Source: a virus. From it: a DNA stretch of 30,850 nucleotides. The position numbers and the translations under genes were made by a program. Within the stretch, counting starts at the first letter, position 1, and each line of letters starts with the position of its first letter. Of the stretch, positions 1 through 30,850 are shown piece by piece. The notes below the pieces were generated by a model. It had not been told where the DNA came from, made no database searches, and was given only the letters and a program-made list of their open reading frames with translations. Location: IMG/VR virus record IMGVR_UViG_3300035701_000185, positions 1-30,850 of that record; one strand, 5' to 3'.

Positions 1-74
1 TGCAGCTGTAGCACTCCTTCGGGGTTACTTCTTTTGCGCGACCGGTTAAGAAATTGCGGATTAAAGCGACTCAT
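1..74 (-). CDS. Start of an unidentified gene, cut by the window edge
   Basis: An open frame begins with ATG at 74 and runs off the left edge after 24 complete codons (MSRFNPQFLNRSRKRSNPEG, then VLQL). Its ATG overlaps the TGA of the 37-codon gene before it (ATGA), the same coupling used throughout this genome. The visible part is basic and has no signal peptide or membrane segment. Because it follows a holin-like, lipoprotein and small membrane protein series, an endolysin is one possibility, but nothing in the 24 residues shows this. The Shine-Dalgarno site is weak. Confidence 0.5.
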   Translation of the reverse strand, partial: MSRFNPQFLNRSRKRSNPEGVLQL

Positions 75-184
75 ATGCGCCTGAATAGTTTGTTTATCCA
101 GCCCCCAACTCGGTATAGAACGGAAACTGTTCCTACAAGCAGAAACTTAGCGACCCAGATTATGATCAGTAATCCTTCACCCAT
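71..184 (-). CDS. 37-aa single-pass membrane microprotein
   Basis: This short gene starts at ATG 184, seven bases after an AGAGGA Shine-Dalgarno site, and ends at TGA 71-73 overlapping the next ATG. The product starts MGEGLLIIIWVAKFLLVGTV: one hydrophobic helix at about residues 4-25, then a short tail ending in basic residues (NKLFRRI). The topology fits a small holin-like or accessory lysis membrane protein, and the position directly after a lipoprotein gene agrees with that. No family is recognised, so the lysis role is inference from context only. Confidence 0.6.
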   Translation of the reverse strand: MGEGLLIIIWVAKFLLVGTVSVLYRVGGWINKLFRRI

Positions 185-195
185 ATCAGTCCTCT

Positions 196-426
196 TTATC
201 TGACCTTATCCACCCGGGCGCGCATCACTTCTTTCACATAATAATCCGATACGAAGTAACCATTGCTGGCTGTAGTAACATTGCCGATGGCTACGCCTTT
301 ATCAATCGGGAAGATGTCGGTATTCTTAATCGGGTGTATGATTATTGAACTACATCCGATTAGCGCGGTCAAAGCCAGAAGTAATACGAGAAGGGTTCCG
401 GTCATCAACGCCCTTGTTTGTTTCAT
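196..426 (-). CDS. Small lipoprotein, possible outer-membrane spanin
   Basis: The 76-aa product has a basic N-terminus, a hydrophobic stretch at about residues 9-23 and a lipobox LIGC with the acylated cysteine at residue 25, so it should be exported and lipidated. The mature part is about 50 residues and ends in the charged segment YVKEVMRARVDKVR. ATG 426 follows an AGGAGG site. The gene overlaps the preceding small membrane protein by 77 bases in another frame, an arrangement typical of Rz/Rz1 spanin pairs. However, it lacks the proline-rich character of Rz1 and resembles small phage lipoproteins of unknown role, so the spanin reading is tentative. Being a lipoprotein is well supported; the function is not. 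Confidence 0.75.
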   Translation of the reverse strand: MKQTRALMTGTLLVLLLALTALIGCSSIIIHPIKNTDIFPIDKGVAIGNVTTASNGYFVSDYYVKEVMRARVDKVR

Positions 427-541
427 CCTGTGCCTCCTGCGCCTTCTGGCGCTTGACTGCTGCCTTCCGGCCGAAAAAACGCCACAGTCCTATTACGATC
501 GCAAGGACAGAACCTATTATCCCTAGTATTGCATTAACCAT
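350..541 (-). CDS. 63-aa membrane protein with charged tail, possible inner-membrane spanin
   Basis: I chose ATG 541 because it overlaps the stop of the upstream gene (TAATG); the frame is open further upstream but lacks a matching start signal. The protein begins MVNAILGIIGSVLAIVIGLW, one transmembrane helix, followed by a strongly charged, probably helical tail (RKAAVKRQKAQEAQDE). An N-terminal anchor plus charged helix, with the lipoprotein gene nested in its 3' end, is the layout of an inner-membrane spanin gene. At 63 aa it is much shorter than classical Rz (about 150 aa), so it might instead be an unrelated membrane protein. Confidence 0.65.
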   Translation of the reverse strand: MVNAILGIIGSVLAIVIGLWRFFGRKAAVKRQKAQEAQDETNKGVDDRNPSRITSGFDRANRM

Positions 542-753
542 TATTTTACTGGTGCAGGCGCACTTTTGCTGATTGCTGCCCGTATCGCTGCGATGAGTGC
601 CACCGCCCACTCCGTTTTTCCTAAAGCGAAAAGTGCCGCAATAGAAAAATCCCCCTGCGCGATAAAACTTACTATTCCGGCCAGACCTGCTAAAGCTGCC
701 AGAATGTCAACCTTTTTACCTTGCATCCAAACTACGAAATCAAATTTTCCCAT
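541..753 (-). CDS. 70-aa membrane protein, holin candidate
   Basis: The start at ATG 753 is preceded by a strong AGGAGGAG site; upstream in-frame ATG codons lack one. The product starts MGKFDFVVWMQGKKVD and then has two hydrophobic stretches, about residues 16-33 and 37-62, separated by a short turn (AQGDF), ending in a short basic/proline tail. Small size, two membrane segments and a position just before the spanin-like pair are what one expects of a class II-type holin. I recognise no specific family. Its 5' end overlaps the zinc-ribbon gene by 14 bases, and its stop overlaps the next start, so the three are translationally linked. Confidence 0.7.
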   Translation of the reverse strand: MGKFDFVVWMQGKKVDILAALAGLAGIVSFIAQGDFSIAALFALGKTEWAVALIAAIRAAISKSAPAPVK

Positions 754-907
754 CTTTCTCCTCCTTATTATCTGGGTTAAGATTGCATCTATCTTTAAGG
801 CCCGCTGCATGCTCCTTCTGACAGAGGCCACATTTTTCTTTCTTCTCTATCTGGCCGGTAGTCAATAACATTCTACCACAAATACACCACTTTATCCAGT
901 CGTTCAT
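740..907 (-). CDS. 55-aa zinc-ribbon-like microprotein
   Basis: This gene starts at ATG 907, whose bases overlap the TGA of the preceding gene (ATGA), and ends at TGA 740-742. The protein carries a CxC at residues 8-10 (WCICG) and CGLC at residues 26-29, a four-cysteine arrangement suited to binding one zinc ion; a fifth cysteine is at 41. The rest is polar and charged (ends EEKDGKI). The Shine-Dalgarno site of the holin-like gene lies inside its last codons. Function is unknown; the fold would be a mini zinc ribbon. Confidence 0.6.
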   Translation of the reverse strand: MNDWIKWCICGRMLLTTGQIEKKEKCGLCQKEHAAGLKDRCNLNPDNKEEKDGKI

Positions 908-1167
908 TTTCCAAAAAAGATTTTACTGGCTAAGCCTGCGACGAAACCAGTTATTGCGCCAAATACAGTTGCTTTACCCCTCATATTAGCGACATCATTC
1001 TCAACCTTATTTAGCCGCATAAAAGTTTCGTTACAGGGTAGGGCATTTAATCTCCTGCCGGTATCTTCTAATTTGGCATAGACATAACCTTCAAACGCCC
1101 CGTTTGGCGTAAAATTATTATCTGGTAGTCTATTACTTTTCCTTCTCTCTATACCATTCCAGTCCAT
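904..1167 (-). CDS. 87-aa tail-anchored membrane protein
   Basis: ATG 1167 follows a good Shine-Dalgarno site (AAGGAGAGC). The product opens with a basic, soluble region (MDWNGIERRKSNRLPDN), continues with a predicted helix (residues about 25-62, with a NALPCNETFMRLNKVENDV segment of heptad character), and ends with a hydrophobic Gly/Ala-rich helix at about residues 66-84. Similar helix-plus-C-terminal-membrane proteins (hemolysin XhlA-like in topology) are common next to phage lysis genes. I cannot name a family with confidence. Neighbours: it follows a proline-rich 43-aa gene and overlaps the zinc-ribbon gene by four bases. Confidence 0.75.
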   Translation of the reverse strand: MDWNGIERRKSNRLPDNNFTPNGAFEGYVYAKLEDTGRRLNALPCNETFMRLNKVENDVANMRGKATVFGAITGFVAGLASKIFFGK

Positions 1168-1177
1168 TTAGCTCTCC

Positions 1178-1309
1178 TTATTTTTTAACCGCTGGTATAT
1201 TTACCGGCACACCTTCTTTAATCACTGGCAATTCCACAGGCGTTTCGTCATTCGGGCAAAGTTGCGGTTGCGGTGCTAAATCTGGTTTAAGTTTTTCTTT
1301 ATCGTCCAT
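1178..1309 (-). CDS. 43-aa proline-rich hypothetical protein
   Basis: ATG 1309 is preceded by a very strong GGAGGACAAT site directly after the stop of the large tail fibre gene, and the frame closes at TAA 1178-1180, whose last bases help form the Shine-Dalgarno site of the next gene. The product begins MDDKEKLKPDLAPQPQLCPN and is rich in Pro, Glu, Asp and Lys, with no membrane segment. It is probably intrinsically disordered. No function is apparent. Confidence 0.6.
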   Translation of the reverse strand: MDDKEKLKPDLAPQPQLCPNDETPVELPVIKEGVPVNIPAVKK

Positions 1310-1319
1310 ATTGTCCTCC

Positions 1320-4300
1320 TTATTCATACCTAATAATTTTAGACAATACTAAATATGGCGGTATTGTCGGCACGGAGCTGATTGAACCTGCCGGTGTCCC
1401 TGCTGTGATTGCGGCGTGCTGATGGACATCCATTGCCGTTCCAGAAAAAGTTGGTTTGCCAGCTGCGGCTGCAATATTATAAACAATCCCTGGAGCATTA
1501 GATATTGTTCCAGCCGGCGTTCCTGCCGAAATAGCATCATGCTGATGTGTTGCTAAAGCATTACCAGTAAAGGTAGGTGTATTGCTTACCGCACCGCCTG
1601 TATCGCCTGGGCTATTGACTCCAGATTCATAGCCCATAGTGAATCTACTTTTTGCATTAGGAACATTGAAGTTTGCTCCTGAACCACCATAAAGGTATCC
1701 TATAACCGCAAATAGTGTGGCATAAGTTGTAGTTGAATAGGATGCCCCGTCGCAGAGTAAGAAGTGCGCCGGAGCAACAGTCGTAGACCAGTCTATCATT
1801 CCGCCTACGGGAATTCTGCCGTCATAGGCATCTTTGCAGTTGGCGACAGTCAGGGCATTTGTGCCGTCAGATAGATTGCCTGCGGCATAAATATCTTTTA
1901 ATCTATAACTGGCATTACCGAAGTCATCTTGGTTGTCTACTACCGGTCTTATCAAACCTTTTGCGTCAAAAGTAATATATCCGTGTGTTCCACCTGCGCC
2001 TTTTGCTCCCGCTATAAAATTTATATTTCCGCCATCTCTACCAGTATTCCCGTCGTGAGCAGTTAAGTTAATCGCCCCACCGTTTAAATTGCTCATTCTT
2101 CCAGAATTTATTTCGATTATTCCACCCATTGGGATAATCCCGCTCATTGAACCTTCTGAGTGGAGAATTATTTCTGGGGCGTGAACACTTGCCGAGTCGG
2201 ATACTAATGTTAAATCTTTGGTATTTATTGACGAACCATAAGCGAGTTGACCTGCCGCACGACCGGGAAGGTATAGGAAATTGTCAAAACTATTTCCACC
2301 AAGCGGGTCAACCCAAAACATCACACCTGCCGAAGTCGTGTATAAGAAATTACCTGCTGTCGGGTTTACTATAGAAGTTAAAGGCAACGCGGAAGGTAGA
2401 GTATAGGCTATATTTGCTATCTGCGAGGCAGAACCTATAAAGGTATTCGTAAAATAAGTTGGTGTCGTGCCACCCCAGAGGCATAGTTTCTTTAAGGAAG
2501 AATTTCCAATATAGACTATTCCACCTGTTCCCGAAGGGTCTATATTGATATCTCCGGTGGCGTCTACTGATATCTGGGTGTAATGAGTTAAATCATAAGA
2601 GAATCTCAATAGAGCATTAGTGCCGCCCCAGATGTCTAATTGAGCATTAGGGACAAGTGTATTTATTCCTATAAATCCATAACTACCTGAATGAAAATCA
2701 AAGTGGATTTTAGGATAGAAAGTTCCTCCGCTATCATACCCTATCTGCACACTTCTATCTTCCGTAGTAGCTATCCGAGGGCCATAAGCAACACCTACTC
2801 CATTTGTGCCGAACAAATAATTGCTGGAATTATTAAGGAAAAGTTTTGACACCATCCATAAGTTAGTTATCCTGTGAGATGAATCTCCGAGGGCGTCTTG
2901 ATTATCTACGATAGGCCCAATAAATCCCCTAGCATTAAAATTGATACAACCCTGTGCACCTATAGTCCCTATTCCAGCAATAAGGTTTATGTTTCCACCA
3001 AGACCGCCGTCGTGAGCGGTGATGTTTATATTTGCTCCGTTTGCAGTCGCAGAAATCTGTCCAGATAATATGTCTACCTGTCCTGGTTTACTTGAGTGTG
3101 CATCGCCAAAGAGACTTATTTCAGGTATATGAGTGCTAGCACTATCTGATTTAAAAGTTAGATAACCCGTGTTTGCTGTTGCTCCATAACCAAGTTGAGA
3201 ACCCAACCTCCCAACAAGTAGAAAATACTGCGTATGATCATCATCTCCAAGCCCCGCTATATTCCCGTGGTCGCCATATTTTAAGTCCGTTCCATCGGAG
3301 TAAGGAATTTGTCCGATTGTGCCAAGTGCTAATTTTGTCCATAAAGGAGAGGAACCTTGACCCGTGATTAAATCGCCTCTGGTTGTAGAACCGACGGTAG
3401 TATCAGGATGGATTGCACTTAATAAATTATGATTTGTCGGAGTAGCAGTTGTTTCCCAAGACCAAGTGCCTGTGGTATTTTTAAGGTAGCCTGTATTATT
3501 GTTTATGGGAAAAATATAATTTATGTCCCCCGACTGCGAACCAGTCATAAATCGTGTATCGTAACTTCTAGTTACATCCTGTATAGCTAATGCGTAATGT
3601 TCTACACTGGTATGGCTATTGTCATCATAGGCAGGCAGTAAATGTAAACCAATAAGTTTATCCCTGTTTGCCTGTGCTATAAGTGCGGAGGTTAATTTAA
3701 TTCCCCTTACAATACCCGATTGAGAATAAGGCACATCCATAGCAACGGTTAATCCGGCTCTTGGGCCTAAATCACCAAAAGAAACAAGACCCCTCGATAC
3801 TAATATTCCATAATTTACTACTCCAGTATATCCACCTTCATTGAAGGTTGGGTTTATATAGAACGCTGCCATCTCGGCATTATTGCCCTGAGCGGTAAAG
3901 GATTGCACAAAACCTACGCCATAGACATATTCTCCGCCTGGGTCAAAGACTGGAGTAGCTACATACAAAGGAGAAGACGGAGTAATTGTGCCAATTCCTA
4001 CATTGCCCGTTGTGGGTTGCAGAATAATATATCCTTTGGTTAGGTGTGATGTGCTTTCTAAAGTAAGACTATTGCTTGCCGCCGTGCCACCATATCCTAC
4101 CTGCCCACCTGCACGCCCAGGAAGATAAAAGTAATCGTCGAGATTGACTAATCCATTTACATCTTTCCATTCCCATACTCCTGCGGTAGAACAAACGTGG
4201 ACATAGTCATTTGCCGCAGGATAACTAGTCCAAAGAGTATAAGTTAAAGCTATAGTTTGGTCTCCACCCTGAAATATCGTATATTCTGTAGGTGTCAAAC

Positions 4301-5441
4301 CGCCTTCTAAAATTTTTAATTTTCTCTCTAAAGTTAAATCTCCATACTTTATCAATACCCCTAAATTTTCTTCTCCAAGACTATCAAAAACTCCAGAGTA
4401 TCCTGAATCAGAACGACCGTGAACCCCTATACCTGTAACGGTATCTCCCATTACTCCATCTTCAGAATCACTTAATCCATAGACTCCCATACTTGAAGTC
4501 GATAATCCCTCAACTCCCGTTCCTGAAACTGATTCTCCTCTGACTCCAGAAGAAACGGAAGATTGTCCATAAATTGCGTAAGATGAATAGTCGTAAGAAT
4601 GAAATCTAAACAAAGGCACGGAAATTCCAACCCCAACATATCCGTTAGTCGCAATATCCATAGCCCTGATTGCGCCTACGCCTGAGTCTATCCAGAAAGA
4701 AATAGGAAGTAAAGTTCCTGTGCCGCTGGCTACTGATTGAATATAAGTATATTCTATTAGATGGCTGGGGTCAGTTAATACGCCGAAAGAAAGTTTGGAA
4801 TAATCTGTTGCAGCAGAAAGGATTTGAATAGCGTCTGTGCCGTCTACAAAGGCTCGGATTTGACCGTTGGAGTCCAGACCCATATCAAAGATTGGTGCGC
4901 CGTTGATTACGGTCTGTGGAGTAGACTGGTCAAGGTGAAGGGAGAGGGGGTCGGTTTCTGTGATGAGCGTATTGGGGTCAACCCAGTTTATCCCTGATAA
5001 TTGAGTGCTATCTGCGGCAGGAACAAACCCATCAGTTCCTACGCCCAAGTGTGTCCAAGTGATTACAGGCGGAGTTCCGCCATCGGAAGTGCCTACGATT
5101 AAATCGCCGATAGTAGGAGGAGAATAGATTTCGGTATCAAGATGGGTAGCGGAAAGAAAATTATGAGTTAGTGGGGTGGTAGCAAAACTTAATAATACCC
5201 AGTCGGGATTAGTTATTCCGCCCTGTAACTGATAGGTAGCAAAGTTGCCAGTGCCGTCATCTTCCACATAGCACATCATTCCTTCGTAACGACGGAAGTC
5301 AGAAATAACATCCCTTGCGGCGATAGTGGCGGCGTAATGCAGGCCGCCCCTTATTTCGGTAGCCCAAGCGGAAGCATAGGTATCTAAACTATCCCAAACC
5401 CTGATTTCAGCGACGACATTTGTGCCTGGATTTCTACTCAT
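1320..5441 (-). CDS. 1373-aa tail fibre with collar domain and HxH receptor-tip repeats
   Basis: This is the largest gene of the window. The body is modular and repetitive: fibre signatures such as THNFLSATHLDT and NHNLLSAIHPDT, a run of Gly-rich about 10-residue repeats at residues 284-352, three copies of a PGRAxGQxxYG unit, and a long internal duplication. The C-terminus (about residues 1200-1373) begins PVGGMIDWSTTVAPAHFLLC, the hallmark of the phage tail collar domain (PF07484). It carries two HQH motifs (residues 1299-1301 and 1340-1342), which in T4 gp37- and gp12-type fibres coordinate metal along a trimer axis. It should be a trimeric host-recognition fibre. There is no intramolecular chaperone (S74 peptidase) at the end. 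ATG 5441 has no clear Shine-Dalgarno site and lies three bases after the preceding stop, suggesting coupled translation. Confidence 0.88.
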   Translation of the reverse strand: MSRNPGTNVVAEIRVWDSLDTYASAWATEIRGGLHYAATIAARDVISDFRRYEGMMCYVEDDGTGNFATYQLQGGITNPDWVLLSFATTPLTHNFLSATHLDTEIYSPPTIGDLIVGTSDGGTPPVITWTHLGVGTDGFVPAADSTQLSGINWVDPNTLITETDPLSLHLDQSTPQTVINGAPIFDMGLDSNGQIRAFVDGTDAIQILSAATDYSKLSFGVLTDPSHLIEYTYIQSVASGTGTLLPISFWIDSGVGAIRAMDIATNGYVGVGISVPLFRFHSYDYSSYAIYGQSSVSSGVRGESVSGTGVEGLSTSSMGVYGLSDSEDGVMGDTVTGIGVHGRSDSGYSGVFDSLGEENLGVLIKYGDLTLERKLKILEGGLTPTEYTIFQGGDQTIALTYTLWTSYPAANDYVHVCSTAGVWEWKDVNGLVNLDDYFYLPGRAGGQVGYGGTAASNSLTLESTSHLTKGYIILQPTTGNVGIGTITPSSPLYVATPVFDPGGEYVYGVGFVQSFTAQGNNAEMAAFYINPTFNEGGYTGVVNYGILVSRGLVSFGDLGPRAGLTVAMDVPYSQSGIVRGIKLTSALIAQANRDKLIGLHLLPAYDDNSHTSVEHYALAIQDVTRSYDTRFMTGSQSGDINYIFPINNNTGYLKNTTGTWSWETTATPTNHNLLSAIHPDTTVGSTTRGDLITGQGSSPLWTKLALGTIGQIPYSDGTDLKYGDHGNIAGLGDDDHTQYFLLVGRLGSQLGYGATANTGYLTFKSDSASTHIPEISLFGDAHSSKPGQVDILSGQISATANGANINITAHDGGLGGNINLIAGIGTIGAQGCINFNARGFIGPIVDNQDALGDSSHRITNLWMVSKLFLNNSSNYLFGTNGVGVAYGPRIATTEDRSVQIGYDSGGTFYPKIHFDFHSGSYGFIGINTLVPNAQLDIWGGTNALLRFSYDLTHYTQISVDATGDINIDPSGTGGIVYIGNSSLKKLCLWGGTTPTYFTNTFIGSASQIANIAYTLPSALPLTSIVNPTAGNFLYTTSAGVMFWVDPLGGNSFDNFLYLPGRAAGQLAYGSSINTKDLTLVSDSASVHAPEIILHSEGSMSGIIPMGGIIEINSGRMSNLNGGAINLTAHDGNTGRDGGNINFIAGAKGAGGTHGYITFDAKGLIRPVVDNQDDFGNASYRLKDIYAAGNLSDGTNALTVANCKDAYDGRIPVGGMIDWSTTVAPAHFLLCDGASYSTTTYATLFAVIGYLYGGSGANFNVPNAKSRFTMGYESGVNSPGDTGGAVSNTPTFTGNALATHQHDAISAGTPAGTISNAPGIVYNIAAAAGKPTFSGTAMDVHQHAAITAGTPAGSISSVPTIPPYLVLSKIIRYE
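1368..1577 (-). repeat. Tandem HxH repeat in the fibre tip
   Basis: Two 29-residue units, encoded at 1491-1577 and 1368-1454, align almost column by column: PTFTGNALATHQH followed by DAISAGTPAGTISNAP, and PTFSGTAMDVHQH followed by AAITAGTPAGSISSVP. Each has one HQH metal-binding motif and an AGTPAGxIS turn. They are separated by 12 residues. Confidence 0.85.
1888..3229 (-). repeat. Long internal duplication within the large tail fibre gene
   Basis: Segments encoded at 2856-3229 and 1888-2280 are diverged direct copies. Both begin with a PGRA/VGRL-GQLxYG unit, continue with SDSASxHxPEI, then a GGNINxIAG block (the copies share NLTAHDG/NITAHDG) and end with PxVDNQDxxGxxSxR before a strand. A third, shorter copy of the first unit lies near 4088-4130. 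Such duplication is typical of beta-structured fibre shafts. Confidence 0.8.
4385..4596 (-). repeat. Gly-Val-rich short repeats in the fibre shaft
   Basis: About residues 284-352 of the large fibre consist of roughly five to six repeats of 10-12 residues with the pattern GVxGxSxSxxG (for example GVEGLSTSSMG, GVYGLSDSEDG, GVHGRSDSGYSG). The regular Gly/Val/Ser spacing suggests a stacked beta-helix or similar thin shaft. Confidence 0.75.
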
Positions 5442-5444
5442 AGT

Positions 5445-6098
5445 TTATGTAATAGTAACATCAATATTATTTCCGTTCTGTAAATAAAGACTTCTGTAAA
5501 CTCTATAACTTTCTGTCCAACCCGAAGCGTTTGTATGGTCTTGAATACTCTCATTGAACACCACTCTTAATCCGCCCACCCAGAACTCGCCCTCACCCCA
5601 CGAAGTAGGATAGGCGAACCAGATATACTTACCGCCTGTGCAGTCAAAGTATTTAGTGCATTGGCGGGATGAAGCAAATTCGCTGCTTAACGCCAAGATG
5701 TCAGGGTCGGTAAGCGGCCCGGGGTTAACATCTGGCCCCCAATACCGTTTATTATAAAAAGTTACTCCTGCGGTTGCGGTGTCAGTTGAAGTGCCGTCTG
5801 TTACCCATAAAGTCCAGATATTCGTGGCGGTAAGCCCAAGGCCTGTGTAACTGCGGGTATAAATTCCCGGAAGGATATGTTCGTGTCCTGTGGCGGCAGA
5901 GTCAAGTGTCTGGTCGGTTTCTGTGGGGCCGGCAAGCGCCCAAGTTAAGGCTACGTTGTTTACCGTTACGCCTTTTTCTACTGCCGAAGGAACGGATATA
6001 AATGAGGTAATAGTGATAGGCACATAGGGGACATATTCTAAAACGAGGTCTTTCTCCCCGGTAAACTTGTTAAGTAAATACTTCTTTATATATGGCAT
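5445..6098 (-). CDS. 217-aa structural protein with Ig-like segment, likely fibre-associated
   Basis: The product is beta-rich: an N-terminal lead (MPYIKKYLLNKFTGEKD), then a Thr/Val/Ala-rich stretch at about residues 28-115 that reads like an immunoglobulin-like domain (VPSAVEKGVTVNNVALTWAL onward), and a C-terminal aromatic-rich domain ending in YRVYRSLYLQNGNNIDVTIT. Proteins with this kind of ending are common beside podovirus and myovirus fibre genes, usually unnamed. Its ATG at 6098 overlaps the previous stop (TAATG), and the big fibre gene starts three bases after its own stop. I infer a virion appendage or adaptor; no enzymatic motif is visible. Confidence 0.75.
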   Translation of the reverse strand: MPYIKKYLLNKFTGEKDLVLEYVPYVPITITSFISVPSAVEKGVTVNNVALTWALAGPTETDQTLDSAATGHEHILPGIYTRSYTGLGLTATNIWTLWVTDGTSTDTATAGVTFYNKRYWGPDVNPGPLTDPDILALSSEFASSRQCTKYFDCTGGKYIWFAYPTSWGEGEFWVGGLRVVFNESIQDHTNASGWTESYRVYRSLYLQNGNNIDVTIT

Positions 6099-6370
6099 TA
6101 GAATAATTCATTCCAATAGTAATATACCAATATGCCCCGGCTTGCCCAGCTTGCCGCATAATCACTGTCGCCTATGGCATATCTGGCCTCTGTGATATTG
6201 GTTATATCTTCGGTATATTCTATGATCAACCAACCGCCATCCTGATTTAGGTATCCGGCATATTGCAGAGTTTCCACTACCTCATCTACATCAGAGAGCT
6301 GGTAGGCTACCTCTATGCCGCCTTTTCCGTGCTTAGCGTATATGAAATCTTTTAGAGTTACATGCGCCAT
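6098..6370 (-). CDS. 90-aa hypothetical protein in the tail fibre operon
   Basis: A compact, mostly soluble protein beginning MAHVTLKDFIYAKHGKGGIE and ending in aromatic residues (ILVYYYWNELF). It has mixed alpha/beta character and no recognisable motif. ATG 6370 lies one base past the stop of the coiled-coil gene, and its own stop overlaps the next start. A structural accessory or fibre-assembly role is plausible from position only. Confidence 0.65.
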   Translation of the reverse strand: MAHVTLKDFIYAKHGKGGIEVAYQLSDVDEVVETLQYAGYLNQDGGWLIIEYTEDITNITEARYAIGDSDYAASWASRGILVYYYWNELF

Positions 6371-6371
6371 A

Positions 6372-6854
6372 TTACCTAATCCTCAGTTCTTCCATCTTCT
6401 TGCGCTCTATCTCGGCAAGGTCGCGGATTACCCGCTCGCGGTGTTCTGTTTTTTCCTTATTAAACAATTCTTTCTCTTTATCCAGTGCGACTCTTTCGTC
6501 CGCTACCCTTTTACTTTCGCCTGCAAACTCCGCTTTCCGATGCTCTATGTCAACGTTCTCCTGGTCGCGGTAGGTTACGAAGGCGTCGCGCTGGGTTTTT
6601 AACTCAGTCATTTCCTTCTTGGTTTGTTCTAAAAGTGCTTCTGTTTCTGCCTTTAGCTTCTGGATATCCTCTATTTTGCGCACCGCTTCCTCGCGTTGTA
6701 TTAAGTCTGTTTCTTTTTCTTCAAGGCGTTGATTTTCTAAGAACAACGACTCTTTTAACGCGATATTTATATTGACTTCTTTCTTGAGTTCCTGCTCAAG
6801 ACTTGCGGCGCGAGACAGAACACCGTTTAATTCTTCGAGGATATCCCTGAACAT
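6372..6854 (-). CDS. 160-aa coiled-coil protein
   Basis: Nearly the whole product is a charged alpha helix, rich in Glu, Lys and Arg with leucine/isoleucine heptads from about residue 5 to 155 (for example LEQELKKEVNINIALKESLF, QKLKAETEALLEQTKKEMTE). No membrane segment or signal is present. A good AAGGAGGTC Shine-Dalgarno site precedes ATG 6854. It lies directly after the glycine-rich fibre gene, so it might act as an assembly chaperone or trimerisation partner for fibres, but a generic coiled coil cannot prove that. Confidence 0.75.
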   Translation of the reverse strand: MFRDILEELNGVLSRAASLEQELKKEVNINIALKESLFLENQRLEEKETDLIQREEAVRKIEDIQKLKAETEALLEQTKKEMTELKTQRDAFVTYRDQENVDIEHRKAEFAGESKRVADERVALDKEKELFNKEKTEHRERVIRDLAEIERKKMEELRIR

Positions 6855-6870
6855 TTGACCTCCTTTTTAT

Positions 6871-8643
6871 TTACCATTCTACTAAAACAAAACCTGATGC
6901 TCCTGCTCCGCCATTATGTGCGTATCCACCTGCGCCACCTGAACCATAACCAATTCCTGCATTACCATTGCTTGATCCACCTGTTCCAAAATTTGTTCCA
7001 CCTCCGCCACCACCAACCTCAGACCCACCATTCGCAGCTGCACCACCTTCTTCACCGATAAGTCCGCCGATAGTAGCTACAGCAGTTCTTACTGGTCTTG
7101 CCGCACCACCAACTCCACCAGAAGAACCTTTTAACCCACCCAAAGCGGTAAGAGTTTCACTTGAACCAGCGAAAGTAGAATTTCCACCTGCAATTCCAGC
7201 TGATCCTTCGGTAGTAGCACCTGCCCCGCCTGCGCCAACAACAACGGCACAAGTTCCTGATGCGGTAACTGCTATCGGTCTTTTAATTATTGATTGTGCG
7301 CCACCACCACCTCCACCACCACTTTGTTGATCTACTCTTCCTCCCCCTGCTCCACCACCAGTCATAGTTACATAAACCAAAGATATTCCTGTTGGAACAT
7401 TGAAAGTTCCATTAGAAGTAAATAATTGGGCGCTTAAATATCCCATTGAAGGTAACGCATAAAATCCCTTCGTTCCGCTTACATTAGTTCCGTAGTATTT
7501 GGAATTTCCGGGTGAGATATTGTCGCCAGAAAGTTCCAGTTTGTTACTGGTTACTACGATACTCTTGGCTACTTTGCCGTCAAGATAGTCGGCAATCGGG
7601 TCAGATGCGCTTGCCTTTACTTTATACGGGTCGGCCGCCGCCGCTTCTATTACCAGTCCGCGCATATTGAAGAAATATCCGGCTGTGGTTGATGTCGCTA
7701 TAAAGAGTTGCTTTGAGATATATCCTACGGTTACCGGTTCAGTCGCAGTCAAAGCGCCTGCTACGCTGTCTGAGAGGTAATACACTGTGCCTGCGGTAAG
7801 TCCGCTCAAGCCGGTAACATAGCCGGAAAGCGTCAAACTGAAGTTATTATTATTCGGCACTTCTGAAACTATGCCTACTGCCTGCGCACCTGCCGCGCTA
7901 TTGGCTTGGGCTTTAATATATGTTCCGGAGCTTAGTCGCAATACATCCCCTACCACAAAACCGTGAGTCGCTTGGCTTATGCTTCTGGTTATTGCCGCAA
8001 GGCTTGTAGCTCCGCCTCCGCTTATCTCTGTCCAAGCGCTCGATATGTAACAGATATAGAGTTTTGAGGTATCTGTGGCTATGTAGATGTCGCCTTGCGC
8101 CGGATTAACGCTCTTATTGGCATCCAAGCCTACGGTGATAGTTCCCGGGTATTCTAAGGCTGTTACGCTGGCGTTCTCAAGAGCTGTGGCTGTTACGTTC
8201 CAGCGCAGATATTTTAAGGCTGTGGGGACAGGAAGGATAGTCGAAACGCCTGTCTGGGAAGTGTCGAGTTTCAAGCAACGGTCTATTTCTTCATCTAATT
8301 GCTGGGTTATCATAGTAAGTTTATCAAGGGCATCTTCGTGGCTCTCAGCCGGGAAGGGGTCGCCTTCCACATAGTCGGTTTCCTGAGTCAAGTCCATAAT
8401 ACGCTTGATGATAGTTTTGTAAGCGCTACCCGGGGGCCCCGCTAAAAGAGTTACCGTTCCGCCCAGCTCGCCGTCTATGGTTACGGTATAGTCGGTATTA
8501 AGGGTGAAAGTAGCTTCAGCTCCGGTGACTATAGTGAAGCGCGTGACTACCAAATCTCCCGCTTCGAATATCGGGAAGGTGAAGTCGAGATCCGGGCCTG
8601 CTGTGCCGGCATAGACTATTTTGTTCTCTTGATTACTTATCAT
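6871..8643 (-). CDS. 590-aa tail fibre with T7-type N-terminus and glycine-rich tip
   Basis: Residues 1-150 (starting MISNQENKIVYAGTAG) match the virion-binding N-terminal domain of T7-type tail fibres (PF03906), including the conserved stretch around HEDALDKLTMITQQLDEEID. Residues about 160-400 are beta-rich shaft. From about residue 425 to the end the protein is dominated by Gly/Ala/Ser with GGGGGGG and GGAGG runs and ends GFVLVEW; this glycine-rich domain is seen at tips of many fibres and recalls the polyglycine-helix sandwich of gp38-type adhesins. It probably attaches to the tail through its N-terminus and binds the receptor with its tip. ATG 8643 has a strong TAAGGAGG site. The antisense strand of the tip reads as a proline-rich frame, which is an artefact. 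Confidence 0.88.
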   Translation of the reverse strand: MISNQENKIVYAGTAGPDLDFTFPIFEAGDLVVTRFTIVTGAEATFTLNTDYTVTIDGELGGTVTLLAGPPGSAYKTIIKRIMDLTQETDYVEGDPFPAESHEDALDKLTMITQQLDEEIDRCLKLDTSQTGVSTILPVPTALKYLRWNVTATALENASVTALEYPGTITVGLDANKSVNPAQGDIYIATDTSKLYICYISSAWTEISGGGATSLAAITRSISQATHGFVVGDVLRLSSGTYIKAQANSAAGAQAVGIVSEVPNNNNFSLTLSGYVTGLSGLTAGTVYYLSDSVAGALTATEPVTVGYISKQLFIATSTTAGYFFNMRGLVIEAAAADPYKVKASASDPIADYLDGKVAKSIVVTSNKLELSGDNISPGNSKYYGTNVSGTKGFYALPSMGYLSAQLFTSNGTFNVPTGISLVYVTMTGGGAGGGRVDQQSGGGGGGGAQSIIKRPIAVTASGTCAVVVGAGGAGATTEGSAGIAGGNSTFAGSSETLTALGGLKGSSGGVGGAARPVRTAVATIGGLIGEEGGAAANGGSEVGGGGGGTNFGTGGSSNGNAGIGYGSGGAGGYAHNGGAGASGFVLVEW

Positions 8644-8679
8644 GGATTCCTCCTTAGTTAATTGTTATATGAAATCTCC

Positions 8680-8853
8680 TTATGGATAAAGTTGTTCTGG
8701 ACTTCTATCTTCCACTATTCCATAGATCGCCTGTGCCTTATAATAACTTTCATTATCCCACCGGATAGCGTTCTTCATAAATATGATATAAACTACTATC
8801 CAAAATAAACTTGCCGAGAAGATAAAAAGTTTTTGCTTATGTATATATGTCAT
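8680..8853 (-). CDS. 57-aa membrane microprotein after the ejection proteins
   Basis: A short frame starts at ATG 8853, overlapping the TGA of the 1241-aa gene (ATGA), and ends at TAA 8680-8682. The product begins MTYIHKQKLFIFSASLFWIV and has one hydrophobic helix at about residues 9-26, then a soluble tail with several Tyr and acidic residues (DNESYYKAQAIYGIVEDRSP). The stop/start overlap and position in an otherwise empty 206-base gap support it as a real gene. Function is unknown; it could help an ejection protein at the membrane or be a fibre-module accessory. Confidence 0.6.
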   Translation of the reverse strand: MTYIHKQKLFIFSASLFWIVVYIIFMKNAIRWDNESYYKAQAIYGIVEDRSPEQLYP

Positions 8854-11800
8854 TCGCCTAATACTTTTTTCTTTAATTCTTTTAGTTTTAACTTTTCTTC
8901 CGAAGTAACTTCGTAATACTTATTTCTGTATTTATTTTTAAATTCTTTCAATAGCATCAGCTTCTCTTCTTCTGTAGCTACTTTAATTACATTGGCTAAT
9001 TCATAAACCGTTAAATTCTTGCTATATCTTTCGAGTGGCGGTATTTTGCTATTCTTTATGATATCTCTACTTTCCCTCAATGTTATTTTACCTTCCTGTC
9101 TTGCTTGGTTAATCGCTGTTTTATCTTGGCTTACTTGGAATTCATTGCGTAAATCAGCTTTCATTTTTGATTTAGTCGCTGATTCTTGTGTTCTTGCTCC
9201 TACAGGAAGTTTAGCCCGGACATATTCTTGGGCTTTAAATTCCGCCTTAGTCATATTTACATCATAAGGTGCTGGGGTAATCCCGACAAATGGTTCAACT
9301 TTAGATTCTACTGTTTTGCGGGTATCTCGTTGTAAGTTTCTAATTCCGAAAGGAATGAACTGCGTTCCTACAAATTTAAGTTCACTCAATACCTGTTGAA
9401 CTGCTGGATCATCTGCATTGCGTATTTCAGTTCCATAAAAATCCTTGTTAATCATCATCTGCAATACTGCATTATTTACTGGATTAAATTTATTCAAAAC
9501 CGTTCTTACAGGTGCTTTTGTATAATGATAGATATCTTTCATATAAGTAGGCAGACTAATCCGGGCAGGTTCGCCGTTTTTATCTAATGCCCCAGTCTTA
9601 GGAAAGTAATAATCTTTTAGTTCTTCTGGGGCTTTTCCTGTATGCAAATAGTGATATACCGCACCATATAATCCTGCCACAATAGGCAAAGCTAAAGCAT
9701 AAGCCATTCTATAAGTAAATTCTGAATTTTTTCCTTGCCTAAAATTATTTAACATTTGAATAGTATCTTTACCTGCGCCACCAAGCTCCCGAAAAGTTCC
9801 TAAATTCCATCCTAAAGATCGGACAGAAGCCATAGATAAATCTTTAGTAACCTTATTCCAGAAAAGATTATCATAGACTAATTGCCCCATTCTATTATCT
9901 ACGCTATCCCATGCTTTTTGTGCTAAATCTCTTAATTCTACATGGCTGATATCAGGATTTCGTTCAAGTTCCATTTTCACTAAATCGGCGAATACTCCAA
10001 GTTTCTGACGAGGAACTATGTATTCCATAATCGGCTTAGACATTTCACTTACTAACATCCAAGGAACTTTTAATGTAGCCGTAAGTATTTTGCCTTCTTC
10101 TAATGACTTCTTTAGCGATTCCATACCTTTGGTAGAATAGAATTTATCCATCTTCGCCCTACCGCCGGCCGTAGCCATAGTGTCGGCAATGATGTTTGTC
10201 ATCTCACCGTTATCTTTGCCATACCAAGATTGCAGAAGTTTCCTACCTTCTATAAAATTAGTAATTGGGGCGAGTGGTGCTTTAATAAATTCTTTGCCTG
10301 CGCCTAATATATCGCCTCTTGAAAGTTTATTTATACCTAAAGCGAACTTGGATACAGTAGCATCCATAGATGTAAAACCTAAATGGAAAGCACTTAATCC
10401 TAATTGAAACTGATTAAGAGTATTTCCTGCACCTCTATAAATATCATAAAGGAAGTTACCTCGTAATCCGGGAGAAAGATAGTTATTGAGTATCCTTGCC
10501 GCATTTTCTTGTGCGTAATATTTACCACGCACGACTATTTCACCTTCCGTGCCTTTACTATAAACATCAGCAATGCTGTCGTTTATCTTGACAAATCCTT
10601 CAGGCATCCTGTCGCCGACCTTGACGAATTTGACTAAATCTTGTTCTTTAAGGGCGTTGATAGTCCTATGTGCCATCAGATATCTATCCATTTCCCTGAT
10701 TTTTAACATAACTAAATCAATAGGATTATAAGACACAGGTTTAAGACCGGCTTCTATCCCTACCTTGATTGAGTCTATTGTGCGTTGCTTGAGGAAAGAC
10801 TTGGGGCCTTGCAGTGGTCGCTTACCCATAATCTTTCTGATAACATCCGTGGCTTTCTGAGGATCTTCCCAGATATGAGGGAAGTAATTTTCTATGAAGT
10901 TTTCTAACTTACCAGTTCCTAAGTCTTGGACTTCTTTACGCTTATTGTCAAGCATAGTCCGCAGGGTATCAGCTATGCCTTGTAACTTCGGGTCGGCTTG
11001 TTTTTCGCCCTGTTCAATCTTATCCATAAAATCTATATTCGCTTCAGGTTTAGCTTTTTCAAATACATCTTTGGCTTTGGATAAAGACATCTCAACCTTA
11101 TCGTGGCTTCTTACCATCTTGCCTAAATTTTCTCTTAAAGTTGCAGCAGTAAATTTTCCTTCCTCACCCTTGTTGTAGGGAGTTAATGTTTCAGTAAACG
11201 CTTCGTGTGCCTTCTGCAAGGTTTCAGCAACTTCAGTAACTCCGGGTATCATCTTGGCATTGATTTGACCAGATTCACCTGTGGGTTGGGAGAGTTTTTG
11301 TTCGGTAAACTTCTGTGCTTCTTCTAATGTTTCAAAATAAGGGCTTCCACCTATCTTATCTGATTTAGGGTTTGCTAATTCTTGCCCATTGGCTAAAACT
11401 ATTTTATATCCTAATGGTTGGTTATCTATTTCATCATATATTATGTGGACTTTAGCAGTACCTAAATTATCTTTACTTGCTCCAAAAAAAGCAATCGGTT
11501 CGCCTGGAATAGCAGCCGCAAGTTCAGCACCATATTGCCATTTATCTACTATCCCCTTACCCGTAGTCGTTCCAGGGGAGATCGCCTCGCCTGGAGCCTC
11601 CTGGGTGGGTAAAACGGGCTGTTTGGGGGGTTCTGGTAGGGTTATCTTATCTAAGGTAGTAACCACTTTCTTGCCATCTAAGTCCATTTTAACTAAATTA
11701 TCCTTAACTTCAGTTATAACCCCGGCTTTATCCCCAACTTTAACTGTTTCGCCGACTTTAGGTAACGATTCGGCAGGTCTTTCCCTTAAACCGACAATAT

Positions 11801-12575
11801 CCTTTATCCCTATCTGACCCTTACCGCCAAGACCATACAAAGCCCCGACTGCCGCACTCTTGGCTATTTCTTCCGGTGTCCCACCTTCTGTTGCGGTTTG
11901 AGTCCCGAATACTCCGGCATTAACTATTGAAGCTAAGGGTTGTTTTAATGTTCCTGCAATCTCAAATAACTTACCCAAAACTGCCCTTTTTAATCCTTCA
12001 TTAACCGCACCTATTATCTCACTTTTGCCTTCTTTGTGCGCTTCTGCGGCTCCAGTAATAACTGAATAAGGAACACCTGCGATAAACTCTGCTATCCCCG
12101 GAATTGCTCCGCCTACCGCAGAACCGACTATTTCATCTATTATACCGACTCCGTTCTTTGCCGCTTTTTCGTGCCAAAACTCCGCATTATTTAAATATAC
12201 TTCTGCCGCCTTTTTGAATATATCAATTTTAGGTATTCCTAACTTATCGCTTGCGTATTGCGCTATAGCATCTAACCTTTGACTGAATCCGGCAACTCCA
12301 GAATTAAAAGCCTCGGCTGCTTTCTCACTTTGAACGATAAATGGTTTTACTACCGATTCTATATTCTCTTTTCCTAATGGTTGTGCGACTGCCTTATTGA
12401 AAAAGTTCCAATCAAACTTTTGGGGAGTTAAGGGTTTTACATTTACTTGGGTAAGATTCGGATCAGTATCTTCTATGGGTTTAGCAGAGTTTATATCGAA
12501 CTGGCCACCAAGTTCATATACACCATCTGCGTTTTCTTCTTTGACTGGAGTAGCGGTTGTTAAATCAAAAGGCAT
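8850..12575 (-). CDS. 1241-aa internal virion (ejection) protein, T7 gp16-like in position and size
   Basis: This is the third of three consecutive genes after the nozzle, exactly where T7 carries gp14, gp15 and gp16; T7 gp16 is 1318 aa. The N-terminus (MPFDLTTATPVKEENADG) is polar; residues about 140-260 form a Gly/Ala-rich amphipathic region able to contact membranes; residues about 272-312 look like a small SH3/KOW-type beta domain (GETVKVGDKAGVITEV); the rest is long helices with a hydrophobic stretch at about 957-977 (LALPIVAGLYGAVYHYL). No lytic transglycosylase motif like that of T7 gp16 is seen. The product should be stored in the capsid and travel into the host envelope with the DNA. 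ATG 12575 abuts the previous TAA. Confidence 0.8.
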   Translation of the reverse strand: MPFDLTTATPVKEENADGVYELGGQFDINSAKPIEDTDPNLTQVNVKPLTPQKFDWNFFNKAVAQPLGKENIESVVKPFIVQSEKAAEAFNSGVAGFSQRLDAIAQYASDKLGIPKIDIFKKAAEVYLNNAEFWHEKAAKNGVGIIDEIVGSAVGGAIPGIAEFIAGVPYSVITGAAEAHKEGKSEIIGAVNEGLKRAVLGKLFEIAGTLKQPLASIVNAGVFGTQTATEGGTPEEIAKSAAVGALYGLGGKGQIGIKDIVGLRERPAESLPKVGETVKVGDKAGVITEVKDNLVKMDLDGKKVVTTLDKITLPEPPKQPVLPTQEAPGEAISPGTTTGKGIVDKWQYGAELAAAIPGEPIAFFGASKDNLGTAKVHIIYDEIDNQPLGYKIVLANGQELANPKSDKIGGSPYFETLEEAQKFTEQKLSQPTGESGQINAKMIPGVTEVAETLQKAHEAFTETLTPYNKGEEGKFTAATLRENLGKMVRSHDKVEMSLSKAKDVFEKAKPEANIDFMDKIEQGEKQADPKLQGIADTLRTMLDNKRKEVQDLGTGKLENFIENYFPHIWEDPQKATDVIRKIMGKRPLQGPKSFLKQRTIDSIKVGIEAGLKPVSYNPIDLVMLKIREMDRYLMAHRTINALKEQDLVKFVKVGDRMPEGFVKINDSIADVYSKGTEGEIVVRGKYYAQENAARILNNYLSPGLRGNFLYDIYRGAGNTLNQFQLGLSAFHLGFTSMDATVSKFALGINKLSRGDILGAGKEFIKAPLAPITNFIEGRKLLQSWYGKDNGEMTNIIADTMATAGGRAKMDKFYSTKGMESLKKSLEEGKILTATLKVPWMLVSEMSKPIMEYIVPRQKLGVFADLVKMELERNPDISHVELRDLAQKAWDSVDNRMGQLVYDNLFWNKVTKDLSMASVRSLGWNLGTFRELGGAGKDTIQMLNNFRQGKNSEFTYRMAYALALPIVAGLYGAVYHYLHTGKAPEELKDYYFPKTGALDKNGEPARISLPTYMKDIYHYTKAPVRTVLNKFNPVNNAVLQMMINKDFYGTEIRNADDPAVQQVLSELKFVGTQFIPFGIRNLQRDTRKTVESKVEPFVGITPAPYDVNMTKAEFKAQEYVRAKLPVGARTQESATKSKMKADLRNEFQVSQDKTAINQARQEGKITLRESRDIIKNSKIPPLERYSKNLTVYELANVIKVATEEEKLMLLKEFKNKYRNKYYEVTSEEKLKLKELKKKVLGE

Positions 12576-14024
12576 TTATTTCCCCTTATCAGTAACTTCT
12601 TCATAATGACCATCTGGAAAGACCATTGCTTTATTCCCGTTTTTATCTATCATTAACTGTCCTTTTTCCGGAACTTGCAAGATTTTAGGATTATTTTTAA
12701 TAGCGGTTGTTTTTATCGCATTATCAACAGCGACTTTTGCCTGAATGCCTTTATTTATTTCAGTTAAATACTGACTAATCGTATGAACATCTTTAATCCC
12801 AGACTGTTCACTCCAGTTAGTAAGAAAATGAACTCCAGCTATCGCTTCTGCTTGTTGAGAAGTCATTTCAGGTCTATCATCACCTTCTTTTATAGGAAGG
12901 ATTTTTGCCTGATTCATTGCCGCATCTACGAGGATATTCAATTTATCTTGGCTAATTTCATTATTACCATTGGCATTAAGTGCATCAACAAGAACATTAT
13001 TTATATCTTTTATAGATCTTGAAGAAAAAACGTCCTTAACATAAGCCTGAAAATATTCATTCTTCGCTTCTTCTGGAAGATAATCTCCTTTATTTTCCTG
13101 AACAGCCTTGATCGCTATACCTAATTTAGTATTTTTACCAGCAAGATCGATTATATTAAGGGTAGGATCGTTCAAATTAATTTTATTGGACGCTATTCCC
13201 TTAATAACACTGGAGGTTTGATTAAACTCATCCAATATTTGTTTTCTTTCTATCTGTTTCTTAATCTGGGTTATTCTTGTATCAGCCTTATCTATTAAAT
13301 CTATGCGTTCACCCATAGTTAAATCTGGATAAGCACCATCCTTACCTTCGGTAGGAACTAAACCACGTTGCAACTGTTTATAAGTTTCTTCTGGATTGAT
13401 ACTCATATCAGCTTTTACCACCCCCATCCGCATCTCTTTCTGCACATTTTGCCAGACATTGACTCCTTTTTCCCGGCTCATAAAACCTTTACTGGTTACT
13501 TCACTTATACTATCTTGGAGGTCTCCTGCTATCCTTACTCTTTCATCTTTATTAGCATAGCCATAAGCAGCGAGGCCTTTTTGTATTTTAGTATCTAATT
13601 CTGCGGCAGCACTGTCTGCTTGTTTATTCCAAAGTTGCGTATTTATTTTATTCATCAAACTGTAAGCGTGCCAACGGTAAGAATTCTCAAATTCTGCCTG
13701 CGTTTTTGGTGAGGTTATAGTGGCGGTAATTTCTGATTTTAACTTTTCCATTTTAGATTGGGCTTTCTTGGAGGCGTTCTTGATATCCGGATCAGACATA
13801 GCGGTTTCGTTTATTTCCATAAATCCATCCAAAAGCCGATTTTCACCTGCGGTTTTCTGATAGAAGTCGCGCAATTCGTCAAGTTTCTGGCCGAAGGCGG
13901 ATATCTTCTCTCCTGCTTCCTGCATAGCCGCGCCCTGCGCCCCTGCCATCTGAGGCGATAGCTCTTTTCCGGGCTTTGCTTGAGTTAGTTTACCTTGACT
14001 TTCATAAGTGGGTATTAAGGGCAT
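12576..14024 (-). CDS. 482-aa internal virion protein, T7 gp15-position
   Basis: A mostly helical, Lys/Glu/Gln/Ala-rich protein beginning MPLIPTYESQGKLTQAKPGK. It contains the segment INPEETYKQLQRGLVP near residue 220, a pattern common in large podovirus internal or structural proteins. No enzyme motif or membrane helix is visible. It lies between the gp14-like and gp16-like genes, so it is the middle ejection protein by position; it is shorter than T7 gp15 (747 aa). ATG 14024 has a clear AAGGAGAAAACG leader. Base composition is AT-richer than that of the nozzle gene, as in the 1241-aa gene. Confidence 0.75.
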   Translation of the reverse strand: MPLIPTYESQGKLTQAKPGKELSPQMAGAQGAAMQEAGEKISAFGQKLDELRDFYQKTAGENRLLDGFMEINETAMSDPDIKNASKKAQSKMEKLKSEITATITSPKTQAEFENSYRWHAYSLMNKINTQLWNKQADSAAAELDTKIQKGLAAYGYANKDERVRIAGDLQDSISEVTSKGFMSREKGVNVWQNVQKEMRMGVVKADMSINPEETYKQLQRGLVPTEGKDGAYPDLTMGERIDLIDKADTRITQIKKQIERKQILDEFNQTSSVIKGIASNKINLNDPTLNIIDLAGKNTKLGIAIKAVQENKGDYLPEEAKNEYFQAYVKDVFSSRSIKDINNVLVDALNANGNNEISQDKLNILVDAAMNQAKILPIKEGDDRPEMTSQQAEAIAGVHFLTNWSEQSGIKDVHTISQYLTEINKGIQAKVAVDNAIKTTAIKNNPKILQVPEKGQLMIDKNGNKAMVFPDGHYEEVTDKGK

Positions 14025-14034
14025 CGTTTTCTCC

Positions 14035-14553
14035 TTATCCTGCTAAACTTGAGCTTGAGGGCCCGAAATCAAAGGTTTGCTTTGGCTGCGACCAGCCTTT
14101 ACCACCATACGAACTATAGAGGTTCGCGCCAGCGGTCATTAAGGTTGTGCCGGCTTTAAATTGACCCTGCTGTTTATAGACTTTGCCGTAATATCTGTCC
14201 ATTTCGGCTTCTGACTTTGCCCCCATTATGCCTACTTTCGTATTATATTCGGCTATCATCATATCGAAGGTAGCGGCTTTGGCGCTGTCAAGCATCACCT
14301 CAAAAGGCGAACCTTCGAAAGTTACCCCGGATTTGGCATAGACGGCGGTCTGCTTTTTGCGCAACAGTGCCTTCTGGACACCCATTTGATATTGTTCTAT
14401 TTCTCCCTGCCGCCTTATATTCTCGGCTTGCAACTCCGAGAGTGTGGCGTTATACTCCATTGCTTTTTGCTGGGCATTTCCTTGTTGGATAGAACCATAA
14501 GCCGATAATCCTGCTCCAGCAATTCCTAAGATAGCCCCCGTTAGAGCTGCCAT
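14035..14553 (-). CDS. 172-aa internal virion protein, T7 gp14-like
   Basis: The protein starts with a hydrophobic Gly/Ala segment (MAALTGAILGIAGAGLSAYG), followed by a long amphipathic helix rich in Gln/Ala/Glu (QQGNAQQKAMEYNATLSELQ), a conserved-looking KSGVTFEGSPFEVM turn and a further helix. This matches the layout of gp14-type proteins, the first to be ejected, which form a pore in the outer membrane; T7 gp14 is 196 aa. Its start follows a GAGGAG site within the end of the nozzle gene. The assignment rests on sequence pattern plus the exact nozzle-gp14-gp15-gp16 gene order. Confidence 0.8.
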   Translation of the reverse strand: MAALTGAILGIAGAGLSAYGSIQQGNAQQKAMEYNATLSELQAENIRRQGEIEQYQMGVQKALLRKKQTAVYAKSGVTFEGSPFEVMLDSAKAATFDMMIAEYNTKVGIMGAKSEAEMDRYYGKVYKQQGQFKAGTTLMTAGANLYSSYGGKGWSQPKQTFDFGPSSSSLAG

Positions 14554-14556
14554 AAT

Positions 14557-16695
14557 TTACTCCTCTGCTATTTCTACCTTTGAAACTATGCAAAGCAAAT
14601 TCAAAGGTAAAGCATCAACTTGCGTGATATATATCTGCCCCGCCTTTTGATAGCCCGCCGGGAAGGTTATCTCTTTATCCCCTGTTAGTAGGGGCGGTGG
14701 CGCGTCCATATCCATACTGCTGTCGCGGAATAATACAATATCCTGATTTCCTTCTACACCTATTTTACAGTTTAGGCTCTTATATAGCCGGACAAGTATA
14801 TGATAGATGCGTTTAATTATTCCCTGCGAAGTGCCGAGTCCGGAGTTTACCTCAAGGCGCAAGGTTTTTAGTTTCGATGTATAGGCTAAACCGGCATGCA
14901 CTACGAAATAGAAGTCGTCTAAAGCTACGGTCCCGGTCGGGCTGACGGTTCTTACCGGATGCACTGCGCCGTCTGTAAGAAGTGCTACCTCTTTGCCTAT
15001 CAGGTGATACAGTCCGGATATTTCATTCGTCGGGTCGCCATCATAGGTAAGCCCTGAGTCCACATAGAAACAATCTTCCTGTTCTGCCGGCTGAATAAAA
15101 GGTTTGAAGTATTCTATGTATTGTTTGACTGCGCCGCCTATGGTGCGCTCTACTACAACCCAAACCTCGTCTTCTTCGCCATTAGGTATGGTGGCAACGG
15201 ATTTGAAGTCTCCGTCGGTTATGAAACGCACCCAGCCGCCGATATCCTCTTCTATCTGAAAAGTCACACAGGCGAGTTCACCGTCTTCTCTTACGCACCA
15301 GAAGATATTTTCCGGGACTTCCTGATAAGCCATATCAACGATGCCGCTTTCTAAGATATGCGAGGCGCGGATAGTCGCGTCTACGGATTCATAGGCGTCT
15401 TTGGTAAAGTTATAGAAAAACTTGCGCATCGTGCGGTTATTGCGCTGGATGTAGAATACATAGTTGCTTATCATCTTGGGAAGGATATCGCTGGTGCCGT
15501 AACTGGTTTCTTTGGTTACTAATATGCTGGTGGGGGTTATGCCCTTGCTTATGTCGCCCTTTGCGGTGAAAGTCCCGCTTTCGGTGCCGATAGATAATAC
15601 TCCGGAAGCAAGCATCCATTTGATTGCGTTAACCTGATTATCGGATATGGTATAAGCTACCGCATCCGAATCGCCGGAGCCAGTTTCCATATTATAATAG
15701 TTTTCAGATTGTGAACCCCAGATGGTCTGCGGTTGGTAGTTAGTAGCCGCCCAGTAAAGCCTTTGCTCAAAGAAAGTCACGCATCGCGGATATCCCCGGT
15801 ATTTACTCCAAGCGCCCTCATACCAGTAAGTCGTAGCTACTGAGCCGGCTTCGAGTTGGTCGCCGTAAAGGATGTTTCCGGTGACTACGGTGGCACTGGT
15901 AAAACCGGTTATCTCGACATAAACATCTTGATTAGACCACTTGCCTGCGTCAAGGTCGGTTAGGAATACCGTCCCGGAGGTGTGGTTCGAGATGCACTTA
16001 TAGATTATGCCTTCGTAGGTAACATAGTTGGCAGTAGTATAGACGGTGTTTATCGCCCAAGCCGGGGCGTTTACGGATTTAGCGGAGATTATCTTCCAGA
16101 TTGAGCCGATGTGGCTTAGTAAAAATAAACTGGCTGAAGCGGTTAAGGTAACTGCCGTAGGGCCGCCGGTCATAGTTATGGTTGTAGCTGTGGTATTTAG
16201 GGGCATCAGCGCGGGTCGGGCATTATCGTCCGCATAATCTATCTCGTCAATAGTCCAAGCTATGTGGGAAGTTCTGGTCAGTATCATCTGTGGGTGATCC
16301 TTATGCGCTATATATAGCACATCTGCGGACTGGGCGAATTGCAGGTCAAAAACTTCCTCTTTAGTGTAAGGTGTTACTATTTCCACCAGAACGCCGGTTA
16401 CCTCTATGCGCCCGTCATCTTTATAGAAACGCATATACAGGTCGCCGACTTCTATGATATAGGCTTGTTCGGTAGAGAACTGGAAGGATATCATACGCGT
16501 TGCCCTGTCGTGATACTTCGCTTCGCAGACAAAGTATGAGCCTGGCCTGCGGTAGATACCGCCCTGCGACTTGATAAACATATTCTCTATTGTCGCGGCA
16601 CCGTTGAAGTATTTAGCATAGTCTACGCGGCCATACATTTCGGGGCTGAATTCGCCGCTCGTAAAATTTGTTCCAATGTAGTTGACCTTAGCCAT
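14557..16695 (-). CDS. Tail nozzle (tail tubular protein B, T7 gp12-like) with carbohydrate-binding-like insert
   Basis: The 712-aa product opens with the typical nozzle N-terminus (NFTSGEFSPEMYGRVDYAKY, then YFNGAATIENM and GIYRRPGSYFV), a signature of tail tubular protein B; T7 gp12 has 794 aa. The conserved core continues with EQRLYWAATNYQPQTIWGSQ. At about residues 211-253 there is a short domain with W, VYTTANYVTYEGIIYKC and a closing W, a pattern of chitin-binding type 3/CBM5-12 modules. The protein forms the distal tail tube that contacts the cell surface. ATG 16695 overlaps the gatekeeper stop (TAATG). Confidence 0.92.
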   Translation of the reverse strand: MAKVNYIGTNFTSGEFSPEMYGRVDYAKYFNGAATIENMFIKSQGGIYRRPGSYFVCEAKYHDRATRMISFQFSTEQAYIIEVGDLYMRFYKDDGRIEVTGVLVEIVTPYTKEEVFDLQFAQSADVLYIAHKDHPQMILTRTSHIAWTIDEIDYADDNARPALMPLNTTATTITMTGGPTAVTLTASASLFLLSHIGSIWKIISAKSVNAPAWAINTVYTTANYVTYEGIIYKCISNHTSGTVFLTDLDAGKWSNQDVYVEITGFTSATVVTGNILYGDQLEAGSVATTYWYEGAWSKYRGYPRCVTFFEQRLYWAATNYQPQTIWGSQSENYYNMETGSGDSDAVAYTISDNQVNAIKWMLASGVLSIGTESGTFTAKGDISKGITPTSILVTKETSYGTSDILPKMISNYVFYIQRNNRTMRKFFYNFTKDAYESVDATIRASHILESGIVDMAYQEVPENIFWCVREDGELACVTFQIEEDIGGWVRFITDGDFKSVATIPNGEEDEVWVVVERTIGGAVKQYIEYFKPFIQPAEQEDCFYVDSGLTYDGDPTNEISGLYHLIGKEVALLTDGAVHPVRTVSPTGTVALDDFYFVVHAGLAYTSKLKTLRLEVNSGLGTSQGIIKRIYHILVRLYKSLNCKIGVEGNQDIVLFRDSSMDMDAPPPLLTGDKEITFPAGYQKAGQIYITQVDALPLNLLCIVSKVEIAEE

Positions 16696-17279
16696 TATAC
16701 CCTCTCGTCAAGAAAATAATCTTGTCCCGCCAAATAAGTATCCGGGTTCTCCTGCGCGTCCGCGCCTTGAGCTATATGCAATACTCCGGCATAGTTATCC
16801 GCCAGCAGTTTAGCAAGGTTCTTATCGTTAGCTATCGGGAACGCTATCATCGCCGCGAGCTTTGCCGCAAGAGCCTCATCGAACTTGGTCGAATACTTAG
16901 TCGAGTCGGTGTTCAAATAGATATATTTCATATAAACCGTCGTTTCATCTGTCAGAAGCACGCCGCCTTCTATCTGGTAGTAGTCGTTTTCTATCTTGTC
17001 ATCTTCAGAGACGCCATTGTAGACGGTTACCTTCCTTATGTAGTCGGCAGGAAGTTGGTATTGATACGTCCATCCGTGTGCCGGGGCGGCTGCTAACTGC
17101 GCCAGTAATGCACGCTTCAGAGCAAAGTTCCAGGGATGTTCAGCAAGCACCGACGCAAGGGCTTGGTCGTATATCGCCTTGAGGATTTTGGCGTTAGTGA
17201 CATCGTCATCGATAGATATAATCCTATCCGCGCCTATAAGTGTCAGAGCCATATTACATATCGCTACTTTGCCAAACAT
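16695..17279 (-). CDS. Tail gatekeeper (tail tubular protein A, T7 gp11-like)
   Basis: The 194-aa product (T7 gp11 is 196 aa) shows the family pattern: an N-terminal helix with NMALTLIGADRI, then YDQALASVLAEHPWNFALKR (the EHPWNFA motif is diagnostic), and WTYQYQLPADYIRKVTVYN. It forms the ring between portal and nozzle. ATG 17279 is preceded by AAGGAGGTAGAATT, which lies inside the last codons of the glycosyltransferase gene; the two genes overlap by 16 bases. This shows that the sugar cassette and tail genes are translated from one message. Confidence 0.93.
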   Translation of the reverse strand: MFGKVAICNMALTLIGADRIISIDDDVTNAKILKAIYDQALASVLAEHPWNFALKRALLAQLAAAPAHGWTYQYQLPADYIRKVTVYNGVSEDDKIENDYYQIEGGVLLTDETTVYMKYIYLNTDSTKYSTKFDEALAAKLAAMIAFPIANDKNLAKLLADNYAGVLHIAQGADAQENPDTYLAGQDYFLDERV

Positions 17280-18127
17280 AATTCTACCTCCTTATAAACC
17301 TCTTCGTATTCAGACACAATATTTTTCCAGAGAAACTTCTCTTCTATCAGGCGTCGCCCAAGGAATTTCTTTAGCGCTTCCTTTACTCCGTTAATTGTCG
17401 GCTCAATAAAGGTTACATATCCCTCGAGTTCCTGCCATAATCCTACCTTTGTCATCAGCACCGGCACGTTTCCTGCAAGCGCCTCAAGGATAGTATTATT
17501 GCAACCTTCGGAATATGAAGTATGCACATAGACATCTATAGAATTGTAGAAATCCTGCATCTCTTCATACGGCACGGTAGCAACAACACGGTTATCCACC
17601 TTGCCTGTCTTCAGCGCGGTCTTTAATTCTAATCCTAAATCCTCGCAGGCCTGCCGCAGAGCCGCAAGGTTCTTTACTTCGTTATCCGTTCCGGCATAAC
17701 CTATAACCGGCTTTTTGTGCTTGCAGAATAAATCCTCGTCTATTCCATTAGGAATATATTTTATCTTGCCGTTGCCGTATTTCTCTGTAAGCGACTTTGA
17801 GACACTGGTCGAGGCGGCAATTAGTTCCACTATTTCCAGCACTTCTTTAGGATTTCCGCCCTTGCCGTCAGTCAGTGTTCTCTCATTAGAAGAGGTAAGG
17901 ATTATTTTCTCGGCGTGTTTCTCTATGAATTCTTTATGATAAGCAATTCCAAAACAGCAATGAAAGTGGATAATATCGTATTCTTTCTCATTCCAGTCCA
18001 AGAATGGCTTTTTTTCTTTTAGGTTCAGGATGTCGCAATAGTATTCTTTAGGCAAAAACTTCTTGATTGCCTTGCACCTGTTTTCAACCGCCCAGCCTGC
18101 ACTGTCACTTACCAAAAGAATTTTCAC
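17264..18127 (-). CDS. GT4-family glycosyltransferase (GT-B fold)
   Basis: The 287-aa protein begins MKILLVSDSAGWAVENRCKA (GTG start at 18127, overlapping the TAG of the previous gene). The C-terminal half has the GT4 donor-site pattern: IGYAGTDNEVKN near residue 140, and YSEGCNNTILEALAGNVPVL near residues 206-225, containing the E-x7-E signature. It should transfer a sugar from a nucleotide donor. It is shorter than cellular GT4 enzymes (350-400 aa), mainly through a compact N-terminal domain. Substrate is unknown. It is the last gene of a six-gene cassette and its end contains the ribosome binding site of the gatekeeper gene. Confidence 0.88.
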   Translation of the reverse strand: MKILLVSDSAGWAVENRCKAIKKFLPKEYYCDILNLKEKKPFLDWNEKEYDIIHFHCCFGIAYHKEFIEKHAEKIILTSSNERTLTDGKGGNPKEVLEIVELIAASTSVSKSLTEKYGNGKIKYIPNGIDEDLFCKHKKPVIGYAGTDNEVKNLAALRQACEDLGLELKTALKTGKVDNRVVATVPYEEMQDFYNSIDVYVHTSYSEGCNNTILEALAGNVPVLMTKVGLWQELEGYVTFIEPTINGVKEALKKFLGRRLIEEKFLWKNIVSEYEEVYKEVELCLAK

Positions 18128-18894
18128 TATTTCCTCTCCAAAATTAGATGCCTGCCTTTACTTCTGATTAACCTAAATCTTTCCCCTGCTACCAACATTA
18201 AACCTTGGGCTGAAGAATATCTCCACTCTGCCTTACTTGATTTGGTTACCATATGCTCGGCGCAGTAGGTCAGGAATAATAACCCGCCTTTCACAAGCAA
18301 ATCGGACATCAACCTGAACCAAGTGTCAGGGTATTTGACGTGTTCTATTACTTGCCAGTTGACTACATAATCAAACTGTAATTTAAGTTCTTCGGGTATT
18401 CCAGTTATCTCAAAGTCGTAATTGTAAATTTCTATTGCGGGGTCTTTGACTTTGATCACCCGATTAGGCAAGTCAGTCGCCACCACCCGTTTATACTGCC
18501 CTTCTTTTTTGAGTATCTCTGAGAGCCAACCTGTCCCGCAACCTACATCTATGATAGATTTATCTTTAGTCTCGCCCAAAACGCTTATCACATCGTTTTT
18601 AACTCTGTCTATAAAATATGGGTCATCAGAACGTTTGCCTTGTTCCTCGCTATATGGTGCTTCCCGACGGGGATATACCCACATCTGATAGACGGTATTA
18701 CAATCAAGGCATCTGAACCACTGGATATCGTTAGGCGCATCTGCGGACATATTTTCTTCATAATCACTCTTGCCCATCACATCGCTTGCTTCCGCTTTCT
18801 TGTCTATCGATGGCACTGCGACTTTCTCTGTAGAATGGCAGAGATGACATCCTTCCCATTTCCAGTAAGAGATTTGACGGTTATTTAGGCTCAT
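18127..18894 (-). CDS. SAM-dependent methyltransferase with N-terminal zinc ribbon
   Basis: Two CxxC pairs at residues 16-19 (CHLC) and 62-65 (CLDC) form a likely zinc-binding domain. From about residue 112 the class I SAM fold begins with motif I IIDVGCGTGW (residues 114-123), an acidic strand (VVATDLPNR), FDYVVNWQVIEHV (motif IV region with EH) and GGLLFLTY, the Methyltransf_23/11 pattern. Zinc ribbon plus methyltransferase is also found in sugar C-methyltransferases of O-antigen and deoxysugar pathways, which fits the neighbouring glycosyltransferases, though protein or small-molecule targets cannot be excluded. ATG 18894 lies within the previous gene's end after a GAGAGG site. Confidence 0.88.
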   Translation of the reverse strand: MSLNNRQISYWKWEGCHLCHSTEKVAVPSIDKKAEASDVMGKSDYEENMSADAPNDIQWFRCLDCNTVYQMWVYPRREAPYSEEQGKRSDDPYFIDRVKNDVISVLGETKDKSIIDVGCGTGWLSEILKKEGQYKRVVATDLPNRVIKVKDPAIEIYNYDFEITGIPEELKLQFDYVVNWQVIEHVKYPDTWFRLMSDLLVKGGLLFLTYCAEHMVTKSSKAEWRYSSAQGLMLVAGERFRLIRSKGRHLILERK

Positions 18895-19558
18895 TTAACC
18901 TCTCAAATGAAATAGTAGTGAAGTTCCCATATCTCGGTTGTTCATCGGAAGATTTAATCTCTAACATAGCCCTTGTTTTATAAAGTCCAAGATTGTCAAG
19001 TTTCTTGTCAGGTCTTACAATAATACCAGTATTATCTTTTCTCAATGCCATCCCAGAAATGCCTTTCCTATAAATAGCATCAAACCATTCTTTCTGTCCC
19101 TCTGGTATATCACCTATCTTTTTCCAAGAATATTCGTCAACTAATGAATAGTCGGTATAATAACCTAACTTGAAACAAGCATATCTGTCATAACCAAAGA
19201 CTTTATATTTCGGGTATAAAAGGCTCTTGCTCTTTATAACCCCCATATTATCAAAAGTCCAAAGAACACTGCATCTTCCACCATCTGTCTTAAGTTGCGG
19301 TGATACAAGTCTTGAATCTACCTTGATAATAACAAGGTCATCCTCTTTAGTGATTATATTTATTTCCCCATTACCACCATATTCCTGCTCATAATGGTCT
19401 TTCCCGTCAATCCAATATTCACATCCCTCACGATAGAGTTGAGTATCAAAATCATAAATAAGTTTTGTAAGTGAACCGCCTCTTTCTATTGAAATAGTCG
19501 CTTCATAAAAATCATTCTTAACTATAAACTTATCTTCGTATTCTAAAAGTTGAACCAT
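18881..19558 (-). CDS. 225-aa beta-rich protein of unknown function in the glycan cassette
   Basis: The product starts MVQLLEYEDKFIVKNDFYEA and is almost entirely alternating beta strands, with FYEATISIERGGSLTKLIYD near residues 17-36, a pattern reminiscent of galactose-mutarotase-like or glycoside hydrolase beta-sandwich domains (ATISxxxGGxLxxL). No catalytic motif can be assigned. It lies between two methyltransferases and overlaps both (16 and 14 bases), so it probably takes part in the same process, perhaps binding or processing the sugar. AT-rich base composition sets this gene and the preceding methyltransferase apart from the capsid and tail genes. Confidence 0.7.
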   Translation of the reverse strand: MVQLLEYEDKFIVKNDFYEATISIERGGSLTKLIYDFDTQLYREGCEYWIDGKDHYEQEYGGNGEINIITKEDDLVIIKVDSRLVSPQLKTDGGRCSVLWTFDNMGVIKSKSLLYPKYKVFGYDRYACFKLGYYTDYSLVDEYSWKKIGDIPEGQKEWFDAIYRKGISGMALRKDNTGIIVRPDKKLDNLGLYKTRAMLEIKSSDEQPRYGNFTTISFERLNEPK

Positions 19559-20145
19559 ATCTTATTCTTTTCTACTTTCATTCCTCTATCGGTAAAAACT
19601 TCTATATATTCTATAAATTCATCCCGATATAGTAGTTCAAGATATATTTTTCCATTAGGTTTTAATTGACCAAGCATATTATCCAACAGGAAAATCCATT
19701 CTTTCTTTCCCCAAGAAGGTTCGTTCATATAACTTACAAAACTGGGAAAGAACATTGTAATCAAATCAAATTTCTTGCCATAATCGGGTAGTGGTTTGAA
19801 AGGCAATATCTCAAAGACCTTCCTGTTAATCTTTAAGAGATCTACAATCCCTTGACTATAAATATCATCATATTCATCAAGACTCTCAACCCTGTGTCCG
19901 TAACTCTGTGCTACGAAAGGAAAATATCCAAATCCAGTGGCGATATCAAGAATATCCAAACCGCTTGTATTTGCCAGTCCGAGCTTGTGGCATCTGTTTA
20001 CTGACTCCGTTATCATCCTATCCAAATCAAGATACTTCTGGAAACCATCAAGAAAATTTATCTCGGGATGATAATTACTTTTTACTACATTCCTTAATGC
20101 CTTTTCTTTTATCTCCGCAAACTTATTTCTGTCAAGTTCTATCAT
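19543..20145 (-). CDS. Class I SAM-dependent methyltransferase
   Basis: The 200-aa protein has motif I LDILDIATGFGYF (residues 63-75), an acidic residue at the end of the second strand (VESLDEYDD, residues 87-94), FDLITMFFPSF in the motif IV position and LKPNGKIYLELLY as the strand 5 segment. An N-terminal helical region of about 60 residues precedes the Rossmann fold. The DIATGFG motif lacks the more usual GCGxG form but keeps the D-x-x-x-G-x-G spacing. Its target is unknown; position between a glycosyltransferase and the beta-rich protein suggests glycan or lipid-linked sugar. ATG overlaps the previous stop (ATGA). Confidence 0.85.
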   Translation of the reverse strand: MIELDRNKFAEIKEKALRNVVKSNYHPEINFLDGFQKYLDLDRMITESVNRCHKLGLANTSGLDILDIATGFGYFPFVAQSYGHRVESLDEYDDIYSQGIVDLLKINRKVFEILPFKPLPDYGKKFDLITMFFPSFVSYMNEPSWGKKEWIFLLDNMLGQLKPNGKIYLELLYRDEFIEYIEVFTDRGMKVEKNKIWFNF

Positions 20146-20711
20146 CTTGGCGCTTCCTTAAATTTTCTTGAGGCCTGATAATGTTGTATTACCGGTTCCC
20201 CTATCTTTTCCATTAGATCAGATATATACACATAACTGGCTGGCAACGGTATTATTTTACCGTCCCATAGTTTTATCGCCTTCTGCAATACTATCTGTGA
20301 GCGTTTCTCGTCCGGATATTCTTTATTCAATTTTATCCAAAGATATACCAGCTCAAGTGTTTTTGGTGTATAGGCGAAGTATAACGTTCCGCCTAATAAT
20401 TCAATCTGATTATTAAACCAAGTCATTGTCGCATAGTGGACGCCTATGTCGCCTTCAAAGTTCTCAAAGAGCGCAGGCGCACGTTTCATCTCGGCATCGC
20501 AGTCTATCCAAACTACATCCTGCCGGTGCTTTTCGAGCATCTTCCTGATAAAGTCGGCGCGGTAGTAGATAGTCTTTATCCAACTACCTTTGTTTTCTAT
20601 AGGCACGATTTCGGTCTCGAAGCCAAAACTCTCCGCGCTGGTTCTTAACTTATCGGCGTAGTCTTTGTAACTATCGGTGTAGAAGGAACAAATTATCGGG
20701 CGTTTTTCCAT
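20142..20711 (-). CDS. GT-A type nucleotide-diphospho-sugar transferase
   Basis: The 189-aa product begins MEKRPIICSFYTDSYKDYAD and carries VVWIDCDAEMKRAP (residues 67-79), where DCD is the metal/nucleotide-sugar binding DxD motif, preceded by a KTIYYRADFIRKML helix. Later GGTLYFAYTPKTLELVYLW follows the pattern of the nucleotide-diphospho-sugar transferase family (PF03407-like). It should add one sugar to an unknown acceptor. No membrane segment is present. The gene overlaps the upstream one by 19 bases and the downstream one by four. Confidence 0.85.
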   Translation of the reverse strand: MEKRPIICSFYTDSYKDYADKLRTSAESFGFETEIVPIENKGSWIKTIYYRADFIRKMLEKHRQDVVWIDCDAEMKRAPALFENFEGDIGVHYATMTWFNNQIELLGGTLYFAYTPKTLELVYLWIKLNKEYPDEKRSQIVLQKAIKLWDGKIIPLPASYVYISDLMEKIGEPVIQHYQASRKFKEAPR

Positions 20712-21226
20712 ATTTCTGTAGGTTCTCCTAGTATTTCTTTAGTAAAGCCGGAATATGATTTTACCTTATCCCCGAAGCTCTGCTTGGCGTTCTCCCATGC
20801 CAGTTTGACTGCCGGGTCGTCAAGTTCCCCTCCGCCTGCCGGGTGGTCGTAGAAACGCCCTGTAGAGTCCACAGGCGTGCCACACAGGGCGATCTTGGTG
20901 TATCCGAGCTCCAGGGCTATCTTAACCGCCAAAAGCCCGCTTGAGCCGCCTAATTGCGCAAAATCAAGCCATACACAGTCTACCCCTTCGCCGATGCGCA
21001 CTGAGTGAGTTGTGGTGCGCGGGGCATGCAGTTTCTTGAAACCGCTAAAGTATTCCGGGTGCAGGCTTACCCAGTGCCTTACGGATACCTTTCCTGTTTT
21101 AATTAAGTATTCCAAGCCAAAGAACGAATGATTTACGCACATCAAGTCTGCATCCGGCATCAGAAGCCGCACCTTATCAAACTCTTCCCATAATTGCCTT
21201 GAACTTCCGAGTATAATTAAGTTCAT
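20693..21226 (-). CDS. DUF115/sialyltransferase-like Rossmann protein
   Basis: The 177-aa product starts MNLIILGSSRQLWEEFDKVR, a Rossmann-type beta-alpha opening, and has FAQLGGSSGLLAVKIALELG followed by YTKIALCGTPVDSTG (residues about 89-123). The SSG-helix-LGY-I-L-G pattern is shared by bacterial sialyltransferase-like (GT42) and DUF115/MptE-like proteins, which makes a role in nonulosonate or other sugar transfer plausible. The likeness is by pattern only. It is the first gene of the cassette; its ATG sits just four bases after the T-run of an intrinsic terminator and has no Shine-Dalgarno site, so its expression is unusual. Confidence 0.65.
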   Translation of the reverse strand: MNLIILGSSRQLWEEFDKVRLLMPDADLMCVNHSFFGLEYLIKTGKVSVRHWVSLHPEYFSGFKKLHAPRTTTHSVRIGEGVDCVWLDFAQLGGSSGLLAVKIALELGYTKIALCGTPVDSTGRFYDHPAGGGELDDPAVKLAWENAKQSFGDKVKSYSGFTKEILGEPTEIWKNAR

Positions 21227-21230
21227 AGTT

Positions 21231-21260
21231 AAAAAAGGAGTGGAGCTTTCGCCCCACCCC
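21231..21260 (-). terminator. Intrinsic terminator after the head genes
   Basis: Read on the minus strand, GGGGTGGGGC, loop GAAA, GCTCCACTCC forms a 10-bp stem with a tetraloop (two G-T wobbles, no mismatch) and is followed immediately by TTTTTT. It lies ten bases past the stop of the putative decoration gene, so it should end or reduce head-gene transcription before the glycan cassette. Confidence 0.88.
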
Positions 21261-21269
21261 GATTGACCC

Positions 21270-21692
21270 TTATTCCATAGTCCAGAATACTGTCAGCTTA
21301 ATCGTGCCGGTTGCGGCATAATCAGCTGTAGTAATCAGGATTTGGGTTGTAGTCGAGGTTATCTCAAAATTGAGGCCGTCAACTAACAACGCATTTCTTG
21401 AACCTGCGGCAACAGCAGACGCAGCCGCCAAGTATCTGGCTGCTGTAGTGCTATCACCTACCGCTAAAGTAGCGGCGGCTCCTAAAGCATCATGGGCTAA
21501 ACTGATACCCACAACCTTTGCTCCTACGGGCAACGGCCCGCACATAGCGATAGTAGAAGCCGCGGCAAGTCCCGAGGCTTCATACGTATCCTGTGAAACA
21601 CGCACTCTTCCACCTACTAAACCCGGATCAAGGATATTAGTAGGAGAAGGCGCGACTACTTTCGTGTTATTCACACCTTTAACTGCACTCAT
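21270..21692 (-). CDS. Putative head decoration/minor capsid protein
   Basis: A 140-aa Ala/Thr/Val/Gly-rich beta protein starting MSAVKGVNNTKVVAPSPTNI and containing RVSQDTYEASGLAAASTIAM and VGAKVVGISLAHDALGAAAT. Small beta-rich proteins encoded directly after the major capsid gene are usually decoration proteins, and composition and length fit, but I do not recognise the family with certainty. A strong GGAGGAAAT site precedes ATG 21692. It is the last gene before the terminator. Confidence 0.7.
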   Translation of the reverse strand: MSAVKGVNNTKVVAPSPTNILDPGLVGGRVRVSQDTYEASGLAAASTIAMCGPLPVGAKVVGISLAHDALGAAATLAVGDSTTAARYLAAASAVAAGSRNALLVDGLNFEITSTTTQILITTADYAATGTIKLTVFWTME

Positions 21693-21718
21693 ATTTCCTC
21701 CTCTTGATTAGGCTTAGG

Positions 21719-22582
21719 TTACACTTCCAAACATGCTATTTCTACGATTTTGACTTCTTCCATCCTGGTTGCGCCACAGCTAAGAGAGGCATATACCTGC
21801 GCTGCGTAGTGTTTCTGAGGTATAGTGTCTATCTTCGCTGTCATCCCGTTGGCCTGTGCCAAAAGCACTCCGCTTTTTATCCATGCCATAACGAGCCTGC
21901 TTGACGCTCCGTCAACAGGCAAACGCTCGGTGCGGATAAACTTGAAACCTAAGAAGGTGTCAATCTGTCCGGAAACGAGTGTTTTGATGGTATTGTAATC
22001 TGCGGACTGAATCTGGGTTGTGTTCAACAGGTTGGTGATTTGCTTCGCCGAACATGCGATATAGCGCGCTTCATCCGGGTCGCACTCTGCCGCGTCCAAC
22101 TTCTCTTTTGTCGCAAGAAGCTTGGCAAGGGTGAGGCCTGACGATGCTACTGCTATCTTCTGTCCTGCGGGTAATACGACTGGTGTAGTTCCGGCTTTGC
22201 CGGTGTAGGACGTGCCGTTGATAGCTGCGATAATCAAATCGTCTATCTTGCGGCCTATTGCCCACTGCAGGGCCTGCATCGTGGTCGACGTGGGGTCGAG
22301 AAGCATTTTCAGCTTATCTTCCTTGTCGATTAAATCGGCGATATAGACATCGATGGGAGTTACCATGCGGCGAGCGTAGTCATCCACCACATATTCCACA
22401 TCAGAGTGCCTTGTCGTCTTCACACTGGCAGTGAACGCTCCGAGCTGATCGTAGAACTTTGCTTCTCCGACCAGATCTGTCTCGAGGCGAACTGCGTCAC
22501 GCAGGCGGCTGCCTTTTTGCTGGACTAACGTCTCCAGCGTAGTGCCAAACTGCTTTACAAAGGCATTACTTATATCAGCCAT
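21719..22582 (-). CDS. Major capsid protein
   Basis: The 287-aa protein begins MADISNAFVKQFGTTLETLV and has features of HK97-fold podovirus capsids of the Phage_capsid_2 type: an early KGSRLRDAVR helix, the E-loop-like region around TRHSDVEYVVDDYARRMVTP, the long spine helix DKLKMLLDPTSTTMQALQWA, and a final beta segment. It follows the scaffold gene and precedes a small decoration-type gene. ATG 22582 is preceded by AGGAGGTTCAA. No frameshifted longer form, as in T7 gp10B, is visible. Confidence 0.9.
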   Translation of the reverse strand: MADISNAFVKQFGTTLETLVQQKGSRLRDAVRLETDLVGEAKFYDQLGAFTASVKTTRHSDVEYVVDDYARRMVTPIDVYIADLIDKEDKLKMLLDPTSTTMQALQWAIGRKIDDLIIAAINGTSYTGKAGTTPVVLPAGQKIAVASSGLTLAKLLATKEKLDAAECDPDEARYIACSAKQITNLLNTTQIQSADYNTIKTLVSGQIDTFLGFKFIRTERLPVDGASSRLVMAWIKSGVLLAQANGMTAKIDTIPQKHYAAQVYASLSCGATRMEEVKIVEIACLEV

Positions 22583-22668
22583 TTGAACCTCCTGTGCTTG
22601 GTTGTCAAAAACTGCTTTCAGCTTCTGATTATCCTCGTATCAGGAGGGTCTTCTGCCGTTGTTACTTT

Positions 22669-22691
22669 GAGGCCGGTTACCCGGTTGCCTC
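22669..22691 (-). other. Hairpin in the leader between scaffold and capsid genes
   Basis: The 147-base gap 22583-22729 holds no clear gene. On the minus strand it contains GAGG, a three-base bulge, CCGG, loop GTAA, CCGG, CCTC: an eight-pair hairpin with no T-run, hence not a terminator. A 17-codon frame (ATG 22692) also begins at this point after AGGAC, but it has little support. The hairpin may influence mRNA stability or capsid translation. Confidence 0.45.
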
Positions 22692-22729
22692 ATGTCCTGC
22701 GCTTGCGTTTCGCCTGGGCGCTTTGCTTA

Positions 22730-23599
22730 TCAGGCTTTCGCTCCTTCAGGATAGGCCATGCGGAATAGTTCCTCTATCCGCTTCATTGCGCCCGCATGTT
22801 CCGGGTGCACCTTATCGTAATACGGATGAGTTTTATTGCCTTGTATCTTTGCTATCTCAGCTTTAGCTTCTTCGGGATTCATAGTAAAGTACGAATCCCC
22901 TTTTATCAGTCCAGCTTCAGAAAGTTTAGAACCGATGTTAGCGAAGAGTTTTATTATCGCAGGGTTATTGCCTAACCCTTCTTCAAAGAGAGCTTTTGCT
23001 TCATCATCCGCGTATGTCAGAAAAGTCTTTTTAACTAAGGCAATCTTAGCATCGTAGGTTGCGCCGTATTCCTGCCTGAGTTTTGCCTCTGCTGCCTGGC
23101 GCGACTCTTCGGTCTGCATCTGGAATTGCTTGAATTGATTGCCTTCATTCTCCATATAGTCCTTATACAATCCAGCTGTCTGCGTCTGATTCAGGCCGTA
23201 TTTATGCGATATGCCCTTGAACCATTTTATAGTTTCTTCCTTCACTGCCGGATAGCCTTCGGGAAGTTTTATATCCGTAGGCATCTTATATTCATCCGCT
23301 GTCTTGGGGCGGCCGAGCCGGTCATAGACGGCGTTGAAGTCTTCCGGTTTGGCTTTGGTGATATCGGCAGGAAAAGCTATCTTGTCATAGCCGATTTTCT
23401 TCTGTAGTTCAAGGTAACTAGTAGCAAGTGCGCCACTATCCTTAAACTTCGCTAATCCCGGATGCGCCTTTAAGTCATCCGATAAACCTGCTTTCCAGTC
23501 TGCCGGCGGTGCCGGTGGCGCTGGGGGTGCTGCATTTGGGTCTGGTGCTGGTGCTACGTTTGGGTCTTGATTATCCACAGCGGGGTCAAGATTATCCAT
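22730..23599 (-). CDS. Capsid scaffolding protein
   Basis: The 289-aa product has an acidic, proline/alanine-rich N-terminal linker (MDNLDPAVDNQDPNVAPAPD, then PPAPPAPPADWK) followed by the DDLKAHPGLAKFKDSGALAT pattern and long charged helices with a basic C-terminus, the typical scaffold layout in phages of this kind. It acts inside the procapsid to guide capsid protein assembly and is lost on maturation. It sits between the Bbp19-like and capsid genes, and ATG 23599 has an AGGAGGAACAA site. Confidence 0.88.
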   Translation of the reverse strand: MDNLDPAVDNQDPNVAPAPDPNAAPPAPPAPPADWKAGLSDDLKAHPGLAKFKDSGALATSYLELQKKIGYDKIAFPADITKAKPEDFNAVYDRLGRPKTADEYKMPTDIKLPEGYPAVKEETIKWFKGISHKYGLNQTQTAGLYKDYMENEGNQFKQFQMQTEESRQAAEAKLRQEYGATYDAKIALVKKTFLTYADDEAKALFEEGLGNNPAIIKLFANIGSKLSEAGLIKGDSYFTMNPEEAKAEIAKIQGNKTHPYYDKVHPEHAGAMKRIEELFRMAYPEGAKA

Positions 23600-23639
23600 T
23601 TGTTCCTCCTATTTTTAAGATAGAGTTAATTCCCTATCT

Positions 23640-23873
23640 TTACGTGCTAGCATTTCTAGCAATCTCCTCTACATCGCTTTCAAGCATAGTTTTTATATGC
23701 AGCCAAAGCCTTAATTCCCCGGCATTGCAAGCCATTGTCAGCGCGTCCTTATTGAATATATCCGTATCCGCGCCGCAACGCCTTTTTAAATCCGCTAATA
23801 CCCGCTGGCCTTCTTCTCCGCCGAATACTTTCTGGTAGTCGGCTTGGATTTCTCTAAGCTGGGACAGGTTCAC
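23640..23873 (-). CDS. Bbp19-like small phage protein
   Basis: A 77-aa protein with a GTG start at 23873 inside the last codons of the portal gene (SD GGAGAT). The stretch YQKVFGGEEGQRVLADLKRR, followed by a GELRLWLHIKTML segment, matches the pattern of Bbp19 of Bordetella phage BPP-1 (YRRVF-GxxGQxVLxDL, then a WLHI helix). Proteins of this family lie between portal and scaffold in many podoviruses; their role is unknown but probably structural or in assembly. Confidence 0.82.
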   Translation of the reverse strand: MNLSQLREIQADYQKVFGGEEGQRVLADLKRRCGADTDIFNKDALTMACNAGELRLWLHIKTMLESDVEEIARNAST

Positions 23874-25470
23874 CTTTCATCTCCTTCTCTGCGCCGGCCA
23901 TATCCTTCGCGGCACTTGCGCCCTGCTGAAGCATCATCATCTTCTGCTGAGCCTGCGCAACTTGGGCGCGCTCCGCTCTTATCGCCTCAACAGTCTTGTC
24001 ATCGTTGATTATATTCGGGGGCGCTTTATACATATCAGCCATATCGTCTATGACTTTGTCTATGTTTATTTTGTCTAACGCATCAGCTTTGAATTGCGCC
24101 ATCTGGCCTACTAACGCAAGGAATTGCTGGACGCTTTGGATATCCTGCATCTTCTGGGCTTTGGCAAGAGGCGAGACATATTCTATTGAGTATTCTTTGC
24201 CTGCAAGCACTTGCGGTGCGGGCGCGAACTGGCCGTTTCTTGCTAAAATCCTGAAGCTTCTGTCTATAATCGGGTCTAAGAGTTCGTTCATCAGCCTGCC
24301 CAGTGTCGGCGCAAGTATCAGCATCTTCTCTTGGACGCGTTGCATAACTTCGGTTGCGGTCATATCCGGCGACTGATTCTCCAGCATAAGAAATAAATCT
24401 ACATAGAAATTCCTTTTTATCATTATCCTGCGTGTCTCAGCCATCGCCTCGCCTACCGGGATATTGCCTTCAGTCTGCAGGGCTTCTATCTTATCATCGG
24501 TGTTCTTGGTGAGGCGGAAGTTCAGTGCGGCTGGGTCTACTTTTATCGGAAGTAAGAAAGCGTCGTTAGGCAGAACGAGAGGCGGGTCTACTATCTTCTG
24601 CCCTGCCCTGATTAGCGTCTTGGCTATCAGGTTCAGCATCTTTATATCCGGAAGGCTTACAAAGGCAGGGCTTGTCCCCCAGACCTCGCCTGATTCTTTG
24701 CTGAAGCGCGGAACGAAATATGGAAACTCCCGATATCCGCCTTCGGCTATCATATGCTTTTTTGAGTATTCGATGTAGTATGAGGCATAAGGCATATTCA
24801 CCGCGTCAGCCTTGCGCTGGTCATAGAGACCGCGCGGGCAGACTGCATGCAAAAAGAATACCGGCTTGTCATAATCTTGTTTCTCATAGGCGTTAGTGAC
24901 TTCCTCACCTGCCGCCTTGCCCCACATCTCGTAGGCTTGGCGCGTGGTCAGTTTGAACTTGCGGATTACGGTATCTACGCGCTCATCAGCGCCTTCGGAT
25001 ATTACATATTCCTGAATCGGCCGGGTGTAGAAACGCAGCATATCTTTGAAATCCTCGTCTTCATAGATACAAGCAGTGCCGAATATTACTAAATCAAGGT
25101 AACCTTCGTGTATCTGCTGGGCAAAATTTGAACCGTTCAAGGCGTCATAGATACGGTCTTCGCAGTCTTTAATCCAAGTCTTGACTGAGTGGTCGTTCAT
25201 CAGCTCTTCTTCCTGCGTGCGGATGCTGAACCACTTGGAGCTGGGATTAGTAAGATAGGAGTGCAGGCCTGCGGATAGCACAAGTGCCGCCTGTGCCGCG
25301 GTTGAGTCATAAATATCGATATCAAACTTCTGGCCGGTGATAACTTCCCGGGTTATGTAAGCCTTGCGCGGGATGCAGTATTTGGCTATTTCCTGCAGGT
25401 GGCTTTCAAGAGTGCCTTTCTCGGTTTTTAGTGTATCGTATCTGCGGACCAATCTTTCAGCTATAATCAT
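23854..25470 (-). CDS. Portal (head-tail connector) protein, T7 gp8-like
   Basis: At 538 aa it is nearly the length of T7 gp8 (536 aa). It shows the head-tail connector pattern (PF12236): the N-terminal RYDTLKTEKGTLESHLQEIA, DSTAAQAALVLSAGLHSYLT, then PSSKWFSIR, and SNFAQQIHEGYLDLVIFGTA. The dodecameric ring is the entry for DNA packaging and the attachment site for the gatekeeper. The C-terminal region is Gln/Ala/Met-rich (residues about 490-538). ATG 25470 overlaps the GNAT stop (ATGA) after an AAGGAG site. Confidence 0.93.
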   Translation of the reverse strand: MIIAERLVRRYDTLKTEKGTLESHLQEIAKYCIPRKAYITREVITGQKFDIDIYDSTAAQAALVLSAGLHSYLTNPSSKWFSIRTQEEELMNDHSVKTWIKDCEDRIYDALNGSNFAQQIHEGYLDLVIFGTACIYEDEDFKDMLRFYTRPIQEYVISEGADERVDTVIRKFKLTTRQAYEMWGKAAGEEVTNAYEKQDYDKPVFFLHAVCPRGLYDQRKADAVNMPYASYYIEYSKKHMIAEGGYREFPYFVPRFSKESGEVWGTSPAFVSLPDIKMLNLIAKTLIRAGQKIVDPPLVLPNDAFLLPIKVDPAALNFRLTKNTDDKIEALQTEGNIPVGEAMAETRRIMIKRNFYVDLFLMLENQSPDMTATEVMQRVQEKMLILAPTLGRLMNELLDPIIDRSFRILARNGQFAPAPQVLAGKEYSIEYVSPLAKAQKMQDIQSVQQFLALVGQMAQFKADALDKINIDKVIDDMADMYKAPPNIINDDKTVEAIRAERAQVAQAQQKMMMLQQGASAAKDMAGAEKEMKGEPVPA

Positions 25471-25907
25471 ACGAGCTCCTTTATGAAGTGTGTTTCTAAC
25501 ATCCTGAATCCTATGCGCTCATAAAATTTATGCAACTTATCTGGCTTAGAATTGCCAATATACACCATTACCAATTTAGCACATCCCCACTTCTCTTTGG
25601 CTACCCGCTCTAATTCTTTCAATAACTTTATCCCGACGTTCCTGTATTTCTCCGCCACAAACCATATCGTCTCCTGAAATATCTTTTGGTCGTTAAGCGG
25701 GTAATTAACAATCAGCCCGGATATCAGGCCTACTACCTGCCCCTCTACTTCGGCGACTAACGTCGTATCTACGGACTTATTTAATATCGCGTTGCTGTAT
25801 GCCTCATCAAAATAAAGGTTGTAGTCGTTGAGGCTGTTTTTCTGAAACGTCCTTATCAGCTCAACCGCCTGCGGTATATCATCATGCGTTGCGGGGCGGA
25901 TTATCAT
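25467..25907 (-). CDS. GNAT-family N-acetyltransferase
   Basis: The 146-aa protein begins MIIRPATHDDIPQAVELIRT, the usual GNAT strand-helix opening, and continues with VAEVEGQVVGLISG and the acetyl-CoA motif A WFVAEKYRNVGIKLLKELE (residues about 82-100), then KLHKFYERIGFRML as motif B. It should acetylate an amino group with acetyl-CoA; the target is unknown. T7 gp13, encoded just upstream of T7 ejection proteins, also has a GNAT-like fold, and such genes are common beside podovirus portals, so a virion-linked role is possible. It overlaps both neighbours by four bases. Confidence 0.88.
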   Translation of the reverse strand: MIIRPATHDDIPQAVELIRTFQKNSLNDYNLYFDEAYSNAILNKSVDTTLVAEVEGQVVGLISGLIVNYPLNDQKIFQETIWFVAEKYRNVGIKLLKELERVAKEKWGCAKLVMVYIGNSKPDKLHKFYERIGFRMLETHFIKELV

Positions 25908-26185
25908 TCTCCGAGCAATGTCTTCCGGGCGACTGGCGCTTCGCCCATCGCACCTTCCGGGCTGGTCATAATCGTTGACGCGCGGCCTCTCTGTTTCCTT
26001 TGCCTGGCAAGCGCCTCTGCTCTGGCTCTTGCTGTTGCGTCCTCAGGCTTCGGTGTTTCCGGAAGAGTCGGCGTTGCCGGAGTGCTTTCCTTGCCACCCA
26101 TCATGCTTGCTATCCCAAAACCTACACCTGCCCCGGCCATTGCTAATCCCGCTACTGTTAAAAGAGTTGTGGTTAACGCCGCCAT
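25904..26185 (-). CDS. Conserved small podovirus protein with N-terminal membrane segment
   Basis: The 93-aa product starts with a hydrophobic segment (MAALTTTLLTVAGLAMAGAG), then a proline-rich linker (TPATPTLPETPKPEDATAR), a basic helix and an ending GRASTIMTSPEGAMGEAPVA that resolves to KTLLGE. The ST-I-TSP-G...APVARKTLLG ending is a pattern I recognise from unnamed small proteins beside podovirus portals. Strong SD (AAGGAGGCAAC) before ATG 26185. Function is unknown; a minor virion protein is likely. Confidence 0.78.
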   Translation of the reverse strand: MAALTTTLLTVAGLAMAGAGVGFGIASMMGGKESTPATPTLPETPKPEDATARARAEALARQRKQRGRASTIMTSPEGAMGEAPVARKTLLGE

Positions 26186-26194
26186 GTTGCCTCC

Positions 26195-27574
26195 TTAGCT
26201 AAATGAACCTACCGCTTCACGCGGCAAAGGTTGTGTATCGTAATAAGTGTTGTTCTTTATATTCTGCTCAAAAGCCCACTGTAACATCTTCCAACAATCT
26301 GCTCTGCCCGGACTCCGTTTTATTCTTACTTTTATTTCATCTTTAGGGATTATCTGAAGCAAACCTCTGGAATTATTAAAAAACTCATCGGCTTCAAGTT
26401 CCTCAATAAGTATCTTGTCTTCCGGGTTGATAGAAGCCCTGCCAGAAAATACCCTTTTTTGAGATATGAAAGCTGCCTCAGAACGTTTGTTCGCATACAT
26501 CGCTCTGTTTATCAATAGCATTTCTGAAGGAGCGGAACCGTGGAATTTGATTATCTCTATGCCCTTTAAATAGTTTTTATCTAAATTACAAAGCTCAGAA
26601 TAAGTCTCAATGCCTAAACCATCACAATCGACTATAATAAAATTACCATCTATCCTCTGGCACATTTCAACTGCGCGGATAGCTTTCTCAGTAGGGCTCA
26701 TTACTGGTTTGGTATAAATACCCACAATGTCCCCGCTGCAACCAGCCATAAAGATATTGTCATCAACACCTTCTCCGGCTGGATCAACCGCCACACCAGC
26801 CGGGAAAACAAATTTTGAAAGCAATCCGTGGCGGGCAAAAGCTAACTCAAAGAATACTTTAGTGAATACTTTGTTACGGACACTTACGCCCCAGTCGTTT
26901 TCAACAAACTGACGGTAAAGAATAGGATTCTGAATTTGAAGTATCTTTAATGAAGCTAAGAAATCGGGAGCAGCGTTTTCTTTATTATCCCAAGTAGTGG
27001 CTTCAATCAAGTCACAAAACTTTCCCTCAAATTCTGGAACTTCTTTCGCACTTTCGGCGAGTTTTCCGTCTTTCCATAATGGCTTCATCCAGTGATCACC
27101 GGCGTTACCGATAACCCAGCCTGAGCGCGTAGATAATCCTAATTTTATAAAATCATCAGTCGGAATTAATTGCCTTCTTAATCTGCCAAATAACATAAAG
27201 AAAGGTTCAGAATCTTCCAGCTCTTCTCCCTGCTCAATATAAAACCAACCGAGATTGATATTCTGCTGATTTATTGAATCAAGTTCGTCAATATGCCGGA
27301 ACATTGTTATTGAACCGTTGGGGTCAACAAGAGTGCGGTCTCCGGATACGCTTAAACCTGTATATTTCTCAAAATCTTTCAAGGTTGAATCGGAAAGAGA
27401 ACGGAAGGTTTTACGAAAGATAACGCCTAAATTATCAGGAATTAGTTTAGAATATATGCGAGAGCGGCCAATGGCGCACATTGTCTTACCGGTATTCCAG
27501 CCTCCCACAAAAGCCGGATGCCGAGCTTTGCTATAAACAAAATCATATTGAAAAGGTTTAAGAGTTACATTCAT
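26195..27574 (-). CDS. Terminase large subunit
   Basis: The 459-aa protein carries a Walker A motif GGWNTGKT (residues 24-31), the Walker B/catalytic acidic region GWFYIEQGEE (residues 109-118) and, in the C-terminal nuclease half, AVDPAGEGVDDNIFMAGCSG and FIIVDCDGLGIETYSEL, which supply the acidic metal ligands of the RNase H-like fold. It drives ATP-dependent DNA packaging at the portal and cuts the concatemer. Its ATG overlaps the small-subunit stop (TAATG). The sequence is AT-richer than the portal-to-capsid block. Confidence 0.95.
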   Translation of the reverse strand: MNVTLKPFQYDFVYSKARHPAFVGGWNTGKTMCAIGRSRIYSKLIPDNLGVIFRKTFRSLSDSTLKDFEKYTGLSVSGDRTLVDPNGSITMFRHIDELDSINQQNINLGWFYIEQGEELEDSEPFFMLFGRLRRQLIPTDDFIKLGLSTRSGWVIGNAGDHWMKPLWKDGKLAESAKEVPEFEGKFCDLIEATTWDNKENAAPDFLASLKILQIQNPILYRQFVENDWGVSVRNKVFTKVFFELAFARHGLLSKFVFPAGVAVDPAGEGVDDNIFMAGCSGDIVGIYTKPVMSPTEKAIRAVEMCQRIDGNFIIVDCDGLGIETYSELCNLDKNYLKGIEIIKFHGSAPSEMLLINRAMYANKRSEAAFISQKRVFSGRASINPEDKILIEELEADEFFNNSRGLLQIIPKDEIKVRIKRSPGRADCWKMLQWAFEQNIKNNTYYDTQPLPREAVGSFS

Positions 27575-28038
27575 TATATCGAAAGGGTTTGAGGGTTACG
27601 TTCAAGCAACCTCTCCTTTGGGGTAACGAATATGATTTTGGTTTCCCCGGTCTTTACTGCCCCGGAGTGTTCGACTCTATCTTTTAATCTACCATTTAAT
27701 TTCAAAGCAGTTTCTATGAATTTATGCCTGACTGCCTGATCTGGATATTCAACCCAATCGTTAGAATTCTTGTTGACTTGCATCTCTCCATTATCATTTC
27801 TGATAACTATATCAGCAGCCACTAATTTATTAGAATCAAGACCATCTACAATTTTCTTTAGCAAAGTATCATCATCTAAACCGTGCTTAACTAATAGTTG
27901 CCCAAAATCACAACGCTTTTCAATGTTTTTATGTGCATTCCAAGCGGTTGCATGAGCATAACCAGCTTTAACCGCGGATCTATAAGCCGACATGCCCTCT
28001 ATTCTATACTTTTTATATAACTGCCTACGGATGTTCAT
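27574..28038 (-). CDS. Terminase small subunit (putative)
   Basis: I place the start at ATG 28038 (154 aa), because a longer frame to 28092 would only add residues lying within the HNH gene. The N-terminal part MNIRRQLYKKYRIEGMSAYR followed by SAVKAGYAHATAWNAHKNIE has the helix-turn-helix pattern of small terminase DNA-binding domains (an AGYA-x-x-x-A turn). The middle is helical (DDDTLLKKIVDGLDSNKLVA) and the C-terminus basic/polar. Position directly before the large subunit with TAATG overlap supports the call. It should recognise the packaging site. Confidence 0.82.
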   Translation of the reverse strand: MNIRRQLYKKYRIEGMSAYRSAVKAGYAHATAWNAHKNIEKRCDFGQLLVKHGLDDDTLLKKIVDGLDSNKLVAADIVIRNDNGEMQVNKNSNDWVEYPDQAVRHKFIETALKLNGRLKDRVEHSGAVKTGETKIIFVTPKERLLERNPQTLSI

Positions 28039-28432
28039 CTTTATGCACTTTCTTATGACAATCAAGGCAAAGAGTAATCCCATTGTTAACATTCAATCTT
28101 AACTCTGGAAAATCTTTATAATGCTTAATATGGTGGGCATTTAGTTCACCACCTATGGCTTGGCAATGTTGACATTTCCAACCATCTCTCTGAAAAATAA
28201 AACTTCTCCATTCATTATATTCCTGTGATTTCCTATCTTCATCTATCCATTGCTCAATCGTATAATTAGGCAGATATTCCTTTAGAATATGTTCTTGCTC
28301 ATAATGATACTCTCTAAAAAGTGATTTTGCTTCAGTAATAGACATCTTCCCAGAAAGCACCAATTTCAATATATTAGGCCTTGAAGATTGTAATAATTTT
28401 AGTTTCTCTTTAAGTTCTAGGCGTATATTCAT
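28025..28432 (-). CDS. HNH endonuclease
   Basis: From ATG 28432 the protein has 135 aa. After a helical N-terminal half, the HNH module runs from RDGWKCQHC to the end: CQHC, LNAHHIKHYK, NVNNGITLCLDCHKKVH, so all metal-binding cysteines and the catalytic and metal histidines are present. HNH nucleases encoded next to terminase are known to assist terminase cutting in several cos phages (HK97 gp74 type), and this is a likely role here; a homing enzyme is the alternative. A frame extension to 28453 would start with GTG inside the terminator stem and is unlikely. The SD is weak. Confidence 0.88.
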   Translation of the reverse strand: MNIRLELKEKLKLLQSSRPNILKLVLSGKMSITEAKSLFREYHYEQEHILKEYLPNYTIEQWIDEDRKSQEYNEWRSFIFQRDGWKCQHCQAIGGELNAHHIKHYKDFPELRLNVNNGITLCLDCHKKVHKDEHP

Positions 28433-28441
28433 AAGGCAAAT

Positions 28442-28478
28442 AAAAAAGCCCACAACCCCTTAGCTAAGGTTATGGGCT
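28442..28478 (-). terminator. Strong intrinsic terminator upstream of the packaging operon
   Basis: On the minus strand AGCCCATAACCTT, loop AGCTAA, GGGGTTGTGGGCT... pairs over about 13 bp with three G-T wobbles and is followed by a run of T (TTTTTTATTT). It lies between a promoter and the HNH/terminase genes, so transcription into the morphogenesis genes needs antitermination, readthrough or another promoter. Confidence 0.88.
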
Positions 28479-28510
28479 AAAATCTGTAGGAGTGATCGGC
28501 TCCTTATCTA
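28442..28510 (-). ncRNA. Candidate about 69-nt leader or small RNA with two hairpins
   Basis: The predicted transcript runs from near 28510 (about seven bases after the promoter -10 box) to the terminator. It has a 5' hairpin AGGAG, loop CCGATCA, CTCCT (28488-28504) and the terminator hairpin. The first arm is a perfect Shine-Dalgarno-like AAGGAG, but no start codon follows at useful spacing. Whether it acts as attenuator or free RNA is inference. Confidence 0.5.
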
Positions 28511-28516
28511 TCTATT

Positions 28517-28545
28517 ATTATACCACTCGATTATTATAAAGTCAA
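28517..28545 (-). promoter_or_regulatory. Near-consensus sigma70-type promoter
   Basis: On the minus strand TTGACT (28545-28540) and TATAAT (28522-28517) are separated by exactly 17 bases: one mismatch in the -35 box and none in the -10 box. The -35 box overlaps the TGA stop (28542-28544) of the upstream gene. It is the best host-type promoter I found in the window. Confidence 0.85.
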
Positions 28546-28691
28546 ATTTTGGCAGGTTTCCCCTTATTTCTTTTTACAATAATATGGCACCTGCCGCCGA
28601 AGATTGCTATCAGTAATCTGATATAACCGATTTCTTTTTTTATCTCCTCATCGTTCCAATCATCATAGATAATTTCAATCTTGTTTTTCAT
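28542..28691 (-). CDS. 49-aa hypothetical protein
   Basis: I choose ATG 28691, directly after the stop of the previous gene; the frame is open further but would overlap it. The product begins MKNKIEIIYDDWNDEEIKKE, followed by a hydrophobic IRLLIAIFGG segment and a basic end (KRNKGKPAKI). It is AT-rich and weakly supported by Shine-Dalgarno. No family recognised; a small DNA- or protein-binding regulator is possible but unproven. Its stop lies inside the promoter -35 box. Confidence 0.5.
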   Translation of the reverse strand: MKNKIEIIYDDWNDEEIKKEIGYIRLLIAIFGGRCHIIVKRNKGKPAKI

Positions 28692-28701
28692 AGATGACTT
28701 T

Positions 28702-28893
28702 TTATTTAAATATATATTCACATATTCCAAATATATTTTTACCCCATGCATCCCGCATCATCGAGCGATATTTCTCCCAAGAAATTTTTCTCATTTTTAT
28801 ATTCTGTCCAGCAGCCCAACTATGTGCTTCGTTTTTCTTAAGAAATACTTTCTTAGTTTTACCATTAAACATAATACAATAAACTTTTATCAT
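28702..28893 (-). CDS. 63-aa hypothetical protein
   Basis: ATG 28893 follows a strong AAAGGAGAAAAT site. The product MIKVYCIMFNGKTKKVFLKK continues with aromatic and basic residues (SWEKYRSMMRDAWGKNIFG). A beta-hairpin opening and charged helix are likely; no family or function is recognised. The gene is AT-rich and belongs to the small accessory block upstream of the promoter. Confidence 0.65.
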   Translation of the reverse strand: MIKVYCIMFNGKTKKVFLKKNEAHSWAAGQNIKMRKISWEKYRSMMRDAWGKNIFGICEYIFK

Positions 28894-28988
28894 ATTTTCT
28901 CCTTTTATATCCTCTGCCCCTGTGCCATACCGTTCTGCTTTAAGGAGTAGGTTCTGGAACCCGCGGTGCGGTCTTGGGGGCGCGAGGA
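28894..28988. other. GC-rich 95-base intergenic stretch
   Basis: This gap between AT-rich small genes contains a GC-rich half (about 28945-28987) with CCGCGG and a near-palindrome GGTTCTGGAACC at 28950-28961. I see no gene, no tRNA cloverleaf and no promoter boxes. A structured RNA or protein-binding site is possible. Confidence 0.35.
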
Positions 28989-29261
28989 TTATTCTTCGGT
29001 TACAGTCATATCTTTGTCATAAGAATAGTCCCAAATATGGCAGTTAATAAAACTAATTTTCTTAAATCCATAACGAGAAATCATTTCATTAACAACCATC
29101 TCTTCGTTTAAATAATAATTGTCGGTTCTATCTCCCTGCAAGTCTGCGCATACCTTTTCGCACACCTCCTTAAATTCTTCTTTTGTAAATTTGTTTTTGT
29201 GGGATAGTTTTGTCTCTGTATAATCTGAATAACATCCAGTAGAAATAGTATAAAGGTTCAT
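28989..29261 (-). CDS. 90-aa hypothetical protein
   Basis: ATG 29261 follows an AGAGGTGC site. The protein starts MNLYTISTGCYSDYTETKLS and is polar, with an acidic ending (YSYDKDMTVTEE) and a helix around KEEFKEVCEKVCADL. It has three scattered cysteines plus INCHIWDY, insufficient for a zinc site assignment. No function recognised. Confidence 0.68.
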   Translation of the reverse strand: MNLYTISTGCYSDYTETKLSHKNKFTKEEFKEVCEKVCADLQGDRTDNYYLNEEMVVNEMISRYGFKKISFINCHIWDYSYDKDMTVTEE

Positions 29262-29272
29262 CTTGCACCTCT

Positions 29273-29677
29273 TTAGGCAACTGGTTTTGGTTTCTGTGGA
29301 GCCTTCTGCTCTTCCTGCCCTAAGAATAATTCAATACTCGCTAACTCAACCGCGCTTAGTTTGATATCGGCCTCTTCTATCAGGTCTTGCGGTATTGGCG
29401 GTATATCAAGCGATATCTCTTCTTCAAGCACAGTGTTGAATTCATCCATAAACTTCTCTATCTTTTCCGGAGGCACAGTGTATGCACCACGTTCGTCTTT
29501 CTTGCCGTATTTCTTTACCAGCTCCATGCGCGCATCTTCCAAGTCCTTCTGCTCGGCTCGTATCTTCTTGGTCATCTTCAGCAACCGGTAGCTTAGCTTG
29601 AAGGCCATCGGTTGCGTCAGGATCTTGCTGAGCGCCATACTAGCGTCCCGCAAGTTTTCTAAGGTTATCTTAACCAT
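29273..29677 (-). CDS. DUF1617-like helical protein
   Basis: The 134-aa protein (start MVKITLENLRDASMALSKIL) is helical with KIRAEQKDLEDARMELVKKY, a turn GKKDERGAYTVPPEKIEKFM and DEFNTVLEEEISLDIPPIP, followed by a Pro/Lys-rich tail. The KYGKKDExGxYxVPPEKxxxF pattern resembles the DUF1617 family of phage proteins, of unknown role. An AAAGGAACAAG site precedes ATG 29677. Family membership is by pattern and would need a profile search. Confidence 0.72.
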   Translation of the reverse strand: MVKITLENLRDASMALSKILTQPMAFKLSYRLLKMTKKIRAEQKDLEDARMELVKKYGKKDERGAYTVPPEKIEKFMDEFNTVLEEEISLDIPPIPQDLIEEADIKLSAVELASIELFLGQEEQKAPQKPKPVA

Positions 29678-29708
29678 CTTGTTCCTTTCTGCCCATAGGG
29701 CGGTTGCG

Positions 29709-29831
29709 TTACGACATCCACTTAATTATTCGCCACAGTAGCGCGGCCAGTATGCCCAGCAGTCCCATTATGAATATAATCCCGATACCCACGCCTACAG
29801 TGTAGGCGAAGGCCATTGCAATCTCTCTCAT
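29709..29831 (-). CDS. 40-aa single-pass membrane microprotein
   Basis: A short frame from ATG 29831 (strong AAGGAGATTAG site) to TAA 29709-29711 encodes MREIAMAFAYTVGVGIGIIF followed by IMGLLGILAALLWRIIKWMS. It is almost wholly hydrophobic, one long helix (residues about 6-32) with charged flanks, inside a gap otherwise lacking a gene. It may be a small holin-like or accessory membrane protein. No family recognised. Confidence 0.6.
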   Translation of the reverse strand: MREIAMAFAYTVGVGIGIIFIMGLLGILAALLWRIIKWMS

Positions 29832-29868
29832 CTAATCTCCTTTCCAAACTTGGTTTGTAGATAGGTTC

Positions 29869-30255
29869 TTATTTCCTCTTTCGGCAATTTTTAATTATCT
29901 CATCAAATAAAAATCCAAGAGAATAAGCAAACGCTTCATCACTATCGTCGGTTAATTTTATTCCTCGGCTTCGTAAAGTATAACTAACGGCGTGAAAGCA
30001 CTCGTGGACAAGACTTCTTTTATCCGCCGCCCAAATATAACATACTTCGGTTTTATCTTTACCATGCTCAAAGACATTAAATCCTCCGCCAGTTTCGGTT
30101 TGCTTAATATCAATGTGGCACTTTAATTCTTTCTCGCATATCTCCCTGTATTCCTTATGGGTCTTGGCACGGATATAATAATAATTCTGCCGATAAGTCC
30201 AATCATAGATGTGGAGTATATTGCCCACCCACTTGGAAACATAATGGTCTATCAC
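29869..30255 (-). CDS. Zinc metallopeptidase-like protein (HExxH)
   Basis: The 128-aa product contains LVHECFHAVSYTLRSRG, a canonical HExxH zinc motif, and 19 residues after its last histidine the segment DSDEAFAYSLGFLFDEI offers a glutamate as third ligand, as in gluzincin-type folds. Small phage proteins with this HECFHA...SDEAFAY arrangement are common and unnamed. I prefer GTG 30255, which overlaps the previous stop (GTGA) and has GAGAGG upstream; an in-frame ATG at 30285 would add ten residues but lacks a Shine-Dalgarno site. Protease activity is not proven, since truncated metallopeptidase folds can be inactive. Confidence 0.78.
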   Translation of the reverse strand: MIDHYVSKWVGNILHIYDWTYRQNYYYIRAKTHKEYREICEKELKCHIDIKQTETGGGFNVFEHGKDKTEVCYIWAADKRSLVHECFHAVSYTLRSRGIKLTDDSDEAFAYSLGFLFDEIIKNCRKRK

Positions 30256-30398
30256 TTCAACCTCTCTTGTAGATGCTTTCTCCATAAGGCATTGGCTTCT
30301 CTTACGCCTATCTCCATCGCCCTTGCTTGTATTTTTGCTAATTCTTTGTCGGCGTGAGTAATCTGGTGTAAAAAATAATCGTAATCTAAGTCCTCCAC
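30252..30398 (-). CDS. 48-aa hypothetical protein
   Basis: A frame from GTG 30398 to TGA 30252-30254 encodes a polar helical protein containing DYDYFLHQITHADKELAKIQ and ending LWRKHLQERLK. Its stop overlaps the preferred start of the metallopeptidase-like gene. An in-frame stop lies just upstream, so GTG is the only common start; it lacks a clear Shine-Dalgarno site, which lowers confidence. Confidence 0.45.
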   Translation of the reverse strand: MEDLDYDYFLHQITHADKELAKIQARAMEIGVREANALWRKHLQERLK

Positions 30399-30430
30399 TA
30401 AAGGGGTCTAAGACTATTTGTGATTTTGAT

Positions 30431-30604
30431 TTATCTATAAACCATTCCGCTTGCTAGCAAGGAATAGATGTCGGTGAGGGCTTGGGTTAGTCTATTTTCT
30501 CTCTTTTCATCTGTATCGTCTTTGTCATTAACGCATATCCATTCCGCTTGCCTAAATTTCTCCATCACTTCCCTTACACTTTTAGGTTTGTCCGTCTTAT
30601 CCAT
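30431..30604 (-). CDS. 57-aa hypothetical protein
   Basis: ATG 30604 overlaps the previous stop (TAATG) and follows a perfect AAGGAGGACT site. The product begins MDKTDKPKSVREVMEKFRQA and continues with charged helical sequence ending LLASGMVYR. It is soluble and acidic/basic mixed, with no recognised family. Its coding sequence contains an inverted repeat and a 13-base direct repeat, noted separately. Confidence 0.68.
   Translation of the reverse strand: MDKTDKPKSVREVMEKFRQAEWICVNDKDDTDEKRENRLTQALTDIYSLLASGMVYR
30444..30465. repeat. Inverted repeat with perfect 12-base palindrome core
   Basis: The plus strand reads ATTCC GC TTGCT AGCAA GGAAT: ten-base arms with a two-base insertion on one side, and a perfect palindrome CTTGCTAGCAAG at 30450-30461. 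A 13-base piece (CCATTCCGCTTGC) overlapping it at 30442-30454 recurs at 30539-30551. It lies near the end of the 57-aa gene. A protein-binding site is possible. Confidence 0.5.
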
Positions 30605-30849
30605 TAGTCCTCCTTATGAAATGGGTTATCCACCATAGGTTTTATTGGCTGTGGCGGTTGATGAAAATTTAAGACATTTATCCAAAGTCTACCCGTAAAT
30701 AAAATTTTAATTCTCTCCCTAAAAGATAACTGCCAACAATGAAATATCCTACCGCCTTGTATATCATCTTGATAAGCGGGCAATGGTAAATAGGGTTTCT
30801 GGTCTTTTGCAAATATCACATTACTACCACTAAATTCTATTGGCTTCAT
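30604..30849 (-). CDS. 81-aa conserved phage protein of unknown function
   Basis: The product MKPIEFSGSNVIFAKDQKPY goes on with LPLPAYQDD, CWQLSFRERIKILFTGRLWI and ends NPFHKED. The FAKDQxxYLPLPA followed by CWxLSFxERxKxLFTGxLW pattern is one I recognise as a widespread, unnamed small phage protein family. The ATG lies one base from the window edge, so the ribosome binding site cannot be checked and a longer start cannot be excluded. Its stop overlaps the next start. Confidence 0.75.
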   Translation of the reverse strand: MKPIEFSGSNVIFAKDQKPYLPLPAYQDDIQGGRIFHCWQLSFRERIKILFTGRLWINVLNFHQPPQPIKPMVDNPFHKED

Positions 30850-30850
30850 C

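Follow-up and report, generated by a model that had tools for sequence, protein, structure and literature searches.

A six-gene glycosyl- and methyl-transfer cassette between the decoration and gatekeeper genes of an HTVC010P-type podovirus

The locus and its borders

The window, the whole stretch of DNA analysed, is IMG/VR record IMGVR_UViG_3300035701_000185, positions 1-30,850 (30,850 nt; 30.85 kb). It carries a structural module of the HTVC010P podovirus type, in the order portal, scaffold, major capsid protein (MCP), decoration protein, gatekeeper and tail tube B. The MCP is of the Phage_capsid_2 type and is 48-51% identical to those of HTVC203P and Baldr. Six genes, P1 to P6, occupy the slot between the decoration-type gene and the gatekeeper gene; all six open reading frames were confirmed at the positions below, every one on the minus strand.

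21719..22582, minus strand: major capsid protein, Phage_capsid_2 (PF19821 3.6e-80; phrog_3437 5e-83)
21270..21692, minus strand: decoration-type protein, bordering the slot upstream; candidate acceptor (phrog_486 6e-13)
21237..21260, minus strand: intrinsic terminator in the gap between the decoration gene and the cassette (stem of 10 pairs, 7 of them G-C; T6)
20693..21226, minus strand: P1, DUF115/MptE/Maf/GT29-like by fold, 177 aa; next gene behind the decoration gene
20142..20711, minus strand: P2, GT-A-like glycosyltransferase of the Nucleotid_trans (PF03407) family, 189 aa; D70xD72
19543..20145, minus strand: P3, probable class I SAM methyltransferase, 200 aa; GC 34%
18881..19558, minus strand: P4, no family assigned, probably beta-rich, 225 aa; GC 34%
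18127..18894, minus strand: P5, zinc-ribbon SAM methyltransferase, 255 aa; C16xxC, C62xxC
17264..18127, minus strand: P6, GT4-family glycosyltransferase, 287 aa; GTG start
16695..17279, minus strand: gatekeeper / tail tube A, bordering the slot downstream (phrog_394 1.8e-47)
14557..16695, after the gatekeeper: tail tube B (phrog_376 1e-201)

From P1 to P6 the consecutive genes overlap by 19, 4, 16, 14 and 1 nt (range 1-19 nt); P6 in turn shares 16 nt with the gatekeeper gene. The six-gene overlapping block that a sequence-only reading had described at this junction is confirmed.

The terminator which that reading had placed ahead of the cassette is real, and it occupies the same place in the two closest relatives (L011 and L096). 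It does not mark the cassette, as had been supposed. A terminator is found at this site in 58 of 130 relatives, where shuffled sequences would give 2.5, and in 51 of those 58 nothing is inserted in the slot. The idea that it belongs to the cassette was rejected on this ground; since so many empty-slot relatives carry one, it is older than the cassette and ancestral at this site. We take its position to correspond to that of T-phi in T7.

Enzyme classes of the six products

The enzyme classes proposed by the sequence-only reading hold with different strength: firmly for P5 and P6, on the evidence of fold, invariant motifs and other proteins of their families for P1 and P2, and through a cellular relative and a weak Pfam match for P3. 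The profile matches of P5 and P6 allow firm annotation. P5 matches Methyltransf_23 (7e-17), has two CxxC motifs and also gives a UbiG-like match (5e-14) below cut-off; a distant relative, likewise a zinc-ribbon methyltransferase, lies in a bacterial Wzy_C/GT cluster. P6 matches Glyco_trans_1_4 above cut-off (2.5e-10), which covers the GT-B C-terminal donor domain, while its N-terminal half matches weakly; it also matches phrog_2170 (7e-16) and, below cut-off, the NCBIfam model stp2 (6.5e-12). A class I SAM methyltransferase assignment for P3 is supported by its motif I, LDIATGFGYFPF, by a weak match to Methyltransf_23 (E 0.058) and by a bacterial relative, 33% identical over 163 aa, which has the same motif I and is itself without a Pfam match at 1e-4. 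P4 is plausibly beta-rich. It has no match in Pfam, PHROG, NCBIfam or the PDB, nor by tblastn against phages; a pattern scan of genome contigs and a search of about 590 sampled genomes were likewise empty, apart from one marginal match (9.6e-4) within a 21,903-aa frame from the Omnitrophota sample, which was treated as chance, and the AF2 single-sequence model (pLDDT 32) is unusable. The mutarotase-like identity that the sequence-only reading gave to P4, and its suggestion of a methylated sugar made around that protein, thus find no support. Single-sequence scans of viral contigs with P1 and P5 found nothing.

The sequences of P1 and P2 themselves give no significant profile match. In the P2 family, five of eight members match PF03407 (best 3.5e-6), the window copy alone giving no match, and the DxD motif is invariant in all eight. 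Large phages have P1-like and P2 domains within one protein: L091 joins the P2 domain to a DUF115-like domain, and L092 joins it to both a DUF115-like and a GT4 domain. The DUF115 part of these fusions aligns with E 2e-5 in hhalign. The window P2 is 35% identical to that of L091 as against 30% to that of L011, whereas its P1 is 60% identical to that of L011; this at most suggests a replacement of P2 in one lineage, and a single clade is not rejected by the AU test (p 0.09).

For P1, the fold alone supports membership of a DUF115/Maf/GT29-like class, as judged from an AF2 model with pLDDT 84 and pTM 0.86. In a Foldseek search of the PDB with this model no match reaches E 1e-3. The top-ranked glycosyltransferase is Maf (5mu5; prob 0.99, TMq 0.60, E 0.013), and other matches include MjHPPK (8sd5; prob 0.97) and ST6GALNAC2 (6apj; prob 0.87); against a viral library the best match is 1.7e-12. 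Thiamine pyrophosphokinases and MjHPPK, which is MptE-like, score similarly to Maf, and other Rossmann enzymes rank alike. The weak Pfam match of P1 is also MptE-like, its score of 11-17 bits against PF01973 being under the curated cut-off of 34.6. P1 could on these grounds be a pterin or thiamine pyrophosphokinase-like enzyme and no glycosyltransferase, but Maf and GT29 proteins are matched too, the neighbours of P1-family genes are consistently glycosyltransferases and the P1-like domain is fused to a PF03407 domain, which together make such an identity very improbable.

An exchangeable slot

A survey of relatives bears out that this glycosyl- and methyl-transfer block stands at a junction which has no insert in most of them. 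In the two closest relatives (L011 and L096; MCP 73-74%) the slot holds P1 and P2 alone, P1 being 60% and 59% identical to the window copy, respectively, and at the same junction. P1 and P2 are therefore the old core of the slot. The earlier suggestion that the six genes form one insertion unit fails on the same evidence, which argues against their having arrived together: because these relatives carry only the pair, P3 to P6 are probably a lineage-specific addition, inserted later between P2 and the gatekeeper gene. P3 and P4 have the lowest silent-site GC in the block and differ in GC from P5 and P6.

Slots of sister phages are empty, or contain tandem P1 genes, or P1 with a pyruvyltransferase, a methyltransferase and a GT29-like gene (L184-186; PS_pyruv_trans 4.6e-9), or Wzy_C membrane proteins of the O-antigen ligase type (L098, L099, L103 and L112). 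L098 is the direct sister of the window and L011 in the MCP tree. Slot content has changed at least ten times on the capsid tree, and in HTVC010P-type podoviruses the slot serves as a site for replaceable cargo. In every P1-bearing slot seen, the decoration gene or genes are followed immediately by P1. The cargo of L057 and L113 is not related to glycans; L057 was rejected as a long glycan slot, its large open reading frames encoding no glycan enzymes, and five other candidates for long slots (L106, L107, L117, L118 and L170) were rejected on account of an inserted stretch in their gatekeepers. In other phages P1-family genes lie among GT25, GT11, GT2 and hexapeptide genes. A methyltransferase, a glycosyltransferase and a P1-family gene occur together in several unrelated phages (L184, L193 and L197), a methyltransferase adjoins P1 in L188 and L194, and L188 has NeuB with a P1-family gene immediately behind it.

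Acceptor and function

The cassette most likely encodes a cytosolic glycan pathway. Its best explanation, to which we give somewhat less than an even chance, is that it builds a modified O-glycan on the phage's own decoration protein. The acceptor, the sugars, the order of action and the role of P4 are what we infer here. Lying behind an old, partial terminator and translationally coupled, the genes would be expressed late and at the low level that suffices for catalysis. Cytosolic P1 would place the first sugar on Ser/Thr residues of the decoration protein, P2 and P6 would lengthen the glycan, and P3 and P5 would methylate it, giving virions with a modified glycan coat. Support comes from P1 and P2 at the same junction in the closest relatives, from the fusions of DUF115-like and P2 domains, with or without GT4, and from the constant place of P1 behind the decoration gene. 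The rank of Maf among the P1 matches and the NeuB-adjacent gene point the same way, the latter being the sole hint that the donor would be a nonulosonic acid; PMC11339370 describes Maf proteins as O-glycosylating flagellin Ser/Thr with nonulosonic acids. None of P1 to P6 has a membrane-like segment, as would be expected if proteins are glycosylated directly in the cytosol. The Ser+Thr fraction of the decoration protein is 0.212 in P1-bearing phages versus 0.164 in empty-slot relatives (p 3e-4), an excess that is absent from the MCP, the gatekeeper and tail tube B. This difference counts for the decoration protein as acceptor, weakened by the fact that it represents three independent pairs at most.

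The sequence-only reading had offered both virion proteins and the host surface as targets. Decoration-protein glycosylation is only slightly favoured over an acceptor among the glycans of the host surface, be it LPS, capsule or wall polymer, itself a substantial possibility that we also place below even. P1, P2 and P6 would then glycosylate lipid-linked precursors and P3 and P5 methylate them, altering receptors late in infection so that competitors are excluded and progeny do not stick to debris. The Wzy_C proteins in the slots of four sister phages, the distant P5 relative in a bacterial Wzy_C/GT cluster, the pyruvyltransferase and GT29-like gene beside P1, and the GT25, GT11, GT2 and hexapeptide neighbours elsewhere all point to the host surface. 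Since Wzy_C (PF04932) may also include protein O-oligosaccharyltransferases, the Wzy_C slots are no proof of a polysaccharide target. Seroconversion of O-antigen by phage enzymes is established, and the benefit of O-antigen modification to lytic phages with respect to debris binding is discussed in PMC12373910. Against such an acceptor, profile and membrane-segment searches of the window cassette found neither a flippase or polymerase nor a membrane anchor or a nucleotide-sugar gene, and P1 always directly follows the decoration gene. The decoration-protein reading has in turn to accommodate a P1 without a PDB match at E 1e-3, whose fold is shared by MptE and thiamine pyrophosphokinase. That the genes are unrelated morons, with P1-P2 and P3-P6 in separate processes and P3 and P5 acting, for example, on small molecules or nucleic acid, would fit the closest relatives without P3-P6, the GC of P3 and P4, the non-glycan cargo of two slots and the lack of a family for P4. 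It is improbable in view of the chain of six overlapping genes, the repeated company of P1-family, glycosyltransferase and methyltransferase genes in other phages, and the P1-P2-GT4 fusion.

Glycan modification by phages is already known for both virion and host surface, and the present combination and its slot are a variant; the literature searched yielded no description of either. In mycobacteriophages, according to the passages of PMC11256854 that cite Freeman et al. 2023, virions are glycosylated, and the phages' own glycosyltransferases have been proposed to act on capsid proteins; here, by comparison, there are six coupled genes, including two methyltransferases and a DUF115-like protein, in a podoviral head-tail slot. 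Maf/DUF115 flagellin glycosylation (for example Campylobacter, Aeromonas and Clostridium botulinum Maf) resembles the proposed pathway in that Maf is the best fold match to P1 among PDB glycosyltransferases, in direct cytosolic transfer and in the NeuB linkage of a related phage locus, but P1 has 177 aa where the solved Maf has 632, there is no flagellin, and the P1 sequence falls below the PF01973 cut-off. The gtrABC and phage D3 (O-acetylase/polymerase/iap) seroconversion systems are likewise phage-borne glycan enzymes, and sister phages have Wzy_C in the same slot; the window cassette differs in its position in the late structural operon and in lacking a GtrA/GtrB-like flippase pair or membrane enzyme, none of P1 to P6 having a profile match to GtrA, GtrB or a polytopic Gtr. 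Glycosyltransferases are accessory genes of HTVC023P-type and other podoviruses of SAR11, yet the glycosyltransferase passages of PMC9599517 describe no glycosyl/methyl cassette of several genes between the decoration and gatekeeper genes.

Tentatively, and with doubts that outweigh our confidence, the slot may be a "coat chemistry" locus of a podoviral virion-glycosylation system, in which a mini Maf-like enzyme would start an O-glycan on the decoration protein and phage-specific partners would extend, pyruvylate or methylate it. If the decoration protein is the acceptor, small environmental podoviruses would vary the chemistry of their shell by exchanging cassettes at a single, constant position; should it be the host surface, they would have a means of late receptor change. 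With either acceptor, the decoration-adjacent slot is a simple place to seek glycan enzymes, with P1 as the marker gene.

Head–tail gene order and its surroundings

The window is a complete IMG/VR virus record of 30,850 bases, possibly a fragment of the genome. Its structural genes are those of a podovirus and lie on the minus strand in the order terminase, portal, scaffold, major capsid protein (MCP), decoration protein, the six-gene block P1–P6, gatekeeper, tail tube B, internal virion proteins and fibres. Four of these are identified as follows:

MCP, PF19821, 3.6e-80
decoration protein, phrog_486
gatekeeper, phrog_394
tail tube B, phrog_376, 1e-201

By tail tube B the closest isolates belong to the HTVC010P group of Pelagibacter phages, at a low identity of 42–45%. 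An HTVC010P-like head–tail module with nothing between decoration gene and gatekeeper lies within a 174 kb contig assigned to a Candidatus Omnitrophica MAG (CAIVRE010000033.1, L177), so that some of this phage lineage may have hosts in that group. A genome of the Omnitrophota sample has a frame that runs for 21,903 aa without interruption (G025:C10, L178). Immediately ahead of the portal gene is a GNAT acetyltransferase gene (25467-25907), and relatives have similar genes close to their portal or tail tube B genes. An HNH endonuclease ORF (28025-28453) overlaps a weak small-terminase-like ORF (27574-28092).

The slot between decoration gene and gatekeeper

The decoration–gatekeeper slot is a replaceable cargo site. 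Relatives were gathered through MCP and tail tube B; of the 143 loci in which MCP and gatekeeper are both present, 11 carry slot ORFs of 100 aa or longer, a few contigs being near-duplicates. The two closest relatives, L011 and L096 (MCP 73–74%, tail tube B 60%), have exactly terminator, P1, P2 and gatekeeper (P1 59–60%, P2 29–30%). Of the six genes that the sequence-only reading had placed at this junction, the pair has P1 and P2, and P3–P6 are therefore either a gain between P2 and gatekeeper in the window lineage or a loss in the other. Silent-site GC is lowest in P3 (0.26) and P4 (0.20) among the 21 window genes measured, which favours the view that P3–P6 would be a recent gain rather than a loss elsewhere.

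In L098, sister to the window and L011 in the MCP tree, a Wzy_C protein occupies the slot instead, as it does in L099, L103 and, below cut-off, L112. In each of these four slots the Wzy_C ORF is preceded by one for a small protein whose hydrophobic N-terminus resembles a signal peptide, although in L103 a further, perhaps spurious, ORF lies between the two; the arrangement may be seen as recalling secreted substrate/O-oligosaccharyltransferase pairs:

L098:7097-7813, Wzy_C slot with small protein
L099:6531-7064, the same
L103:7005-7661, the same
L112:7403-7774, the same

Two P1-like genes fill the slot of L114/L115 (L114 partially seen) and L187, and one that of L116/L192. L184-186 carry P1 with a polysaccharide pyruvyl transferase, a methyltransferase and a GT29-like protein. 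The close neighbours L109 and L113 differ, the former empty and the latter loaded. In L057 (4422-9397) the slot holds three large ORFs (415, 242 and 1000 aa) with hydrophobic N-termini that bear no resemblance to glycan enzymes. On a 65-row MCP tree the most parsimonious history takes at least 10 changes between empty and loaded, a count that describes this sample only, since the tree is a quick one and some rows were fetched for carrying P1. A limited search of open-access papers found no description of an exchangeable slot in HTVC010P-type podoviruses, or of the P1 marker family and the P2/GT4 fusions seen in it.

A hairpin with a T-run lies within 90 nt past the decoration gene in 58 of 130 loci, against 2.5 expected from shuffles and none in a stretch of the MCP gene used as control. 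The terminator noted earlier ahead of the block does follow the decoration gene, but it is not part of the cassette, as 51 of these 58 loci have an empty slot. Its position, after highly expressed head genes, corresponds to that of T-phi in T7, and weak, late transcription would be expected of the slot genes beyond it.

The six genes and their enzyme classes

The proposal of six overlapping genes is borne out: successive ORFs from P1 (20693-21226) to P6 (17264-18127) overlap by 1 to 19 nt, and P6 overlaps the gatekeeper by 16 nt. Relatives of P1, P2 and gatekeeper occur elsewhere in identical order and P3, P5 and P6 have sequence relatives, so these are genes, not chance ORFs. P4 is the sole member without a relative, yet it is held within the overlap chain; its structure model is too poor for use.

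The assignments of P5 as a methyltransferase (Methyltransf_23, 7e-17, with two CxxC) and of P6 as GT4 (2.5e-10) are firm. In P3, motif I is present and a cellular protein is related at 33% over 163 aa, but the Pfam match reaches only E 0.058. P2 alone has no match in Pfam; five of eight P2-family members hit PF03407, the best at 3.5e-6, and the family has an invariant DxD. P1 alone falls under every threshold. Its AlphaFold model, built with six relatives (pLDDT 84, pTM 0.86), matches Maf in the PDB by Foldseek (probability 0.99, TMq 0.60, E 0.013), together with MjHPPK and human ST6GALNAC2, and MptE-like, DUF115 and GT29 proteins in a viral library. Proteins of the sialyltransferase/DUF115 kind proposed for P1 are thus among the matches, but thiamine pyrophosphokinases score alike, and the assignment stays at fold level because no PDB match is under E 1e-3.

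Fusions and gene neighbourhoods in other loci indicate that these enzyme classes belong together as glycan chemistry. Multi-domain phage glycosyltransferases are encoded at these places:

L091:6472-7980 (45 kb contig), 502 aa, a DUF115/MptE-like domain (PF01973, 3e-4, below cut-off) fused to a P2 domain
L092:7197-9707 (429 kb contig; also L010), 836 aa, in which P2 and GT4 domains accompany a diverged DUF115-like part

When the P1 profile is compared with that of the DUF115 part, the match scores E 2e-5 and covers only the shared motif. The fusion genes neighbour GT29-, GT25- and GT11-type genes. On a phage contig, a NeuB-family synthase with a cupin domain (L188:2046-3350; NeuB, 2.9e-44) is directly followed by a P1-family gene and a methyltransferase; in other phages the neighbours of P1-family genes include GT2 and hexapeptide transferases as well as FkbM and further methyltransferases. 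A bacterial Wzy_C/GT cluster contains a zinc-ribbon methyltransferase with a distant relationship to P5.

The acceptor

Phages are known to modify both kinds of target, virions with glycans in mycobacteriophages (work cited in PMC11256854) and host O-antigen (PMC12373910). The host surface is suggested by the Wzy_C proteins and the pyruvyl transferase that sister phages carry in this slot, whereas the virion is favoured by the position of P1, always the first gene after the decoration gene, by the fold common to P1 and Maf, and by the cassette, in which no membrane protein was found. It is also favoured by the Ser+Thr content of the decoration protein, which is 0.212 in P1-bearing phages (n=10) vs 0.164 in empty-slot relatives (n=29; p 3e-4), an excess absent from MCP, gatekeeper and tail tube B. 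This test is confounded by kinship, with only three independent pairs on supported branches, of which an average of 2.5 show the expected direction and none is opposed. The choice is close to undecided: the virion is tentatively preferred as the acceptor of the sugars, and the host surface is a serious contender ranked just behind it.
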